Positions 1 through 60,133 of a stretch of DNA of 60,133 nt are shown piece by piece (the stretch's first letter is position 1; every line of letters starts with the position of its first letter). A program made the translations under genes and the position numbers. The stretch is from Candidatus Woesearchaeota archaeon (GTDB taxonomy: Archaea > Nanobdellota > Nanobdellia > SCGC-AAA011-G17 > GW2011-AR18), in assembly GCA_018302105.1 (NCBI GenBank), contig JAGWAD010000009.1, positions 1 to 60,133 of the forward strand. Direction: 5' to 3'. Below the pieces are notes generated by a model. The model was given only the letters and a program-made list of their open reading frames with translations, was not told the origin of the DNA and made no database searches.

Positions 1-36
1 TTCCTGTTAATATAGTATTTAATCTTTTCGTTTAAT

Positions 37-50
37 TTATAGGCCTATAA
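37..50. promoter_or_regulatory. Perfect 14-base palindrome upstream of the first gene
   Basis: TTATAGGCCTATAA is a perfect palindrome about 50 bases before the first start codon. The TATA-like stretch of that gene (TTTTTAAT near 69-76) lies between them. It could be an operator or just chance in AT-rich DNA; no regulator is visible beside it. Confidence 0.25.
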
Positions 51-98
51 CCAAATAATTTAGTAAGCTTTTTAATTAGACATCAATCGCTTAATAAT

Positions 99-509
99 AT
101 GAAGATTTTTATATGTTGCAGCAAATATTTTTACAATAGGATTTCTGAAATAAAAGAAAGGCTAGAAAATTCAGGACATGAAATAACTTTACCAAACAGT
201 TATGAACATCCATTTAAAGAAGAAGAGATTAAAAAATTAAGCAAAGAAGAACATATACAATGGAAATCTGCAATGCTTAGATCTCAAGAAAGTAAAGTTA
301 AGTCAAATGACGCTATTTTAGTTTTAAACTTTGATAAAAATGAAAGTAAGAATTATATTGGGGGAGCTACATTTTTAGAAATATTTAAAGCATTTGAATT
401 AAATAAGAAAATATTTTTATTAAATCCTCTTCCTGATAATATTTTCAAAGATGAATTAACTGCAATTAATCCAATAATAATCAATGGAGATTTATCTAAA
501 ATTTACTGA
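99..509 (+). CDS. Nucleoside 2-deoxyribosyltransferase-like protein
   Basis: This 136-residue protein opens with a hydrophobic strand and a Cys-Cys-Ser turn (MKIFICCSKYF). A helix with a conserved His-Glu region follows, then SNDAILVLNFDKNES and GGATFLEIFKAFELNKKIFLLNPLP. The order (nucleotide-binding strand, D-A-I-L-V-L-N strand, Gly-Gly-x-x-x-x-E helix, K-K-I-F-L-L-N-P strand) matches the nucleoside 2-deoxyribosyltransferase-like Rossmann family, in which a Glu on the G-x-x-x-E helix is catalytic. The substrate is unknown, and many members are nucleotide-related hydrolases or sensors. It converges with the next gene, overlapping it by 7 bases. The fold call is fair and the activity call is weak. 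Confidence 0.5.
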   Translation: MKIFICCSKYFYNRISEIKERLENSGHEITLPNSYEHPFKEEEIKKLSKEEHIQWKSAMLRSQESKVKSNDAILVLNFDKNESKNYIGGATFLEIFKAFELNKKIFLLNPLPDNIFKDELTAINPIIINGDLSKIY

Positions 510-2503
510 TTTGGTGTTCCGGAAAATCTTGAAGAGCCTTCTCCAACCTGGCCGCCTACAGATTTTGGCAATGTTGTGAAACTTGAGCCATATAAACTAA
601 AATGCTGTTGAGGGAATTCTATAAAAGATTCAAAATACGGAGATGATGTATTTGATATACTTCTTGATGTTGGACCCCATGCATAAGGTGCACCAGTTGC
701 CTGACTTAATGGACTGTTGAAATATTCTAAAATTGCTAATGTTGGATTTTGTCCAATTTCACCTACAAATCCTCCTGCTTCTACTATTCCCCTTGGATGT
801 TGTGGTAATTTTCCCTGATCTGCTAATTCTCCCCATTTCTTTTCTAATTGTTCCATTATTTCTCTTATAGGAACATTTCCCATCCCTGGAGGAAGATGAG
901 AATCATGAAAACCAAAATTATCTGTTATGTGAACGTGTTTTGTTACTTCTGCTATTTCTTTTGTTTCTTCTAAAACTTTCTTTTTTAGTTCTTCGCCTTC
1001 AAATCCTGCTTTTCTTAAATTATTAATATGACCAACGTCCCATGTAGCTCCAACTAATTTTTCAGCAACTTTTTCAGCTTCTTTCCTTGATAAACCTGCT
1101 TCTTTATTATCTACTAATTCTTTTGCAAGTTTTTCTCTTGTTTGATTTACAGCTGCTTTCAAATCTTTAGCTGTTGACATTGAAGAACCTACGAAGAAAT
1201 TTTCCATAGCTACAAATGGTATTTTATTTTCTTCTCCTTTTCCTTCTTTTTTTGTATTAACATACATTCTTGCCATTGCATTTGCAACTGTGTCTGCTGT
1301 TTTTTCTATTGCAAATTCTCCAACATAACGCCATAATTTTGGTGCTGGAAGATTCAGGGCAGTATGTAATACTCCTGTGCTTTGTTCTAATTGTTTTTGT
1401 AGAATTTCTTTTTGTTTTTCTTCGTAAATTTTATTTAATTTCATAACTGTTTCCTGATCTTCAGCCTGACTTAATCCGTGTCTAACTTGATTTAAATCCC
1501 TGTATATTACCTTTATTTCTTCATCTTTCTTTTGATATTCTTCATTTGTTTTCTTTATCTGTTCTTGATAATGTTCTTTTACTTTATCACTTGAGAATCT
1601 TATAAATTTATCATATAAATTCTGATATTCACTTGCTAATCTAGAGTGCACTATTTCTATATCATCCTGCATTATTTTCATATCTCTATTATTTGTATTC
1701 CATAACTGTTGATAGTTTGGATCATTTGTCAAACCGGATTTTTCAATTGCTTCGTTTTGTTTTGATTTTAATTCAAATTTTTCTTTTACTTTTTCAAGTT
1801 CTTTAAATCTTGTTGTTATTTTTTCTCTTTCCTGATCCCAATATGTACTGTTTGTACTATGAAGTCTTTTCATTGGATCCCATATTTCTGGTTTATCTTT
1901 TCCAAAATAATATTTTTCTTCATAATCTAGTTTAGTTACATCTCCTGTATCCTGGTTTACTGCAACTATACTTCTAAATCCTAAAGGTTGTTTTTTAACT
2001 ACTGGATTTCCTTTTTCATCCCTAATTATATCTCCATTTTCATCTAATTGTGTTACATACATATCTTTTTGATATTCCTGAGCCTGCATGTGTCCTGCAT
2101 GAAAAACAACTGGAACACTTTCTTTATTTGTTAATTGGAATGATCTTTGTAAAATTGAATATAATCTTTCTTCTGTTTCTTTTCTCTGATCTTCAGACCA
2201 TCTTCCTTGGCCCTGTTCTGGGAATCCAGCCAGATCAACTAATGGTGCATGAACTGAAATATTAGAATCTGTAATTTTTGCTAATCTTCTTATTTCTTCA
2301 AAATGTTGTTTTGGAATAAATTCAAATTTATCAGCTGATATTGTACCTATTTCGACATTTTTTATTCCCTGATTTAATAATTTGCCAAATTCTTCCAACT
2401 GTTTTGCAACCATTGGATTAGTCGGGGCTCCTAAATTTTTCATAGGAATACTAAATGTCTTATTATCATTTGATTTTATATAGGATTTGTAAAAGTTTGC
2501 CAT
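503..2503 (-). CDS. Xylose-isomerase-like TIM-barrel protein with a large helical insertion
   Basis: This 666-residue protein has both halves of a sugar-isomerase/AP-endonuclease-2 type TIM barrel. The N-terminal half carries NVEIGT, ISVHAPL (about residue 84) and VVFHAGH (about 135). The C-terminal half carries FVAMENFF (about 427), TWDVGH (about 487), HVHITDN (about 523) and GIVEAGG (about 572). These His, Glu, Asp/His, His and Glu positions are the usual metal ligands of the fold, so a metal-dependent isomerase, epimerase or nuclease is plausible. Between the halves lie roughly 270 mostly helical, charged residues (EKVKEKFELKSKQ and similar), much longer than a normal family member. There is no signal peptide. 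The start lies 35 bases from an intergenic hairpin repeat. Confidence 0.6.
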   Translation of the reverse strand: MANFYKSYIKSNDNKTFSIPMKNLGAPTNPMVAKQLEEFGKLLNQGIKNVEIGTISADKFEFIPKQHFEEIRRLAKITDSNISVHAPLVDLAGFPEQGQGRWSEDQRKETEERLYSILQRSFQLTNKESVPVVFHAGHMQAQEYQKDMYVTQLDENGDIIRDEKGNPVVKKQPLGFRSIVAVNQDTGDVTKLDYEEKYYFGKDKPEIWDPMKRLHSTNSTYWDQEREKITTRFKELEKVKEKFELKSKQNEAIEKSGLTNDPNYQQLWNTNNRDMKIMQDDIEIVHSRLASEYQNLYDKFIRFSSDKVKEHYQEQIKKTNEEYQKKDEEIKVIYRDLNQVRHGLSQAEDQETVMKLNKIYEEKQKEILQKQLEQSTGVLHTALNLPAPKLWRYVGEFAIEKTADTVANAMARMYVNTKKEGKGEENKIPFVAMENFFVGSSMSTAKDLKAAVNQTREKLAKELVDNKEAGLSRKEAEKVAEKLVGATWDVGHINNLRKAGFEGEELKKKVLEETKEIAEVTKHVHITDNFGFHDSHLPPGMGNVPIREIMEQLEKKWGELADQGKLPQHPRGIVEAGGFVGEIGQNPTLAILEYFNSPLSQATGAPYAWGPTSRSISNTSSPYFESFIEFPQQHFSLYGSSFTTLPKSVGGQVGEGSSRFSGTPNQ

Positions 2504-2537
2504 GAATATAAATTAGTTATAATGTTTTTATAGTTTT

Positions 2538-2635
2538 CTATAACAAACCACATAAATTCTCAAGTTAAAAGTGATTTGATATCAGTCAACAACAAACATA
2601 AAAAATACCTGATTACTTTGTTTGTTGATTATATT
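2538..2635 (+). repeat. Two-hairpin intergenic repeat, copy 1
   Basis: The copy starts TATAACAAACCACATAAA, continues through AAGTGATTTGATATCAG and AGTCAACAACAAACAT, and ends near TTTGTTTGTTGATTATATT. The first half folds by CAAA/TTTG pairing, the second by TCAACAA against TTGTTGA. It fills the gap between two minus-strand genes, starting upstream of 503-2503 and ending just after the stop of the gene at 2643. Compare 9456, 17681, 40750 and the fragment at 35467. Confidence 0.75.
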
Positions 2636-2642
2636 AGAATTT

Positions 2643-4136
2643 TTAAACATTCATCATTCCATGTGTTTTTTTATAAACATTATAGATAGTAAAAGTCATT
2701 TTACCTGCTGAATCTTCTGCTGCTTTTCTTACATCGTTATAAACTACTGAAGAAATTTTTTTCTTTCCTGTTGTAAAACTGATTGCTGGTTTGAAAATAC
2801 CTGTAAATCCTGAGAAAATTCCATCAAATGCGCCTGGAACAGGTTTTTTCTTTATTTCTTTTTTTGTGTCTTCTTCATTTTTAGGAGGATCTAAATATGC
2901 ACTTATTTCATCTTGTAATAATTTTAGACTATTACCAATATAATCTTCTATTAAATCAATATCTTCATATAATTCATAATTATCCAAAGCCTGCATTTCT
3001 ATGTCATCGAATACAAACCCTTTGAATGCAATATCTGTCCTTCCACCATGTACATAATGCCTTCCTCCCTGTCCTGATAATGCAGAAGGAACACTTCTAA
3101 AATCTGTTATAATTTCAATAACTGCAAAATATTTTCTATCTAACTTAACATCTTTTAATGATTCATGCACTGCATCTGGTTTAACTTCTCTTTTCCCATA
3201 TAATCTTATTTCCATTTCCATATTGCTGAAACTATTTACTATGTTTGGATTTTTGAAGTCTTTTGGTTCTGATCCTTTTGTTTTTAATTTTTGAGAAGCT
3301 ATCAAATAAGGTTTCACCCAATTTGCATATAATTTTAGAGAACCTACCTGTGATTTTAAATAAATTCTTTCCAAATTATATCTTTTTCTAATTTCTTCTT
3401 CACTTTTTTTAACCCAAGTTTCATATTCTTCTAATTTTCTTTCTAAAATATTTATTACTCTTTCATTTAAGTCTGCATCTTTTAATTCTTTTATTGTATT
3501 AAAATGGAAAAATGCATCTCTTAAAGTTATGAACTGTAAATCTTGGGCTAATAAATTAATGCTTCCTCTTCCTTTTCTTGCATCTACCTGATCCATCCAG
3601 ATTCCTTTTAATGATTTTACGCCTCCACTTTTGATTTTCGGATCTTCGCTTTTTGCATGATCATAGGCTTCTATCCGAATTTCAAATTCTTTTAAATCAT
3701 AAATAAGATTAATTATACTTTTAATTATCTGGTTAATTGCACCTATATATTCTATTGATTTTTGCTGCATCAATGAAGATCTTTGTCCCATTTCTCCAAA
3801 ATAACCTGAAGTAACTGATGCTTCGAATGATTCTGGTCCTTTTTTAACATCCAAGCCAAGTCCTCCTGGTGGAGAATCACGCATGAAATCCAAAATCCAG
3901 AAATAAATTGGTTCAAGGCTTTCATTAATTGAATCATATGTTAATCTATAATCGCCGTTTGGTTTTTGTTTTGTAAGCAAAGGAACTATTAATTTTGTAA
4001 AACTTCTATTCATGTCTTTGTATTTTTCATCTTTTAGAAATTCTTTTAGATATTCAATCTTTTCTTTATCTTCCTTCTTTTTATCTAATTCTTTTTCTAT
4101 CTCTTTTAAAGAAAGCTTCTCTTTTTCTTCAGCCAT
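2643..4136 (-). CDS. Large hypothetical protein with helical N-terminus
   Basis: I do not recognise this 497-residue protein. The first 45 residues are highly charged (KEKLSLKEIEKELDKKKEDKEK), then come YFWILDFMRDSPPGGLG, a Gly-rich stretch (TSGYFGEMGQRS) and long helices with coiled-coil spacing around residues 200-280. A Gly-rich segment near 365 (SALSGQGGRHYVHGGRTDI) and a basic C-terminus (KKKISSVVYNDVRKAAEDSAGK) close it. The start is ATG at 4136; the upstream in-frame TTG at 4142 adds two residues and sits in the promoter spacer, downstream of GTATAAATAC. It shares a 42-base divergent promoter with 4179. It is probably cytoplasmic or membrane-peripheral and possibly lineage-specific. 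Confidence 0.7.
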   Translation of the reverse strand: MAEEKEKLSLKEIEKELDKKKEDKEKIEYLKEFLKDEKYKDMNRSFTKLIVPLLTKQKPNGDYRLTYDSINESLEPIYFWILDFMRDSPPGGLGLDVKKGPESFEASVTSGYFGEMGQRSSLMQQKSIEYIGAINQIIKSIINLIYDLKEFEIRIEAYDHAKSEDPKIKSGGVKSLKGIWMDQVDARKGRGSINLLAQDLQFITLRDAFFHFNTIKELKDADLNERVINILERKLEEYETWVKKSEEEIRKRYNLERIYLKSQVGSLKLYANWVKPYLIASQKLKTKGSEPKDFKNPNIVNSFSNMEMEIRLYGKREVKPDAVHESLKDVKLDRKYFAVIEIITDFRSVPSALSGQGGRHYVHGGRTDIAFKGFVFDDIEMQALDNYELYEDIDLIEDYIGNSLKLLQDEISAYLDPPKNEEDTKKEIKKKPVPGAFDGIFSGFTGIFKPAISFTTGKKKISSVVYNDVRKAAEDSAGKMTFTIYNVYKKTHGMMNV

Positions 4137-4178
4137 AATCAAAAAGTATTTATACTCAGCAATATTTAAATATTTTGT

Positions 4179-4514
4179 ATGGGTTTATTTAGCTTTTTCA
4201 GAAAAAACAAGGGTGAAGATGTGATAAACGAGGATAATTCGTTTAATGATAATCCAGATATTAACGATCCACAACCTGATTTTGGAGCTGATTTTGATAA
4301 ACCTAATAATAATCTAGGACTTAACAGACCAAGCTTTCATGAAACACAGCCTAGCCAACCAATCTATTCCCAGCCAACTTTTAATGCTCCAGCCGGACTT
4401 AATTCAACAGATACACAATTATTTTTAGCTAAACTTGATTTAATTAACCAAAGACTTGAAGTAATTGATAGAAGATTACAAGTTATAGAAGACATTGCAA
4501 AACAGAGCAGATGA
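4179..4514 (+). CDS. Small hypothetical protein with C-terminal coiled coil
   Basis: The 111 residues begin with a short basic aromatic N-terminus (MGLFSFFRKNKG). A low-complexity acidic and Asn/Pro-rich middle (NDNPDINDPQPDF, QPSQPIYSQPTF) follows, and the protein ends in an amphipathic helix (LFLAKLDLINQRLEVIDRRLQVIEDIAKQ) with heptad spacing. It has no enzyme motif. The layout, with an MG-[LI]-F-basic start, disordered linker and C-terminal coiled coil, recurs in the protein at 13574, suggesting a membrane-touching adaptor family. The promoter is ATATTTAAATATT about 25 bases before the ATG. lspA follows 21 bases downstream and is probably co-transcribed. Confidence 0.65.
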   Translation: MGLFSFFRKNKGEDVINEDNSFNDNPDINDPQPDFGADFDKPNNNLGLNRPSFHETQPSQPIYSQPTFNAPAGLNSTDTQLFLAKLDLINQRLEVIDRRLQVIEDIAKQSR

Positions 4515-4535
4515 GAATGGGTCAATGGAAGCGTA

Positions 4536-4958
4536 ATGAAAAACTTAATTACTAAATATTATAAACATATTATTCTTATAGTCTTCTTATTTTTACTTGA
4601 TATTTTAACTAAAATTTTTTTTAAAGGAAAAAACATAGAAATTTTTAAATATTTTTCATTTAATTATGTTGAAAATACAGGGATAACTTTTGGATTATTA
4701 AAAAATAATAATCTAATATTTATTCTAATTACGTTTGTTATAGTCTATTTAATTATTTATTATTATAAAAAGGAGAAGAAACTTCAATATGGCTTTGATT
4801 TTGTTTTAGCAGGTGCTTTTGGAAATTTAATTAACAGAATATTTTATGGATATGTTATTGATTTTATTGATTTTAAAATCTGGCCCGTATTCAATTTAGC
4901 AGATATGTTTGTGATTATTGGTGTTTTAATAATTTTGTATAAATCTTGGAAAAGTTAA
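4536..4958 (+). CDS. lspA: Signal peptidase II (lipoprotein signal peptidase)
   Basis: This 140-residue integral membrane protein matches the LspA family (peptidase family A8), an aspartic peptidase that cuts prolipoproteins just before the lipid-modified Cys. The family landmarks are in order: LLDILTK in the first membrane segment, [11 protein letters not shown] (compare N-x-G-x-A/T-F), [18 protein letters not shown] with the first catalytic Asp region, and VFNLADMFV with the second. Four membrane segments can be drawn and the length is only slightly short of bacterial LspA. LspA is known mainly from bacteria. Two or three nearby proteins carry a lipobox (5157, 25054, 47393), which gives it plausible substrates. 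No Lgt is present in the window. Confidence 0.85.
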
Positions 4959-4992
4959 ACTATTAAATATGAAGTTATTCTTATTTTTATAC

Positions 4993-5116
4993 GAGCCTGT
5001 AGTCTAACCAGGATATAATAATTGGCTTCGGATAAACTTCAATGACTAAAAGCTATTTATGCTTTGGATGACTTAGAAGTAACCAATAGATGAGGGTTCA
5101 AATCCCTCCAGGCTCA
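4993..5116 (+). tRNA. tRNA-Arg (anticodon UCG) with a 50-base intron
   Basis: The acceptor GAGCCTG (4993-4999) pairs with CAGGCTC (5109-5115), and the discriminator is A5116. The T arm is GAGGG-TTCAAAT-CCCTC (5092-5108), the anticodon stem ATTGG/CCAAT (5021-5025 and 5083-5087). The intron is 5032-5081, at the canonical 37/38 site. Exon CTTC (5026-5029) pairs with intron GAAG (5076-5079), flanked by three-base bulges GGA and TAA, a textbook bulge-helix-bulge. The spliced loop is CT-TCG-GA, hence anticodon UCG reading CGA. G18-G19-A20 is consistent with arginine identity. CCA is not encoded. The D stem is weak, with C-A and U-U mismatches, so the isotype is less certain than the gene. Confidence 0.85.
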
Positions 5117-5156
5117 TTTCCAAATTATTATATACTTCCTTATTTAATGAATTAAA

Positions 5157-5984
5157 ATGAAAAAATTTGTTTTAACTTTGTTAGTATTAATTATTTTATT
5201 AGTTGCTTGCTCTCAAAAAGATGATTCTAAAGATAAGTTAGATATAATTGATAATACTAAAAATTTTTATCAGGTAAACTCTAAAATTCTAAATATTGAG
5301 GTTATTGAAAATCTTACTATCGGAACTTGTATGCAAAATTATTGTAGAAGTTTTGAATTAACAGAACAGTCTTTTGTAGAATTGTTAAGAAATGCAGAAA
5401 AAGTAAATAATGATAATCCATTATTAAAAAAATGGCCATATGAACAAACATATTCAGGATATTTTACTTCTAAAAATAAGAATTATGATTTTGCATTATT
5501 TTCTGGCGGATTGGGAAGAATCATACCATCGGATAAAAATACAGATTGTTTAACATCAGACGGTTATAAGGTAAACATAAATGAAGATTGCACATTCTTT
5601 ACGTATAATGAAAGATATAATAATGAAGACTATTTATCTGTATCAGTATCATTTTATTCAGGACGTGAAAATCCAGCATTCACTTTAAGAAATGATGAGG
5701 AAATAAATATTATAAAAGAAAAAATAAAAAAACTGCCTAAAATTGATGAATCAAACGATTTTGAAAAATATATGGGAAATATTATAGTGTTTAACAGAGG
5801 AATAAAAGAATTCCCTAACATGGTTATTATAGGCTCTGATACTGTAGCTGTTGGTTTTGGAAAAGAAAGACAATATTTTAAAGATACAAATCACGAATTA
5901 AACAAATATATGATTGAATTAATAAAGAAATATCTAAAACAAGAAGAACTACCAAAATATTTTTATAAATCTGAGGTTAATTAA
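5157..5984 (+). CDS. Putative lipoprotein of unknown function
   Basis: The 275-residue product begins MKKFVLTLLVLIILLVACSQK: a basic n-region, a Leu-rich core and a lipobox-like LVAC with Cys18. That is the classical signal for lipid attachment and cleavage by signal peptidase II, encoded 200 bases upstream. The mature part is hydrophilic, with two Cys pairs (TCMQNYCRS, and DCL with DCTFF), suggesting disulfides outside the membrane. I recognise no enzyme motif. A TATA-like ATTATATACTT lies about 30 bases upstream of the ATG. The gene at 5988 starts three bases after its stop, so the two form an operon. Confidence 0.7.
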   Translation: MKKFVLTLLVLIILLVACSQKDDSKDKLDIIDNTKNFYQVNSKILNIEVIENLTIGTCMQNYCRSFELTEQSFVELLRNAEKVNNDNPLLKKWPYEQTYSGYFTSKNKNYDFALFSGGLGRIIPSDKNTDCLTSDGYKVNINEDCTFFTYNERYNNEDYLSVSVSFYSGRENPAFTLRNDEEINIIKEKIKKLPKIDESNDFEKYMGNIIVFNRGIKEFPNMVIIGSDTVAVGFGKERQYFKDTNHELNKYMIELIKKYLKQEELPKYFYKSEVN

Positions 5985-5987
5985 ATA

Positions 5988-6455
5988 ATGGTAGAATTAT
6001 TATTTAAGCTTGGAATTTTAATAATAAGTTTTTTTATTGTGTATTTATTTTTTAGAAAACATAAAAATATATTCGAGAACTGGAAATTCTGGTTAACTTG
6101 GGCTTTAACAAGTATAATAATTTTTATAATAATATATAGTTTAATACTTACATTTATTTTTATAAAATTTTCACCTAATTTTGATTCAAGAGATTTTAAT
6201 GTAGAAGAATGGAACAATAATACAGATAAAAGAAACGAATTAGTTGGAGACTTAATGGATAGTAAAATACTTGATGATAAAACAAGGAAAGAAGTTATTG
6301 AATTTTTAGGGAATAAAAAAGCCAATATTAATGGGACAGAATATATTGAATATTATATTAGTCCTGGAATGGGATTCCTTAGTCTGGATTCAGATACATT
6401 AATAATTTATTTCAAAAATGACGGGGTTTCAGAATATAAAATAATTTCTGATTAG
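5988..6455 (+). CDS. Hypothetical protein with two N-terminal membrane segments
   Basis: The 155-residue protein has two hydrophobic helices (about residues 3-22 and 34-59, LTWALTSIIIFIIIYSLIL) joined by a short basic loop, RKHKNIFENWKFW. An acidic, soluble C-terminal domain of about 90 residues follows, rich in Asp and Asn with no recognised motif. By the positive-inside rule the basic loop is cytoplasmic and the C-terminal domain probably faces outward. It starts three bases after the lipoprotein gene and is probably translated with it, so the two may act together at the cell surface. Confidence 0.6.
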   Translation: MVELLFKLGILIISFFIVYLFFRKHKNIFENWKFWLTWALTSIIIFIIIYSLILTFIFIKFSPNFDSRDFNVEEWNNNTDKRNELVGDLMDSKILDDKTRKEVIEFLGNKKANINGTEYIEYYISPGMGFLSLDSDTLIIYFKNDGVSEYKIISD

Positions 6456-6459
6456 TATT

Positions 6460-8397
6460 TTACAATAAATGCAGAAAAGCTAATAATTTGACATACCAAG
6501 GAACATTAAGTATTTTTATAGGATATTCATTTATTGACTCTTGTTGTTTTCCTTGTTTGTCTTTAAATTTAATGCTTAATTTTATTTTATCTGAACTTAC
6601 AAATTCTGATGCTTCTGCCATTATTAATATTTTTTTGGATTTTGAAAGTTCCGGGATTTCAGAAACTTTTATATCATTTACAAATACTTCTAATTCTTTT
6701 ACAGGTACTTTAACAAGTAAATCCATTTCTATTTTTGTTTTTTCATTATAGTCTACTTCAGAATCATAAACGAAATTTTTTATTTCCAAACCAGAAGAAT
6801 CAATTACTTCAAATTTTATTATATCTGAAACTTCTATATTATTGGTTTTTGCAACAATTTCAATATTTTTTTCTCCTTTATTATTATTTTTTAATATAAA
6901 TTCAATATAAACAGAGTCTGATATTTGCAATTCACTTATTTCTTTACAATCTTCTTCTAAACATACATTGATTCCAAATAATTGTATGTTTCCTTTATTT
7001 CTTATATTACATTTAATATTTAAATTTTCATCAATTAAACCAAATTCATCTGAAGAACAGTCAATGGCTAATTTTTGTGAAGTCTTTTTTATTGTAGATA
7101 ATGAATTCTCTTTAATCATTTCATTTGCTTCTTCTAAAGTTATAATTTTTTCATTATTGCTAAAAGTAATTTCAGAATAAGCCTGATTGTGGAAATTATC
7201 TTCTGCTTCTAATTTTGAAGTGTAAATAAAATTTTCTTCTGTTTTTTTAGGTATTGTTGCAATCCAAAATATTTTTTTATTTTCTCCAGGTTTTAGAACT
7301 AAAGCTTTGTAATTTTTTTCAGTTAATTCCGGAGCTTTAAGAAAAGTTAATGTAACTGGGAAATAGAAATTGTTATCGTTTATTATTTCTACTTCTATTG
7401 GAACGTAACTTCCAGGACCAACGTTTTTAATTAATGGTTTTATTTTTATTTCTAATTGCTTGCCTATTTTTTCACCTGTCCTTATTAAAGAAGTTTTTAC
7501 TTCTAATTTTGAAGGTTTAAATTCTGCATCTACAGATTTCCAATTGTATCTTACTGCAGGTTCTCCTGAATCAACACTTGTTTTTACTTTAATATGAGAA
7601 GAATCTATCCAACCATATTGTACATAAGTTATATCAAATGGAACCCATCCTTTGTCTGGAAAATAAACTTCTGCCCATGCATGCGGACCCCAATCATTTT
7701 TTAAGTTTGTATAAGCCATGCCTGAAACATATCTTGCTGGAATTCCTAATGATCGCATCATGGAAATATACAAGTTTGTCAATTCATCACAAACACCTTC
7801 CTTATTTTTTAAAACCCAGCTTGATTTTTGTACAGATTCAGCAGTTAATGTGCTTAAATCATATTTTATATTTTTTTGAATCCAATCTGCAACTTTAATA
7901 GAAACCTCATATAAATCATCTTCTCCTGATGCCAGTTCCTGTGCCTGTTTTTTAATGTCTTCATTAATGTCAATATATTCTGTTGGTTGAGTGTAATAAG
8001 TTTCTACATTTTCTAAAGGGAAATCAATTTTTTTATCTACTATTACAAGAACGTTGTTAACCCTTACATTTGAATCTAAGGAAAATTTGTATTCTCCAGG
8101 TTTTGGATTTTGCCAGAAATAACCAATAGTACTATTCTTCTTTGTTATTACTGAAGATGGAACAGAACTTGGTGTTGTACTTAATATTTTTTGATTTATT
8201 TCATCTTTTGGAAAAAATGTTAAATTGGTTGTTGCTTCAGATGTTCTTGCACTATTACTTGTTTCAATTAATTGAAAAGAACCAGAAACTGTAAATTTCA
8301 TTTCTAAATAAGTTACATCATTATAATCGTTTATTGGAGTCTGAGCTAGAACTGAAGATACTAAAATTAATAGTGTAAAAAAATAAATTATTTTCAT
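6460..8397 (-). CDS. Secreted transglutaminase-like protein
   Basis: The 645-residue protein has an N-terminal signal peptide (MKIIYFFTLLILVSSVLAQ). A transglutaminase-like cysteine-protease core follows: KEGVCDELTNLYISMMRSLGIPARYVSG (nucleophile Cys near residue 202), DWGPHAWAEVYFPDKGW (His) and PFDITYVQYGW (Asp). This Cys-His-Asp triad defines the superfamily, whose archaeal members are thought to be peptidases or protein modifiers. The second half consists of two or three beta-sandwich, immunoglobulin-like repeats (for example VPIEVEIINDNNFYFPVTLTF), with a Cys-rich piece (CSSDEF, KCNIRN, CLEEDCKE). The C-terminus, VPWYVKLLAFLHLL, could anchor it. Its stop overlaps the start region of the DHH gene side at 8397, so the two minus-strand genes share an operon. 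Confidence 0.75.
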   Translation of the reverse strand: MKIIYFFTLLILVSSVLAQTPINDYNDVTYLEMKFTVSGSFQLIETSNSARTSEATTNLTFFPKDEINQKILSTTPSSVPSSVITKKNSTIGYFWQNPKPGEYKFSLDSNVRVNNVLVIVDKKIDFPLENVETYYTQPTEYIDINEDIKKQAQELASGEDDLYEVSIKVADWIQKNIKYDLSTLTAESVQKSSWVLKNKEGVCDELTNLYISMMRSLGIPARYVSGMAYTNLKNDWGPHAWAEVYFPDKGWVPFDITYVQYGWIDSSHIKVKTSVDSGEPAVRYNWKSVDAEFKPSKLEVKTSLIRTGEKIGKQLEIKIKPLIKNVGPGSYVPIEVEIINDNNFYFPVTLTFLKAPELTEKNYKALVLKPGENKKIFWIATIPKKTEENFIYTSKLEAEDNFHNQAYSEITFSNNEKIITLEEANEMIKENSLSTIKKTSQKLAIDCSSDEFGLIDENLNIKCNIRNKGNIQLFGINVCLEEDCKEISELQISDSVYIEFILKNNNKGEKNIEIVAKTNNIEVSDIIKFEVIDSSGLEIKNFVYDSEVDYNEKTKIEMDLLVKVPVKELEVFVNDIKVSEIPELSKSKKILIMAEASEFVSSDKIKLSIKFKDKQGKQQESINEYPIKILNVPWYVKLLAFLHLL

Positions 8398-9425
8398 TAT
8401 CTTTTTTTAATTTCCTGTTTAATGTTCTCTATAAATCTTTCGAAATCTTCTTTTTTTACTGAAGCACCACATGCAAACTTGTGGCCACCACCATAACCTT
8501 CTATTCCAATTAATGCTTTTCCTAATATTCTTTCAATATTTATTTTTGCTGTCCTTAAGCTCATTGTAATATAATTTTCTTTTTCTCTTCCAACTATTAC
8601 TATTTTATCAGGATATAAATATTTTAATTCGCCAGCCAAATCTGCTGTAAAACTTGTTTCTTGTTCTGGATAAATAAATAATAATATTTTTTCTTTTGTT
8701 AATTTTTCCTTTGCCTGGTTTAATAATGTATTATATTCTTTTGAAAGATATTGGCTTCTATCAAATAAGAATTTTCCTTCTTTTGTTAATGAATTTAATA
8801 TTTCATAAGGCGATTCTATTTTTTCTAAACATTCTAAAGATTTTTTAACAAGTTCCTTTTTTCCTTTTAAATTAAAAGAGATTATTTTTACTAATTTTCC
8901 AAATTCTGAATTGTATATTATTTTATCTATATTTTTTTCTGTAATTAAACCTGGAAATTCTTTTATAAATTTATCAGTAAAATTTGGAAGATAATAATCT
9001 GAAATGCAACCAAGCATTGCCAACCATAAATTAGATTTAGCTACTGAATATACAAGATAAGTTGTTGGTCTGTTATCTTTTTTATTGTGCTTTAATGGAT
9101 TATAATAATGCACTTTTGACCTTTGTTTTAATGGATGGTGATCTAACCATAGAACTGTACAGGGAGATTTATCAAAAAAATTTTGTTCTACTTCTGCTTT
9201 ATCTAAAATTATTAATAAATCCGGATAATGTCTTTCTATATATTCAATTGAAGCTGCATTTAAAGAAGGGTAAGACTTAATTGGCAGTCCTGCTCCTTTT
9301 TTATAATATTTTTTTAATACTAAATAAGCACATACTCCATCAGGATCATTATCATAGAGATAGACTGGATTTGAGGAATTTGTTATAAACTCATTTATTT
9401 CTCTTATTTCTTTTTTAGTTAACAT
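8397..9425 (-). CDS. DHH-family phosphoesterase (RecJ/GAN-like)
   Basis: The 342-residue protein has the DHH domain motifs YDNDPDGVCAYLVLKKYY (D-x-D, about residue 25), LIILDKAE and LWLDHHPLKQ (DHH, about 95). It ends in a DHHA1-type substrate domain with GYGGGHKFACGASVKKEDF. These residues bind two Mn or Mg ions in RecJ-like nucleases and oligonucleotide phosphoesterases. Archaeal homologues of this size include the GINS-associated nuclease and nanoRNase-like enzymes, and I cannot choose between them. It lies just upstream of the transglutaminase-like gene, with only one base shared at 8397. Confidence 0.75.
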   Translation of the reverse strand: MLTKKEIREINEFITNSSNPVYLYDNDPDGVCAYLVLKKYYKKGAGLPIKSYPSLNAASIEYIERHYPDLLIILDKAEVEQNFFDKSPCTVLWLDHHPLKQRSKVHYYNPLKHNKKDNRPTTYLVYSVAKSNLWLAMLGCISDYYLPNFTDKFIKEFPGLITEKNIDKIIYNSEFGKLVKIISFNLKGKKELVKKSLECLEKIESPYEILNSLTKEGKFLFDRSQYLSKEYNTLLNQAKEKLTKEKILLFIYPEQETSFTADLAGELKYLYPDKIVIVGREKENYITMSLRTAKINIERILGKALIGIEGYGGGHKFACGASVKKEDFERFIENIKQEIKKR

Positions 9426-9455
9426 AGAAAAATTAATAATCTAATGTTTATAAGG

Positions 9456-9555
9456 ATATAGTAAATCACATAAAATTTTAGATGTATTTGTGGTCTATTG
9501 TTAGTCAACAACAAACATTCAAAAAATTTAAAAACTTTGTTGGTTGACTATATTC
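9456..9555 (+). repeat. Two-hairpin intergenic repeat, copy 2
   Basis: This copy runs from TATAGTAAATCACATAAAA through TTAGTCAACAACAAACATTC to GTTGGTTGACTATATTC and stops one base before the ATG at 9557. The first stem differs from the other copies, yet ATAG...CACA still matches TGTG...CTAT, a paired change. The AT-rich spacer of the second hairpin (about 9521-9536) is at the right distance to serve as the TATA region of the 9557 gene. Confidence 0.75.
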
Positions 9556-9556
9556 T

Positions 9557-9793
9557 ATGACATTTACTGAAATATTGTTTTATCTTGCTTTAGCATTGGG
9601 TATTATAATTTTTCTTAGATTGAGCTCCAGAATTTCATTATTAAACAGAATTTTTATTGCTGCAATTACAACTATTGTTTTATTCTTAATCTTTCTATTT
9701 CTTTCTACTTTAATTGCCTTAATTTTAGTTATATTTATAATTGTTTTTATAGTATCTATACTTAGAAATAGTAAGTTAAAAAATAACCGATAG
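9557..9793 (+). CDS. Small membrane protein
   Basis: The 78 residues are almost entirely hydrophobic, forming three membrane helices (about 4-19, 28-47 and 49-69) with a short RLSSRISLLNR loop and a basic tail, RNSKLKNNR. No family is recognised. The ATG lies immediately after repeat copy 2, leaving no room for a separate leader. The histone gene follows 35 bases downstream. Confidence 0.55.
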   Translation: MTFTEILFYLALALGIIIFLRLSSRISLLNRIFIAAITTIVLFLIFLFLSTLIALILVIFIIVFIVSILRNSKLKNNR

Positions 9794-9827
9794 ATTTATT
9801 AAATTAGAATGTCATTTTATTAATACA

Positions 9828-10037
9828 ATGGGTGAAGATAAAATATTGCCTTTGGCTGCAATGGAGAAACTTCTGAAAAAATGCGGTGCTCCAAGAGTTA
9901 GTGAAGATGCTAAAGAAGAAATGAAAGAAGTTTTAGAGCAATATGGCGAACTTATAGGCCAAAAAGCTGTTAAGATTGCATTGCATTCTGGAAGAAAAAC
10001 TGTTAAAGCTGGAGATATAAAGCTTGCTGAAAAATGA
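9828..10037 (+). CDS. Archaeal histone
   Basis: This 69-residue histone-fold protein begins LPLAAMEKLLKKCGAPRVSEDAKEEM, followed by the central helix EVLEQYGELIGQKAVKIALHSG and the DNA-contact loop GRKTVKAGDIKLA. These are the three helices and two loops of archaeal histones such as HMfB; the Arg of PRVSEDA and the RKT motif bind DNA. It dimerises and wraps DNA in tetrameric or longer stacks. It ends slightly earlier than HMfB and has no N- or C-terminal tail. A tiny membrane-protein ORF starts at 10034, overlapping its stop codon. Confidence 0.93.
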   Translation: MGEDKILPLAAMEKLLKKCGAPRVSEDAKEEMKEVLEQYGELIGQKAVKIALHSGRKTVKAGDIKLAEK

Positions 10038-10141
10038 TTTTTGAAATTTTTATGACATTATTGATAATTTTGATATTAATTTCCCCAATAGTAATGATTG
10101 TTATTGAAGAATTACAAAGAACTAAAAAAATTGAATTTTAA
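10034..10141 (+). CDS. Possible 35-residue membrane peptide
   Basis: The ATG overlaps the TGA of the histone gene (ATGA), a typical translational-coupling arrangement. The peptide has a single hydrophobic helix (MTLLIILILISPIVMIVIE) followed by a polar tail, LQRTKKIEF. Nothing identifies a function. The coupling and clean membrane helix argue for a real gene, but at 35 codons chance is not excluded. Its stop overlaps the end of the opposite-strand gene at 10138 by four bases. Confidence 0.4.
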   Translation: MIFEIFMTLLIILILISPIVMIVIEELQRTKKIEF

Positions 10142-10893
10142 ATAACTAAATCCCTAATTTCTTTTTGCAAGTTTATTCCTTTATCATAAATTTCTATTGA
10201 TCTAAGGTGGGGAGAATGGTATCCTTTAATCTTAAAGTCTTCTGTAAAAAATTTATCAACATTTTCTGTTCCTATTATTAATCTGAATTCTTTATGGATT
10301 GTATATTCTGATTTATATTCTGAAATTGCTCCAAAGTGTAACCAATTTGCATCGTCATTTTCAGTTTTATAATCTACAAATAATAGATAAGGAAGTGCTA
10401 TTCCATGCTTTAGTATTTTGTAATCTCCTTCAAGCATTAATCCTTGCATTATATGGCTAATTTCTACATTTAGAGATATTGTTGGTTCTGTAGTAATATC
10501 AAATCCAATTTGAGTAAACCATATTTGATCTGGAAATGAATAAAAATCTGCAAGAAATCTTCCTTTTTCTGTAAATGGATTATATAAGCTTAGAAATGGA
10601 GGTTTTATTTTGCCAAAAGCCAAAGCTAAATGATCATCATCCTGATCCATTCTTTGATTATATCTTATTTCTGCTAAAACTAATTCCCCATTTTTTGATT
10701 CTAATTCTTGTTTTAATTTTCTAAATTTGTTTTCATATTCTAAATTTCCATCTAACCACAATAATACATTGTCTGTTATTTCATCTCCGCTAGTTTCTCC
10801 ATTTAGAATTCTTTGTCTTAGTTCTTTATGCAATTTTTTATCTTTTGAATTTCTATAATCTTCAATTTTTTGAATTAATCCAGAATTTTGCAT
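10138..10893 (-). CDS. Hypothetical protein
   Basis: I do not recognise this 251-residue protein. The first 80 residues look helical and charged (HKELRQRILNGETSGDEITDN, KFRKLKQELESKNGEL). The rest alternates short beta strands with aromatic residues (PPFLSLYNPFTEKGRFLADFYSFPDQIWFTQIGFD, then HGIALPYLLFVDYKTENDDANWLHFG). It has no signal peptide or membrane segment. It lies between the histone and eL15 genes, 62 bases downstream of the eL15 stop on the same strand, and may have its own promoter in the gap. Confidence 0.6.
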   Translation of the reverse strand: MQNSGLIQKIEDYRNSKDKKLHKELRQRILNGETSGDEITDNVLLWLDGNLEYENKFRKLKQELESKNGELVLAEIRYNQRMDQDDDHLALAFGKIKPPFLSLYNPFTEKGRFLADFYSFPDQIWFTQIGFDITTEPTISLNVEISHIMQGLMLEGDYKILKHGIALPYLLFVDYKTENDDANWLHFGAISEYKSEYTIHKEFRLIIGTENVDKFFTEDFKIKGYHSPHLRSIEIYDKGINLQKEIRDLVI

Positions 10894-10955
10894 GTTTGTT
10901 TTGACTCTTTAACCTTTTTAATGATTGTTAAATTCTAAAATATATTAAAAAGAAA

Positions 10956-11531
10956 TCATTTACCTGTTCTTAGGTGAGCACCTAAACTTGGTCTTAGTTT
11001 TTCTGCTCCCTTTCCTTTATTTAGTAAACCACGAGATTTACGTCCAGCAGATGTTAATCCCCTATAAACTCTTCCTGTATGTTTTTTAGAACTTATCCAT
11101 TTCATATGCGGGTCAGCTTTTATTACAGGATGAGCAGGATCAACTAAAATAACTTCAAACCAATAATGTAATCCGTCTTTTCCAACTTTATATGAATTTA
11201 AAACTTCTAAATTTGGGAACATATTTGCAACTCTTTGTTCAGCAACTGCCTGATAACTTTTCTTTAATACTAATCTCTGGCCGAAATTTCTTGATCTTCT
11301 TCCTTTATTTACTGTAGGTCTTTGTTTTCCACCTCTTGGAAATCTTATTCTTGCTAAAATAAAACCTGGCTTTACTTTATATCCAAGTCTTCTTGCTGAT
11401 ATTAAATTTGTAGGATGTTCAATTCTAATTATATTTGTTTCTGATCTCCATTGGATCATTCTTTCTCTTTGCAATTGCACTAAACTTTCCTTATTTCTAT
11501 TAAGGTTTTTTAGTTGTTTATATAATCCCAT
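10956..11531 (-). CDS. rpl15e: Large-subunit ribosomal protein eL15
   Basis: The 191-residue protein is colinear with the eL15 family, which is found only in archaea and eukaryotes. It begins MGLYKQLKNLNRNKESLVQLQRERMIQWR, continues with IEHPTNLISARRLGYKVKPGFILARIRFPRGGKQRP, and includes KADPHMKWISSKKHTGRVYRGLTSAGRKSRGL. It is strongly basic and of family length. It binds domain I and II helices of 23S rRNA in the large subunit. It has its own short upstream region and is followed on the same strand by an unknown gene. Confidence 0.96.
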   Translation of the reverse strand: MGLYKQLKNLNRNKESLVQLQRERMIQWRSETNIIRIEHPTNLISARRLGYKVKPGFILARIRFPRGGKQRPTVNKGRRSRNFGQRLVLKKSYQAVAEQRVANMFPNLEVLNSYKVGKDGLHYWFEVILVDPAHPVIKADPHMKWISSKKHTGRVYRGLTSAGRKSRGLLNKGKGAEKLRPSLGAHLRTGK

Positions 11532-11655
11532 AAATTTATGGCAAAGCTCCAGGTTTTTAAATGTTTTCTTTATTATTTAACTGAAGTATTGAAATTTTTT
11601 AACTATAGAAAAATCGAACTTAATGTTAAATATAGTTATTTTTGAACTCCCAAAT

Positions 11656-11665
11656 CTTTATAAAG
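11656..11665 (+). promoter_or_regulatory. TATA box for the 11687 membrane-protein operon
   Basis: CTTTATAAAG is a strong archaeal TATA element whose centre is about 26 bases before the ATG at 11687, implying a leaderless or nearly leaderless transcript. The rest of the 155-base gap (11532-11686) holds the eL15 promoter on the other strand and shows no further structure. Confidence 0.6.
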
Positions 11666-11686
11666 TAATAATTTTCTCTTTTTCTT

Positions 11687-11866
11687 ATGAAACTAGGTGG
11701 ATTATTTAAGATTGTTTTTGGCTTGTTATTAGTTATTGTTAGTATAGCAAGCTTATTTGTGTGGCCTAAATGGTGGGGATCTTTCTTGACATTATTGAAA
11801 GGCGGATTACCTGTAATAGTATTTTTAGTTGGTTTAGTATTTTTATTACTAGGCTTTGAAGACTAA
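11687..11866 (+). CDS. Small two-helix membrane protein
   Basis: This 59-residue ORF has two membrane helices (IVFGLLLVIVSIASLFVW and GLPVIVFLVGLVFLLLG) separated by a Trp-rich turn, PKWWGSFLTLLKG. The downstream M50 protease gene starts on its stop codon (TAATG), so the two are probably translationally coupled and may work together in the membrane. The TATA box is at 11656. I know of no function for it. Confidence 0.6.
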   Translation: MKLGGLFKIVFGLLLVIVSIASLFVWPKWWGSFLTLLKGGLPVIVFLVGLVFLLLGFED

Positions 11867-12411
11867 TGGTATTTAGCATAATTGAAATATTAAATATAAT
11901 TTTAGCCACTTTAATAGTTGGATATATATTTACAGGTATTGTAAAAATTAAAAAAGACAATATTCTTTCTTTGAAAAGATTTGATTGGGATGAATTTAGA
12001 TTTAGTCTTTTAGTTTCTGCTCCTGGAGTTATATTACATGAATTGGCACATAAATTTATTGCTATTGGCTTTGGATTGCATTCTTTTTTTCAAGTATGGC
12101 CTTTAGGATTAGCAATTGGTGTAATTTTAAAATTATTAGGCAGTGGATTTATTTTATTAGCTCCTGGATATGTAACTACAATCGGTGCTACACCATTAGA
12201 ATCGTCTCTTGTTGCTTTATCAGGCCCAATATTAAATCTATTATTATTTTTAATTGCCAAACTTTTTGTGGATTATAAAAAAAATATGGGAAGAAAACAG
12301 GCTTTATTCTGGTTATATACTAAAGAAGTAAATAAATGGTTGTTTATATTTAATATATTACCAATACCTCCTTTAGATGGATATAAAGCATATGGATATT
12401 TATTATTTTAG
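11866..12411 (+). CDS. M50-family (site-2-protease-like) membrane metalloprotease
   Basis: The 181-residue polytopic membrane protein contains VILHELAHKFIAIGFG (H-E-x-x-H zinc motif, about residue 57) and a second conserved motif, NILPIPPLDGYKAYG, where the Asp is the third zinc ligand. Together they define intramembrane site-2 proteases, which cut substrates within the membrane to release regulators or clear peptides. It is short, with no PDZ or CBS domain, so it represents a minimal core. Its start overlaps the stop of the small membrane protein (TAATG). Confidence 0.8.
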   Translation: MVFSIIEILNIILATLIVGYIFTGIVKIKKDNILSLKRFDWDEFRFSLLVSAPGVILHELAHKFIAIGFGLHSFFQVWPLGLAIGVILKLLGSGFILLAPGYVTTIGATPLESSLVALSGPILNLLLFLIAKLFVDYKKNMGRKQALFWLYTKEVNKWLFIFNILPIPPLDGYKAYGYLLF

Positions 12412-12446
12412 ATAGATTTTAATATTTCTGGTTCTATAATTCTTTT

Positions 12447-12833
12447 ATGGATAAGCTGATGATTAAAGCAGTAGGTAATGATGATACGTATAATCATATA
12501 GAATTGTCCAAATCTCAAATATTTTTAGATAATTTACAGGATTTTGTTTTGAATATTGGTTTGGTTGGTGAAAAACAATTATCTTTTGTATATAATGATA
12601 AGAAATATGATATTAACACTTTTTTCTTATTATTTGAAGTTGATGAATATGAAGAAGTAGAAAGTAAAAATAAAATTGAAGATATTAATGGTCGTATATA
12701 TAGATATGATAATGAAGAAATTGAATTATTAGTGATATTTTTTAGCAACAGTATAGAATTAATATTTTATTGTGATAAAAAAAATAGAGAAATGATAATT
12801 GAAGCTTTGAAAAAATTTTGTGACTGGAAATAA
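12447..12833 (+). CDS. Hypothetical acidic protein
   Basis: This 128-residue protein of unknown family is acidic and rich in Asn, Asp, Phe and Tyr, with mixed alpha/beta character: FVLNIGLVGEKQLSFVYNDKKY, IELLVIFFSNSIELIFYCDKK and a C-terminal helix. It has no signal peptide or membrane segment. It sits 35 bases after the M50 gene on the same strand and converges on the TFE gene 12 bases away. Confidence 0.5.
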   Translation: MDKLMIKAVGNDDTYNHIELSKSQIFLDNLQDFVLNIGLVGEKQLSFVYNDKKYDINTFFLLFEVDEYEEVESKNKIEDINGRIYRYDNEEIELLVIFFSNSIELIFYCDKKNREMIIEALKKFCDWK

Positions 12834-12845
12834 TTATTGAAGGGA

Positions 12846-13469
12846 TTATTTTTTCTTTTTCTTTGGTTTAGGTTTACTATATTTAATTTGTTTTTTTCCA
12901 ATTTTCTTTTTAACTTTAATATGTTCTTCTTTTGGTCGTTTCTTTTCAGAAGCTGCTTTTTCTAATTCTGTTAATCTAGCCCTAATCTGTGTTATAAAAT
13001 CCTTTATTTTTTGTGTATTTTTTTCTTTATCTTCAGGATTTAATAATTTGCCACATTCAAAACATATAAAGTTATGTTCCATTGCATTTTCTAAAGTTAG
13101 CCTTACGCATTTATTTGGGCAAGAATAGAATTCATGTGCTTCTTCCCTTTCAAGCTGTTTTTCAAGTATTCTTATTCTTTCTTTTTTTAAGTGTAAAACT
13201 ACTTCTTCTGCTTGTTTTGAATTAAATGTATAAAAGTAGATATACCATCCTTTTTTCCTATCTTTTTTTCTTGTAGAACTAATCAGATTATATCTTTCGA
13301 ATTTATACATAATGTTTCTTATTTGATTTATAGTTAATTTTAGTTTTTCAGCTATTATGAACTCGTTTAAATTTTCCTTATCTTTTAGCAGCCTGTAGAT
13401 ACCTGCTGCATCAGAACCACCAACTTCACCAATCATATCTTCAATGTCTTTTTCCGTTATCATCTTCAT
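12846..13469 (-). CDS. tfe: Transcription initiation factor TFE, alpha subunit
   Basis: This is the archaeal homologue of TFIIE-alpha. It has an extended winged helix (DAAGIYRLLKDKENLNEFIIAEKLKLTINQIRNIMYKFERYNLISSTRKKDRKKGWYIYFYTF) and a helical linker. A four-Cys zinc ribbon follows (FYSCPNKC...FICFECGKLL). TFE binds RNA polymerase clamp and stalk (the stalk subunit Rpo4 is encoded at 35845) and helps promoter opening. A long Lys-rich tail after the ribbon, ending KPKPKKKKK, is unusual. I chose ATG 13469: the in-frame TTG at 13484 falls inside the gap between the TATA box GTTTATAAAG and this ATG, at leaderless spacing. Confidence 0.9.
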   Translation of the reverse strand: MKMITEKDIEDMIGEVGGSDAAGIYRLLKDKENLNEFIIAEKLKLTINQIRNIMYKFERYNLISSTRKKDRKKGWYIYFYTFNSKQAEEVVLHLKKERIRILEKQLEREEAHEFYSCPNKCVRLTLENAMEHNFICFECGKLLNPEDKEKNTQKIKDFITQIRARLTELEKAASEKKRPKEEHIKVKKKIGKKQIKYSKPKPKKKKK

Positions 13470-13573
13470 TGTAATTTTGGGCAAAAAGCTTTATAAACCT
13501 TGCTTTTAGGTGAAAAATTCACTACACCACAATAATAAGAAAAGTTTTTAATTAGTTTTTCTTAAAAAGAGTT

Positions 13574-14059
13574 ATGGGAATATTTAAGAAAAAGCGCCAA
13601 ATTCAGCCAATGGAACAGCCTGTTATGCCTGTATTTCCAGATATTCCTGAGAATGATATGAATTCAGATGACAATGAATTTTCTACTTATGAACCAACTA
13701 TAGCAGATATTAAGAATCAGGTTTCTGGTGATGAAAACTTTGCAATCCCTGAAAGGAAAAGACCTATTTTAAGACCTTCAATAAATAAAAATGACTTTAA
13801 ATTTGAAGAAAATAGTCCTAGTGAGCAATCATTCTCATTTGATGAAGAAAAACCTATTTTTGTAAGAATGGACAATTATAAAGAAGCTTTGAAACATTTA
13901 AAAAATTTAAAAGAAAAAATAGAAGATGCTCAAAATGTGCTTGCTGAACTTGATAGTATAAGAGAAGAAGAAGAGATAAAAATAGAAGAATGGAGAAAAG
14001 AACTCCAAAATATAAAAGAAAAAATGTTGTCTATAGATAAGCACCTGTTTGAGGTTTAA
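13574..14059 (+). CDS. Hypothetical adaptor-like protein with C-terminal coiled coil
   Basis: The 161-residue protein starts MGIFKKKRQI, then has a disordered Pro/Asp/Glu-rich region (PVMPVFPDIPENDMNSDDNEF). Its last 60 residues form a long charged helix with coiled-coil spacing (YKEALKHLKNLKEKIEDAQNVLAELDSIREEEEIKIEEWRKELQNIKEKM). The layout resembles the shorter protein at 4179. It is first in a plus-strand run, with the 14061 gene starting one base after its stop. No function is assigned. Confidence 0.6.
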   Translation: MGIFKKKRQIQPMEQPVMPVFPDIPENDMNSDDNEFSTYEPTIADIKNQVSGDENFAIPERKRPILRPSINKNDFKFEENSPSEQSFSFDEEKPIFVRMDNYKEALKHLKNLKEKIEDAQNVLAELDSIREEEEIKIEEWRKELQNIKEKMLSIDKHLFEV

Positions 14060-14060
14060 A

Positions 14061-14450
14061 GTGAAATCTAAATCTAAGAAAATTAATGAAACTAAGGAAG
14101 TAATGCATATTAAAATTGATAGGCCTATTTCTATGAGAAAAGAGATATTAAAAAATGCAATTACAGCTACTAAGTTATTACAAGATTATGATGAAATAAA
14201 AATCTTAAGGGAAACAAAGAAATCTTTATTTGATGAATTAAGGTCTTTAGGCAGTGAAATAATTGTATTGCAAAGAAACCTTCATAATTCTATTCCATCT
14301 TTGCCTGAAGAACCTACTATTAATAAAGCCAGAGACGTCAACCAGACTATACCTAAATTTGATTTTGAAAGTGTAAAAGAGAAAACTGATGTAGATAAAT
14401 TAAAGGGCGAACTTGCAGAGATAGAAGCTAAATTGAAGCAGCTTGGTTAG
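14061..14450 (+). CDS. Hypothetical coiled-coil protein
   Basis: The 129-residue protein begins at GTG 14061, one base after the preceding stop; an in-frame TTG at 14049 would overlap that gene. A basic N-terminus (KSKSKKINETKE) is followed by two helical stretches with heptad spacing (LLQDYDEIKILRETKKSLFDELRSLGSEIIVLQRNL, and DVDKLKGELAEIEAKLKQLG). As both it and its upstream neighbour end in coiled coils and are tightly coupled, they probably form a complex with each other. No family is recognised. Confidence 0.55.
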   Translation: MKSKSKKINETKEVMHIKIDRPISMRKEILKNAITATKLLQDYDEIKILRETKKSLFDELRSLGSEIIVLQRNLHNSIPSLPEEPTINKARDVNQTIPKFDFESVKEKTDVDKLKGELAEIEAKLKQLG

Positions 14451-14454
14451 GTTT

Positions 14455-15078
14455 ATGCAAATATTTACAGAACATAAAGCAGAAGAATTTCTTGAGAGAG
14501 AGGGTTTTCCAGTTGTTCAAAGGAGATTATTTAATGATTATGTAAGTGCTTTTAATTATGCAAAAAGAATTGGTTTTCCAGTTGTTCTAAAATTAGCTTC
14601 AGATAAATTATTGCATAAAACAGAAGTCAATGCTGTTAGATTAAATGTTAATTCTGAGAATTTCTTAAGGGAATTTATGAATCTAATTACTATGAAAATT
14701 GAGAAACAAGGAGTTATGGTCCAAAAATTTATTAATGGGAAATTTGTTATTTTAGGTATTAAAAAAGATCCAACTTTCGGACATGTTATTGTTGCAGGGA
14801 TTGGCGGAATATTTGCTGAAGTAATAAAAGACGTCAGTTTTAGAATTCTTCCAATAAATAAAAAAGAAGCTTTGGAAATGTTAAAAGAGCTTAAAGGTCA
14901 TGAGATACTAACAAGTTATAGGGAAGAGAAAATTGGTGTAAAACAGATTATTGAAGTGATGCTGAAGATTTCTAAGATTGCGAAAAAATATCCTGAAATT
15001 TCTGAATTAGATATAAACCCACTAATTGTGAATGCAAATAATGCCAATATTGTTGATGCGAGAATTGTTTTTGAATGA
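14455..15078 (+). CDS. acdB: ADP-forming acetyl-CoA synthetase, beta subunit
   Basis: The product (207 residues from ATG 14455) is the stand-alone ATP-grasp subunit of ADP-forming acyl-CoA synthetase. Signature stretches are FTEHKAEEFLEREGFPVV, IGFPVVLKLASDKLLHKTEVNAVRL, GVMVQKFINGKFVILGIKKDPTFGHVIVAGIGGIFAEVIKDVSFRILPI and SELDINPLIVN, with the ATP-grasp Lys, Glu and Asp-Asn ligands. The enzyme turns acetyl-CoA, ADP and phosphate into acetate, CoA and ATP, a major energy-yielding step in fermentative archaea. The in-frame TTG at 14443 overlaps the preceding gene and is less likely. The alpha subunit lies nearby on the opposite strand (15385). Confidence 0.92.
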   Translation: MQIFTEHKAEEFLEREGFPVVQRRLFNDYVSAFNYAKRIGFPVVLKLASDKLLHKTEVNAVRLNVNSENFLREFMNLITMKIEKQGVMVQKFINGKFVILGIKKDPTFGHVIVAGIGGIFAEVIKDVSFRILPINKKEALEMLKELKGHEILTSYREEKIGVKQIIEVMLKISKIAKKYPEISELDINPLIVNANNANIVDARIVFE

Positions 15079-15082
15079 ATTT

Positions 15083-15328
15083 TCAAACTTTTTTATAATC
15101 AGAGAACCAATAATAAGAATATAGTGAATCATTAATATAAAAAAACCTCGTTTTTCTGTTTCCTATTCTTCCTTCTTTTATCTTACTAATAACATATTCT
15201 CTGCCAGGGATAATAGAATTTTTTATTATTTTTGATAGATTTCTTATTTCCCAGGAATTTCTTGTTTTTATTTTATCACCTTTACTTATTTTCAATGCTT
15301 CTTCTAAAGTCAATGGCAATTCTTCCAT
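15083..15328 (-). CDS. Small hypothetical protein
   Basis: This 81-residue basic protein lies between the two acetyl-CoA synthetase subunit genes. It has an N-terminal helix (LPLTLEEALKISKGDKIK) followed by strand-rich sequence with aromatic residues (REYVISKIKEGRIGNRKTRFFYINDSLYSYYWFSDYK). The SKGDKIK...YVISKI pattern suggests a small beta-barrel or SH3-like fold, but I cannot name a family. Confidence 0.5.
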   Translation of the reverse strand: MEELPLTLEEALKISKGDKIKTRNSWEIRNLSKIIKNSIIPGREYVISKIKEGRIGNRKTRFFYINDSLYSYYWFSDYKKV

Positions 15329-15384
15329 AAACTATATTATCAATTAATATTAAAAAAGATTTAGTAAAGAATTTTGTAATAATT

Positions 15385-16680
15385 TTATATTTTGTGTAAA
15401 TTATTTATTAATTTTGCAGCTCTTTCAATTTCTGAAAAACAAATGATATTATTCTCTTCTAATAGTTCAATAGAATGCTTAAAACTTTCTTCGCCTAATA
15501 AACAGCAGATGAAATTTACATTAGATTCTTTTTTAAAATTTATTATCTCTTCTGCGATATTCATATCGTCTGTCATGTCCTGGGGCGTGATTATTATAAC
15601 TAAATTATTATAGAAATTTTCTTTTTTTATTTTTGATAGAACTTCTTTAAATCTTGAAGAATCTGCATCTCCTAAAACATCAATTGGATTATCTGGATAG
15701 GACAAAAATAACTTAGAATTTTTATGACAAGAAAGATCTATGCCTGGCAATAAATCTGCAAATAAAACTCCCGGACCACCAGCATTTGTCAATATTAATG
15801 TTCTTTTTCCATTATTCTTATTATTTTTAGAAAGAAATTTTGCTAAATCAAGACTTTCATTTAGACTTTTTATAAAGTAAGCTCCTGCTTGCCTGCATGC
15901 TGCTTTATATATTTCATATGAACCTGCTAATGACCCTGTATGAGAATGTGCTGCTTTTTTTCCTTCTTCTGTTTTTCCAGCTTTTATAACTATTACTGGT
16001 TTTTTTGTTTTTTTAATTAGATCCATAAATATCTTTCCATTTTTTAATGTTTCAATATAAAGAAGTATAACTTTTGTTTCTTTGTCATTAATTAAATATT
16101 CTAAAGCTTCGTTAAAATCTATATCTAGCATATCACCAAAACTTATGAATTTAGAAAAACCAAGATTGTTTTTTTTACTGTAATCTGCTATAAAACTCCA
16201 TAAAGCCCCTGATTGGGATGCAAATGCTACATTTCCTTTTCTTGGAGATAATCTTGCAAATGTGCAATCCAAATTAAAATGTGTATTTACTACTCCAAAA
16301 TTATTTGGACCTAAAATTCTTATTTTGTTTTTTTTAATAATTTCCAGGATTTCATTTTCCCTGTCTTTTCTTCCTATATCTGAAAAACCTGATGAAATTA
16401 TTATACAATTTTTAAAATTTTTATATGCACAATCTTGTAAAACCTGTTTTACAACTATTGCAGGTACTGCTATAATTACCAAATCTACTTTTTCATTTAT
16501 CTCTTTTAAATTTTTATATGCTTTTTTGCCAAAAATTTCATAACCTTCTGCATTTACATAGAATATTTTTCCTTTAAAGTTAAATAACTTTTTTACTAAA
16601 GTATGGCCTACTTTTCCTGGTTTTTTAGATGCACCAACTATTGCTATTGATTTTGGATAGAAAAATTGGCTTAATGACAT
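15385..16680 (-). CDS. acdA: ADP-forming acetyl-CoA synthetase, alpha subunit
   Basis: The 431-residue protein has a CoA-binding Rossmann domain (FYPKSIAIVGASKKPGKVGHTLVKKLFNF) and succinyl-CoA-ligase-like domains. The characteristic GPNNFGVVN, VAFASQSGALWS and KKAAHSHTGSLAGSYEIY are present; the His of SHTGSLAG is the phosphorylated catalytic residue. It pairs with the ATP-grasp beta subunit at 14455 to make ATP from acetyl-CoA or other acyl-CoA. The subunits are encoded convergently on opposite strands with a small gene between. Length is slightly under the usual 450-460 residues of a separate alpha subunit. Confidence 0.92.
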   Translation of the reverse strand: MSLSQFFYPKSIAIVGASKKPGKVGHTLVKKLFNFKGKIFYVNAEGYEIFGKKAYKNLKEINEKVDLVIIAVPAIVVKQVLQDCAYKNFKNCIIISSGFSDIGRKDRENEILEIIKKNKIRILGPNNFGVVNTHFNLDCTFARLSPRKGNVAFASQSGALWSFIADYSKKNNLGFSKFISFGDMLDIDFNEALEYLINDKETKVILLYIETLKNGKIFMDLIKKTKKPVIVIKAGKTEEGKKAAHSHTGSLAGSYEIYKAACRQAGAYFIKSLNESLDLAKFLSKNNKNNGKRTLILTNAGGPGVLFADLLPGIDLSCHKNSKLFLSYPDNPIDVLGDADSSRFKEVLSKIKKENFYNNLVIIITPQDMTDDMNIAEEIINFKKESNVNFICCLLGEESFKHSIELLEENNIICFSEIERAAKLINNLHKI

Positions 16681-16724
16681 AATAAATTTTTAATTTAGAG
16701 ATATATAAATATTCTTTTTTAGCA

Positions 16725-17063
16725 TTAATAATTAAAACCTTGGCCCCAATCAAAAACTTTTTCTTTAGTTTCTGTGTTTAATCTACTTGTTATTTCTTTT
16801 TTGCTCCATAATGGTCTATAATCTGGAGCTACAATAAAACTTCTTATTGATATATCTTCATAAATTAATTCTAATGCAGAACAAAATTCGTTTAATTTAT
16901 TTTCTCTTTTTGCATTTGTGAATTCATTATTACATATTTCATAAAATTCATAAGTTGATTCTGCTCTTTTAAGACTGTCAAATAAAATTTCATATAAATG
17001 ATTATCATCCAAAGTAATTTCTTCCTTTTCTAAAATTATTTTATCTCTTTCGTATTTTTGCAT
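16725..17063 (-). CDS. Hypothetical protein
   Basis: The ATG at 17063 gives 112 residues (MQKYERDKIILEKEEITLDDNHLYEILFDSLKRAES...). The longer frame from 17114 would place its first 17 residues across the TATA-like TTATAAATC, so I reject it. The protein looks all-helical and acidic, with no known motif; Trp-rich WSKKEITS and FDWGQG close it. It is divergent from 17118 with overlapping promoters. Confidence 0.5.
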   Translation of the reverse strand: MQKYERDKIILEKEEITLDDNHLYEILFDSLKRAESTYEFYEICNNEFTNAKRENKLNEFCSALELIYEDISIRSFIVAPDYRPLWSKKEITSRLNTETKEKVFDWGQGFNY

Positions 17064-17117
17064 ATAAAAAAATATTTTAAAAAGATTTATAATTTTAATG
17101 TTTTTTAGAATCATTGC

Positions 17118-17678
17118 ATGGTTGACTGGTTAAGTCCGAAAAAAGGGATGATTAAGAGAATAGAAAATGATTTCTTTAAAAAGAATGCAGGGTGGAAAAT
17201 TCATTTAGCAGTAGATGAAGTAAATCAAACAAGAGTTTATCATTGGCTATTAGATCATTCTCCATATAGCTGTAAATACAAATCAGCTGATGAAGATGCA
17301 GGAAAGGATTTTACTATTTATATTGGGGGCTATGATGAAACTGAAAAATTTGTAATTAGATTAGAAAGAGAAATAGGTAATCTGTTAAAACCTTCAGAGA
17401 AAGATGCTAAAATTACAGATTTAGGTTTAACAGAAAATGTTTGTGCCCGTTTTCAACCTCCAAAAAATGGATTATTTGGCTCTAATGGATATCATGGAAT
17501 ACCATTATTGTTTTCTGATGCATCAAAAGCTATTTGGGATAAAGAAAATTTAAACATAGAAAATGCACTAAAATTATCTTATCAACAACTTTCTCAAATT
17601 TATGGTAAATATTTTACTGGAAGTAAAAATCAAGTATTAATGAAATTAGCTAAATATGTAAGTTTAAAAGGTTTGTAA
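17118..17678 (+). CDS. Hypothetical protein
   Basis: I do not recognise this 186-residue soluble protein. It starts MVDWLSPKKGMIKRIENDFFKKNAGWKIHLAVD and has HWLLDHSPYSCKYKSADEDAGKDFTIYIGGYDE, followed by helical stretches. The C-terminal half contains GLFGSNGYHGIPLLFSDASKAIWD and a final helical region. No signal peptide is seen. TTTATAA near 17086 is at promoter distance. Repeat copy 3 begins two bases after its stop. Confidence 0.55.
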   Translation: MVDWLSPKKGMIKRIENDFFKKNAGWKIHLAVDEVNQTRVYHWLLDHSPYSCKYKSADEDAGKDFTIYIGGYDETEKFVIRLEREIGNLLKPSEKDAKITDLGLTENVCARFQPPKNGLFGSNGYHGIPLLFSDASKAIWDKENLNIENALKLSYQQLSQIYGKYFTGSKNQVLMKLAKYVSLKGL

Positions 17679-17680
17679 AT

Positions 17681-17776
17681 ATATAGCAAACCACATAAAT
17701 TTTTAGTTAAAAGTGATTTGCTATCAGTCAACAACAAAAATAAAAAATACTAATTACTTTGTTGGTTGACTATAAT
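17681..17776 (+). repeat. Two-hairpin intergenic repeat, copy 3
   Basis: This is the clearest copy. TATAGCAAACC pairs with GATTTGCTATC around a loop containing ACATAAATTTTTAGTTAAAA. AGTCAACAACAAA then pairs with TTTGTTGGTTGACT around an AT-rich loop. The outermost bases TATAG and CTATA are also complementary, so the whole unit could close. It lies between the 17118 gene and the aIF2-gamma gene, upstream of the latter by 85 bases. Confidence 0.8.
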
Positions 17777-17860
17777 ATTAAAATTACTTTTTTTAAATAT
17801 TAATTTCAAGAATAATGGTAATAAGAAGCTTTAAAAACTTTATTTGAATCAAATTTCTTA

Positions 17861-20821
17861 ATGGTTAAAAAATCAAAGAATGAATCTGGAGAAAATACTA
17901 AACAACCTGAAATTAATATTGGAATTGTTGGTCATGTCGATCACGGTAAATGCATTGCTATAGATGAAAACATTTTAATAAATAATAAACTAATAAAAGG
18001 CAAGGATTTAGCTAATAGGGCAAAGGAAAAAGGAACACTAATTTATTCTGGGTTGGGAGAAGAGGCTTATTCTTTAGATGATTTATATACATATTCATTA
18101 GACTCAAATCTAAAATTTAAAAGGGTTAAGGCTAATGTATTCTTACAAAAATATGATGGATCTTTAAAATATATTAAAACTAAGACAGGCAGAACAATAA
18201 AACTTACTTATTCTCATCCATTGCTAAAGAACCAAAATGGCAATTTAATCTGGAGTAGTAGCTCTAAATTAAAAAAAGGAGATTATATTGCAGTTGCCAG
18301 AAAATTAAATTTGGAATATAAAAATAAAAATTTATTTAATCCCAATTACTTAAATGATTTATCTAAAAATTATTCAATTTTGAATTATAATGATTTTATT
18401 AAACTAAAGAATAAAACAAACAATTTTCAAAATTTCGATGTTTGCGATTATTCTGATTTAAATTTGATAAGAATATTTCTATTTAAAACTAAGAGTGAAT
18501 TTGAAAAATTATGTGGTTTAAAACAATGCCAATTTATTAATTTTAACAAATTTAATGATGCTTTTAAATCTACTATAAAAAATAAGATTATAACTAAGTT
18601 GAAGACTTTAAATATCTCCTTTAATGAAGATTATATTATATTTGATAGAAAAGCTAATAGAGGCAGGCTGCTTGCAAAATTTAAAGATATAAAAATAGAT
18701 GAGAATTTTGTTAAATTTTTATCAATGCTCACTTCTGAAGGTAGTACAAGTGATCCTAGTAAAATTATGTTATCACAAAGTGTTTATTGCCAGCTTAGAG
18801 ATGAAATATTAAATTATTTAACTTCTATTGGTTTAAAATGGAAAACTTATCCAGGTAAGGATTATGAAAAGGATTTTGTTATTGAAAATAAAGCTTTTGT
18901 TGATTATTTGGTTGCAAAATTTGATATAAAGACAGGTACTTCTAAAAATGGTTCTGGAATTCCTTCTTGGGTTCTAGGTCTAAATTTAGAAATGAAAAAA
19001 CTATTTTTAAGTTATTATTTTACTTTTGAAGCAGAAGTTAATCCTAGATCTGGACAGATTAATCTTGTTCAAGTAAATCAAAATAACATTGATATAATTT
19101 CTTATATGCTTAATGAACTTGGTATTTATACAACATTAACTAAAATTAAAAAGTATGCTACAAATACTAAGAATAGGACTATTGGGATATATACCAATCT
19201 TAGCATTTCTGGCAGGTATAATCTTTCTAAATTTATTGAAGAAATTGGAATATTAGATTTGAATAAGAAAGAAAAAATTCTTAATTATATTGATAATCTG
19301 AAAAATAGAAGTTATGATAAAAGAATTGACTTACCTATAAATTTAAAACATTTTGATAATTTAATTAATCTAATAAGAAATCATAAATCTTTAAAAAAAC
19401 TTCAATGGTATACTAATATTAAAGAAATTAGAAAAAAAGAAAAGATTACTTACAGTGCTTTAGATTATTTATTAAATGAAATTAAGGACCTTAATGAGAC
19501 AAATAATGAATCATTTATTTATTTTGATATTTTAGCTAAAGCACCAATATATTTTGATCAAATAACTGAAATAAGCGATGTTCCTTATAATGATTATTTG
19601 ATTGACTTAAATGTTCCTGATTACCATAACTTTTTTGCAGGCTTTGGCGGTGGGATATTATGTCACAATACGACTTTATTAAAATCTTTAAGTGGAAAAT
19701 GGGCAGATACTCATAGTGAAGAAGTAAAAAGAGGCATTACAATTAGATTAGGATATGCAGATGTTATAATTTATGAATGTGAAGAACATGGATTTACCAA
19801 ATTAAATAAATGCTGTGATAAAGCTAAATTTAAAAGGGTTGTAAGCTTTGTAGATGCACCTGGACATGAAACTTTAATGGCAACAATGTTAAGTGGTGCT
19901 GCTATAATGGATGGGGCATTATTATTAGTGTCAGTAAATGAAGAATGTCCGCAACCACAAACAAAAGAACATTTAGTTGCTTTAGAAATAATTGGGATAA
20001 AAAATATAATTATAATACAAAACAAAATTGATTTAGTAACCAAGGAAGAAGCTTTGCAAAATTACAATAAAATAAAAGAATTTGTTAAAGGGACAATAGC
20101 TGAAAAGGCTCCAATAATTCCTGTTTCTGCAATACATAATGTTAATATAAATTATATTATTCAAGCTATAGAAGAGTTTATTCCTACTCCTATCCATGAT
20201 GTAGAAAAAATACCTTTATTACTTATAGCAAGGAGTTTTGATGTTAATAAACCTGGAACTAAAATTTCTAATCTTATTGGCGGCATTCTTGGAGGCTCTT
20301 TAAAACAAGGTCAAATCAAAGTTGGAGATAAAATCGAAATTTCTCCTGGAAGATCATTAACAGAGGGTGGAATTGAAAAGTGGGTGCCTATAGTTACTGA
20401 GGTTGTTGCTTTGAGAACTGGTGGAGAAAATGTTGAAAGTATTGTTCCTGGAGGTTCAATAGCAGTGCAGACTTCTTTAGATCCTGCAATAGTAAAATCA
20501 GATCAATTAGCTGGAAATTTAGCAGGAATTCCTGGAAAATTGCCTAAGATATGGTATGAACTAAAATTAGAACCTAAATTATTAAAAAGAGTAGTAGGCA
20601 CTAAGGAAGATTTAGATGTAAAACCTATTAAAAAAGGAGAACCATTAATGCTTAATGTTAATTCTTCAACTACTGCAGGAATAGTTATTAATCTTGAAAA
20701 AAATAGTTTCAGAATAAAATTAAAAAGGCCGGTATGTGCTGAGGAAAATAGTAAAATTTCTATATCCAGAAGAATTGGAACAAGATGGAGATTGGTTGGC
20801 TGGGCTAATTTGAAAGTTTAA
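17861..20821 (+). CDS. eif2g: Translation initiation factor aIF2, gamma subunit, interrupted by an intein
   Basis: The 986-residue precursor consists of a 413-residue aIF2-gamma split by a 573-residue intein (residues 31-603). The host protein has GHVDHGK|T (P-loop, split by the intein), RGITIRLGY (switch 1), a zinc-knuckle-like Cys cluster (ECEEHGFTKLNKCCD), DAPGHE, NKID and the two beta-barrel domains through to RRIGTRWRLVGWANL. aIF2 delivers initiator Met-tRNA to the small ribosomal subunit in a GTP-dependent way. Without removal of the intein the P-loop cannot form, so splicing should be essential. The gene is monocistronic, with a convergent TrmB gene three bases away. Confidence 0.95.
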   Translation: MVKKSKNESGENTKQPEINIGIVGHVDHGKCIAIDENILINNKLIKGKDLANRAKEKGTLIYSGLGEEAYSLDDLYTYSLDSNLKFKRVKANVFLQKYDGSLKYIKTKTGRTIKLTYSHPLLKNQNGNLIWSSSSKLKKGDYIAVARKLNLEYKNKNLFNPNYLNDLSKNYSILNYNDFIKLKNKTNNFQNFDVCDYSDLNLIRIFLFKTKSEFEKLCGLKQCQFINFNKFNDAFKSTIKNKIITKLKTLNISFNEDYIIFDRKANRGRLLAKFKDIKIDENFVKFLSMLTSEGSTSDPSKIMLSQSVYCQLRDEILNYLTSIGLKWKTYPGKDYEKDFVIENKAFVDYLVAKFDIKTGTSKNGSGIPSWVLGLNLEMKKLFLSYYFTFEAEVNPRSGQINLVQVNQNNIDIISYMLNELGIYTTLTKIKKYATNTKNRTIGIYTNLSISGRYNLSKFIEEIGILDLNKKEKILNYIDNLKNRSYDKRIDLPINLKHFDNLINLIRNHKSLKKLQWYTNIKEIRKKEKITYSALDYLLNEIKDLNETNNESFIYFDILAKAPIYFDQITEISDVPYNDYLIDLNVPDYHNFFAGFGGGILCHNTTLLKSLSGKWADTHSEEVKRGITIRLGYADVIIYECEEHGFTKLNKCCDKAKFKRVVSFVDAPGHETLMATMLSGAAIMDGALLLVSVNEECPQPQTKEHLVALEIIGIKNIIIIQNKIDLVTKEEALQNYNKIKEFVKGTIAEKAPIIPVSAIHNVNINYIIQAIEEFIPTPIHDVEKIPLLLIARSFDVNKPGTKISNLIGGILGGSLKQGQIKVGDKIEISPGRSLTEGGIEKWVPIVTEVVALRTGGENVESIVPGGSIAVQTSLDPAIVKSDQLAGNLAGIPGKLPKIWYELKLEPKLLKRVVGTKEDLDVKPIKKGEPLMLNVNSSTTAGIVINLEKNSFRIKLKRPVCAEENSKISISRRIGTRWRLVGWANLKV
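17951..19669 (+). other. Intein (573 residues) with LAGLIDADG-type domain, inserted in the aIF2-gamma P-loop
   Basis: The insert begins with Cys (CIAIDENILINNKLIKGKDL, block A), has a block-B-like KLTYSHPLLKN, and ends with a block F/G stretch (YNDYLIDLNVPDYHNFFAGFGGGILCHN) before Thr, the +1 residue. Penultimate His and terminal Asn are the expected splicing residues. The middle holds a two-motif homing-endonuclease-like domain: KFLSMLTSEGSTSD and LFLSYYFTFEAEVNP. Both keep an acidic residue, but the second motif departs from the usual G-x-F-D-A-E-G, so nuclease activity may be lost. The surrounding linkers are AT-rich like the rest of the genome. Confidence 0.93.
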
Positions 20822-20824
20822 TAA

Positions 20825-21532
20825 TTATAATTTTGACAATAATTTAAAATATCCTAGTTCGGATTTGTATAAATTTTTATTTTCTATTCTTATTGCTGAA
20901 TAAGGTTCATCCCATATTATAAATATTGTTATATTATTGTATAATATTATTGTGATGTCTGATATTATTCCTTTCTTTATTTTTTTATGTATGCTATTTT
21001 TTAATTTTTTAACTATTACTCCTTCTTCTATTATTGCTTCTTCTTTAACTTTTGACTGATTTAATTTTATTGTCCCTTGTTCATTAAAATATCCTAATAT
21101 TTTTTCATATTCTTCTTTTATTCCTATTATTTTATAATCTGTTTTTGCCTTGACTAAATCTTTTAATGCAGTTTTTAGGCCTTCTAATCCTTGGAAGATT
21201 TCACATTTCAATTTTTCTTTAGTATTGGGTTTACTTATCTCTTCTAATGAAGGCATTATATTTTCTAATGATTTATATTTATCTTCAAAATAATTTAGTA
21301 ATTCTTTTGGTTTTAATACATTAAAATTTTTAGTATTATTTTTAATAATAAATGAAACTATGCCTTTGGTAATTAACCTTTCTAGAATATCATAAATTGT
21401 TGTTCTATCTATTCCTATGTTTTTTGATATTTGAAGAACTGTTGAGTTTGGATTTTTTATTAGATACAAATAGATTTTTATTTCTTTATCTTCAAATCCT
21501 AAATTCTTTAAAACATAGATTATTTTATCCAT
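20825..21532 (-). CDS. TrmB-family transcription regulator
   Basis: The 235-residue protein has an N-terminal winged helix (LKNLGFEDKEIKIYLYLIKNPNSTVLQISKNIGIDRTTIYDILERLITKGIVSF) followed by LKPKELLNYFEDKYKSLENIMPSLEEI. The C-terminal effector domain starts CEIFQGLEGLKTALKDLVKAKTDYKIIGI. This order is diagnostic of TrmB regulators, which in characterised archaea sense sugars; short members like this sense unknown ligands. It is divergent from the 21625 gene across 92 bases that contain both promoters, so it may control that gene and itself. Confidence 0.85.
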   Translation of the reverse strand: MDKIIYVLKNLGFEDKEIKIYLYLIKNPNSTVLQISKNIGIDRTTIYDILERLITKGIVSFIIKNNTKNFNVLKPKELLNYFEDKYKSLENIMPSLEEISKPNTKEKLKCEIFQGLEGLKTALKDLVKAKTDYKIIGIKEEYEKILGYFNEQGTIKLNQSKVKEEAIIEEGVIVKKLKNSIHKKIKKGIISDITIILYNNITIFIIWDEPYSAIRIENKNLYKSELGYFKLLSKL

Positions 21533-21624
21533 GAAACCTATGAATCTTTATTATATTTAAATGTTGTGGAAAATTTACGACATATATTTATATTTTTGTA
21601 CCTTTTATTAATTTAGGAGTAAAA

Positions 21625-22143
21625 ATGCATTTAGTAAAAAATTATTTATTTGGAATAGCTTATCCACAAAATTTTTTTGATAAGCAAGTTAGTAAAATAG
21701 AAAGAATTTGTAATATGAGGGATAAAGTTTTAATGTTAGAATTATCTGCGAGTTATGAAGAGAATGTCATAAAGGGAATATTCAAACCAAATTTTGCCTG
21801 CCGATTAGCTGAACGTTACAGGCCAATATGTTCTAAAGTAATTTTGGGAGATCAGGAAATAACAATACCTGAAAATCCTGATTGGATATTAAGTCTTGTG
21901 ATGGGAGAAGATTATTTTTACCCAGATAACAGGCGTGATGAAATAATGAGGCAAACAATAGAAAGAGAAAGGCCAGATATAGTTATTGTAGGTAATGGAC
22001 ATTCAAATAGAATCAAAGAACACTTTTCTGATTTTTATTATACGGTTTTTGAAGAAGATGGTGGATATAGCAGTAGTTTTACAGGACATGCTGGTCCCCA
22101 ATATGAATGGAATAACCCAAATAAAATAATAACATTAAGGTAA
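21625..22143 (+). CDS. Hypothetical protein, weakly TraB-like
   Basis: This 172-residue soluble protein has VLMLELSASYEENVIKG, ILGDQEITIPENPDW, RRDEIMRQTIERERPDIVIVGNGHSNRIKEHF and YYTVFEED. The L-E-L, G-D-Q-E, R-D-E-I-M and G-x-G-H order is reminiscent of TraB/PrgY-like proteins, but the match is weak and I do not assign an activity. A Shine-Dalgarno-like AGGAGT lies five bases before the ATG, unusual among the mostly leaderless genes here. It is divergent from the TrmB gene and may be its target. Confidence 0.5.
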   Translation: MHLVKNYLFGIAYPQNFFDKQVSKIERICNMRDKVLMLELSASYEENVIKGIFKPNFACRLAERYRPICSKVILGDQEITIPENPDWILSLVMGEDYFYPDNRRDEIMRQTIERERPDIVIVGNGHSNRIKEHFSDFYYTVFEEDGGYSSSFTGHAGPQYEWNNPNKIITLR

Positions 22144-22213
22144 AAATGAGCCTATTTTTTTATTTGTTTGAAATATACAAATTATGTTCTTATAGAAATA
22201 AACCTCTTAGGAA

Positions 22214-25057
22214 TTATAATTTTTCATTATCTTCATTATGGTAATCTGCAATAAATTCTTTATGTAAATTCTTTTGTTCTTTATTCATTATATGCACTTT
22301 TTTATGTGCAACAAATAAACCTGCAAATAAAGCAACAATTGATAGTATTATTACTGAGATTAAGCTATTATTTTTTATAAAATTTATGCTTTCTTTTATA
22401 TCTTTTATAGGCATTCCCATGAAACTTAAATCAGAAAAGCTTCTTATTGTATTACCTAATAAACTTGTTAATCCTGAGTTTGAATTTTCTTTTTCATCAT
22501 TGCCTGAAGAAGAGACTGATAAACCTGAATCTTCAACTGGGGAATTTGCAGGTGAGTTTATAGGTGTATTTTGGTTTTCTTCAGCTTTATTTTCTTCTTT
22601 TATTTCTGTTGCATCTTCATTTTTTGATGAACCTCCACCAGAAGGACTACTACCAGATGGATCTGGAGGATTTCCAGTATTATCATTTGTAGTTATTATT
22701 GTTGTAAAGTTATATTGTTTTGAAGTATTACAATTATCTGACTGGTCGCAGGTTGTTATGTTAAAAAAATATGTTGAATTTGCAATTAAACTTTCTAATT
22801 TTTTATTGTGTAAAATTGAATATGTTAAATTACTTATTTTTGAAGTTGTTGAAGATGTTAATCCATAATGTACTGTTTCATTTGTTAATTCATTTGTATT
22901 CCATGTTAAAGTTGCTTCTGTACTATTTATTGAACTTACTGTTATTGAACTAATTATTGGGATTGTTGTGTCTGTATCAGAAGTTCTGAAGCTTTGTTGT
23001 GGTGAACTTGCACAATTTCCAAGAATATCACAACTTACTGCATTATAATAATATGTTGTCTGTGCAGTTAATCCGGTTAATATAATCTGATGTGAATTAC
23101 TCCGAGTTGTATTATCAATATTGATTTTCTGGCCATTTTGGCTTATACTATATTGTAATGTTGAATTTGATAATTCATTTGTATTCCAATTTATTGTTGC
23201 ACTATTTGAATTTACTGTTAAATTTGCAAGAGAACTTATTATAGGAGAACTTGTGTCTATAGTTATAGTGTAGTTTTCTGTAGCAAATGAACTAAATCCA
23301 TTTGAATTATATAAACAATTCCACTCATATATCCCATCAGGTAAGTTCATTATATTAAATGTTGTCTGATTATTATATCCTGAAATTTGTTTTGTTTCAT
23401 TTACTATAAATTTATTGTTGAAATTAAAATATATTGCTGAATTTACTAAGTTGCTTAGTTCTGAAGTCTTGGCCTGACATGAAAATGATAATGCTTTTGA
23501 ATTATGTGTTGAATTATTTTCAGGAGATAATAGAGTTACTTCTAATAAATCTGCTTCAAAATTTACTGTTTTAAAATTTAAATTATTATTGGTATCATTT
23601 GCGTAAATTATTATTGAATTATTTATTTTGGACAATTCTATTGTTACATTATTGCAATTCTGCATTGATACATTAATTTCTTCATTGAGATTATAGAAAC
23701 AAGAATCTAAATTATTATCTGAAACTGAATATTCTATTTGCAGTGTCTTATTGTATAAACTGTTTTCTACAGGAGAGATAACTGTAAGATTTGGAATTGT
23801 TTTATCCAGACCATTTAATGCTTTTAATGAGTCTGGTTTTATATAATTGACTCCACTTTCGTTAATTACATTTCCTGTAATCTTTATTAAATTTAATAAT
23901 TCAACAGGATTCATTTCTGAGTTTGTGTTTAACTTGTTATAATCCTGAAGAAGAGAAATTATTCCTGATATATGTGGTGTTGCTGCACTTGTCCCGCTTC
24001 TTGTTGCTGAGCCAGAACCAACATTTGTAGAGGTAATAACTGCACCCGGGGCTACTAAATCTATTAAATTATTCCTATTACTAAAGCAAGCAATTTTATC
24101 TGGATTTGCATTTTCATCATTACATGAACCAGTATATGTTCCTGTGAAATCATAACTTGCTGTAACTGCTGTTACATTTTCAATGCATGCAGGTTCTGAT
24201 ATTCCTGTTGTACTTCCATCATTTCCAGCTGCTGCAACAACAGTTATGTTATTTCTTATTGCTTCATTTACTAAAGTTGTAAATGGGGATTGTGAATCGC
24301 AATAGTTTGAAAATAACTCTGAACTTCCAATGCTTATACTTATTGCTGTTATATTAAACTTAGTTTTATTTTGTATACAATAATCCAATGCAGATGCAAT
24401 TGCTGCACCACTGCATACTCCATCGTCGTTACATACTTTCATGCTTACTAATCTTGTATCCTGGGCTATGCCTTTTATTGTGCCATTTGCAGCAATTATT
24501 CCAGAAACATGTGTTCCATGGCCATTTTGGTCTAGAGGGTTAACATCATTATTATAAAAATCATAACTGCCAATTATTTTTGTACATGCTCCTCCTGATA
24601 ATATTCCTGTATCACAGTATCCAAAATCTTCATGTGCATAATCAATGCCTGTATCTAAAACACAAACTGCATTTGTTGAGCCCGTTATGTTCTTGTTATT
24701 AATTATTATTTTGTTTACTTCCAAAGAATTTATTATTGGTTTTGATTCTTCTAATTCTATATAATATTTTTTATCTAAGAAAATGCCCTTTACGTTCTTA
24801 TTTGTTTCCAAAACATCAATATCTTCTCTTGATAAATTTGCTATGAAACCATTTGAAAATTTTCTTTCAATCTCATCTATTCTTGGTATATCTTGTTTTA
24901 TTCCTACTATATTTTTTTGTGGTGTTTCTTCTAAAATTACAATTGCTTTTACATTGTCTTCTGTGTTTAATGTTGTTTCTAATTCAGGATCTATTGTTAA
25001 TGAAAATACAGAATATGGTAATAATATAAATATTAATAAAAAAATTAGTTTTTTCAT
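22214..25057 (-). CDS. Membrane-anchored subtilisin-like serine protease with fibronectin-type domains
   Basis: The 947-residue S8 peptidase starts with a signal peptide (MKKLIFLLIFILLPYSVFS) and an inhibitor-like prodomain (VKAIVILEETPQ...NGFIANLSREDIDVLETNKNVKGIFLD). The catalytic Asp is in AVCVLDTGIDYAHEDF, His in NGHGTHVSGIIAANG, Ser in RSGTSAATPHISGI, with Asn in VVAAAGNDG. Beta-sandwich domains follow, two of them fibronectin-III-like (SANLTVNSNSATINWNTNELSNSTLQYS), then a Ser/Pro/Asn linker and a C-terminal membrane helix (LISVIILSIVALFAGLFVA). It is therefore displayed outside and anchored by its C-terminus. The start is ATG 25057, which overlaps the stop of the upstream lipoprotein gene (ATGA); an earlier ATG at 25072 adds MRSFK and is less likely. 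Confidence 0.92.
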   Translation of the reverse strand: MKKLIFLLIFILLPYSVFSLTIDPELETTLNTEDNVKAIVILEETPQKNIVGIKQDIPRIDEIERKFSNGFIANLSREDIDVLETNKNVKGIFLDKKYYIELEESKPIINSLEVNKIIINNKNITGSTNAVCVLDTGIDYAHEDFGYCDTGILSGGACTKIIGSYDFYNNDVNPLDQNGHGTHVSGIIAANGTIKGIAQDTRLVSMKVCNDDGVCSGAAIASALDYCIQNKTKFNITAISISIGSSELFSNYCDSQSPFTTLVNEAIRNNITVVAAAGNDGSTTGISEPACIENVTAVTASYDFTGTYTGSCNDENANPDKIACFSNRNNLIDLVAPGAVITSTNVGSGSATRSGTSAATPHISGIISLLQDYNKLNTNSEMNPVELLNLIKITGNVINESGVNYIKPDSLKALNGLDKTIPNLTVISPVENSLYNKTLQIEYSVSDNNLDSCFYNLNEEINVSMQNCNNVTIELSKINNSIIIYANDTNNNLNFKTVNFEADLLEVTLLSPENNSTHNSKALSFSCQAKTSELSNLVNSAIYFNFNNKFIVNETKQISGYNNQTTFNIMNLPDGIYEWNCLYNSNGFSSFATENYTITIDTSSPIISSLANLTVNSNSATINWNTNELSNSTLQYSISQNGQKINIDNTTRSNSHQIILTGLTAQTTYYYNAVSCDILGNCASSPQQSFRTSDTDTTIPIISSITVSSINSTEATLTWNTNELTNETVHYGLTSSTTSKISNLTYSILHNKKLESLIANSTYFFNITTCDQSDNCNTSKQYNFTTIITTNDNTGNPPDPSGSSPSGGGSSKNEDATEIKEENKAEENQNTPINSPANSPVEDSGLSVSSSGNDEKENSNSGLTSLLGNTIRSFSDLSFMGMPIKDIKESINFIKNNSLISVIILSIVALFAGLFVAHKKVHIMNKEQKNLHKEFIADYHNEDNEKL

Positions 25058-25365
25058 TTTGAAGCTCCGCATTTATTGTTAATACATTCACATGATGCAA
25101 TTTCTTCAAAACCACATATTGAAAACTGATCTGAGGATTTACATAATTCTTTTACTAATTCTTTATCTGGATTAAAATTTTTATTTGTACATTGTGGATA
25201 ATAACCACAGCAATTTCCAACATCTTTTTTTTCACAATCTGAATTCTGATTACAAGAATAGTCTATAGTCTTTTGATATTCTTCAATTGTCTTTGGCTGA
25301 TTTAATGAACACGAAGCTAAAGTTAAAACTAATATTATCCCTAATATCCCTCTTTTCATGTACAA
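25054..25365 (-). CDS. Small Cys-rich putative lipoprotein
   Basis: The 103-residue protein begins MYMKRGILGIILVLTLASCSLNQP: a lipobox-like LASC with Cys19 after a hydrophobic core. The mature part has ten further Cys (YSCNQNSDCEKKDVGNCCGYYPQC, LCKSS, SICGF, SCECINNKCG), implying a compact disulfide-bonded extracellular domain. Such domains often bind proteases or metals, but no target is known. It is coupled by an ATGA overlap to the subtilase gene, suggesting it works with the protease, for example as an inhibitor or foldase. An alternative start at 25359 removes two residues. Confidence 0.7.
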   Translation of the reverse strand: MYMKRGILGIILVLTLASCSLNQPKTIEEYQKTIDYSCNQNSDCEKKDVGNCCGYYPQCTNKNFNPDKELVKELCKSSDQFSICGFEEIASCECINNKCGASK

Positions 25366-25525
25366 ATTTAACTATATAGTATTATTAAAGTTTTTGGTGG
25401 CTTGTTTATTTTAATTTTTGTAAAATTTTTTGTTTGATATTTTTAAATCATTTAAATTACAGTATAATGTAAATGTCTAAATTGTTTTTATTTAACTTTA
25501 AATAATTTATTTTAAGAAATATTAA

Positions 25526-25698
25526 TGCCCCGAGCGAGATTTTCGTAGCATTTTATGTTGTGAGGATGACAGGATTCTTTGCCGGAATGCCATCCTCTGC
25601 TAATTTGAACTCGCGTCGAAGCCTTACTTTGGATACAAGTCTTCGAAACATGCATCTTCGAAAGGGCTTCATCCTTGACCGGGCTAGACGATCGGGGC
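25526..25698 (-). tRNA. tRNA-Glu (anticodon UUC) with two introns, one in the T loop
   Basis: Read on the minus strand, the acceptor GCCCCGA (25698-25692) pairs with TCGGGGC (25533-25527); the discriminator is A (25526). The anticodon stem is AAGCC/GGCTT and the spliced loop CT-TTC-GA gives UUC. Intron 1 (25625-25658, 34 bases, site 37/38) has a perfect bulge-helix-bulge: CTTT pairs with AAAG, with bulges CGA and TAA. The T arm is GCGAG-TTCAAA|T-CTCGC, split by intron 2 (25540-25603, 64 bases) between positions 59 and 60. Intron 2 has a relaxed bulge-helix-bulge (TTC/GAA helix, AAT bulges, inner stem TAGCA/TGCTA) and an internal GAGGATG/CATCCTC hairpin. The mature tRNA is 75 bases; CCA is not encoded. 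Confidence 0.9.
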
Positions 25699-25724
25699 AT
25701 CTAATGCTTGAAAAAAGGCTTTTG

Positions 25725-25732
25725 TTTATAAA
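25725..25732. promoter_or_regulatory. Palindromic TATA box upstream of tRNA-Glu
   Basis: TTTATAAA starts 27 bases upstream of the first base of tRNA-Glu on the minus strand. Being palindromic, it could also direct transcription the other way, where the 97-base repeated sequence begins at 25747. Confidence 0.55.
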
Positions 25733-25746
25733 AGTAACTCTTGTAC

Positions 25747-25843
25747 GATTCTCTTCAAACAACGGCTGATGATGTAGAAAATATTTTTTTAACAAAAATA
25801 TATCGAAGAGCCAGACCATGAAAATAACATCGTAAAAATCTAT
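25747..25843. repeat. 97-base duplicated non-coding sequence, copy 1 (between two tRNA genes)
   Basis: It matches 43293-43389 base for base over 97 bases, from GATTCTCTTCAAACAACGG to CATCGTAAAAATCTAT. It fills the spacer between tRNA-Ile and tRNA-Glu, and begins nine bases after the tRNA-Ile 3' end as read on the minus strand. It contains GGCTGATGATG facing CGAAGAGCC across an A/T hairpin, which looks like a structured RNA with a possible kink-turn. It has no coding capacity worth noting. Confidence 0.85.
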
Positions 25844-25852
25844 CGAAGAATA

Positions 25853-26008
25853 TGGGCCTGACGGGACAATCAACCGCTAATACGAATTTCGTTTAAACGA
25901 TTTTTGAACCCACGACCTTCGGCTAACTTAGCAATCTAACTTTTTTATAATTTTGGAAGCTAGATGGTCATATAAGACCGATGCTCTACCAGGCTAAGCT
26001 ACAGGCCC
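25853..26008 (-). tRNA. tRNA-Ile (anticodon UAU) with two introns, one in the T loop
   Basis: On the minus strand GGGCCTG (26008-26002) pairs with CAGGCCC (25860-25854); the discriminator is A25853. The D arm is GCTT...GAGC and the anticodon stem TCGGT/GCCGA. Intron 1 (25925-25970, 46 bases, site 37/38) has a perfect central helix CTTA/TAAG with bulges TAT and TTA. Splicing yields loop CT-TAT-AA, anticodon UAU for AUA. The T arm GTGGG-TTCAAA|T-CCCGT is split by intron 2 (25867-25902, 36 bases) at the same 59/60 site as in tRNA-Glu, with helix TCA/TGA, bulges AAA and TGT and inner stem ATCG/CGGT. The mature length is 74 bases. The upstream GATATATTTTTAAAAT near 26028-26042 is a likely promoter. 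Confidence 0.88.
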
Positions 26009-26119
26009 ATGTGATTTGTGAGAACTGATATATTTTTAAAATTGTTGTTTTGGGTTTCATAAGAAAAGATTAAATATAGTGTGTAAATATCTTATTTTAT
26101 TAAAGGAGAGCTATAAAAA

Positions 26120-27304
26120 ATGTTAATAGGTGTCGTCGGAAAACCATCAACTGGAAAATCAACTTTTTTTAAATCATGTACTTTAGCAGATGTAGAGATA
26201 GCTAACTATCCATTTACAACAATCCACCCTAATCATGCAATTGGATTTGTAAAAATTGACTGTGTTGATAAGGATTTTAATAAGCAATGTAATCCGAGAA
26301 TTGGTTATTGTGTTAATAATAAAAGGTTTGTTGCTGTTGACTTATTGGATGTTGCTGGATTAGTTCCTGGAAGCCATGCTGGTGTTGGTATGGGTAATAA
26401 GTTTTTAGATGATCTAAGGCAGGCAGATGCTTTAATCCATGTGATTGATATCTCTGGAAGCACAAATGAAAAAGGAGAAAGTGTTCCTGCTTTAAGCTAT
26501 GATCCAATAAAAGATGTTGAATTTTTGGAATATGAATTAGATATGTGGTATTTGGGGCTAATAAAAAAAGGATGGGATAAATTTGTAAAACAGCAGGGAG
26601 TTGAGAAAAAAGAATTGAATAAAGCTGTTGCAAAACAATTATCTGGATTGGGTGTTAGTGAGGGTCTAGCGGAAAGTGTATTAAGGAATTATAATGAAAA
26701 TTTAAATTCATGGAATGAGAGAGACTTAATAAAATTTGCAAAACACCTTAGAAGGGAAACTAAGCCAATTATAATTGCTGCAAATAAGATTGATGTAAAG
26801 GGAAGCGAGAAGAATATTGAGAGACTGAAGGAACGATTTGGTGATTATATAATAATTCCCTGCAGTGCTTTTGCTGAACTTGCATTGAGAGAATTTGCCA
26901 AAAATAATTTAATAAAATATATTCCAGGAGAAAATAAGTTTGAAATTACTGGAAATCTGAATGATAAAGAGAAAAAAATTTTGGATTATATAAAAATTGA
27001 AATTCTTGATAAATATGGGGGTACAGGAATTCAAGATGTTTTAAATAAGGCTGTGTTTGATTTATTAAAATATATTGCAATATTTCCTGGAGGACTAAAT
27101 AACTTAGTTGATTCTCAAGGGAGAATACTTCCTGACTGTTTTTTGATGAAAGATGGAAGCACTGCTTTAGATTTTGCATATAAGCTGCATACTGATTTAG
27201 GAGATAGTTTTATTAGGGCAATTGATGTTAAGAAAAAATTAACTGTTGGAAAAGAACATAAGTTAAAACACAGGGATGTAATTGAAATTGTAAGTGGAAA
27301 ATGA
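26120..27304 (+). CDS. Obg/YchF-type GTPase with C-terminal TGS domain
   Basis: The 394-residue GTPase has G1 GKPSTGKST (residues 7-15), a TTIHPN switch region, G3 DVAGLVPGSHAGVGMGNKFLDDLRQADALIHV, G4 AANKIDV and an S-A (G5) motif. The C-terminal TGS domain is DCFLMKDGSTALDFAYKLHTDLGDSFIRAIDVKKKLTVGKEHKLKHRDVIEIV. The order matches archaeal members of the YchF/OLA1 branch. Unlike bacterial YchF and OLA1, which bind ATP through an altered G4, this has standard NKxD and should prefer GTP. It probably acts on ribosomes or translation. An AGGAG motif lies 11 bases before the ATG. Confidence 0.88.
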   Translation: MLIGVVGKPSTGKSTFFKSCTLADVEIANYPFTTIHPNHAIGFVKIDCVDKDFNKQCNPRIGYCVNNKRFVAVDLLDVAGLVPGSHAGVGMGNKFLDDLRQADALIHVIDISGSTNEKGESVPALSYDPIKDVEFLEYELDMWYLGLIKKGWDKFVKQQGVEKKELNKAVAKQLSGLGVSEGLAESVLRNYNENLNSWNERDLIKFAKHLRRETKPIIIAANKIDVKGSEKNIERLKERFGDYIIIPCSAFAELALREFAKNNLIKYIPGENKFEITGNLNDKEKKILDYIKIEILDKYGGTGIQDVLNKAVFDLLKYIAIFPGGLNNLVDSQGRILPDCFLMKDGSTALDFAYKLHTDLGDSFIRAIDVKKKLTVGKEHKLKHRDVIEIVSGK

Positions 27305-27392
27305 TTGGAACTAAATCGTAATGCGTAAAGTGACAGGCGAGGACTTGATATATATTTTAAGCAATGATATTTCTTTATATTAAAATTAATAA

Positions 27393-27500
27393 TGTTAGAT
27401 TATGTGAAATTTAAATGATATTATACCTAAAATTGGTTCTGAAGAATATAAAGTACTGTTGAAAAATTTAGAAAGCGATGTCAAAGAATTAAGCAATTAA
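27393..27500 (+). pseudogene. Possible frameshifted small gene remnant
   Basis: ATG 27393 opens MLDYVKFK before TGA. One base out of frame, 27408-27500 reads NLNDIIPKIGSEEYKVLLKNLESDVKELSN, which has the look of real helical protein sequence. A single frameshift would join them into a peptide of about 36 residues. It may equally be chance. The remainder of the 200-base gap (27305-27504) shows nothing else. Confidence 0.2.
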
Positions 27501-27504
27501 TTTT

Positions 27505-27840
27505 CTATTTCTCTTTATATAAAATCCTATTAATCTGTTCTATTCTCAAAAATGCGTTTCCTTCGCCAAGTTCTATATTGCCCATAATTTCTACTTCTTC
27601 TTTAGTTGAAATACTTTCTAAAATTGATCCTATATTTTTGGAAGATTGTAAGAAGCCATTAACATTGATCCCCTCTTTATATAATCTTATACTGTAATTA
27701 TCTGCATTAATTTTATCTGGATCTCTAATATATTCTATTCTTGCCCTAAAAATTAAATTTTCTATATTGAATCCTGATTTAGCATTAATCATTAAAGCAA
27801 TTTCATTTAGTGGCACTCTTGTATAATTTTTGTTATTCAT
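27505..27840 (-). CDS. Hypothetical protein
   Basis: The 111-residue soluble protein of unknown family starts MNNKNYTRVPLNEIALMINAKSGFNIENLIFRARIEYIRDPDKIN and ends with strand-rich sequence (EEVEIMGNIELGEGNAFLRIEQINRILYKEK). The second half might be a small beta barrel. It follows the 27873 gene on the same strand by 32 bases and may share its transcript. Confidence 0.5.
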   Translation of the reverse strand: MNNKNYTRVPLNEIALMINAKSGFNIENLIFRARIEYIRDPDKINADNYSIRLYKEGINVNGFLQSSKNIGSILESISTKEEVEIMGNIELGEGNAFLRIEQINRILYKEK

Positions 27841-27872
27841 ATTAAAAAAGTTAAACTAAAAAATTTAAAAGC

Positions 27873-28394
27873 TTAGCTATTTAACATAATTGGGATTTCT
27901 TTTAACAATCTTACAAAATCTTGTGTCCTATATTCTGGAATAAGAATTCTGCTTAAACCGTATACAGCTATTAAATCCCCTGATTCATCTAAAATATCCA
28001 GTGATTTTTTGACTTCTCTTACATTGTAATTTTGTTCTTTAAATGAATGTGGATCATTCTTTAGTCTGCTGTCAAAGCTAATTACAAATTGCGGTGATTT
28101 TGTATAGTAACTTATATTACTTATTGGAAAAGGGAGTATTCTTGCCCTGAATCCCAAGTTTGGGTATGTTGGATTTCTCAATATTTGATTTGGTCTAGCT
28201 TGTTTCGATTCGTATATAAAATCAGCACCATATTTTTGTACAATAGGGCTATCTGGATTAATACATTGTTCTCTAAAAATATCCAATCTGTATATTAGTT
28301 TTACTTGATTTACATGTTCTGATATTGTTAAAAAAACTTCTAAAGAATCTTCAATTCCTTTTAATTCATCGAAATTAATTTTTAACTTAGACAT
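27873..28394 (-). CDS. Hypothetical protein
   Basis: I do not recognise this 173-residue soluble alpha/beta protein. It has KLIYRLDIFREQCINPDSPIVQKYGADFIYESKQARPNQILRNPTYPNLGFRARILPFPISN, a beta-rich YYTKSPQFVISFDSRL, and a C-terminal EYRTQDFVRLLKEIPIM helix. It shares a 61-base divergent promoter region with the peptidase E gene, in which both strands are AT-rich. Confidence 0.5.
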   Translation of the reverse strand: MSKLKINFDELKGIEDSLEVFLTISEHVNQVKLIYRLDIFREQCINPDSPIVQKYGADFIYESKQARPNQILRNPTYPNLGFRARILPFPISNISYYTKSPQFVISFDSRLKNDPHSFKEQNYNVREVKKSLDILDESGDLIAVYGLSRILIPEYRTQDFVRLLKEIPIMLNS

Positions 28395-28455
28395 AAAAGT
28401 TTGATAAACATAAAATATATAAGTTTGATTAAAGAAAATAATTTATTGATTTATA

Positions 28456-29058
28456 ATGAAAAAACTAATATTGACTTCTACAGGGCTGCAAAATCCGAAT
28501 ATTTGTAAGGCATTTTTAGACATTATTGGAAAACCTCCTTCTAAAATTAAGATTTTATTTGTTCCAACTGCTTCGAGGACTAAAGAGGAACTAAAATATG
28601 CTAAAAAATCGAAAAAAGAACTTGAAAAAATTGGAATAAAATTAATTAAGACAATTAATCTAGATTGTAAATTAAATTATGATGAAATTAAATCTTATGA
28701 TGTAATTTATGTTTGCGGTGGCAATACTTTTTATCTTTTATATAAAATTAAAGAAAGTGGATTTGATAAAATAATAAAGAACTTTGTAAGTGCGGGGAAA
28801 TTATATTTTGGTGTTAGTGCAGGAACAATTATTTGTTGTCCTAATATAAAAATTGCTGCCCCATTTGATAATAATGATGTTGGATTAAAGAATTTTAGGG
28901 GATTGAATTTAATAAATGTTATATTATCACCTCATTATTGCGAAGCTGATAAGAAATTTATTAAGAATTATAGTAGGAAATCTAAAATAGAAGTGATTCC
29001 ATTAAGAGATAACCAAGCTTTTGTGGTTAGTGGAAAAAGTGGAGAAATAATTCAATGA
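28456..29058 (+). CDS. Peptidase E-like serine hydrolase (family S51)
   Basis: The 200-residue protein has the class-I glutamine-amidotransferase-like fold of dipeptidase E: KILFVPTAS, VIYVCGGNTFYLLYKI (G-G-N-T), LYFGVSAGTIICC with nucleophile Ser in G-V-S-A-G, and VILSPHYCEADKKFI with the catalytic His. Family members cleave Asp-X dipeptides or act as related amidohydrolases. Its last codon overlaps the start of pth (ATGA), so recycling of peptides and of peptidyl-tRNA are co-expressed. Confidence 0.82.
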   Translation: MKKLILTSTGLQNPNICKAFLDIIGKPPSKIKILFVPTASRTKEELKYAKKSKKELEKIGIKLIKTINLDCKLNYDEIKSYDVIYVCGGNTFYLLYKIKESGFDKIIKNFVSAGKLYFGVSAGTIICCPNIKIAAPFDNNDVGLKNFRGLNLINVILSPHYCEADKKFIKNYSRKSKIEVIPLRDNQAFVVSGKSGEIIQ

Positions 29059-29393
29059 AACAAGTTATATTGATTAGAAAAGATTTAAAACTGCCTACTG
29101 GAAAAGCTATTTCTCAAGGTGCTCATGCTTCAGTTGAATGTGTTTTAAGAAGTGACAAAGATAAAGTAAAAGCATGGAGAGAAGAAGGAATGGCTAAGAT
29201 CGTATTAAAGGTAAGTGACTTGAAGGAATTGCAAAAGTATAATCAATTAGCTAAAGACAATGGTTTAGTAACTGCTTTGATAACTGATGCTGGAAGAACT
29301 GCTGTAGAACCTGGAACTGTAACATGTTTAGGAATAGGTCCTGATAAAGAAGAAAAGATAGATAAGATAATTAGAGATTTGAAATTGTATTAA
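29055..29393 (+). CDS. pth: Peptidyl-tRNA hydrolase, archaeal/eukaryotic type (Pth2)
   Basis: The 112-residue protein matches Pth2 through its full length: MKQVILIRKDLKLPTGKAISQGAHASVECVL (with K-G/K-x-x-x-Q-x-x-H-A-S core), WREEGMAKIVLKVSDLKELQKYNQLAKDNGLVTALITDAGRTAVEPGTVTCLGIGPDKEEKID. It frees tRNA from peptidyl-tRNA released by stalled ribosomes. Its ATG overlaps the TGA of the peptidase E gene, an operon arrangement with translational coupling. Confidence 0.95.
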   Translation: MKQVILIRKDLKLPTGKAISQGAHASVECVLRSDKDKVKAWREEGMAKIVLKVSDLKELQKYNQLAKDNGLVTALITDAGRTAVEPGTVTCLGIGPDKEEKIDKIIRDLKLY

Positions 29394-29399
29394 TCAAAT

Positions 29400-29672
29400 T
29401 TACCAAGATTCTTGTAATAATCCTGGTTCAAAATCGTCATTAATCTGATCAGAAACAACATAAGTTTTCATTGAATTTACTCCATCAGTTTCTCTTATTT
29501 CCTTTAATACTTTTGCAGAATTTTCTGGATTATATGCCTTTAATTCAGCAATAATATCATATTCTCCATATACAAGATGAACTTTATTTACTTTTGTTCC
29601 TAAATTTTGTATTTTTTTTATTACGTCTGTTAACTTATTCTGGTTTACATTTAATAAAGCGAATATTAGCAT
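29400..29672 (-). CDS. Stand-alone Lrp/AsnC ligand-binding (RAM) domain
   Basis: The 90 residues correspond to the regulation-of-amino-acid-metabolism domain without any DNA-binding helix-turn-helix: IFALLNVNQNKLTDVIKKIQNLGTKVNKVHLVYGEYDIIAELKAYNPENSAKVLKEIRETDGVNSMKTYVV. The G-E-Y-D-I turn and alpha-beta sandwich order are typical. Such proteins oligomerise into rings and may modulate full-length Lrp proteins by mixing. It converges on pth, seven bases away. Confidence 0.85.
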   Translation of the reverse strand: MLIFALLNVNQNKLTDVIKKIQNLGTKVNKVHLVYGEYDIIAELKAYNPENSAKVLKEIRETDGVNSMKTYVVSDQINDDFEPGLLQESW

Positions 29673-29765
29673 TTCTTTCTACCCCTTATTTCAAAAAAAG
29701 TTAGGTTTATATATAAGAGTAACCCATAGTTTTGATATAGAACATATATTTCATATAGGAGACAT

Positions 29766-30716
29766 ATGGGCTTTAGAAAAATAATTAGCTTTGGAGACAG
29801 TTCTTTTGTAGTCAGTTTACCTAAAGACTGGGTCACTAAAAATGGTTTGAAAAAAGGTGATCCTGTTAATGTTGAAGAAAAAGATGATGGAATAAAAATT
29901 ACTCCAGTAAATAGAAAACAAAGTCCAAGTACAAAAGAAATAAATATTAGTTTTGACGGAAATGTAAGAAAATTAAATGCTGAGCTTGTTTATGCTTATG
30001 TTGATAATTATAACCTGATAAATATTTTAGGGAAAGATCTTTTTAGTTATATGAAACAAATAGAACAGACGGTTGATAATTTTGTAGCTTTGGAAGTCAT
30101 GCAAAAATCTCCTACAAAAATTGTTATAAAAGACTGTTTAAATCTGAATGAAATTTCTGTATATGACACTTTGAGAAGAATTGACAGAATTGTTTTGTCT
30201 ATGGCTGAAGATGTTAAAAATTATTTTACAGGCAAAGTTAAGAATGTAAATGAAAGTCTTGAATATAAGGAAAAGGATGTAACAAGGCTTAGTAATTTAT
30301 TATTTAAAATATTAAAAAGAAGTTTTGATCCAAATGACAAAGCATTGCTTAATTTAAGCTTGGATGATATATTCTTTTATTGGGAAGTTATTTTATTTGT
30401 AGAAAAAGTTGGAGACCAGCTTAAAAGAATGCCAAGAAATATTAATGCTCCGCTGCCAAATGATTTTATATTAATCTTTGATAAAGTTATGGAACAATAT
30501 AGCGAAGCTATGAATGCTAACTTTAATGTGAATTATGAGGCTGCTATTAATGTTATAGTAAATAAGAGAAAAATTTATGATGAAATAGATAATCTTGCAG
30601 ATAAACTTCCAGCAAGATCTTTAGGTACTACCACTGAGAGAGCTAAGAATATAAATAGCCATGCAGGAAATATTGCAAAAGCTTTTCTTAAATTGAAATT
30701 GGAGCATAAGAAGTAA
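29766..30716 (+). CDS. AbrB-PhoU regulator
   Basis: The 316-residue protein joins an N-terminal SpoVT/AbrB swapped-hairpin domain (FGDSSFVVSLPKDWVTKNGLKKGDPVNVEEKDDGIKITPV, residues 7-55) to two PhoU-like helical segments containing EKDVTRLSNLLFKILKRSF and similar three-helix patterns. Such fusions in archaea are annotated as phosphate-uptake regulators, where the AbrB part binds DNA and PhoU senses transporter state. No phosphate transporter is nearby. An AGGAGA motif precedes the ATG. The promoter region is shared divergently with the RAM-domain gene. Confidence 0.82.
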   Translation: MGFRKIISFGDSSFVVSLPKDWVTKNGLKKGDPVNVEEKDDGIKITPVNRKQSPSTKEINISFDGNVRKLNAELVYAYVDNYNLINILGKDLFSYMKQIEQTVDNFVALEVMQKSPTKIVIKDCLNLNEISVYDTLRRIDRIVLSMAEDVKNYFTGKVKNVNESLEYKEKDVTRLSNLLFKILKRSFDPNDKALLNLSLDDIFFYWEVILFVEKVGDQLKRMPRNINAPLPNDFILIFDKVMEQYSEAMNANFNVNYEAAINVIVNKRKIYDEIDNLADKLPARSLGTTTERAKNINSHAGNIAKAFLKLKLEHKK

Positions 30717-30739
30717 TTTAATAATTCATTTATTCTGGA

Positions 30740-30871
30740 TTACTTTGTATTTTTTTCCTTAAAGCAAGGTTTGCAGAGATAGGTATATATACCATCCTCT
30801 TTTATTTTTACTTCTGCATATTCATCGCAGTAATCACACTTTTTTGATTTCGTTATCTCTATTTTTCCCAT
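30740..30871 (-). CDS. 43-residue zinc-ribbon-like protein
   Basis: The minus strand encodes MGKIEITKSKKCDYCDEYAEV...IYTYLCKPCFKEKNTK. Two C-x-x-C knuckles 20 residues apart (CDYC and CKPC) form a plausible treble-clef or zinc-ribbon site. The ORF is short, but the spacing and clean ATG support it. It lies between the convergent AbrB-PhoU gene and the fibrillarin gene on its own strand. A nucleic-acid or ribosome contact role is a guess. Confidence 0.6.
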   Translation of the reverse strand: MGKIEITKSKKCDYCDEYAEVKIKEDGIYTYLCKPCFKEKNTK

Positions 30872-30908
30872 ATTATTTAGGAATAATCTTTAAATATAAA
30901 CTTTTCTT

Positions 30909-31583
30909 TTATTTTTTTTGGCAAACAAAAAAACAATGGGCTTTCTGCAATGGATCTAATTCTTTTTTGTCTATAATTTTTAATTTATCTTTTAATTTAT
31001 CTTCAACTTCCTGATAAATTCTCTGAGGATGTCTTGTTACATCTATGCTTCTTGATTTTATTGCAATCATTGCATAACCTTTTGGTTTTAAAAACTGTAA
31101 ATTTTTCAATAAAATTTCTACTTGATTTTTTTGTGCAATATCCTGATAGATTACATCGACTTCTGTGATTCTTGTTTTGTAAGTTTCTGGCTTTTTTGCA
31201 TCTGCAAGCATAGGAATCATGTTTTCCCTTTCTTCACATATTCCTAATAAATCCCTTACAACCCTTGGTGCAAAATCCAAACAAAATACTACTCCATTTT
31301 TTCCTACAATATCTGAAACGAAAGAGGGAGTATAACCATGAGATGCTCCAAGATATAATATTTTATCGCTTTGTTTTATTGGTATTAATGATATTCTTTT
31401 AATTATTGCTGCACCTAATTTAGAATGTGTTGGATTAAATTCCCTAAATTCTTCATTATTTATTTTATAAAGTTTTTCATCAAAAAATGATTTTCCAGGT
31501 GTTAAATTTTTTGTTACTAAATTTCTTCTCCCTTTCTGGTTGATAATGAATATTCCTTCATATTTTGATTTTTCTAATTCCAT
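30909..31583 (-). CDS. flpA: Fibrillarin (archaeal rRNA/tRNA 2'-O-methyltransferase)
   Basis: The 224-residue protein has the N-terminal fibrillarin beta domain and a methyltransferase core with SAM-binding ILYLGASHGYTPSFVSDIVG, VFCLDFAPRVVRDLL, DVIYQDIAQKNQVEILLKN and MIAIKSRSIDVTRHPQRIYQEVEDKL. The Lys-Asp-Lys-His-type catalytic positions are plausible (D of YQD and K of AIKSRS). It methylates RNA positions chosen by box C/D guide RNAs, in a complex with L7Ae and Nop5. Nop5 is encoded upstream on the same strand at 32623, with a kinase-like gene between. Confidence 0.93.
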   Translation of the reverse strand: MELEKSKYEGIFIINQKGRRNLVTKNLTPGKSFFDEKLYKINNEEFREFNPTHSKLGAAIIKRISLIPIKQSDKILYLGASHGYTPSFVSDIVGKNGVVFCLDFAPRVVRDLLGICEERENMIPMLADAKKPETYKTRITEVDVIYQDIAQKNQVEILLKNLQFLKPKGYAMIAIKSRSIDVTRHPQRIYQEVEDKLKDKLKIIDKKELDPLQKAHCFFVCQKK

Positions 31584-31614
31584 TTTTTATGACTGTTTAA
31601 ATATAATTATAAAA

Positions 31615-32550
31615 CTATCTTTTTATTCTTATAAATTCTATCCTTGGTATAATTATATTTTTATATATTGCACTGGCAATTTCTCTCTCCCTTTTTTCAA
31701 GTTCTCTTGTTATATCTTCTGTTGATGTGTTTATGTAATCTAAATTTGTAGCTGTATTTATAAAATATATTTCTCCTGGATATGCCTGTAGCTTTTTTGT
31801 AGATTTGGTTATGAAAGGTATTGTATTATCAAAAAGAGTTTCATTATATCCGCTTAATTTCTTATAGGCATCAATTTCTTCATCTATTTTTTGTGAAAAA
31901 TATTCATCAATGGATTGCGTTACTTCTCCCCTCATTTCCTTTTTGTGTCTTAATATTAACCTATTTCTTGCTTCAGCACCATTACAGAAGAATACAAGAA
32001 CAATATTCGGCTTGATGTATCCGCTTTGTGGTTCTTCCTTAAGTGTTTTAATTCCTCTTAAATATTGAGCCACTGCCTGAATTGGTGCGCCTAATAATGT
32101 TTGTTTTACTAATGTATCGGGAAGACAATATCTAGTAAGTATAGCTATTTTATGTTCATCTTCCTTAAGAGAAGGTATTACCTTTCGTTCTAATGCAGAT
32201 GCACTTTCAGCTCTTATTGCATTTACAACATCGTACCATTTAATTTCTTTGTATTGTTCTTGCTGGTTGACTAAATTTTCTCTGCAGCCCTTATATACTT
32301 CTAAAGAATCTTTTGATGCCCTGCTAGTAATTGCTGCATAACCTGCTTCAATTAGTAATTGATTGAGTTTATCTGCTGCAGTTGTTTTGCCTGAACATTT
32401 TGGTCCAGTTACAGAGATTATTATATTACGCCTTAATCTTTGTTCATCAGATCTTCCATCCAAAAAATCTTTTTTATTCAATGTATTTTTTGTTGCGAGA
32501 ATAATTCCTAGTGGAATATCCATTCTTCTAGCTTTTGTCTTAATATGCAT
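31615..32550 (-). CDS. Thymidylate-kinase-like P-loop kinase
   Basis: The 311-residue protein has a P-loop ISVTGPKCSGKTTAADKLNQLLIEAGYAAITSRASK (about residues 47-80) and a lid-like region with Arg residues (RNRLILRHKKEMRGEV). It also has VVNAIRAESASALERKVIPSL and ILTRYCLPDTLVKQTLLGAP, where the D-R-Y of true thymidylate kinase reads T-R-Y. It resembles a thymidylate kinase-like NMP kinase, with a longer C-terminal helix (DITRELEKREREIASAIYK). The substrate is uncertain. Its position between nop5 and fibrillarin may reflect a shared transcript rather than shared function. Confidence 0.7.
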   Translation of the reverse strand: MHIKTKARRMDIPLGIILATKNTLNKKDFLDGRSDEQRLRRNIIISVTGPKCSGKTTAADKLNQLLIEAGYAAITSRASKDSLEVYKGCRENLVNQQEQYKEIKWYDVVNAIRAESASALERKVIPSLKEDEHKIAILTRYCLPDTLVKQTLLGAPIQAVAQYLRGIKTLKEEPQSGYIKPNIVLVFFCNGAEARNRLILRHKKEMRGEVTQSIDEYFSQKIDEEIDAYKKLSGYNETLFDNTIPFITKSTKKLQAYPGEIYFINTATNLDYINTSTEDITRELEKREREIASAIYKNIIIPRIEFIRIKR

Positions 32551-32622
32551 ATCTTTTAGTATTTACAATAATTAAAAAGCCTTTCTATTTGTTGTTACTA
32601 AATAGTCATGTCTCAAAAAACC

Positions 32623-33288
32623 TTATTTTTCCTTAAAAAAATCTATTTTTGCTGCTTTTGAGATTTCACTTGCTAATTTTCTTGCTACTTTTCCTTTATC
32701 CTTTAATTGAGCTTTAGAAATCGTCGGATGGCTAAATATTACCCCGAATTTTGGCGGTTTGGCTTTTGTCTTTAAATGCCTGAATAATGCTTTTTCTGCT
32801 CCCAAAACCTGAATTGTTGAGGAAGGCAATTCTGCAAGATGTTTTAATGAACCTGCTTTATCTATTAAACGAGAAGCTATTAATGGTGTGGCAGCTTCTG
32901 CTAAAGTCGGGCATATTTCTTTAGTTAATGATTCAAGATAACTTTCCTGTGATTCAAATAATTTTGATAAACTTTCTATTTCTTTTGCTATTTCAATCAT
33001 TGAATTCAAATCTTTTTCTGTTAAATCAATTGCAATATCTTCTTTTATTTTTTTGTATACATTATCAATTAAAATTTTTATATTTTCTTCTTTGGCAGCT
33101 CTTGGAGCATAATAACCATATCTTTCTCTTAAATTTGCAACTAATCTGTTTATTATTTTTATAATTTCATCGATAGTATGAATTGTCTGTATTAAAAGGA
33201 TATCTCTTGTAGTTTCTTCTTTAATGCTTTCCTTAGTCAGTCTGATATTAAGCTCTCTTAGTTTTTTTATATCTGACTCAGTTACCAT
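32623..33288 (-). CDS. nop5: Nop5 guide-RNP scaffold, lacking the N-terminal fibrillarin-binding domain
   Basis: The 221-residue protein starts directly at the helix that precedes the Nop5 coiled coil (LRELNIRLTKESIKEETTRDILLIQTIHTIDEIIKIINRLVANLRERYGYYAP). It then has the coiled coil and the Nop domain with CPTLAEAATPLIASRLIDKAGSLKHLAELPSSTIQVLGAEKALFRHLK...PKFGVIFSHPTISKA. Archaeal Nop5 proteins are usually near 380-410 residues, with about 120-150 N-terminal residues binding fibrillarin. No such segment is encoded upstream: about 80 bases on is the next gene, in the opposite direction. RNA and L7Ae contacts should be intact, but the fibrillarin contact is not explained. Confidence 0.9.
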   Translation of the reverse strand: MVTESDIKKLRELNIRLTKESIKEETTRDILLIQTIHTIDEIIKIINRLVANLRERYGYYAPRAAKEENIKILIDNVYKKIKEDIAIDLTEKDLNSMIEIAKEIESLSKLFESQESYLESLTKEICPTLAEAATPLIASRLIDKAGSLKHLAELPSSTIQVLGAEKALFRHLKTKAKPPKFGVIFSHPTISKAQLKDKGKVARKLASEISKAAKIDFFKEK

Positions 33289-33370
33289 CTTTTTTTGATT
33301 ATTAGCAGAATTTTTAAGCTTTGGTATTTAAGCGAAAGTGTTATTAAGCAATTTTATAATGTATAAATAA

Positions 33371-33844
33371 ATGGTTGATGTTAAGAAAATATTTGAGAGA
33401 AAATTAAATATTGCTGATGGTGTTTTTAAGATAGATGCTGTATATAAAGGGATAAAACAAAAATCTGATTCTTTAGGATATACACTTGTTGAAAAGGAAC
33501 ATTCTAACAAGTCAGGCAAGTATGGAGGAGAAATAAAATTTGATTTTATACTGGATAAAGAGATAGATTATTTTGCAAAAGGAGAGATAAGTGTAGAAAT
33601 AATATTCCTTAATATAAAAAAAGCAAAAGGTTATGATGTTGGCAATATAGAACTTAAAATGAGTGCGATGCAAAAGCTTGATTATAAACACAGGTGGGGA
33701 ATAAATAAATTCAATAAATTTTTATTTTCAATTTACCAAAACTTAATGAAAGAGAATTTTAAGAAAAAATATTTAATCCCTATAATTATAGACGCAACAA
33801 CAATATATAATTTTATTAAGGAAAGTATAGAAGAATATGGTTAG
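33371..33844 (+). CDS. Hypothetical protein, paralogue set member A
   Basis: The 157-residue soluble protein starts with MVDVKKIFERKLNIADGVFKIDAVYKGIKQKSDSLGYTLVEKEH. It shares a pattern with the proteins at 34964 and 33881: an opening [VT]-F-x-[IL] element, a central strand with repeated hydrophobics, WGINKFNKFLFSIYQNLM near the end and an I-D-x-x-x-I-x-x-F-I-K-E-S-I tail. It is likely an alpha/beta two-layer domain. No family is recognised. The TATA-like TTTTATAATG lies about 20 bases upstream. Confidence 0.55.
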   Translation: MVDVKKIFERKLNIADGVFKIDAVYKGIKQKSDSLGYTLVEKEHSNKSGKYGGEIKFDFILDKEIDYFAKGEISVEIIFLNIKKAKGYDVGNIELKMSAMQKLDYKHRWGINKFNKFLFSIYQNLMKENFKKKYLIPIIIDATTIYNFIKESIEEYG

Positions 33845-33880
33845 GAAAGATTTATTAATTTATAAATTGATTTTTACATA

Positions 33881-34381
33881 ATGCCAAAAGAGGAAGTTAT
33901 AATTAAGGATGCAAAGATCAAGTATAGAGGAACATTTGATCTTGCTTTATTGTATAAAAGTCTTACAATGTGGTATGGCAATTCTAGTTATGGTGCTTCT
34001 TTAAAGGAAATAAAGTATGTTGAGAAAGTAAGGCCTGATGGTAAGCAAATTGAAATTGTCTGGGAATTAAATAAAGAAGAGGAAAGTGGATATTTTAAGA
34101 TTGAACAAGGAATTAAATTCTATATTACCAAACTTAATGAAGCTGAAGTTGAAAAAGACGGACAGAGAATTAAACTTGATAAATGTGATTTAGAATTGAC
34201 TTTTGGATCTAAAGTTATTATAAATGCTAATAAATCATGGAATGAAAATAGTTTTATATTCAAAATTTATGAAAGATATTTTATTGGCTACAGAGTTGAA
34301 GAAATTAAAATTGCAGCTTATAAAGATACAAACAAAATAATGGATGAAGTCAAGAATTTTTTAAATTTATATAGGTTTTAG
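33881..34381 (+). CDS. Hypothetical protein, paralogue set member B
   Basis: The 166-residue soluble protein has RGTFDLALLYKSLTMWYGNSSYGASLKEIKYVEKVRPDGKQIEIVWELNKEE, a central beta-rich part (GYFKIEQGIKFYITKLNEAEVEK) and NKSWNENSFIFKIYERYFIGYRVEEI near its end. The G-x-F-D-L start and W-x-x-N-x-F-x-x-x-I-Y segment align with members A and C. It starts 36 bases after A, so all appear co-transcribed. Confidence 0.55.
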   Translation: MPKEEVIIKDAKIKYRGTFDLALLYKSLTMWYGNSSYGASLKEIKYVEKVRPDGKQIEIVWELNKEEESGYFKIEQGIKFYITKLNEAEVEKDGQRIKLDKCDLELTFGSKVIINANKSWNENSFIFKIYERYFIGYRVEEIKIAAYKDTNKIMDEVKNFLNLYRF

Positions 34382-34421
34382 TAATAAAAAATAATATAAA
34401 CTAGATGTCATGTAAATTTAT

Positions 34422-34919
34422 ATGTTGAAAAATATAATATTTTATTTTAGTTTAATTCTAATTTTTGGATTACTGGTTTTTTTACTTATGAAAAACGATA
34501 AATCTATTGAGGATAGAATAATAAATAAAATTCTCCTACTAAAAAAAGATTATCCGGATTATTTTTCTAAAATTGAACCTGTTGAAGAAAAAATAAAAAG
34601 GGATGTTGATGGATCAATTCAGGATTTTTTATATTCTTATAATATGAAAGATGAACCAAATCCTGGTTATGGAAAAGTTGGTGGTTGGAGTAGTGCAATG
34701 CCTTATTTTAAAATTCCTGGAAAAAATGGAATATATATTGAATTAAGATTTAGAAGCAAGGATTGGAATACGTGGTCTCAGTTGGAACAACAAAAAGATG
34801 GTTGGGGGTTTACTGATGGTAAAAATGTTGTTTTTAGAGAGATTATAACTGATAATTTAGGGTTGCAAGCCAAGATAGAACAAATAATTAATGATGAAGG
34901 GTTCAATGAAACTATTTAA
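34422..34919 (+). CDS. Hypothetical protein with one N-terminal membrane helix
   Basis: The 165-residue protein begins MLKNIIFYFSLILIFGLLVFLLMKNDK, a single signal-anchor helix. The rest is soluble and polar with aromatic motifs KVGGWSSAMPYFKIPGKNGIYIELRFRSKDWNTWSQLEQQKDGWGFTDG. It is not similar to its neighbours but sits between paralogues B and C, so a membrane-tethered partner is possible. No family is recognised. Confidence 0.55.
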   Translation: MLKNIIFYFSLILIFGLLVFLLMKNDKSIEDRIINKILLLKKDYPDYFSKIEPVEEKIKRDVDGSIQDFLYSYNMKDEPNPGYGKVGGWSSAMPYFKIPGKNGIYIELRFRSKDWNTWSQLEQQKDGWGFTDGKNVVFREIITDNLGLQAKIEQIINDEGFNETI

Positions 34920-34963
34920 ATAATTTAATAAAATTATTAAAGGGGAACAAATAAGAATAAACA

Positions 34964-35443
34964 ATGGTTCATACAGATAAAATTGTTAAGGATCTTGAAT
35001 TATTGCATGAAGGTGTTTTTGACCTTAAAGAACTCCTTAATATTATAAAAGAATTTTTTAAAAGGCATGATTATGATTTAACTGAAAAATCTTATAATTC
35101 CACTACTAAAGATGGATTGAAAACTACAGTTTTGAAATGGGATTTTGATAGAAAAGTTGATGATTACAATCAATGTTTTGCGAAACTTAGTATTGAATTA
35201 AATAATTATAAAGAAGGCTTTGTTGATGCGAAAAAAGTTATTGATGGAAGATTAAAATTTGTAATAAATGCTGAGATACAAAGGGATTATGATCAAAAGT
35301 GGAAAACTAATCCATTAAGGAAGATAGCAAGGGCAGTTTATGATAGATATGTTATTGAAGAAAAACAAGATAGGGTTTCTAAAGAACTTAAAAGTATAAT
35401 TGATAATCTTAAAAAGGAAATAAAACAATATCTTGGAATATAA
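34964..35443 (+). CDS. Hypothetical protein, paralogue set member C
   Basis: The 159-residue soluble protein has HEGVFDLKELLNIIKEFFKRHDYDLTEKSYN, KTTVLKWDFDRKVDDYNQCFAKLSIELNNYKEGFVDAKKVIDGRLKFVINAEIQRDYDQKWKTNPLRKIARAVYDRYV and a helical end. It is the clearest representative of the fold shared with 33371 and 33881. An AAAGGGGAA stretch precedes it by about 22 bases. The repeat fragment at 35467 follows. Confidence 0.55.
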   Translation: MVHTDKIVKDLELLHEGVFDLKELLNIIKEFFKRHDYDLTEKSYNSTTKDGLKTTVLKWDFDRKVDDYNQCFAKLSIELNNYKEGFVDAKKVIDGRLKFVINAEIQRDYDQKWKTNPLRKIARAVYDRYVIEEKQDRVSKELKSIIDNLKKEIKQYLGI

Positions 35444-35466
35444 TTTTAAAAAACAAAACTCAAAAA

Positions 35467-35500
35467 ACTAAATTACTGTTTGTTGGTTGACTATATTCTA
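35467..35500 (+). repeat. Fragment of the two-hairpin repeat (3' part only)
   Basis: ACTAAATTACTGTTTGTTGG continues as TTGACTATATTCTAT, the 3' end of the repeat consensus as at 17751-17776 and 9535-9556. The first hairpin and the left arm of the second are missing, so this is a truncated copy. It lies upstream of the eL21 gene. Confidence 0.65.
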
Positions 35501-35552
35501 TTGGTTCAAGTGAATAATAAGCTTTAAATAGATTGATTTCTTTCAAACTGCT

Positions 35553-35843
35553 ATGGTTAAAAGAATAGGCGGATTTAGAAGGAAGACTAGACACAAGTTA
35601 GCAAAGAACTATAGAGAAAAAGGAAAGCTTAGTTTAGTAAAATATTTTCAGCAATTTAAAACAGGAGATAAAGTTTGTTTAGTTGCTGAGCCAAGTAAGC
35701 ATAATGGTATGTATCATCCAAGATTTCATGGAAGGGTTGGTACAGTTGATGGAAAAAAAGGAAATTGTTATGAAGTTCAGATTAGGGATGGCAATATGCG
35801 AAAATCATTGATAGTTCATCCAATACATCTGAAGAGGTTATAA
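35553..35843 (+). CDS. rpl21e: Large-subunit ribosomal protein eL21
   Basis: The 96-residue basic protein matches eL21: MVKRIGGFRRKTRHKLAKNYREKGKLSLVKYFQQFKTGDKVCLVAEPSKHNGMYHPRFHGRVGTVDGKKGNCYEVQIRDGNMRKSLIVHPIHLKRL. It is the first gene of an archaeal operon with rpo4 (starting one base after its stop) and a DUF655 gene. A TATA element, GCTTTAAATAG, lies about 30 bases upstream. Confidence 0.96.
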   Translation: MVKRIGGFRRKTRHKLAKNYREKGKLSLVKYFQQFKTGDKVCLVAEPSKHNGMYHPRFHGRVGTVDGKKGNCYEVQIRDGNMRKSLIVHPIHLKRL

Positions 35844-35844
35844 A

Positions 35845-36192
35845 ATGGTAGATGTTGATGTTGAAGTAATGGAACAAAAACCAATAGCTATGTCTGGAGT
35901 AAGGCATATGTTAGATGAGACTAAAAAAAATGGAAAAGAATTAAATTTCAGAGCTGAGAAAGTTCATGTTTATTTAAGTGAATTTACAAAATTAAATAAA
36001 AAAGAAGTTGATTCATTGTATGAGAAAATCAAGAGCTTAAACATATCTAAATTAAGAGACAGGCATATAATAAAGATTATAGATTTAATGCCAACTGATC
36101 CTGAAAGTTTGAAAATAATATTTTCAGGTGAAGCATTATCATTAAAACAAGAAGAGATAAATCAAATTTTGGAAGCTATAAGCAGTAAATAA
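35845..36192 (+). CDS. rpo4: RNA polymerase subunit Rpo4 (RpoF)
   Basis: The 115-residue protein corresponds to Rpb4/RpoF: MSGVRHMLDE, LNFRAEKVHVYLSEFTKLNKKEVDSLYEKIKSLNISKLRDRHIIKIIDLMPTDPESLKIIFSGEALSLKQEEINQILEAI. It forms the polymerase stalk with Rpo7, binds emerging RNA and contacts TFE. It sits in the conserved eL21-rpo4-DUF655 order. Confidence 0.92.
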   Translation: MVDVDVEVMEQKPIAMSGVRHMLDETKKNGKELNFRAEKVHVYLSEFTKLNKKEVDSLYEKIKSLNISKLRDRHIIKIIDLMPTDPESLKIIFSGEALSLKQEEINQILEAISSK

Positions 36193-36212
36193 AATGTGTA
36201 AATTAAGACAAA

Positions 36213-36767
36213 ATGACAATGAAAGAAGAACATGCAATAATATTAGATTTTTTGCCTCATGGATATCCATTCGACAAGAGACCGATACATCTGAAGACTT
36301 CTATAGCTCAAGCTCTAGGCAAAAATAATCTAGTTATATTAGAATTAGTTCCAAAAAAAGATATATTTCTACAAATCCATGAAGAAGTTTATATTGGGGA
36401 AGGTAAAAGAGATAAAATCCACCATATAGCTGGAAGAATACCTATAACAAAATTAACAGAAACTGCTAAATCTGAATTAAATTTTATTATAGAAGACCTT
36501 GTTAAGAAGGATGAGAAAAAATTTGTTGAATTTTATAATAATGCAGGGTCTATAAATATGAGAGTGCATCAGTTAGAATTACTGCCTGGAATTGGAAAAA
36601 GACATATGTTAAGTATACTAGAAGCAAGAAGTGAAAAACCTTTTGAAAGTTTTGAAGATGTTAAAAATAGAGTGCCATTATTGCCAGATCCTGAAAAAGC
36701 AATAATAAGAAGAATATTACTAGAATTGGAAGGAAATGAGAAACATAGTTTATTTGTAAAAGGATGA
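36213..36767 (+). CDS. DUF655 protein (putative nucleic-acid-binding)
   Basis: The 184-residue protein matches DUF655: EEHAIILDFLPHGYPFDKRPIHLKTSIAQALGKNNLVILELVPKKDIFLQIHEEVYIGEGKRDKIHHIAGRI is an N-terminal OB-like part. A C-terminal helix-hairpin-helix follows (HQLELLPGIGKRHMLSILEARSEKPFESFEDVKNRVPLLPDPEKAIIRRILLELEG). It is regularly beside eL21 and rpo4 in archaea and probably binds RNA or DNA near ribosome or transcription assembly. Its exact role is unknown. Confidence 0.85.
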   Translation: MTMKEEHAIILDFLPHGYPFDKRPIHLKTSIAQALGKNNLVILELVPKKDIFLQIHEEVYIGEGKRDKIHHIAGRIPITKLTETAKSELNFIIEDLVKKDEKKFVEFYNNAGSINMRVHQLELLPGIGKRHMLSILEARSEKPFESFEDVKNRVPLLPDPEKAIIRRILLELEGNEKHSLFVKG

Positions 36768-36885
36768 ACTATTAATTCTATCAATTTTTGTTTTTTAGAA
36801 TTTAGGATTTTTAAATGATATTCTTATCAAATTATTAAGTGAAGAAAAACCAAAACAACCTGATTAAGACAACTTAATAAAAACC

Positions 36886-36895
36886 TTTATAAATA
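36886..36895 (+). promoter_or_regulatory. TATA box for the uS13-uS4-uS11 operon
   Basis: TTTATAAATA ends 22 bases before the uS13 ATG, at archaeal promoter distance. This separates the S13 cluster from the eL21-rpo4-DUF655 unit upstream. Confidence 0.6.
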
Positions 36896-36917
36896 AGGCG
36901 TTAATCTTTAACAAATA

Positions 36918-37385
36918 ATGACAGAAACAAAACAGGAAATAAAACCTTTTTTAAGGGTATTTAATACAGATTTGGATGGAAACAAATCAATAGCAAGAGC
37001 ACTTTTAAAAGTTCATGGAATAGGTTTTAATGTTGCTAATTCTGTATGTAACCTATTAAAAATTGACAAAAAGAAAAAAGCTGGATTATTAAGCGATAAA
37101 GAAGCAAGAGATATAGAAGCTGTATTAAAAGAAAATAAATTACCCTCATGGATGTTAAATAATAGATTAGACTTTATTACTGGTGAAACAGGTCATTTGC
37201 TTGGTTCTGATCTGAAATTTAATATTGAAAATACTATAAAGAGAATGAAAAAATTAAAACTTTACAAAGGTATGAGGCATGCTGCCGGACAGCCTGTAAG
37301 AGGACAGAGAACAAGATCTCACTTTAGAAGGGGCACTGCTGTTGGTGTAAAAAGTAAAACTACTAAAGTAGGAAAGGCAGGATAA
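36918..37385 (+). CDS. rps13: Small-subunit ribosomal protein uS13
   Basis: The 155-residue protein has LRVFNTDLDGNKSIARALLKVHGIGFNVANSVC, ETGHLLGSDLKFNIENTIKRMKKLKLYKGMRHAAGQPVRGQRTRSHFRRGTAVGVKSK, the uS13 helix-hairpin-helix and the basic tail. It sits in the head of the small subunit and contacts P-site tRNA and the large subunit bridge. Gene order S13-S4-S11 is conserved in archaea. Confidence 0.96.
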   Translation: MTETKQEIKPFLRVFNTDLDGNKSIARALLKVHGIGFNVANSVCNLLKIDKKKKAGLLSDKEARDIEAVLKENKLPSWMLNNRLDFITGETGHLLGSDLKFNIENTIKRMKKLKLYKGMRHAAGQPVRGQRTRSHFRRGTAVGVKSKTTKVGKAG

Positions 37386-37386
37386 A

Positions 37387-38013
37387 ATGGGAGATCCAAG
37401 AAAAACAAGAAAAAAATACAAAGGCCCGGCACATCCATGGCAAAAAGCAAGGATAGATGAAGAAAGAGGCATAAAAAGAAATTATGGTTTAAAAAATAAA
37501 AAAGAAATCTGGAAATTTGTTTCTGAAATAAGAAGAATAAAATCACAAGCAAAAACTTTGATTAGGGAAAAAAGTAAAAATAATAAACAGGCATTTATTG
37601 AGGAAAAACAATTAATTGACAGGCTTGTAAAGTATGGTTTATTAACTGAAGGAAGTACCTTAGAATCGTTATTGGGATTGAAGACAAGTGACTTATTGGG
37701 AAGAAGATTACAGACTTTAGTTCATAATAAGGGCTTTGCTTTAACACCTAAACAAGCAAGACAATTTATTGTTCATGGCCATATTTTAGTTAATGGAAAA
37801 AAGATTACAGTGCCTTCGTATTTGGTTTCTTTAGAAGAAGAGCATAAAATAGAATTTAATCCAAACTCAAATTTAAATGATAAAGACCATCCTGAAAGAT
37901 CAAAAGAAAAGAAGATGAAAGGAAAAGGATCAAAGGAAAAACCAGAAGAAGCTAAAGAAGCAGAAGTTTTAGAAAAAATACAAAAAGAATTAGTTGTAGA
38001 GGTTACAGAATGA
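37387..38013 (+). CDS. rps4: Small-subunit ribosomal protein uS4
   Basis: The 208-residue protein is archaeal uS4: [56 protein letters not shown], then the S4 RNA-binding domain ([43 protein letters not shown]). A charged low-complexity tail ([27 protein letters not shown]-like) extends it. It is a primary assembly protein of the small subunit. It begins one base after uS13 and its end overlaps uS11 by four bases. Confidence 0.96.
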
Positions 38014-38420
38014 TGAATAATAGAGACATGGGAAAACTAAGATGGGGAGTTGCCCATATCTATTCTAGTTATAATAATACTGTAATTCATATAACTGATA
38101 TTTCTGGTGCAGAAACTTTAGGAATGGCTTCTGGTGGCATGGTTGTTAAAGCTCATAGGTTAGAAAGTTCTCCAACTGCAGCTATGAATGCTGTTAGAAT
38201 TGCTGCTGAACAAGCTAAAGAAAAAGGAGTAAATGCTTTACATATAAAAGTAAGAGCTCCTGGTGGAAGCAATGGGCCTACTAGTACTGGACCTGGTGCA
38301 AATGCTGCTGTAAGAGCATTATCAAGAGCTGGATTTAGAATTGGGATAATTGAAGATGTTACTGCTTTTCCAACTGATACTTGTAGAAGAAAGGGTGGCC
38401 GGCGTGGGCGTCGTGTATAG
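38010..38420 (+). CDS. rps11: Small-subunit ribosomal protein uS11
   Basis: The 136-residue protein matches uS11: [74 protein letters not shown], ending in GGRRGRRV. It lies on the platform near the mRNA exit and E site. The ATG overlaps the uS4 stop (ATGA). In many archaea rpo3 follows here; instead the run ends with a convergent gene 26 bases on. Confidence 0.97.
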
Positions 38421-38446
38421 TATGATATATATTTTATAATATATAC

Positions 38447-38719
38447 TTATTTTTCTAAGAATTTATTTGCTTTTTCTTTATCAACTATTCCATAAATTTT
38501 TGTTTTAGCATAACCACCACGGATTAATATTTTTTCTTCTATTTTTTTGACTATTCTTAAAATTGTTAATGACTTAATTAGTTTCTGTTTTTTATTTATA
38601 TGAGTCCTTATTGTAGCATTTTTTATACAAAGCTTACAAGCTAATTCATTTATACTTTTGGGTTTTTCTAACAAGGATTTTACGATAAGTTTTTTTGTTT
38701 CACCTTTCTTTGTGACCAA
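38447..38719 (-). pseudogene. Winged-helix segment, probably the frameshifted C-terminus of the LAGLIDADG gene
   Basis: The 90 residues have an HTH pattern: TKKLIVKSLLEKPKSINELACKLCIKNATIRTHINKKQKL, with a basic tail. The only usable start is TTG at 38719, inside the end of the 38680-39654 frame, which it overlaps by 40 bases in another frame. A one-base shift would add it to that protein, and LAGLIDADG proteins with a C-terminal HTH are known. It could instead be a small separate regulator, so I call it broken with moderate confidence. Confidence 0.5.
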
Positions 38720-39654
38720 GTTCTTGTTTTTCTTTTATATAAAAGTTCAAAATTAATTTGTTTATAATCTATTGGTAATGGATTTATTGACTCATATAAC
38801 AATTGAAAACTAGTTGGATTGATCTCTATGATCCATGATTTAGTATTTACATATTTTTTATTTACTTTTTTAAATTCTATAGACCTAAATCTATGACGAA
38901 GATTATTTAGTTTATAAAAAACAGAGACTACTTCATAAATATCCTTGACAAACTCTTCATTATCTCCAAGTTCTATTCTTATTTTATCTTCTATATAACC
39001 TTCATTAATTATCATTGCTTTAATAAATTCATCTAATAATTCCTTATTTTCTTTAACTAATATTTTGAATTTGTTTGATAGAGTAACTTTCAATGATCTG
39101 AAATCATTAATTTCCAATAATTTGGAAGCAATAAACGCTATTGTATAAGAAAAATATAATTGTTCTTCTTTTTCTATAAAATTAATTGGAACTTCGCCAA
39201 AATTATTTAATCTCATTTTATGATATTCTAATAAACTTGTTTCATGCACATAAAAATAATTTCCTTTTTTATACCTATATGAACCATCAAACATTAAATG
39301 TGATGCTACATAGATTATATCTTTTAAATTAAATGGAAATCTAGGGTTTTTTATTATAGTTCCGTCTTCATGATTTCCTATATTTTCAATGTTATTTTCA
39401 ATCTCTTCTTCAGAAATATCTGCAAATTTTCTTAAAATCTCCAATTCTTTTATTGTAAATCTAATTTCTTGATTAAATAATCTTTGAGCATGATATTTTG
39501 GGCATTTTAATAATACATAATTACAGTTTTTATATTTTGAACATAATTTAGATTGAATAATTGAAAATAATTTTTTGTGTTCTTCTTCTTTTAATTCTAT
39601 AAATAAATCTTCTGGCATTTCCCAATAATGAATTTTTAGTTTATTTTCAGTCAA
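38680..39654 (-). CDS. Free-standing LAGLIDADG-like protein (likely degenerate homing endonuclease)
   Basis: The 324-residue protein has an N-terminal part with Cys/His residues (SKLCSKYKNCNYVLLKCPKYHAQRL). Two LAGLIDADG-type motifs follow: DIIYVASHLMFDGSYRYKKGNYFYV (about residue 110) and LLDEFIKAMIINEGYIEDKIRIEL (about 207), each with the acidic residue and following strand. The second motif has N-E-G in place of D-x-E/D-G. Free-standing copies usually spread as selfish DNA or act on introns. It lies just past the uS11 gene and continues, out of frame, into an HTH segment at 38447. Confidence 0.65.
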   Translation of the reverse strand: MTENKLKIHYWEMPEDLFIELKEEEHKKLFSIIQSKLCSKYKNCNYVLLKCPKYHAQRLFNQEIRFTIKELEILRKFADISEEEIENNIENIGNHEDGTIIKNPRFPFNLKDIIYVASHLMFDGSYRYKKGNYFYVHETSLLEYHKMRLNNFGEVPINFIEKEEQLYFSYTIAFIASKLLEINDFRSLKVTLSNKFKILVKENKELLDEFIKAMIINEGYIEDKIRIELGDNEEFVKDIYEVVSVFYKLNNLRHRFRSIEFKKVNKKYVNTKSWIIEINPTSFQLLYESINPLPIDYKQINFELLYKRKTRTWSQRKVKQKNLS

Positions 39655-39760
39655 TTTAAATATTATATATTTTTAAACTTAAAAAGCGTTTGGAAGAATA
39701 TTTCCAAAATTATGAAAAGTTTTTACAATAGAAATATTTACATTATTAATAGAAAATTTT

Positions 39761-40705
39761 TTAAGTTTCAGATTTATTTAACATATTATAAGATTTATTC
39801 AATATTCTTAAAATTTCTTGAATATCTGAAAAATTTGATATTATTTTATAAAATTCTTTATCATAAGCTGCAAGCCATTCTCTAGCTTCATTTTTTAATA
39901 ATTGTTCTTTATCAAATGAGAAACGGAAAATATCTTCTGTTCTTATATGCAATTTATAATATGAATCACTGTAATTTCCTTTTTTATATCCAAACATTCT
40001 TGGTGAGAATTCGTGTCTTGGATTTTTTGGAGTTTCTCCCCAAGTTCCAACACTTTTTGTTTTTTCTTCAAATCCATGTGGGAATTGAATTTCCATATTT
40101 GGGGTTATTATGTGAAATCCAGGTAATGTTATTTTATAATAGGCTTCCATTTGATGTTGTTTGAAATTATTTTTTCCCCATTGATCTAGATTACTTTCTG
40201 GTTTTCTTTCTGCAATTTCTTCTAGCTTTTTTAAAATATTTCTTTCTTTTTCTCTTATTTTTTCTAAATATTTTTCAATATTCATTTTATATGCATTTTC
40301 TAAATATGCTGTTGTTCCATTGAAGGTGTATCCAAATCTTCTTTTATCTTCATGTGCATAGAAAAATAATCTTATGTCTTCATCATTTATTTGTTCTCTT
40401 ATTTTTGCTGTATTTTCTGGAATTTCATATGGCTGTAAAAATATTAATTCTCTTAGTTTCCTTCTATCTTCATTATTTATTATAAATTCTCCATCATGAG
40501 AACTAATCAAATTTACAATTCTAGAATCGTCATTTTTTAATTCATTTTCAATGCCTTTTTGTTTTAACCCATGATATAATCTTCCGATTGCTTGTTCTGA
40601 TGCAATATATAAATCATTATCTCTTTGGAAATATACTGGACTTTCTTTACTAATGTCTTTAATAAATTTAGATACAAAATCCACTATCATAGAATTTAAA
40701 TTCAT
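39761..40705 (-). CDS. Hypothetical protein
   Basis: I do not recognise this 314-residue protein. It has helical N- and C-terminal parts around a beta-rich middle (AYYKITLPGFHIITPNMEIQFPHGFEEKTKSVGTWGETPKNPRHEFSPRMFGYKKGNYSDSYYKLHI). There is no signal or membrane segment. Repeat copy 4 lies 45 bases upstream of its start. Confidence 0.6.
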   Translation of the reverse strand: MNLNSMIVDFVSKFIKDISKESPVYFQRDNDLYIASEQAIGRLYHGLKQKGIENELKNDDSRIVNLISSHDGEFIINNEDRRKLRELIFLQPYEIPENTAKIREQINDEDIRLFFYAHEDKRRFGYTFNGTTAYLENAYKMNIEKYLEKIREKERNILKKLEEIAERKPESNLDQWGKNNFKQHQMEAYYKITLPGFHIITPNMEIQFPHGFEEKTKSVGTWGETPKNPRHEFSPRMFGYKKGNYSDSYYKLHIRTEDIFRFSFDKEQLLKNEAREWLAAYDKEFYKIISNFSDIQEILRILNKSYNMLNKSET

Positions 40706-40749
40706 GCTTATTATATTTAAGAATTATTCTTTAAAAAAATGTATTTTTG

Positions 40750-40827
40750 ATATAGTCAATCAACAAAGTGATGAGATATTTTTTATGTTTATTGATTGAC
40801 TGACAGCAATTCATTTGGTTGCTATAT
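40750..40827 (-). repeat. Two-hairpin intergenic repeat, copy 4 (inverted)
   Basis: On the minus strand it reads ATAGCAACCAAATGAATTGCTGTC, then AGTCAATCAATAAACATAAA, then CACTTTGTTGATTGACTATA. The first stem is a shorter AGCAA/TTGCT. The second is TCAATCAA/TTGATTGA, where both arms differ from copy 3 and still pair perfectly. It lies between the divergent genes at 39761 and 40873. Confidence 0.78.
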
Positions 40828-40872
40828 TTTAAAATCCAGTAGTTTTATATATTAATTCTTTATTAAAAATTT

Positions 40873-41034
40873 ATGGCAGATAATAAAATAAATTTACCAA
40901 GTTCTGGTGGCGGCATTTTAAGATATTTTGAAGATGTTAAAAGTACGAAATTAGAAATGAAACCTATGATTGTTTTAATAATAATTATTGCTGTAGTTGT
41001 TATAGAATTATATTTGTATAAATTTGGCTTATAA
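40873..41034 (+). CDS. Preprotein translocase Sec61-beta subunit
   Basis: The 53-residue protein reads MADNKINLPSSGGGILRYFEDVKS, with a TKLEMKP loop and one membrane helix (MIVLIIIIAVVVIELYLYKF). The S-S-G-G-G-I-L-R-Y-F motif is the signature of archaeal SecG/Sec61-beta, a tail-anchored subunit of the SecYE channel. Length and placement fit. Its stop abuts the end of the convergent 41035 gene. Confidence 0.88.
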   Translation: MADNKINLPSSGGGILRYFEDVKSTKLEMKPMIVLIIIIAVVVIELYLYKFGL

Positions 41035-41436
41035 TTATAAGGTATTATTTTTTTGATATAATATTTCTTGCATTGTACTTACTTGCGAAAATAATTTCAT
41101 ATATTCATTTGCAGTTTTTGTTTTATTCAAAATATTTAATCTATTATCTAACATAATAAATCTTTTTGGTAATTTTTCCTTTAATTCTTCTTCGTTTTTT
41201 AAATTAACTATTGTTATTCCGCCTAAAATGCCATCTTGGTCATCATCTTTTGGAACTTTTGAAGTTTTTACTGTTTTTATTATTTTATTTATTATTGATT
41301 CAAACTCTTCATCTATTTTTGCATTCATAATTAAAGGAGAATCATTTGTGAACTTAATTGTTAATTCCATCTCTCCTGATTTTGAATTTACTTTTGTAAG
41401 AATTATTTCAGATACCTCTAAATTTTTAACTATCAT
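41035..41436 (-). CDS. Hypothetical protein
   Basis: The 133-residue soluble protein has a beta-rich N-terminal half (VKNLEVSEIILTKVNSKSGEMELTIKFTNDSPLIMNAKID) with an acidic loop, KDDDQDGILGGITIVNL, and a helical C-terminal half. No family is recognised. It is followed divergently by the 41529 acetyltransferase. Confidence 0.5.
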   Translation of the reverse strand: MIVKNLEVSEIILTKVNSKSGEMELTIKFTNDSPLIMNAKIDEEFESIINKIIKTVKTSKVPKDDDQDGILGGITIVNLKNEEELKEKLPKRFIMLDNRLNILNKTKTANEYMKLFSQVSTMQEILYQKNNTL

Positions 41437-41528
41437 GGTAATTTGTGATTGTAATTTATTTAAATAAATTTCTATGCTGTAGAATTATTTTTCGATATGT
41501 TTATATTCTAAGATTTTATTTAAATTCT

Positions 41529-42086
41529 ATGGGTGATTTGTCAATTGTCTGCTTAAGAGAGAAAGATATTCCTAAATTGCTTCCCTTAATACGAAGGATT
41601 TATCCTAAGGAAAATTCAATTTTTAAAAATGATAATTTACTTTTAAATTGGGTTATTAAAAGCGGAAATTATCCATCTGCGCAATGGTATGCTGCTAAAA
41701 TTAAAGATGAAATTGTGGGTTTTACTAGATGGTATCTTTATGATACTTCCGAGGATAAAATTTTACTAATGCTTTCATGGACTGCAGTTAAAAAGGAATA
41801 TGAAAGCAAATATATTAGTACTAAACTTCTTAATGATTCTTATTTGAAAGTAAGGTCTTACTGGAAAAAGAAAGGATTAAATGTTGCTGGTGTTTGGGTG
41901 GAAACTGATACTTGGAATATAAAGGCTAGACATTTTTATAAACATTTTTTATCTTCTATTGGATTTAATGTTAAGAAAAAAATAGTTTCTAATTTATGGG
42001 GAAAAGAAGGAGTAGTTTTTATTTTTGGTGTGACTAAATCTTTCTTGAAAAGACAAAAGAGTCTTCATTATCCCAGTTCTTTTTAA
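41529..42086 (+). CDS. GNAT-family N-acetyltransferase
   Basis: The ATG at 41529 gives 185 residues: DLSIVCLREKDIPKLLPLIRRIYPKE, IKDEIVGFTRWYLYDTSEDKILLMLSWTAVKKEYESKYISTKLLNDSYLKVRSYWKKKGLNVAGVWVETDTWNIKARHFYKHFLSSIGF. This is the GNAT order of N-terminal strand-helix, acetyl-CoA loop and the N-x-x-A-x-x-F-Y segment. The upstream in-frame extension to 41445 overlaps the AT-rich promoter and is rejected. The acceptor is unknown. Its 3' end overlaps the next, convergent acetyltransferase by 53 bases. Confidence 0.7.
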   Translation: MGDLSIVCLREKDIPKLLPLIRRIYPKENSIFKNDNLLLNWVIKSGNYPSAQWYAAKIKDEIVGFTRWYLYDTSEDKILLMLSWTAVKKEYESKYISTKLLNDSYLKVRSYWKKKGLNVAGVWVETDTWNIKARHFYKHFLSSIGFNVKKKIVSNLWGKEGVVFIFGVTKSFLKRQKSLHYPSSF

Positions 42087-42381
42087 TATAACCACATTTT
42101 TTAAATTTATTTTTTATGTGAAATAATATAGACACCTTATTTTTTATATCGCAATCACTAATAATTCCTTTTAATCCTTCCTTTTTACCAATTTTAATCA
42201 TTTTTTCAAGTAATCTTTTACCTATCATCTTTCTTTGATACCTTTTTTCAACATGAATATCTTGCAAGTGTATTTTATTCCAAAGTTGATCCCAAATTAA
42301 AAATGCATTAACTTTGTTATCTATTATTGCAACAAGCCCATGATTTTCTTTTATGCATTTTTTAATGTGCTTTTTTCCCAA
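42034..42381 (-). CDS. GNAT-family N-acetyltransferase with no clear start codon
   Basis: The frame from TTG 42381 gives 115 residues with HGLVAIIDNKVNAFLIWDQLW, HLQDIHVEKRYQRKMIGKRLLEKMIKIGKKEGLKGIISDCD (acetyl-CoA pyrophosphate loop R-K-M-I-G-K-R-L) and a C-terminal strand. The open frame extends to 42480 and encodes further GNAT-like sequence (SYRLRIIKKEDLDDCIKLS and PNWWEKNRIL), but has no ATG, GTG or TTG before the TAA at 42481-42483. Either the true start is a non-standard codon (in-frame ATA codons near 42462), or the N-terminus has decayed. The TATA-like ATATTTAAATAAC sits at leaderless distance from those codons. Confidence 0.6.
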   Translation of the reverse strand: MGKKHIKKCIKENHGLVAIIDNKVNAFLIWDQLWNKIHLQDIHVEKRYQRKMIGKRLLEKMIKIGKKEGLKGIISDCDIKNKVSILFHIKNKFKKCGYIKKNWDNEDSFVFSRKI

Positions 42382-42480
42382 AATTCTATTTTTTTCCCAC
42401 CAATTTGGCCAAGAATCTCTGCTTAATTTTATACAATCATCTAAATCTTCTTTTTTTATTATCCTTAATCTATATGATTT

Positions 42481-42748
42481 TTAATTGATTGTTATTTAAA
42501 TATATTCCTAAGACTTTTTTAGCTTAGAAATTATTTTATTTGTATCTAGGCTGAAATTAATAAATAATAAAATTATAATACTTTGTAAATTCTTAGGTTA
42601 AAATGATTTATATATAGCATAAGCCATTAATTTTTTTCAAGATAAATCATTTCTCTTTGTATTTTTATAAATTTTTGGGTAAATATTAAGTCCTTAACTA
42701 TAGATATTAAGTTATCTCCCTTAAAGACAATTATTTTTATTTAATATT
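42481..42748. other. Intergenic region between acetyltransferase and RNase P RNA
   Basis: The 268 bases hold no supportable ORF. It contains the promoter of the 42034 gene, a fragment resembling the first half of the two-hairpin repeat (TAAATTCTTAGG then TTAAAATGATTT, about 42589-42610), and an 11-base inverted repeat (42601-42611 AAATGATTTAT, 42642-42652 ATAAATCATTT). That inverted repeat is about 97 bases past the RNase P RNA 3' end and could assist its termination or processing. Confidence 0.4.
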
Positions 42749-43177
42749 GTAGGCAAGGAATAAGCCACCTTTTGTAAAAGCCAAACGTAAACGTGTTGTC
42801 GTAAGACCTAAGTCATGTGACGTGCGTTGCCGCGATGCTTTTTCTTAACATTCTACTAAGCGCATATTTCGGTTAAGCGAATTTCGTTAATCCGACCTTC
42901 TGCTTGCACTGTTCAGGTCTTTCGTTTCATCGTATCCAATAGAGACGTCAGCAAGTTAACTCAGCAACAATTTCTTGTGCCTTCTTTGTATCATTCCAAT
43001 TCTATTGGCCGTGTCGTTTCTATAAAGTTGCCTTCCCTTTCAGGAACCCTTATGGGCAAACCCGAATATCGGTAGACGACAAGCGCCTAAGTGGGCGGAC
43101 TTTCCTCACAACCCGCAACAATTTGTCGCTTATGACTTCCTTGTTGATTGGGTGCGTTTGCTAAGTTCCTTACCTAC
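42749..43177 (-). ncRNA. rnpB: RNase P RNA
   Basis: The minus strand has the conserved-region-I sequence GTGAGGAAAGTCCGC (43109-43095). It also has complementary ends that form P1: GTAGGTAAGGAACTTAGC (5') with GCTTATTCCTTGCCTAC (3', 42765-42749). The 429-base span and its GC content, clearly above the surrounding DNA, fit a catalytic RNA that removes the 5' leader of pre-tRNAs. The exact ends are set by P1. TTTATAAA at 43200-43207 is 23 bases upstream of the 5' end. It is not interrupted by coding sequence. Confidence 0.93.
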
Positions 43178-43199
43178 AAAGAAAATTAAGAGTAAAAAG

Positions 43200-43207
43200 T
43201 TTATAAA
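43200..43207 (-). promoter_or_regulatory. TATA box of the RNase P RNA gene
   Basis: TTTATAAA lies 23 bases upstream of the first P1 base of RNase P RNA on the minus strand, at the normal archaeal TATA distance. The element is flanked by A-rich DNA that could hold the BRE. Confidence 0.6.
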
Positions 43208-43283
43208 CCTTTTGAAGATTATTTTGTATATAAAATCATTGAAAAATTTAATAAAATATAATATTATTGGGTCATAAAGGTTT

Positions 43284-43431
43284 TTGTTTGAAGATTCTCT
43301 TCAAACAACGGCTGATGATGTAGAAAATATTTTTTTAACAAAAATATATCGAAGAGCCAGACCATGAAAATAACATCGTAAAAATCTATAACATCGTAAA
43401 AATCTATCAACCGAAGATTAAAGAGAATCTT
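43284..43431. ncRNA. 97-base duplicated sequence, copy 2, as a hairpin-closed candidate ncRNA upstream of RNase P RNA
   Basis: Bases 43293-43389 are identical to 25747-25843. Here the sequence is framed by an 11-base perfect inverted repeat (AAGATTCTCTT, 43291-43301; AAGAGAATCTT, 43421-43431), so it could fold closed. A second inverted repeat, TTGTTTGAAGA/TCTTCAAACAA (43284-43308), competes at the 5' end. Inside, the 18-base unit AACATCGTAAAAATCTAT is tandemly duplicated (43372-43407), absent from copy 1. AT-rich AAAATATAATATT (about 43252-43264) is at promoter distance for plus-strand transcription. The function and strand are unknown. The remaining DNA to 43534 shows no gene. Confidence 0.6.
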
Positions 43432-43534
43432 GTTTGAAAATTTAAATAAAACAAACCTAAAATTTATAGAAACAAAAAATTTTATTTCTAGTGTTGTTTT
43501 ACTTAAATATTAGAAAATAAATAAGTGAAAATAT

Positions 43535-43948
43535 TTACATTTCCTTTATTATATCTTTACACATTTTCTGCCAGGCTTCCCAACCTTTTTTAGGCAATAT
43601 TCCTAAATCTATTTTTGATGAATCATTTTTTGAATATATTGTAAACCTATATTCCCAGATTAGGTATGTTCCAGGCCCAGTTTCTAAAATATTGAATTTT
43701 AAATTTTCTGTATTTAATAATCTTGGATTGTTTCTTAATATTCCAAGAAGTTTATCTGGATTTTCTTCATATTGGCACATTATGTCTATGTCTCTATAAT
43801 CTTGTCTTTTTTGTAAAATACTTCCAATTAGATAAGTGATTAATCCTTCTCCCCTTAAGAATTCAAAAACTCTTCTTACTGAAGCCCTATCGTTTATCTT
43901 AAGGTAATTTTCTATTTTGGTAAAATCTGAGATTTCTAATTCATTCAT
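43535..43948 (-). CDS. Nucleotidyltransferase-fold protein
   Basis: The 137-residue protein has a helical N-terminus followed by YLIGSILQKRQDYRDIDIMCQYEENPDKLLGIL. The G-S and D-x-D pattern is the core of the DNA polymerase beta-like minimal nucleotidyltransferase fold, and KIDLGI later could give the third Asp. Such proteins transfer nucleotides to proteins or tRNA, as antitoxins or kanamycin-type transferases. No HEPN gene is next to it, unlike the pair at 59060. Weak in detail but the fold is recognisable. Confidence 0.6.
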   Translation of the reverse strand: MNELEISDFTKIENYLKINDRASVRRVFEFLRGEGLITYLIGSILQKRQDYRDIDIMCQYEENPDKLLGILRNNPRLLNTENLKFNILETGPGTYLIWEYRFTIYSKNDSSKIDLGILPKKGWEAWQKMCKDIIKEM

Positions 43949-44025
43949 GTATTTATTAATATGGTAACTTAATTAAATCTTTCTAAATTGAAAATATTTA
44001 TAACTCAATCTTATTTTCTTATTAT

Positions 44026-44520
44026 ATGAAACCTAGTATTTTTAGAACTTTGATTGATTATGAACATAGGAAATGGTTAGGAGAATCCTTAGGTTTATCT
44101 TCTTTTACATACAATGGTATTGACTTAATTGACAATAAATTTGGTGTTGAAATCAAAAGTAGGTACAGAGAATATTCTTTAAATTTTGCAGTCCATAGTT
44201 ATCAAATTGACTATTTTAAAAATATAAACAATGATCTAAAATTATTTTGGGCCTTTTTACTTTATGATTTAAAGATGCCTATTAAAAAAATAAATAGAAA
44301 GAGAATAAAAGATTTAATATTTAACAGAGAAGCTTGGATTTTCGATTGGGAATGGATTAATCAATTTGAAATTTCTGATGTAAAAACCGGACCATATATT
44401 TATGTTGGTAAAAGAAATTTTCCAGATAATAATTATTTTAATAAATTTGAGAAAGGAAATGGAATAATTTATTTACCAAAAAATTCTGTTTTAGAAAGTA
44501 GGTTAAATTTAAATATCTAA
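44026..44520 (+). CDS. PD-(D/E)XK-like nuclease-fold protein
   Basis: The 164-residue protein has GIDLIDNKFGVEIKSRYREYSLNFAVHSYQIDYF, in which an Asp, then V-E-I-K, matches the D...E-x-K pattern of PD-(D/E)XK nucleases. WAFLLYDLKM and WEWINQF follow as core elements. It could be a restriction-like or DNA-repair nuclease, or an inactive fold. No methyltransferase is nearby. It ends one base before the first possible AlaRS start codon, so it may share a transcript with alaS. Confidence 0.5.
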   Translation: MKPSIFRTLIDYEHRKWLGESLGLSSFTYNGIDLIDNKFGVEIKSRYREYSLNFAVHSYQIDYFKNINNDLKLFWAFLLYDLKMPIKKINRKRIKDLIFNREAWIFDWEWINQFEISDVKTGPYIYVGKRNFPDNNYFNKFEKGNGIIYLPKNSVLESRLNLNI

Positions 44521-44536
44521 TTTGTTACTAATTTTC

Positions 44537-47047
44537 ATGTTAACAGACAAAGAACAGAAGAAAGAATTTAAAAAAATTGCTTCTAAAAATCCAGAAAAAT
44601 ATTATGCAGTACAATATTTGAAAAAAGAAGGTTTTGCAAGAAAACAATGCAGCAAATGTGAAAAATTTTATTGGACTGTAAATAAAGATCAGAATGTTTG
44701 TGGTGATTCTTTATGTTCTGGAGGATTTAGGTTTATTGGAAATACTCCTGCTAAAAATAAGTTAAGTTATCTTGATGTATGGAAAGAATTTTCTTCAATG
44801 TTTAAGAAATTTGGATATACACCAATTGAAAGATATCCTTTAGTTGCAAGATGGAATCCCACGATGGAATATACTATAGCAAGTATTGCTGCTTTTCAGC
44901 CATTTGTTATTTCTGGAGAAGTAAAACCTCCTGCTAAAAAATTAGTTATTCCTCAATTTTGTTTAAGATTTGTTGATATTGATAATGTTGGAATTACTGG
45001 AAGTCACAATACTGGATTTGTCATGATAGGACAACATCAATTTGTATCTAAAGATGAATGGAATCAAAATAAAGTTTTGGAAGAAATTCATACATGGTTG
45101 AAAAAAGGTTTAGGTTTACCAAATGAAGAGATTACTTTTCATGAGGATGCATGGGCTGGCGGCGGAAATTTTGGGCCTTGTATGGAATTTTTTTCCAGAG
45201 GAGTAGAAATAGGAAATCAGGTTTATATGATGTATGAACAAACTCCTGATGGAAATAAAGAATTACAAATAAAAGTTTTAGATATGGGAATGGGGCAGGA
45301 AAGGTGTGCATGGTTTTCTCAAGGAAGCCCTACAATTTATGATGCAACTTTTCCTAATGTCATGAAATATTTATATGAAAAAACTGGATTAAAAACTGAT
45401 GAAAAATTAATGGCTAAATATATTCCTTATGCTGGTTATTTGAATGTTGATGAAACTGAAGATTTAGAAAAAGCATGGGAAGATGTTGCTGAAAAAGTTG
45501 GAATGAAAGTTAATGATCTAAAAAATAAAATTTTACCTTTAAGTCAGCTTTATAGTATTGGAGAACATGCTAGAAGTTTATTAGTTGTTTTTAATGATGG
45601 AGGTTTGCCTTCTAATGTTGGTGGTGCATATAATTTAAGAATTTTAGCTAGAAGATGTTTTGAATTTATAGAAAAAAATAATTGGAATATTGATTTATTT
45701 GATGTTTGTAAAGAACACGCCAAAGAATTAAAAGAACAATTTCCTGAATTATCTGAAAACTTAGATGAAGTTAAGAAAATTCTATATGTAGAGAAGAATA
45801 AATATAATATTAATAAACAGAAGGCGAAATCTATAATAGACAAGATAGTTAAAAATGGACAAAAGATAAATACTGAAAAACTAATTGAGTTATATGACAG
45901 TAATGGAATTTCTCCCGAGTTAATAGCTTCACAATTAGGAATTAAAATACCAGATAATTTCTATGGTTTGGTAGCGAGTAGGCATGAAAATAAATTACAG
46001 GAGCATCAAACTAAGAAAGAAGAAATTTTAGATTTAGAAAATTTACCAGAAACTAAAGCATTGTATTACGATGATTATAAGTTAAGTGAATTTAAAGCTA
46101 AGATTTTAAAAGTTATTGGAAATAAAATTATATTAGATAAAACTGTTTTTTATCCGACTTCTGGTGGTCAGTTGCATGATTTAGGTTCAATAAAGCGTAT
46201 AAGCGATAGTAGAATATTCGATGTTTTAGATGTTTTTAAACAAGGAAAAATTATTGTTCATGTTTTAGAAAATAATAATTTAAAAGTTAATGAAAATGTT
46301 TTAGGAAAGATTGATTCTGAAAGAAGATTACAATTAGCACAGCACCATACTTCTACGCATATTGTTAATGCTGCAGCACGAAGAATTTTAGGACAACATA
46401 TTAATCAGGCTGGAGCAAAAAAAACAGTTGAGAAAGCGCATATTGATATAACTCATTATCAAAGTTTAACTGATGAAGAATTAAAAAAAATAGAAGAAGA
46501 AGCTAATAAATTAATTAAACAAAGTATTCTAATTCATAAAAGTTTTATGCCAAGAGAAAATGCTGAAAAGAAATATGGATTTGCAATTTATCAGGGAGGA
46601 GTTCCTATCGGACAACAATTACGAATAGTAGATATAACTGGTGTTGATGTTGAAGCTTGCGGTGGAACACATTTAGATAATACTAAAGAAGCTGAAAAAA
46701 TAAAAATTTTAAAATCTACTAAAATATCGGATAGCATAGTCAGAATAGAATTTGTTGCTGGTAAAAAAGCATTTGAAGAAGAGAATAAAGACTTACTAAT
46801 AATAAAAGAGCTTAGTGAATTGCTTCAATGCAATAAAAAACAAATACCTGCAAGGATTGAGGAATTATTTAATATCTGGAAAGATGTTGTAAAGAAAAAT
46901 AAATCTGTTAAGTTAGAGTTAAAAAGCAAAGAGACTTATGATGGAAATATAATTGAAAAATCCTGTGAAATCCTGAAAACACAGCCTGAACATCTGGTTA
47001 ACACAGTTAAAAGATTTGTTAATGAAATAAAGTCTAAATTAATTTAA
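44537..47047 (+). CDS. alaS: Alanyl-tRNA synthetase (archaeal type)
   Basis: The product (836 residues from ATG 44537; the TTG at 44522 adds MLLIF and is not needed) has the archaeal N-terminal zinc domain (FARKQCSKCEKFYW...CGDSLCSGG). Catalytic class II elements follow (WNPTMEYTIASIAAFQP, GMGQERCAW). The editing domain has H-x-x-x-H (AQHHTSTHIVNAAARRIL) and VEACGGTHLDNT, and the C-terminal helical domain is short. It charges tRNA-Ala and clears Ser/Gly mischarging. It follows the 44026 gene by 16 bases. Confidence 0.96.
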   Translation: MLTDKEQKKEFKKIASKNPEKYYAVQYLKKEGFARKQCSKCEKFYWTVNKDQNVCGDSLCSGGFRFIGNTPAKNKLSYLDVWKEFSSMFKKFGYTPIERYPLVARWNPTMEYTIASIAAFQPFVISGEVKPPAKKLVIPQFCLRFVDIDNVGITGSHNTGFVMIGQHQFVSKDEWNQNKVLEEIHTWLKKGLGLPNEEITFHEDAWAGGGNFGPCMEFFSRGVEIGNQVYMMYEQTPDGNKELQIKVLDMGMGQERCAWFSQGSPTIYDATFPNVMKYLYEKTGLKTDEKLMAKYIPYAGYLNVDETEDLEKAWEDVAEKVGMKVNDLKNKILPLSQLYSIGEHARSLLVVFNDGGLPSNVGGAYNLRILARRCFEFIEKNNWNIDLFDVCKEHAKELKEQFPELSENLDEVKKILYVEKNKYNINKQKAKSIIDKIVKNGQKINTEKLIELYDSNGISPELIASQLGIKIPDNFYGLVASRHENKLQEHQTKKEEILDLENLPETKALYYDDYKLSEFKAKILKVIGNKIILDKTVFYPTSGGQLHDLGSIKRISDSRIFDVLDVFKQGKIIVHVLENNNLKVNENVLGKIDSERRLQLAQHHTSTHIVNAAARRILGQHINQAGAKKTVEKAHIDITHYQSLTDEELKKIEEEANKLIKQSILIHKSFMPRENAEKKYGFAIYQGGVPIGQQLRIVDITGVDVEACGGTHLDNTKEAEKIKILKSTKISDSIVRIEFVAGKKAFEEENKDLLIIKELSELLQCNKKQIPARIEELFNIWKDVVKKNKSVKLELKSKETYDGNIIEKSCEILKTQPEHLVNTVKRFVNEIKSKLI

Positions 47048-47337
47048 GTTTTTATTTCTATAATAGTTATTCTTAAATTTTTCTGAAAATAAGTTAAGTT
47101 TATTGTTAAATTCTCATTGTTTTTAGAAAATAAGATAGTTTCTCCGTATCTTTCTTTTATGTATTTTTTTTTAAAATAATAATCTTCCATTAATCCATAT
47201 ACCTCTTTTAAATTTGTATTTAGATTTCTAAATTCAAAATCTTCTTTTACACTTTCTTCTAAATTAGTCCTGATATTGTATGCAGATTTTTTGAACTTAT
47301 CTTGTAAATAAGTCATTAATGTTTTAAATTCAGCCAT
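47044..47337 (-). CDS. Hypothetical protein
   Basis: The 97-residue soluble protein has helical sequence (MAEFKTLMTYLQDKFKKSAYNIRTNLEESVKEDFEFRNLNTNLKEVYGLMEDYYFKKKYIKERYG) and a beta-strand C-terminus (NLTINLTYFQKNLRITIIEIKT). No family is recognised. It converges on alaS, overlapping it by four bases. Confidence 0.45.
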   Translation of the reverse strand: MAEFKTLMTYLQDKFKKSAYNIRTNLEESVKEDFEFRNLNTNLKEVYGLMEDYYFKKKYIKERYGETILFSKNNENLTINLTYFQKNLRITIIEIKT

Positions 47338-47392
47338 AAATCTTATTGATTCTCATAATTTTAATATTTTTACTATAAATATACAATAGAAA

Positions 47393-47854
47393 TTATTCAG
47401 ATTTTGGTAGTATATTATTTACTAAAACATCAACAGGTTTGCCATCCGGTCCAAGATTGTATATAATTGCTAGATTTTTTACTATAACTTTTACAACATT
47501 TCCTGCGTAATCAAAACTATAAACTACTTCTAATCTTGCACCATTTGCCTTATCTACACAAATTAATCTATCTCTTTTTATTCCATTTTCAGTATATGAC
47601 TCTTTTTTACATTCATTATTCTTTATTGCTTCTGTAAAATTAATAACTAAGGGTTGTGCCATGCTGCCATTAACAACACCCTGGATTCCAAGAGCATAAT
47701 TCTGGTTTTCTAATGCGTCTTCTAAATTTGCAACCTTTCCCTGGTTCATTTCTATACATCCGACTAGAGAACTAAGTCCTAAATAACCTGCTGCTGCATA
47801 ATTTGCTAAAGTTCTTGTTAAGTTCATTTTGTAACCACTCAAATGTGATTTCAT
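47393..47854 (-). CDS. Possible lipoprotein of unknown function
   Basis: The 153-residue frame from ATG 47854, or 144 from the in-frame ATG 47827, has an N-terminal hydrophobic stretch NYAAAGYLGLSSLVGCIEMN with a lipobox-like LVGC. The mature domain has strand-rich sequence, LVINFTEAIKNNECKKESY, LICVDKANGARLEVVYSFDYAGNVVKVIVKNLAIIYNLG, and further Cys. The TATA element ATATATAAAGG is at leaderless distance from 47854. The hydrophobic core is short, so lipoprotein status is less certain than for 5157. Confidence 0.55.
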   Translation of the reverse strand: MKSHLSGYKMNLTRTLANYAAAGYLGLSSLVGCIEMNQGKVANLEDALENQNYALGIQGVVNGSMAQPLVINFTEAIKNNECKKESYTENGIKRDRLICVDKANGARLEVVYSFDYAGNVVKVIVKNLAIIYNLGPDGKPVDVLVNNILPKSE

Positions 47855-47944
47855 AGAGAATTTTAACCTTTATATATTTTTCTGTTATAGAGAATATAGT
47901 CTAATTTAGAGAAAGAATTATAAGTTTTGAGTTAAGACTTCATT

Positions 47945-47950
47945 GGAGGA
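47945..47950 (+). promoter_or_regulatory. Shine-Dalgarno site of the thermosome gene
   Basis: GGAGGA ends three bases before the thermosome ATG. A ribosome-binding site this complete is rare in this window, where most genes look leaderless. The 99-base gap upstream also holds TATA-like sequence for this gene and for the divergent 47393 gene. Confidence 0.6.
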
Positions 47951-47953
47951 AAA

Positions 47954-49582
47954 ATGACAAATCAACAACAACCAATTTATATTTTATCAGAAGGAAGCCA
48001 AAGAACTGCTGGCAGAGACGCACAAAAAATGAATATTATGGCAGCTAAAGCTGTAGCAGAGACAGTTAGAACAACTTTGGGACCTAAGGGAATGGATAAA
48101 ATGCTTGTTGATTCTCTAGGAGATATAGTTGTTACTAATGATGGAGTTACAATACTTCAGGAAATGCAGATAGAACATCCTGCTGCTAAAATGGTTGTTG
48201 AAGTTGCTAAGACTCAAGAAAATGAGGTTGGGGATGGTACTACGACTGCAGTTATTCTTGCGGGTGAATTATTAAGCAATGCTTTAAAATTATTAGAAAA
48301 AAATATACATCCAACAATTATTATAAAAGGATACAGAATGTCTGCTGAAAAGGCACAGGATATTCTTGGAAATATTGCTGTAAAAATAAGTATTAAAGAT
48401 ACTGATCTTTTGAAAAATATTGCAATGACTGCTATGACTGGAAAAGGTGCAGAAGTTGCTAAAGATAGATTAAGTGAATTAATTGTTAAGGCAATAAAAA
48501 GTATTATGGAAGAAAAAAATGGGGAAGTGGCAATAGATGCTGATAATATTAAACTTGAAAAGAAAGTTGGTGCTGGTATAGAAGATTCTGAATTAATTGA
48601 TGGTTTAGTTTTAGATAAAGAAAAAGTACATATTGCAATGCCTAATGCAATAAACAATGCTAAAATTGCATTACTTGATGTTGCTTTGGAAGTAAAAAAT
48701 ACAGAGATAGATGCAAAAATACAAATTACAGATCCTAACCAAATGCAGGCTTTCATAGATATGGAAGATAAAATGTTAAAAGACATGGTTGAGAAAGTTG
48801 TAAAATCCGGGGCTAATGTTGTTTTCTGCCAAAAGGGAATTGATGATCTAGCACAACATTATTTAGCTAAGAAAGGAATTTATGCTGCAAGAAGAATAAA
48901 GAAGAGTGATATGGATAAACTTGTAAGAGCTACTGGTGGAAATCTTGTGAGTAATTTAAATGATTTATCAGCTAGTGATCTTGGTTTTGCTGCTTTGGTT
49001 GAGGAAAAGAAATTTGGAGGAGAAGAATTAACTTATGTAACAGGATGTAAAAAAGCTAAAGCTGTAACTATGCTTATTAGAGGCGGAACACAGCATGTTG
49101 TTGATGAGGTTGAAAGAGCAATTAAGGATGCTATTGGTGATATGGTTGCAGCACTGAAAGTTGGAAAAGTTGTTGCAGGTGCCGGATCTACTGAAGTTGA
49201 ATTAGCAAGAGGATTAAGAAAATTTGCTAATTCCTTAAGCGGAAGAGAACAATTAGCTGTGTTGGCTTTTGCAGATGCTTTGGAAGCAATACCAATAACT
49301 TTAGCTGAAAATGCAGGATTAGATCCTATAGATAGCTTAACTGAACTTAAAGCTTCACATGATAAAGGACAAGTCTGGGCTGGATTGGATGTATTTACTG
49401 GAAAAGTTGTAGATGCATGGAAAAGGGGAGTAATTGAACCATTGAAAATTAAAACACAGGCTATAAAATCTGCTTCAGAAGTTGCTGAATTAATTTTGAG
49501 AATAGATGATGTTTTAGCTTCTGGAAGTAAACCTAGTCCTGGTGGAATGCCACATATGGGACATGGCGGATTTGGAGAATAG
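47954..49582 (+). CDS. ths: Thermosome subunit (group II chaperonin)
   Basis: The 542-residue protein matches archaeal thermosomes: [96 protein letters not shown] (ATP site with GDGTTT). Further matches are the apical and intermediate domains and the C-terminal [13 protein letters not shown] tail. It forms a double ring that folds proteins. It has a strong Shine-Dalgarno site, GGAGGA, three bases upstream of the ATG, unlike most genes in the window. Confidence 0.97.
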
Positions 49583-49670
49583 AAATGTCTTTTGTAGCAA
49601 GATACAGCAGTAGAAAGCTAAATTTAAAAATGTTTATATATACTTTGTTTTTACTATCTTTAACAAAACG

Positions 49671-50738
49671 ATGACAGAACATATTTCTTTGCCTAAAGCT
49701 GATTTAACAGATTTTATTTCTGATTACAATTATAGAAGAAATAAATTTATAAATATAATTAAAGAAGCATTAAGTAAGTATGGTATTTTTAGTGTTGTAA
49801 ATGCAAATCATGAATTTGACAAACTAAAGCCTGATATTTTTAATAATCTTAATTTGTTTAGTCTTTTAAGTCCTGCTAAGAAACAAATGTATAGTTTTTC
49901 AGATAATTTTGAGCAAAGAGGTTATATTGATGAACGGATAGTAGAAAAAATAATAATAGGACCGAGTTTTAAAGAAGATTTCAGAGATGAACTATTGCTT
50001 AATTATGTAAGATATAAATTTTATCTTCCAAATATTCCTATTAGAGAAGTCAAGAATTTAGTCCCATTATCTGAAAAGTTGCTTTTTAGTTTAAGTGATA
50101 TTGATAGATTAGTTCTTCAAGCTATTGCTTTGTCTTTAGATTTAGAAAAAGAAAATTTTAATTCAAAAATTGCATATGGTGACAGCCCTCTAGAATTACT
50201 TATACATTCTCCATTAATAAAAAGACAATCAGATCTTTATATTCCTGTAAGAACAAATCTTGAATTTGCTGCTGTTGTTTCCCCAAATTGTCCTTCACAA
50301 TTATTCTTAGATGGCAGATCTTTTGATGTAGATAAAGATGAATTAGTCTATATTGCTGGTAATTACCTTTCTTATGAAACCAAAGAAAAATTCAGAAATC
50401 CTGAAAACTGTTATTTAAAAATCTCTGAAAATTTAAAGAATTCTTCACAGTTTGCTTTAATGCATTATGTAAGACCAAGACCAAGAGCATTAGTTTATGA
50501 TTTTCATGATGATTTTTCTGGAAAAGATTATTCTGATGTTTGGTTTGAACATCTAAAAGTAAAAGGATATTTAAATGGGACACATGAAAATTGGAAAAGC
50601 TCATTTAGCAAAACTTCTTTTACTGATGAGGAATTTGTTATTGGAATACTTAATTGGGAACTTAAACATAGAACTTATAACTTATCTAAAGTTTATCCAG
50701 TTTATATGCTGCAATTTTTAAAACAAATTAGTTTATAG
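49671..50738 (+). CDS. 2-oxoglutarate dioxygenase-like protein lacking the iron ligands
   Basis: The 355-residue protein has a sequence layout like isopenicillin-N-synthase-type 2-oxoglutarate/Fe(II) dioxygenases: an N-terminal KADLTDFISDYNYRRNKFINIIKEALSKYGIFSVVNAN part, a KKQMYSFSDNFEQRGYI stretch and a jelly-roll region. Where the family has H-T-D, it reads VRTNLEFAAVVS, and there is no clear distal His before RPRPRALVYDF. So the Fe site looks absent. It may be a binding protein that kept the fold, or the resemblance is misleading. It overlaps the convergent cysS by six bases. Confidence 0.45.
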   Translation: MTEHISLPKADLTDFISDYNYRRNKFINIIKEALSKYGIFSVVNANHEFDKLKPDIFNNLNLFSLLSPAKKQMYSFSDNFEQRGYIDERIVEKIIIGPSFKEDFRDELLLNYVRYKFYLPNIPIREVKNLVPLSEKLLFSLSDIDRLVLQAIALSLDLEKENFNSKIAYGDSPLELLIHSPLIKRQSDLYIPVRTNLEFAAVVSPNCPSQLFLDGRSFDVDKDELVYIAGNYLSYETKEKFRNPENCYLKISENLKNSSQFALMHYVRPRPRALVYDFHDDFSGKDYSDVWFEHLKVKGYLNGTHENWKSSFSKTSFTDEEFVIGILNWELKHRTYNLSKVYPVYMLQFLKQISL

Positions 50739-52121
50739 TTTTTTTATTATTGGCATGCCTTTTGTATCATCTATATAATAGCCTTGTGACTTAATAGACT
50801 CACGCAATTCGTCTGCTAATTTAAAATTTTTATTTTTTCTTGCTTCTTCCCGTAAATCAACCAGGCGACTTATTTCGTCAGGTATTTCTGTTTCTGTTTC
50901 TAAAATTCCAAATATTTTGTCTATACTTAGCATTAATTCTTTTATTTTTTTTATATCTAGTTCTGATAATTTTTCTTCTGCTATTAATTTATTTATTTCT
51001 TTTGTAAATCCAAATATTACTGTAATTGCATTATGAGTTTCAAAATCGTCATCCATTGCATTTTCAAATTCTTTTTTTGCTTTTCCCAGTAATTCATCCA
51101 ATTCTATATTATCTTTTGATTTTGACTTGCAATTTTCTAATTTTAGCATGAATTCATTTAATTTTTGAAGTGAATTTTTTGCTTGTTCTAAAGACTCTTC
51201 TGAAAATTCCAATGGTTTCCTATAATGTGTTGACAAAAACATGAATCTTATTATCTGTTTATTGTATTTTTTTATAACATCTCTAACTATCCAGAAATTT
51301 CCTTTTGATTTTCCCATTTTCTCCTTATTAAATTGTAAGAATCCTGTATGTAACCAATATTTTACAAATGGTTTTTTTCCTGAAATTGCTTCCATTTGTG
51401 CAATCTCTGCTTCATGATGTGGAAATATTAAATCTATAGCTCCCCCATGTAAATCATATTGCTGGCCTAATTCTTTTTCTGTTATTGCTGTATCTTCTAT
51501 ATGCCATCCCGGTCTTGAATCGCCTAATTCAGTATGCCATACTGGTTCTTCTGGTTTTGAAAATTTTAATAAACAGAAATCACCTTTGTTTCTTTTTTCT
51601 GGGTTTTCATCTATTCTTGAAACTGCATCATCTTCTTCTAAAGAAGTCCTTTTTGCTAATTTACCATATTCTCTGAATTTAGACAAGTCAAAATAGTAAC
51701 CATCTGAGATTTTATATGCAATTCCTTTTTCTATTAATCGTTTTACCTGAGATACTATTTCTGGAATATAATCTGTAGCTCTTGCATACTTGCTTACAGC
51801 ATCGTTTCCTAGCAATTTCATGTCTTCTAAAAATATTTTTTCATATTTTCTTGAAATATTATCCCAACCAGTCTTTTCTTCATTTGCTTTTTTTATTATT
51901 TTGTCGTCTATGTCTGTTATATTCTGCAAGTAAAAAACCTTGTAATTTTTATATCTTAAATATTTTGCAATAAAATCAAAATTTGTAAATGTTCTTGCAT
52001 TTCCAATATGTGCATAATCGTAAACTGTCGGGCCACATACAAACATTTTTACTTCTTTATTGTTTATTGGTCTGAACTCTTCTACTTTTCTTGTTAATGT
52101 GTTATAAAACTTTAATGTCAT
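50733..52121 (-). CDS. cysS: Cysteinyl-tRNA synthetase
   Basis: The 462-residue class I synthetase has MFVCGPTVYDYAHIGNARTF (HIGN), ITDIDDKIIKKANEE, GWHIEDTAITEKELG, HGGAIDLIFPHHEAEIAQMEA and KMGKSKGNF (KMSKS). The Cys and His zinc ligands are intact. It charges tRNA-Cys directly, so this archaeon need not use the SepRS/SepCysS route. It ends IDDTKGMPIIKKL, the normal family terminus. Confidence 0.96.
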   Translation of the reverse strand: MTLKFYNTLTRKVEEFRPINNKEVKMFVCGPTVYDYAHIGNARTFTNFDFIAKYLRYKNYKVFYLQNITDIDDKIIKKANEEKTGWDNISRKYEKIFLEDMKLLGNDAVSKYARATDYIPEIVSQVKRLIEKGIAYKISDGYYFDLSKFREYGKLAKRTSLEEDDAVSRIDENPEKRNKGDFCLLKFSKPEEPVWHTELGDSRPGWHIEDTAITEKELGQQYDLHGGAIDLIFPHHEAEIAQMEAISGKKPFVKYWLHTGFLQFNKEKMGKSKGNFWIVRDVIKKYNKQIIRFMFLSTHYRKPLEFSEESLEQAKNSLQKLNEFMLKLENCKSKSKDNIELDELLGKAKKEFENAMDDDFETHNAITVIFGFTKEINKLIAEEKLSELDIKKIKELMLSIDKIFGILETETEIPDEISRLVDLREEARKNKNFKLADELRESIKSQGYYIDDTKGMPIIKKL

Positions 52122-52197
52122 AATTAATTTAGTTTCTAATTTATTTATCTTCTTTTCTATTGGATAGACTTTTAAATTTTATTGTGGTTTTAATCTT

Positions 52198-53643
52198 ATG
52201 ACTGATAATGGAAAAATTACTACAAGAGAAGAGTTTGGCAGATTATTAAATAAAAAAGCAGGGCAAAAATATGGTAGCATTGATAATATATTGGTTAATC
52301 TGAGTTTTGATTACCAACGATATTATACTTATAAAAATGGCAGAAGCTTTCTTCGTTATCCACAAGATTTAGATAGAATTTGTGAAAAGTTAGGAATAAA
52401 CCAAGAAGATTTGGATTTATCATCTTTAGTTTCTAAGAAATATTATAGATCATTTGGCTTAAAAATTAATGGTACTTCACAAGATCAAGTTCCTAAACTT
52501 GATGCGTCAATTATTAATGAATCAAAGCCTCAAACTGAGTTAAAACATGAAATGGAATATAAGCCATTTGTGTATAATATAGGAGAAAATTCTGAACATG
52601 GCTTAATAGTTGGAAAATCACAAGAGATGAAATCTATTTTTATAATTTTGGGTAATATAATAAAAAATCCAGACCAAGAACAACCAGTTTTAATAACTGG
52701 AGAAACAGGAACTGGAAAAGAATTAATTGCTAAGGCAGTGCATTATAACAGTAATAGAAAAAACAGTCCATTTTTTCCAATAAATATTACAAATATAAAT
52801 GAAAATTTGCTTGAGTCTCAATTGTTTGGTTCCAGAAAAGGAGCTTACACAGATGCTAGAGAAGATAGTATTGGCTTTTTTGAAGAAACAGGAAATGGTA
52901 CTATATTTTTAGATGAAATAAGCAATATGCCCTTGGAAGCGCAAGCTAAATTACTTAGGGTATTAGAATCAAGAACTTTTTATAGGGTTGGTGATACTAA
53001 GTCAAGACAATTTAATGGCAGAATTATTGTAGCTACAAATGAGAATCTTGAAAAGTTAGTTGAATCTAGAAAATTTAGACAAGACTTGTTTTACAGACTG
53101 AATGTTGTTGATATTGATCTGTCTTCTTTGAGAGATAGAAAAGATGACATTGGTCTATTATTCAATTATTTTGTCTGTGAATACAACAATAAGTATAAAA
53201 CATCTTATTTAAAAGAGCCAACTGATAAAGGAAAGGAATTACTTCAATCTTATAATTTTCCTGGAAATGTCAGGGAACTAAAAAATTTAATTTATAAGGC
53301 AATATTTAATTTTCCAGAAAGTGAAAGTGTTTTAGTTGAAAATTATATTCAAATAAAAGATTTAAAATTTAAAAAAACGCAAAAATCTGATTTTAATACA
53401 GAAGGTATTGCTTTTGCTGATAGTGTGATTTCTTATTTTGAAATTGATAATAAGTCCAAGTTTGAAATTGCAGAACTTAGAGTAATATTGGAAGCTGCTT
53501 TTAATACAAAAGTTGTCATGATCAAAACTGCTGAACTGCTTGAAATCAGTAGAAAAACCTTATGGCTTAGATTAGAAAACTTTGGAGTAAGTGCAACAAA
53601 TTTAAAACAATATTATCTGCAATATATATCAAACAATCGATAA
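52198..53643 (+). CDS. NtrC-type AAA+ activator-like protein (sigma-54 activator homologue)
   Basis: The 481-residue protein has an N-terminal HTH-like region (about residues 8-75), then a full enhancer-binding AAA+ domain. Walker A is GETGTGKE (168-175). The loop that binds sigma-54 in bacteria, normally GAFTGA, is GAYTDA (215-220). Walker B is GTIFLDE (234-240) and the arginine-finger stretch FRQDLFYRLN starts near 293; FPGNVRELKNLI follows. A Fis-type HTH, AELLEISRKTLWLRLENFGV, closes it. In bacteria such proteins remodel sigma-54 polymerase, which archaea lack. It is monocistronic, and it may remodel another partner or act as a plain DNA-binding ATPase. Confidence 0.88.
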   Translation: MTDNGKITTREEFGRLLNKKAGQKYGSIDNILVNLSFDYQRYYTYKNGRSFLRYPQDLDRICEKLGINQEDLDLSSLVSKKYYRSFGLKINGTSQDQVPKLDASIINESKPQTELKHEMEYKPFVYNIGENSEHGLIVGKSQEMKSIFIILGNIIKNPDQEQPVLITGETGTGKELIAKAVHYNSNRKNSPFFPINITNINENLLESQLFGSRKGAYTDAREDSIGFFEETGNGTIFLDEISNMPLEAQAKLLRVLESRTFYRVGDTKSRQFNGRIIVATNENLEKLVESRKFRQDLFYRLNVVDIDLSSLRDRKDDIGLLFNYFVCEYNNKYKTSYLKEPTDKGKELLQSYNFPGNVRELKNLIYKAIFNFPESESVLVENYIQIKDLKFKKTQKSDFNTEGIAFADSVISYFEIDNKSKFEIAELRVILEAAFNTKVVMIKTAELLEISRKTLWLRLENFGVSATNLKQYYLQYISNNR

Positions 53644-53721
53644 TTCTTAATTAATTTTTACCTAGTGAATAGAGAGTAAGCTTAATAAATAGTCTCTTAT
53701 TGTGGCTATTTGCAAGCAGAG

Positions 53722-55191
53722 ATGAAAACAACACTATTTACTGAAAATTTAACTGAATTAAGAACAGAAGCCTTAATTATCGGATTATATGATGATTGTG
53801 ACAGCAGTGATGTAGAAAGTTATGAAAATATTTCTGATGGTTTAATAAGTGATATAATAAAAGACAAGGAATTTACTGGGAAGTATGGGCAGATTTCTAT
53901 AGTTAGAACTAAGAAAGCGATAAAACGAATTATATTATTAGGATTAGGAAAAAGAAATGAATTTGATCTGAATAAGGCAAGAGAACTGGCTGGAAAAGCT
54001 GCTTTATTTGTTAAAGATAAATGTGTGAAAGAATTTAGTTTTTTAATATTTGAAGATTTAATGCCTGGAGATGCAGCATATGCAATTGTTGAAGGAACAA
54101 AATTAGCATTATATCAATTTATAGATTTTAAGACACAAGACTTAGAAGATTTTAAACAAATTGAGCAATTTACATTAGTTGCAAATGGAAATAATTTTAT
54201 TGATATTGATAAAGCAATAAAAAAAGCATTAGTTGTTTCTGATGCAATTTATTATGTAAGGGGACTGCAAAATAAACCAAGCAATATTGTGACTCCAACT
54301 TATCTTGCAAATGAAGCGATTAAGTTAGCAAGAAGATTCCAGATTAAATGTACAATATTTGAAAAAAAAGATCTTGTTAAAATGGGTATGGGTGGAATAT
54401 TAGCTGTAAATAAAGGAAGCCAACACCCTCTAAAATTTATAGTTTTAGATTATAATGGTGGAAAAGAAACTATCTGCTTTGTTGGCAAAGGCATAACTTT
54501 TGATTCTGGAGGAATTTCTATTAAGCCTGCTGCTGATATGGATGAGATGAAATTTGATATGAGCGGAGCTGCTACAGTATTTGGAATAATTCAATTAGCT
54601 GCTATTTTAAAATTACCTTATAGAATAATTGGTTTAATTCCTGCAACTGAAAATTTACCTGGAGGCAATGCTTACAAACCAGGAGATATAATAAAACATT
54701 ATAATGGCAAAACAAGTGAAATAATAAATACTGATGCTGAAGGAAGATTGGTTTTAGCTGATGCATTGGCTTATACTAAAAATTATAATCCAAAAGTTGT
54801 TATTGATTTTGCAACATTAACAGGTGCCTGCGTTGTTTCTTTGGGAGATGTTTATACTGGCTTATTTACAAATAGTAATGAACTTGCAAATAAATTATCA
54901 GAAGCTGGAGAAAAATCTGGAGAATTAGTATGGAGATTGCCATTGCATGATAAATATAAAGATTATATTAAGAGCAATGTAGCAGATTTAAAGAATGCAG
55001 GACCAAGAGATGCTGGTGCAAATACTGCTGCTGTCTTTTTAAAAGAATTTGTTCAATGTAAAAATTGGGCACATTTAGATATTGCTGGAACTGCATGGAC
55101 TAAAAATGGAAAAGATCCTATAAGGCCTGTTGGTGGAACAGGTGTTGGAGTTAGGTTGGCTTTAGAATTTTTAGAGAACTGGAAGAAATAA
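53722..55191 (+). CDS. pepA: Leucyl aminopeptidase (M17)
   Basis: The product (489 residues from ATG 53722) is a cytosolic M17 aminopeptidase. The N-terminal domain has NLTELRTEALIIGLYDD, and the catalytic part has CFVGKGITFDSGGISIKPAADMDEMKFDMSGAATVFG, EIINTDAEGRLVLADALAYT and HLDIAGTAWTKNGKDPIRPVGGTGVGVRL. The Lys, Asp and Glu residues bind two metal ions. It removes N-terminal residues from peptides, forms hexamers and in bacteria can also bind DNA. A TTG start at 53710 is rejected in favour of ATG. Confidence 0.93.
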   Translation: MKTTLFTENLTELRTEALIIGLYDDCDSSDVESYENISDGLISDIIKDKEFTGKYGQISIVRTKKAIKRIILLGLGKRNEFDLNKARELAGKAALFVKDKCVKEFSFLIFEDLMPGDAAYAIVEGTKLALYQFIDFKTQDLEDFKQIEQFTLVANGNNFIDIDKAIKKALVVSDAIYYVRGLQNKPSNIVTPTYLANEAIKLARRFQIKCTIFEKKDLVKMGMGGILAVNKGSQHPLKFIVLDYNGGKETICFVGKGITFDSGGISIKPAADMDEMKFDMSGAATVFGIIQLAAILKLPYRIIGLIPATENLPGGNAYKPGDIIKHYNGKTSEIINTDAEGRLVLADALAYTKNYNPKVVIDFATLTGACVVSLGDVYTGLFTNSNELANKLSEAGEKSGELVWRLPLHDKYKDYIKSNVADLKNAGPRDAGANTAAVFLKEFVQCKNWAHLDIAGTAWTKNGKDPIRPVGGTGVGVRLALEFLENWKK

Positions 55192-55234
55192 ATTTAATAC
55201 TTAAGTTTTTTAATTCTTCTATTTTAATTAATTT

Positions 55235-56164
55235 ATGAATATTTTTAAATTAAAAGGCAAAGCAATTTTAAGTCCTATGGCTGGAGTTACAGATGCAGCT
55301 TTTCGTATTCTTGCAAAAAGATATGGTGCAGGTTTAGTATATACAGAATTAATAAGCAGTGCAGCTTTAGTAAGAGCTATTAATAAAACTAATTATTTAA
55401 TTCAAACAAGTGAAGAAGAAAAGCCTGTTGGAATACAATTATTTGGAAATAATGCTGAAGAAGTAGTTGAAGCAGCTAAAATTGTTCAGGATAAATTTGA
55501 TTTTATTGATATTAATTGTGGATGTCCTGCATGGAGTGTTATAAGAACAGGTTCTGGGAGTGAATTATTAAAAAATCCTGAAAAAATAAAAATATTTGTT
55601 GAAAATTTAGTTAAAAATGTTAATATTCCTATTACTGTAAAAATCAGAATCGGAATTAATGATAAAAATATTAATGCTGTTAAAGTTGCTAAATTAATTG
55701 AGGAAGCAGGAGCAAGTGCTATTGCTGTTCATGGAAGAACCAGAGAACAAGGTTATTCTGGAACTGCCAATTGGGATGTAATAAGTGAGGTAAAATCTAA
55801 TGTTGAAATTCCAGTTATTGGCAATGGTGATGTTTTTACTCCTGAGAAATTTAAAGAATGTCTGGATAAAAGCAAAGTAGATGGGATAATGATTGCAAGA
55901 GGTGCTATTGGGAATCCTTACATATTTAAACAAATTAGTGATTTTATCAGTACTGGAAAATATAGTAAACTTGATAATAAAAAAATATTTTTTGAATATC
56001 TTGACTTAGCTAAGAAATTTGATATTAATTTTAATCTTATTAAAGGACATGCTATTTCATTTACTAAGGGAATAGAAAAAAGTACTGAATTAAGAAATGA
56101 ATTAGGCAAAACAAAAGATATTGATGAAATTATAAAAATTTATGACAATATAGTCAACAGGTAA
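55235..56164 (+). CDS. tRNA-dihydrouridine synthase (Dus)
   Basis: The 309-residue FMN-barrel protein has KAILSPMAGVTDAAFRILAKRYGAGLVYTELI, PVGIQLFGNNAEEVVEAAKIV, DFIDINCGCPAWSVIRTGSGSELLKNPEKI, ITVKIRIG, AIAVHGRTREQGYSG and IPVIGNGDVFTPEKF. The active-site Cys is in N-C-G-C-P. It reduces uridines in tRNA D loops using FMN and NADPH. It precedes the NAC gene by 30 bases and may share its transcript. Confidence 0.93.
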   Translation: MNIFKLKGKAILSPMAGVTDAAFRILAKRYGAGLVYTELISSAALVRAINKTNYLIQTSEEEKPVGIQLFGNNAEEVVEAAKIVQDKFDFIDINCGCPAWSVIRTGSGSELLKNPEKIKIFVENLVKNVNIPITVKIRIGINDKNINAVKVAKLIEEAGASAIAVHGRTREQGYSGTANWDVISEVKSNVEIPVIGNGDVFTPEKFKECLDKSKVDGIMIARGAIGNPYIFKQISDFISTGKYSKLDNKKIFFEYLDLAKKFDINFNLIKGHAISFTKGIEKSTELRNELGKTKDIDEIIKIYDNIVNR

Positions 56165-56194
56165 TTTTTTATACTTATATAAACTTTCAATTAT

Positions 56195-56518
56195 ATGTTA
56201 CCAGGCTTAAATCCAAAACAAGTTGAACAAGCAATGAAAAAACTTGGAATTAAACAAGAAAACATTGATGCTTATGAAGTTGTAATAAAAACTGACGGAA
56301 AGAATCTGGTAATAAGAAATCCAAATGTCACTTTAATTAAAATGCCTGGAAATGAGAGTATACAGATTACTGGAGATATAGAAGAGGAATCAGTTATAAG
56401 TGAAGATGATGTTAATACTGTTGCAGAGCAGGCCAAGGTATCGAAAGACGAGGCTAGAAATGCGCTAGAACGGAATAATGGTGATTTGGCTGCTGCTATA
56501 ATGGAGTTAAATAAATAA
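56195..56518 (+). CDS. nac: Nascent polypeptide-associated complex protein
   Basis: The 107-residue protein matches archaeal NAC: LPGLNPKQVEQAMKKLGIKQENIDAYEVVIKTDGKNLVIRNPNVTLIKMPGNESIQITGDIEEE (NAC beta-sandwich), then a C-terminal UBA domain (DVNTVAEQAKVSKDEARNALERNNGDLAAAIMEL). It binds emerging chains at the ribosome exit as a homodimer. The next gene starts one base after its stop with a TTG. Confidence 0.95.
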   Translation: MLPGLNPKQVEQAMKKLGIKQENIDAYEVVIKTDGKNLVIRNPNVTLIKMPGNESIQITGDIEEESVISEDDVNTVAEQAKVSKDEARNALERNNGDLAAAIMELNK

Positions 56519-56519
56519 G

Positions 56520-56942
56520 TTGAAAATCTATAATTATTTAGATAAAGCAAATGAATGTTTTAAAGTTGCAGTTAATCTCTACTCTTTTAATTACCTTAAT
56601 GATAAAAAGATTTTATTTGCTATTATAAGAAATTTGTATGATTCAGGCTTAAGTTCTATTTCATTATTTTATGAAAAAATATATAAAGAAAAAGATATAT
56701 CCATTTATGAAGGAAATTTGGATTTTATGGAATATATTGATAAAAATATAGTTATTGTAAATAAATTAAAGTCAATTTTAGAAAAGCATAGAGTTAGTAC
56801 TGTTGAATTTTTTAGGAATGATAATTTAGTAATATGCAGTGAAAATTATAGTGATTTAGAATTAATTGACAATAAGAAATTAATGCAATATTTTAAATCT
56901 GTTAAACTGTTACTGGAGGCTGCAAATGTACGAGGAATATGA
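56520..56942 (+). CDS. Hypothetical helical protein, possibly HEPN-like (partner 1)
   Basis: The 140-residue protein starts with TTG one base after nac. It is almost all helical: KANECFKVAVNLYSFNYLNDKKILFAIIRNLYDSGLSSISLFYEKIYKEKD and NKLKSILEKHRVSTVEFFRNDNLV. The long first helices and a K-H-R-x-S-x-x-E segment suggest a HEPN-like four-helix bundle, though the R-x4-6-H motif is unclear. The gene overlaps the next by 17 bases. No function is assigned. Confidence 0.5.
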   Translation: MKIYNYLDKANECFKVAVNLYSFNYLNDKKILFAIIRNLYDSGLSSISLFYEKIYKEKDISIYEGNLDFMEYIDKNIVIVNKLKSILEKHRVSTVEFFRNDNLVICSENYSDLELIDNKKLMQYFKSVKLLLEAANVRGI

Positions 56943-57369
56943 TGTTGTCCAGCCAGAAGAGGAATTGAAAAGGGCTGATCATTTAGTATATGTCTCTCTG
57001 AAATATACAAGGACATGTGATATTATGAAAAATGCAGTTAAAAGATTAATTACTGCTTTTGAATTAGCTATGACTGAATATTTGGAAGCTATGAAAAAGA
57101 AAAGGAAGATAAGTGAAGTTCCTGCTACTGTAAAAGAAAGGGCAATAATTGTAAAGGATTTAATTGGCAATCCAATAAATAAATATATGGCATTGTATAA
57201 TCTTTTGAAAAAAATTGATAAATCAGATTATTCAGCTTATGAAGAATTCAGGAAAAATGTCACTCTAGTTACAAAGGGAGACAAACCTATATCAATTAAA
57301 GTTGAAGATTTGTATAATTATTTAGAAACTACAAAAATGTTTGTTAAATTCATAAGAGAAAGAATGTGA
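56926..57369 (+). CDS. Hypothetical helical protein, possibly HEPN-like (partner 2)
   Basis: The 147-residue protein begins within the end of the previous gene (ATG 56926, overlap 17). Its sequence is helical: EEELKRADHLVYVSLKYTRTCDIMKNAVKRLITAFELAMTEYLEAMKKKRKI, then KERAIIVKDLIGNPINKYMALYNLLKKID and a closing helix. The first long helix resembles HEPN helices, as in partner 1. Overlap and similar architecture suggest the two proteins form a heterodimer. Confidence 0.5.
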   Translation: MYEEYDVVQPEEELKRADHLVYVSLKYTRTCDIMKNAVKRLITAFELAMTEYLEAMKKKRKISEVPATVKERAIIVKDLIGNPINKYMALYNLLKKIDKSDYSAYEEFRKNVTLVTKGDKPISIKVEDLYNYLETTKMFVKFIRERM

Positions 57370-57467
57370 AAGATTTTTGCATGAAACAATAGTTCCAATA
57401 CCAAAATTGTAAAAAAGATATTTTCAGCCACAGATAAACTTATAAATTTTAATAAAATGTTTTATTT

Positions 57468-57935
57468 ATGTATACTAATAGTGAAATTCAAGCAGCATTT
57501 GATATATATTGTAAAAGGACTGATGCTGTTAGAGATATTCTTAAACTTGCCCCATTAAATGCTAATGATATAAATAAAATAGTTCACTCTGGAGAAAGAT
57601 TCATGGTTATAGAACATATTTGCCAAATGGGAATGGCAGGTATTTATGAAGATGAGATCAGGATATGTACTGAATTATTATTGCAGCAAAATCCAGAAAA
57701 ACCAATAAATTCAGATTTTACAGAAGAATTTGCAAGTATGCCATTGGAAGTAGAAAGAAAACCTTTTTTCATGGTTGCTTATTCAGAAAGAATTTTTGAT
57801 TATGTTATTGGTCATACAAAATTAGAAAGGCAGTTACCAAAAGCAAGGATGTTATCAACTGATAAAGGAACTTTGTTTTATTTAGCGCGAGAGGAAGACA
57901 TTAACAGAGCTTTTCATTCAATTGATATTTTTTAG
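57468..57935 (+). CDS. Hypothetical protein
   Basis: The 155-residue soluble protein is helical in its first half (SEIQAAFDIYCKRTDAVRDILKLAPLNANDINKIVHSGERFMVIEHICQMGMAGIYEDEIRICTELLL) and mixed in the second (KPFFMVAYSERIFDYVIGHTKLERQLPKARMLSTDKGTLFYLAREED). No family is recognised. TTATAAATTTT about 30 bases before the ATG is a promoter candidate. Confidence 0.5.
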   Translation: MYTNSEIQAAFDIYCKRTDAVRDILKLAPLNANDINKIVHSGERFMVIEHICQMGMAGIYEDEIRICTELLLQQNPEKPINSDFTEEFASMPLEVERKPFFMVAYSERIFDYVIGHTKLERQLPKARMLSTDKGTLFYLAREEDINRAFHSIDIF

Positions 57936-58139
57936 ATTGATATCTTCTCACTGTCTAAAGGATTGAGTGTATTCTTGCAAACTATCAAAAATTTAAAACT
58001 GATTTAAAGTAATTATAATTCTTAAGAATAAAGATTTTAGAAACATTGCCTATATTAAATCCAGATAAGTCTGGCAATTGTATAAGATTAAGGTAATAAA
58101 ATTATTAAAAGCTTGTCTAAATACTATTGTTAGTGTTAA
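57936..58139. other. Intergenic region upstream of the MinD-like gene
   Basis: No gene is visible in these 204 bases. The only structure is the hairpin CCAGATAAGTCTGG at 58061-58074, nested with ATTGCC (58045-58050) and GGCAAT (58073-58078). It might be a terminator or a leader structure. Confidence 0.3.
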
Positions 58140-58976
58140 GTGCACGAGTTAGAAAGTTTTATTAATAAATTAATGATTGGTAAAGATATGTCTAAGACAA
58201 GATTTATTGGTTGTGTTGCTGCAAAAGGCGGTGTAGGAAAAACAACAAGTGCTATAAATCTTGCAGCTGCATTAAGTTATTTAGGAAAAAGTGCAATTTT
58301 AGTTGATGCAAATTTAACAACACCTAATATTGGTTTGTATTTAGGATTGCCTATTCCTCCTGTTACTTTACATGATGTTTTAAGCAATAAGAATGATGTT
58401 AGTGAAGCAGTTTATACTTATAGGGATGGAATGAAAATTTTACCTGCCAGTATTGCTTTGAAAGATGCAAAAAAAGTTGATGCAAATAAAATTAAAAGTG
58501 TTGTTTCTGAATTATATGGAAATTCTGATTTTGTAATTGTTGATTCTCCTGCTGGACTTACTAGAGAAACATTATGTGCTATAAAATCTGTTGAAGAAGT
58601 TTTAATAATTACAAATCCTGAAATGCCTGCTGTTACTGATGCTTTAAAAACTGTGAAAGTCTGCAAAGAACTTGGTAAAAAAGTTTTAGGCGTTGTTGTA
58701 AATAAAACTAATTCTAAAAATGCTGATATGCCTATGAAAGACATTGAAGCTATATTAGAAATACCTATTATTGGAATAGTTCCTGAAGACAGAGCTGTTA
58801 AATTTTCTCAGGTCAGAAAAGAAACTGTTGTTCATACTTATCCTAAAAGTGCATCTGCTGTGCAATACAAAAGATTAGCTGCTGATTTATCTGGTGTACA
58901 TTATAGTGAAAGAGCAGAATTAGAAGAGAAAGGTTTTGTTTATTCTGTTTTGAGATTTTTAGGTTTTAAAGATTAA
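58140..58976 (+). CDS. minD: MinD/ParA-family ATPase
   Basis: The 278-residue product (GTG start) has the deviant Walker A AAKGGVGKTTSAINLAAAL, then ILVDANLTTPNIGLYLGLP (switch 1), DFVIVDSPAGLTRETL (Walker B) and VVVNKTNSKN. This matches MinD-like ATPases that use ATP-dependent dimerisation to position division or membrane complexes; the C-terminal end is helical as in membrane-targeting versions. A shorter start at ATG 58188 (MSKTRFIG) also has good context, so the first 16 residues are uncertain. No MinC or MinE is present. Confidence 0.88.
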   Translation: MHELESFINKLMIGKDMSKTRFIGCVAAKGGVGKTTSAINLAAALSYLGKSAILVDANLTTPNIGLYLGLPIPPVTLHDVLSNKNDVSEAVYTYRDGMKILPASIALKDAKKVDANKIKSVVSELYGNSDFVIVDSPAGLTRETLCAIKSVEEVLIITNPEMPAVTDALKTVKVCKELGKKVLGVVVNKTNSKNADMPMKDIEAILEIPIIGIVPEDRAVKFSQVRKETVVHTYPKSASAVQYKRLAADLSGVHYSERAELEEKGFVYSVLRFLGFKD

Positions 58977-59059
58977 GATTATTGTAATAAACAATTATTT
59001 TTTGAACTTTATAATTTAGAAAGTTCTGAATTAATAACCTAAGTTTTTTAATAATCTCC

Positions 59060-59473
59060 TTAAAGTTTTATATGTTTTTTTAATTTTTTTATTATATCAG
59101 GTATTTCCTTTATTGCCTTTTCTGCTGTTTCTTTTGCTATCCCTCTTCCATAATAATTTATTCCATTTCTGAGTTGTCTATATCTATCAAATTTCATTGA
59201 TATTTCTTTTTCATCCAACATATCATTTAAGAAGTAGGTTATTACTTCGTGTGATTCAAATTTATATCCCTTTAGATAACCTATTGCTTCGCAATATTGC
59301 CTTAATGATTCGTATAGTTCTCTTAAGATGCTGTTGTAGTTTCTTTCTATCATTTGTAATTCTTTTGCCGATAATAATGCATTGTCTGCTGTTTTTATTA
59401 AACTTTTTGCCCTTATATTATCTATTAGTACTTTTTTTGCATATCCTTCCTGTATACTTTTGTTAAATTGCAT
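59060..59473 (-). CDS. HEPN toxin-like protein
   Basis: The 137-residue all-helical protein has KTADNALLSAKELQMIERNYNSILRELYESLRQYCEAIGYLKGY and FDRYRQLRNGINYYGRGIAKETAEKA. The R-N-G-I-N-Y-Y-G segment is the counterpart of the HEPN R-x4-6-H motif, here with Tyr instead of His. HEPN domains of this type are RNA-cutting toxins or accessory proteins neutralised by an MNT partner. Its ATG shares a base with the stop of the MNT gene (TAATG), typical of coupled toxin-antitoxin operons. Confidence 0.8.
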   Translation of the reverse strand: MQFNKSIQEGYAKKVLIDNIRAKSLIKTADNALLSAKELQMIERNYNSILRELYESLRQYCEAIGYLKGYKFESHEVITYFLNDMLDEKEISMKFDRYRQLRNGINYYGRGIAKETAEKAIKEIPDIIKKLKKHIKL

Positions 59474-60006
59474 TATATTACCTCAAGTTTTCCTGATAGT
59501 GTTATTCCATTGCAGATGTTATTTACTAATTCTGGATTTTTTATTTTCATGTTCTGGAATTCTTTTTCTGTTACCTTATGTATACTTATTTTTCTTTTTG
59601 TTATTTTTTCATATTTTTCTGTATTAAATTCTTTTTCTATGTTTGTTATTATAAATATGTCAATATCACTATTCTTTGTGTTTGTTGCTGTTGAATAACT
59701 TCCGAATAAAATTACTGTAGGATAATCATATGCTGTTTCTAAGTCTTCTATTAACTTTGATTCTCTTATTTTTTCTAAATTGTGGAAGAGTTTTAGATTT
59801 GTAAATCTTTTGTTTGTTGTGTTTCCTGAATATGCACTGTATAGTTTTGTTTCTCTTTTTTTTAATAAATTTTCTTTTAATAACTTATTTAGATATTTTC
59901 TTGCTGTCATGTGATTTAATTTTATTCTTCTTGCTATTTCTCTTATGTGGTATTCTCTTACAGGATCTTCAAAAAAATTTTCTAAAATGGCTAATTCTTT
60001 ATCCAT
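59473..60006 (-). CDS. MNT nucleotidyltransferase antitoxin with N-terminal HTH
   Basis: The 177-residue protein has an N-terminal winged helix (LENFFEDPVREYHIREIARRIKLNHMTARKYLNKLLKENLLKK, residues 7-50) and a minimal nucleotidyltransferase domain, VILFGSYSTATNTKNSDIDIFIITNIE (G-S-Y-x10-D-x-D). In characterised pairs the MNT protein blocks its HEPN partner by AMPylating it. The HTH suggests autoregulation, and a 16-base palindrome lies at the promoter. It is first in the operon, followed by HEPN. Confidence 0.85.
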   Translation of the reverse strand: MDKELAILENFFEDPVREYHIREIARRIKLNHMTARKYLNKLLKENLLKKRETKLYSAYSGNTTNKRFTNLKLFHNLEKIRESKLIEDLETAYDYPTVILFGSYSTATNTKNSDIDIFIITNIEKEFNTEKYEKITKRKISIHKVTEKEFQNMKIKNPELVNNICNGITLSGKLEVI

Positions 60007-60008
60007 AT

Positions 60009-60024
60009 GTATAATTTATTATAC
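60009..60024. promoter_or_regulatory. Palindromic operator at the MNT/HEPN promoter
   Basis: GTATAAT-TT-ATTATAC is a seven-base perfect inverted repeat two bases upstream of the MNT start codon. The TATA-like TTTATATAC lies just beyond it, near 60030-60038, so the palindrome sits over the transcription start. It is a good candidate for binding by the HTH of the MNT protein itself. The rest of the window to 60133 holds no gene. Confidence 0.5.
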
Positions 60025-60133
60025 GGTTGTATATAAATTTTTCCATTTAGATTAGTATACAAAAATTGAAAGAAGCAATAAATAATAAACTTATATATTT
60101 CCTATGGAACTGCTATAAAATGTCATTATAAGC

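Follow-up and report, generated by a model that had tools for sequence, protein, structure and literature searches.

The T-loop position 59/60 is already on the published list of non-canonical tRNA intron sites in archaea (PMC4090602). According to reviews of the splicing endonuclease EndA, the α4 and α2 forms of the enzyme go together with canonical introns, and only the (αβ)2 and ε2 forms handle relaxed bulge-helix-bulge (BHB) motifs efficiently (PMC4090602, PMC6379350). An open-literature search, which was not exhaustive, found no papers on such introns in Woesearchaeota.

The window analysed here, a stretch of 60,133 nt, is contig C22 of the source genome (G000), an assembly of 1.15 Mb in 42 contigs that is 98% complete. 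An initial annotation, made from the letters alone, had taken the host for DPANN-like. This assignment is supported by an archaeal RNase P RNA in the window and by a GTPase gene whose best named matches are Candidatus Woesearchaeota genomes. The order (Woesearchaeales) and the class (Nanoarchaeia) are deduced from the names of these matches. The RNase P RNA occupies positions 42749-43133 on the minus strand and has a long insert close to its 3′ portion.

The tRNA-Ile(UAU) and tRNA-Glu(UUC) genes

Beside the GTPase gene lie two adjacent tRNA genes, each interrupted once in the anticodon loop and once in the T-loop (Table 1). The cloverleaf parse places the locus at 25526-26008, exactly where the initial annotation had it, and confirms both pairs of introns. 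The T-loop inserts follow TTCAAA and have the lengths that had been claimed, 36 nt in Ile and 64 nt in Glu. The spliced products are 74 nt for Ile and 75 nt for Glu, within the 74-75 bases foreseen for the mature tRNAs, and ARAGORN reads from them the anticodons TAT and TTC. With the T-loop insert alone retained, ARAGORN misses Ile and reports Glu only in a shortened and shifted form, and at bacterial defaults it detects none of the tRNAs of the window. A second intact Ile(UAU) or Glu(UUC) gene was not found in the 98% complete assembly.

Table 1. Parts of the two tRNA genes and the neighbouring gene, in window coordinates.
Feature	Position	Strand	Remarks
tRNA-Ile(UAU) gene	26008-25853	minus	two introns, 37/38 and 59/60
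tRNA-Ile(UAU) exon 1, positions 1-37	25971..26008	minus	cloverleaf parse; ARAGORN on spliced product
tRNA-Ile(UAU) intron 1, 46 nt, 37/38	25925..25970	minus	central helix CTTA:TAAG 4/4, inner helix imperfect
tRNA-Ile(UAU) exon 2, positions 38-59	25903..25924	minus	cloverleaf parse; ARAGORN on spliced product
tRNA-Ile(UAU) intron 2, 36 nt, T-loop 59/60	25867..25902	minus	BHB; p=0.004 against shuffles; like Ser(UGA) intron
tRNA-Ile(UAU) exon 3, positions 60-73	25853..25866	minus	cloverleaf parse; ARAGORN on spliced product
tRNA-Glu(UUC) gene	25698-25526	minus	two introns, 37/38 and 59/60
tRNA-Glu(UUC) exon 1, positions 1-37	25659..25698	minus	cloverleaf parse; ARAGORN on spliced product
tRNA-Glu(UUC) intron 1, 34 nt, 37/38	25625..25658	minus	central helix CTTT:AAAG 4/4; first inner pair mismatched
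tRNA-Glu(UUC) exon 2, positions 38-59	25604..25624	minus	cloverleaf parse; ARAGORN on spliced product
tRNA-Glu(UUC) intron 2, 64 nt, T-loop 59/60	25540..25603	minus	BHB; p=0.0004 against shuffles; similar same-site intron in Glu of G003 and G006
tRNA-Glu(UUC) exon 3, positions 60-73	25526..25539	minus	cloverleaf parse; ARAGORN on spliced product
Divergent GTPase gene beside the tRNA-Ile(UAU)/Glu(UUC) locus	26120..27304	plus	synteny anchor of the locus in the order

The BHB motifs of the two 37/38 introns had been described as perfect, which holds for their 4-bp central helices but not for the inner helices, which are interrupted. The relaxed character ascribed to the 59/60 motifs is seen in both genes, where three of the four central pairs form, with the mismatches T54·T in Ile and A57·C in Glu. 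In Ile the T-stem is the outer helix, TTCA:TGAT the central helix and ATCGTT:AGCGGT the inner helix, while the Glu motif has TTCA:CGAA as the central helix, followed by the inner segments TAGCA:TGCTA and then GAGGATG:CATCCTC. Both motifs use the T-stem as outer helix and hold T-loop nucleotides 54-57 in the central helix, and the predicted cuts fall after the second nucleotide of the 3-nt bulges. Set against 5000 dinucleotide-shuffled introns, both T-loop introns score significantly better as BHB structures (p values in Table 1).

At positions 4993-5116 of the window, on the plus strand, there is also a tRNA-Arg gene with a 50-nt 37/38 intron; ARAGORN assigns it the anticodon UCU, and its BHB (CTTC:GAAG) gives UCG.

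tRNA introns of the source genome

The tRNA genes of the source genome were collected with RF00005, DNA patterns, a model of the 5′ half, a parser of our own and parsing by hand, and the census is incomplete; RF00005 alone gives only about 20 tRNA-like matches. Thirty genes are assessable, and 24 of them contain at least one intron, with about 40 introns overall, some of the parses having been made by eye. The scan for further T-loop introns proposed in the initial annotation brings to at least 11 the genes with a 59/60 intron, namely Ile(UAU), Glu(UUC), Cys(GCA), Gly(GCC), Ser(UGA), Ser(GCU), Ser(GGA), Ser(CGA), Lys(UUU), Ala(UGC) and one Leu. The two genes of the window are one instance of a pattern that is genome-wide and class-wide. 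Three introns each are found in Lys(UUU), Ser(GGA), Ser(CGA), Thr(UGU) and Phe(GAA), at 30/31, 37/38, 59/60, 53/54 or in the D-loop, the position of the D-loop introns of Phe and Ala(GGC) having been assigned by eye. All 14 hand-spliced genes are recognised by ARAGORN with the expected anticodon. The match at C42:2193 and many matches to GTTCRAAYC were rejected, as they are not tRNAs.

Taken individually, 10 of the 11 introns at 59/60 pair as BHB motifs better than their shuffled versions (p<0.025). Only three central pairs are present in 7 of the 11 motifs, and the Ala(UGC) intron lies outside the strict BHB register and fits only with a 3′ bulge of 4 nt. The 30/31, 53/54 and Thr D-loop introns tested in this genome have four central pairs each. 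The central helix shows covariation in most of the 59/60 introns of the genome, R57 being A where the intron has TGAW and G where it has CGAW. Indeed, G57 in the Leu and Ala T-loops faces an intron C, matching the requirement of the central helix. The G·U at a central-helix pair of Glu in the related genome G003 is also in line with the covariation. The Glu gene of the window is an exception (A57·C), and in Glu of the relative G006 G57 stands opposite A.

Some further genes of the source genome have unusual structures. The 3′ part of a tRNA-Thr(GGU) with a 37/38 intron is found at G000:C6:7395-7455 on the minus strand (L021); no 5′ acceptor/D-arm half is seen upstream, where an ORF ends, and the gene is a candidate split tRNA. 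The D-arm regions of Pro(UGG) (G000:C40:2610-2678, L019) and Arg(UCU) (G000:C32:21380-21454, L015) remain unparsed, which might indicate acceptor/D introns, a split gene or decay. An A at position 34, unusual for archaea, is parsed in Arg ACG (G000:C34:22010-22098, L011) and in Leu AAG (G000:C37:2981-3036 region, L099). The tRNA-Trp(CCA) gene (G000:C26:12135 onward, L017) has a 58-nt 37/38 intron with C/D-box-like motifs, which are also known from the Trp introns of other archaea, and possibly a second intron near 25/26.

T-loop introns in related genomes

Relatives were searched with a covariance model of the 59/60 T-arm and by exon searches. Introns at 59/60 were verified in all nine genomes of the same family, and in the survey of the phylum 47 of 371 genomes have a match to the 59/60 model at E≤1e-3, the fast filter losing weak ones. 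The 24 newly fetched best matches outside the family all keep four central pairs, one with a G·U, and would be acceptable to a strict enzyme; a matching acceptor and D arm accompanies 22 of them. One model match in G005 (L140) was discarded as not a tRNA.

Whether introns are shared was judged by similarity and not from a gene tree. The Glu 59/60 intron is common to G000, G003 and G006 (similarity p=0.003 and 0.001) and absent from G001, G002, G004, G005 and G009; on this similarity it is an intron inherited within the family. The Ile(UAU) 59/60 intron is absent from G002, G006 and the order relatives L035, L039 and L041. In these three order relatives Ile(UAU) has the 37/38 intron and is placed upstream of the same GTPase gene as in the window, and in L041 Glu(UUC), which has no T-loop intron, is also upstream of that gene. 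Since the Ile(UAU) genes of these order relatives have the 37/38 but not the 59/60 intron, the former looks old and the latter looks like a recent gain. A separate 59/60 intron of 13 nt, without an inner helix, is present in Ile(UAU) of G005. No relative of the anchor GTPase was found in viral contigs.

Ser(GCU) has a similar 59/60 intron with a conserved interior in seven genomes across genera (L101, L127-L130, L133 and L137; alignment A6). Two of its segments, AGCACTATCA in the interior and TTGATAGT at the 3′ end, do not vary among the seven and are mutually complementary (CTATCA/TGATAG), a conservation that goes beyond the needs of the BHB and may reflect a different pairing around the 3′ splice site. 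Pair counts show little covariation, the sequences being conserved. In L127 (G002) and L133 (G003) the 3′ acceptor strand does not directly follow the T-stem (CCCACcctata...), which suggests an additional intron in the acceptor stem.

As had been observed initially, the two T-loop introns of the window showed no similarity to each other. The accompanying idea that an intron had spread between neighbours does not apply to the Ile and Glu genes of the window, but such spread occurs in the family: in G004, Asp(GUC) and Lys(UUU) are neighbours, and their 59/60 introns differ at only 2 of 32 positions. Within the source genome, the Ile intron has the same length as that of Ser(UGA), 36 nt, and the two agree at 26 of 36 positions without gaps; in the unconstrained interior the identity is 21 of 29 (p=1.5e-4, with 95 pairs examined). 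The Ser(GGA) intron of the source genome also resembles the Ser(UGA) intron of G006. The near-identity of the Asp and Lys introns and the likeness of Ile to Ser(UGA) indicate that copying between tRNAs happens, and both pairs offer a natural system for studying the copying of tRNA introns between genes. With Glu counterparts in G003 and G006 and the Ile intron resembling that of Ser(UGA), the two T-loop introns of the window come from different sources. A single sequence family comprising all T-loop introns was considered and rejected, as in a local test most pairs are dissimilar beyond the constrained 3′ end; global similarity tests yielded only a few related pairs.

Splicing enzymes

The source genome has one EndA gene detected with PF01974. 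It encodes 211 amino acids with one N and one catalytic (C) domain, and no second subunit was detected in this genome at E≤5. PF01974 scores above the cut-off in 57 of 61 genomes of the order, in nearly all exactly once, with two matches in G040, which is 6% contaminated. The closest solved chains are the α subunit of Nanoarchaeum equitans (3iey_A) and the α4 enzyme of Methanocaldococcus jannaschii (1a79). The protein also matches the N. equitans β chain at E 7e-16, and therefore a similar β subunit in genomes of the order should have shown.

A single α gene, N and C domains and no insertion of CSL or ASL size are the features of the α4 type. An ε2 enzyme, in contrast, is a three-unit protein of ~390 amino acids with an ASL, and the (αβ)2 type with the Crenarchaea-specific loop does not agree with the one EndA gene detected or with the lack of the 9-residue loop of Aeropyrum pernix (3p1z). 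Most of the aligned EndA proteins have, before the motif [FIV]-x-Y-S, a Lys that is absent from M. jannaschii; four of the five aligned family members have it in this place and the fifth one residue earlier. In the EndA of the source genome the motif reads FQYS, within the loop EPLDNKKFQYS.

RtcB is encoded at C8:7572-10394 on the minus strand (L298, L299). After its first 50 residues the protein has an interruption of ~500 residues within one open frame, which is probably an intein.

The initial annotation had invoked an endonuclease of relaxed specificity. The central helices with only three of four pairs in most 59/60 motifs of the source genome favour this, while the single α-type EndA without a CSL/ASL-like insertion does not. 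The combination of a lone α-type EndA with predominantly three-pair motifs is in tension with the reviews cited above.

Proposed mechanism and its alternatives

The T-loop inserts are very probably BHB introns, cut by EndA and sealed by RtcB, whose site is set by the geometry of the T-arm and which arose through recurrent gain and copying. The T-arm and the anticodon arm would be alike for the enzyme, each with a 5-bp stem and a 7-nt loop. In both, the stem would serve as the outer helix, and loop nucleotides 1-4 would pair with the 3′ end of the intron to form the central helix. Sites 37/38 and 59/60 would then be equivalent, each cut falling between the sixth and the seventh nucleotide of its loop. 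Nearly all T-loops open with TTCA or TTCG, so that in almost any tRNA a segment whose 3′ end is a TGAA-like tetranucleotide followed by 2 nt could act as a 59/60 intron. This nearly constant TTCR start would allow introns to be gained repeatedly and independently and to be copied from one tRNA to another, and the equal geometry of the arms would lead to convergence on 59/60 without special specificity. The EndA acting here would most probably be a homotetramer, built from a single kind of α subunit. Against this mechanism stand the three-pair motifs in most 59/60 introns of the source genome, the register of Ala(UGC), the A57·C of Glu, the G57 opposite A in Glu of G006 and the scant covariation in Ser(GCU). 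The chances are about even for the broader proposal that throughout Nanoarchaeia tRNAs have a second standard intron site at 59/60, served by a homotetrameric α4-type EndA by virtue of the equivalence of T-arm and anticodon arm.

A truly relaxed EndA, owing to a diverged β subunit or to the Lys of the N-domain loop standing in for the CSL/ASL lysine, is a serious but rather doubtful alternative. It would be in line with the 7 of 11 three-pair motifs, with the 13-nt intron of G005 and with the conservation of the Lys in most of the proteins but not in M. jannaschii; moreover, the closest solved relative, N. equitans α, works with a β subunit. However, a genome nearly always has one PF01974 match, no second subunit was seen in the source genome, even though its EndA readily matches the N. 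equitans β chain, the insertion of the A. pernix type is absent, and the introns at class level keep all four central pairs. That the genes are decaying pseudogenes, or that the inserts are retained while other copies supply the function, would explain the unusual structure and nothing else; with intact exons, no further copy of either gene found in the assembly, inserts at the same site across several genera and the BHB statistics, this is hardly credible.

Equally far-fetched is the removal of the inserts by another nuclease, or their being mobile or self-splicing elements. Introns do move between tRNAs, but the inserts are 13-74 nt long without coding capacity, and their BHB pairing fits EndA; a search of the window for group I/II catalytic cores gave no Rfam intron match, the inserts there being 36 and 64 nt. 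A different proposal concerns the persistence of the introns and is not a rival mechanism: they may be kept for breaking the T-arm attachment site of integrating viruses or plasmids, as introns have been proposed to protect tRNA genes from those integrases for which the anticodon loop and the T-arm serve as targets (PMC4090602). It is unlikely here, as copying and a tolerant enzyme explain the spread without any benefit.

What appears new is the density of these introns and the leading role of the T-loop site in a DPANN group with a lone α-type EndA. If the α4 reading is true, the rule that links α4 with few, canonical introns and (αβ)2 and ε2 with many non-canonical ones is broken. Many T-loop introns served by a single α-type EndA would force a revision of this rule or reveal an overlooked specificity element. 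Moreover, with scanners that have no 59/60 model, tRNA counts and the completeness estimates derived from them can come out too low.

Comparison with known systems

N. equitans, known for its tRNA splicing and split tRNAs, belongs to a related lineage, and its EndA α is the closest solved structure; it differs in that α is paired with a β subunit, and no such second gene was found here. In the Asgard Atabeyarchaeia and Freyarchaeia, as here, most tRNA genes are disrupted, often at non-canonical sites and many by several introns; these archaea are from another phylum, and the parts of their description consulted report neither a dominant T-loop site nor the type of EndA (PMC11291895).

ARMAN (Micrarchaeota) are DPANN archaea with non-canonical introns too, but they have an EndA of their own, the three-unit ε2 enzyme of ~395 amino acids with an ARMAN-specific loop, whereas that of the source genome has 211 amino acids and one catalytic domain. 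The similarity of intron organisation extends to the Thermoproteales (Pyrobaculum, Thermofilum, Caldivirga), where up to three introns per tRNA occur at sites that include 30/31, 53/54 and 59/60, and where similar introns in different tRNAs point to transposition. Their EndA is of the (αβ)2 type with the Crenarchaea-specific loop, while the source genome, a member of the DPANN, has one α-type gene without this loop and uses 59/60 as its leading non-canonical site.
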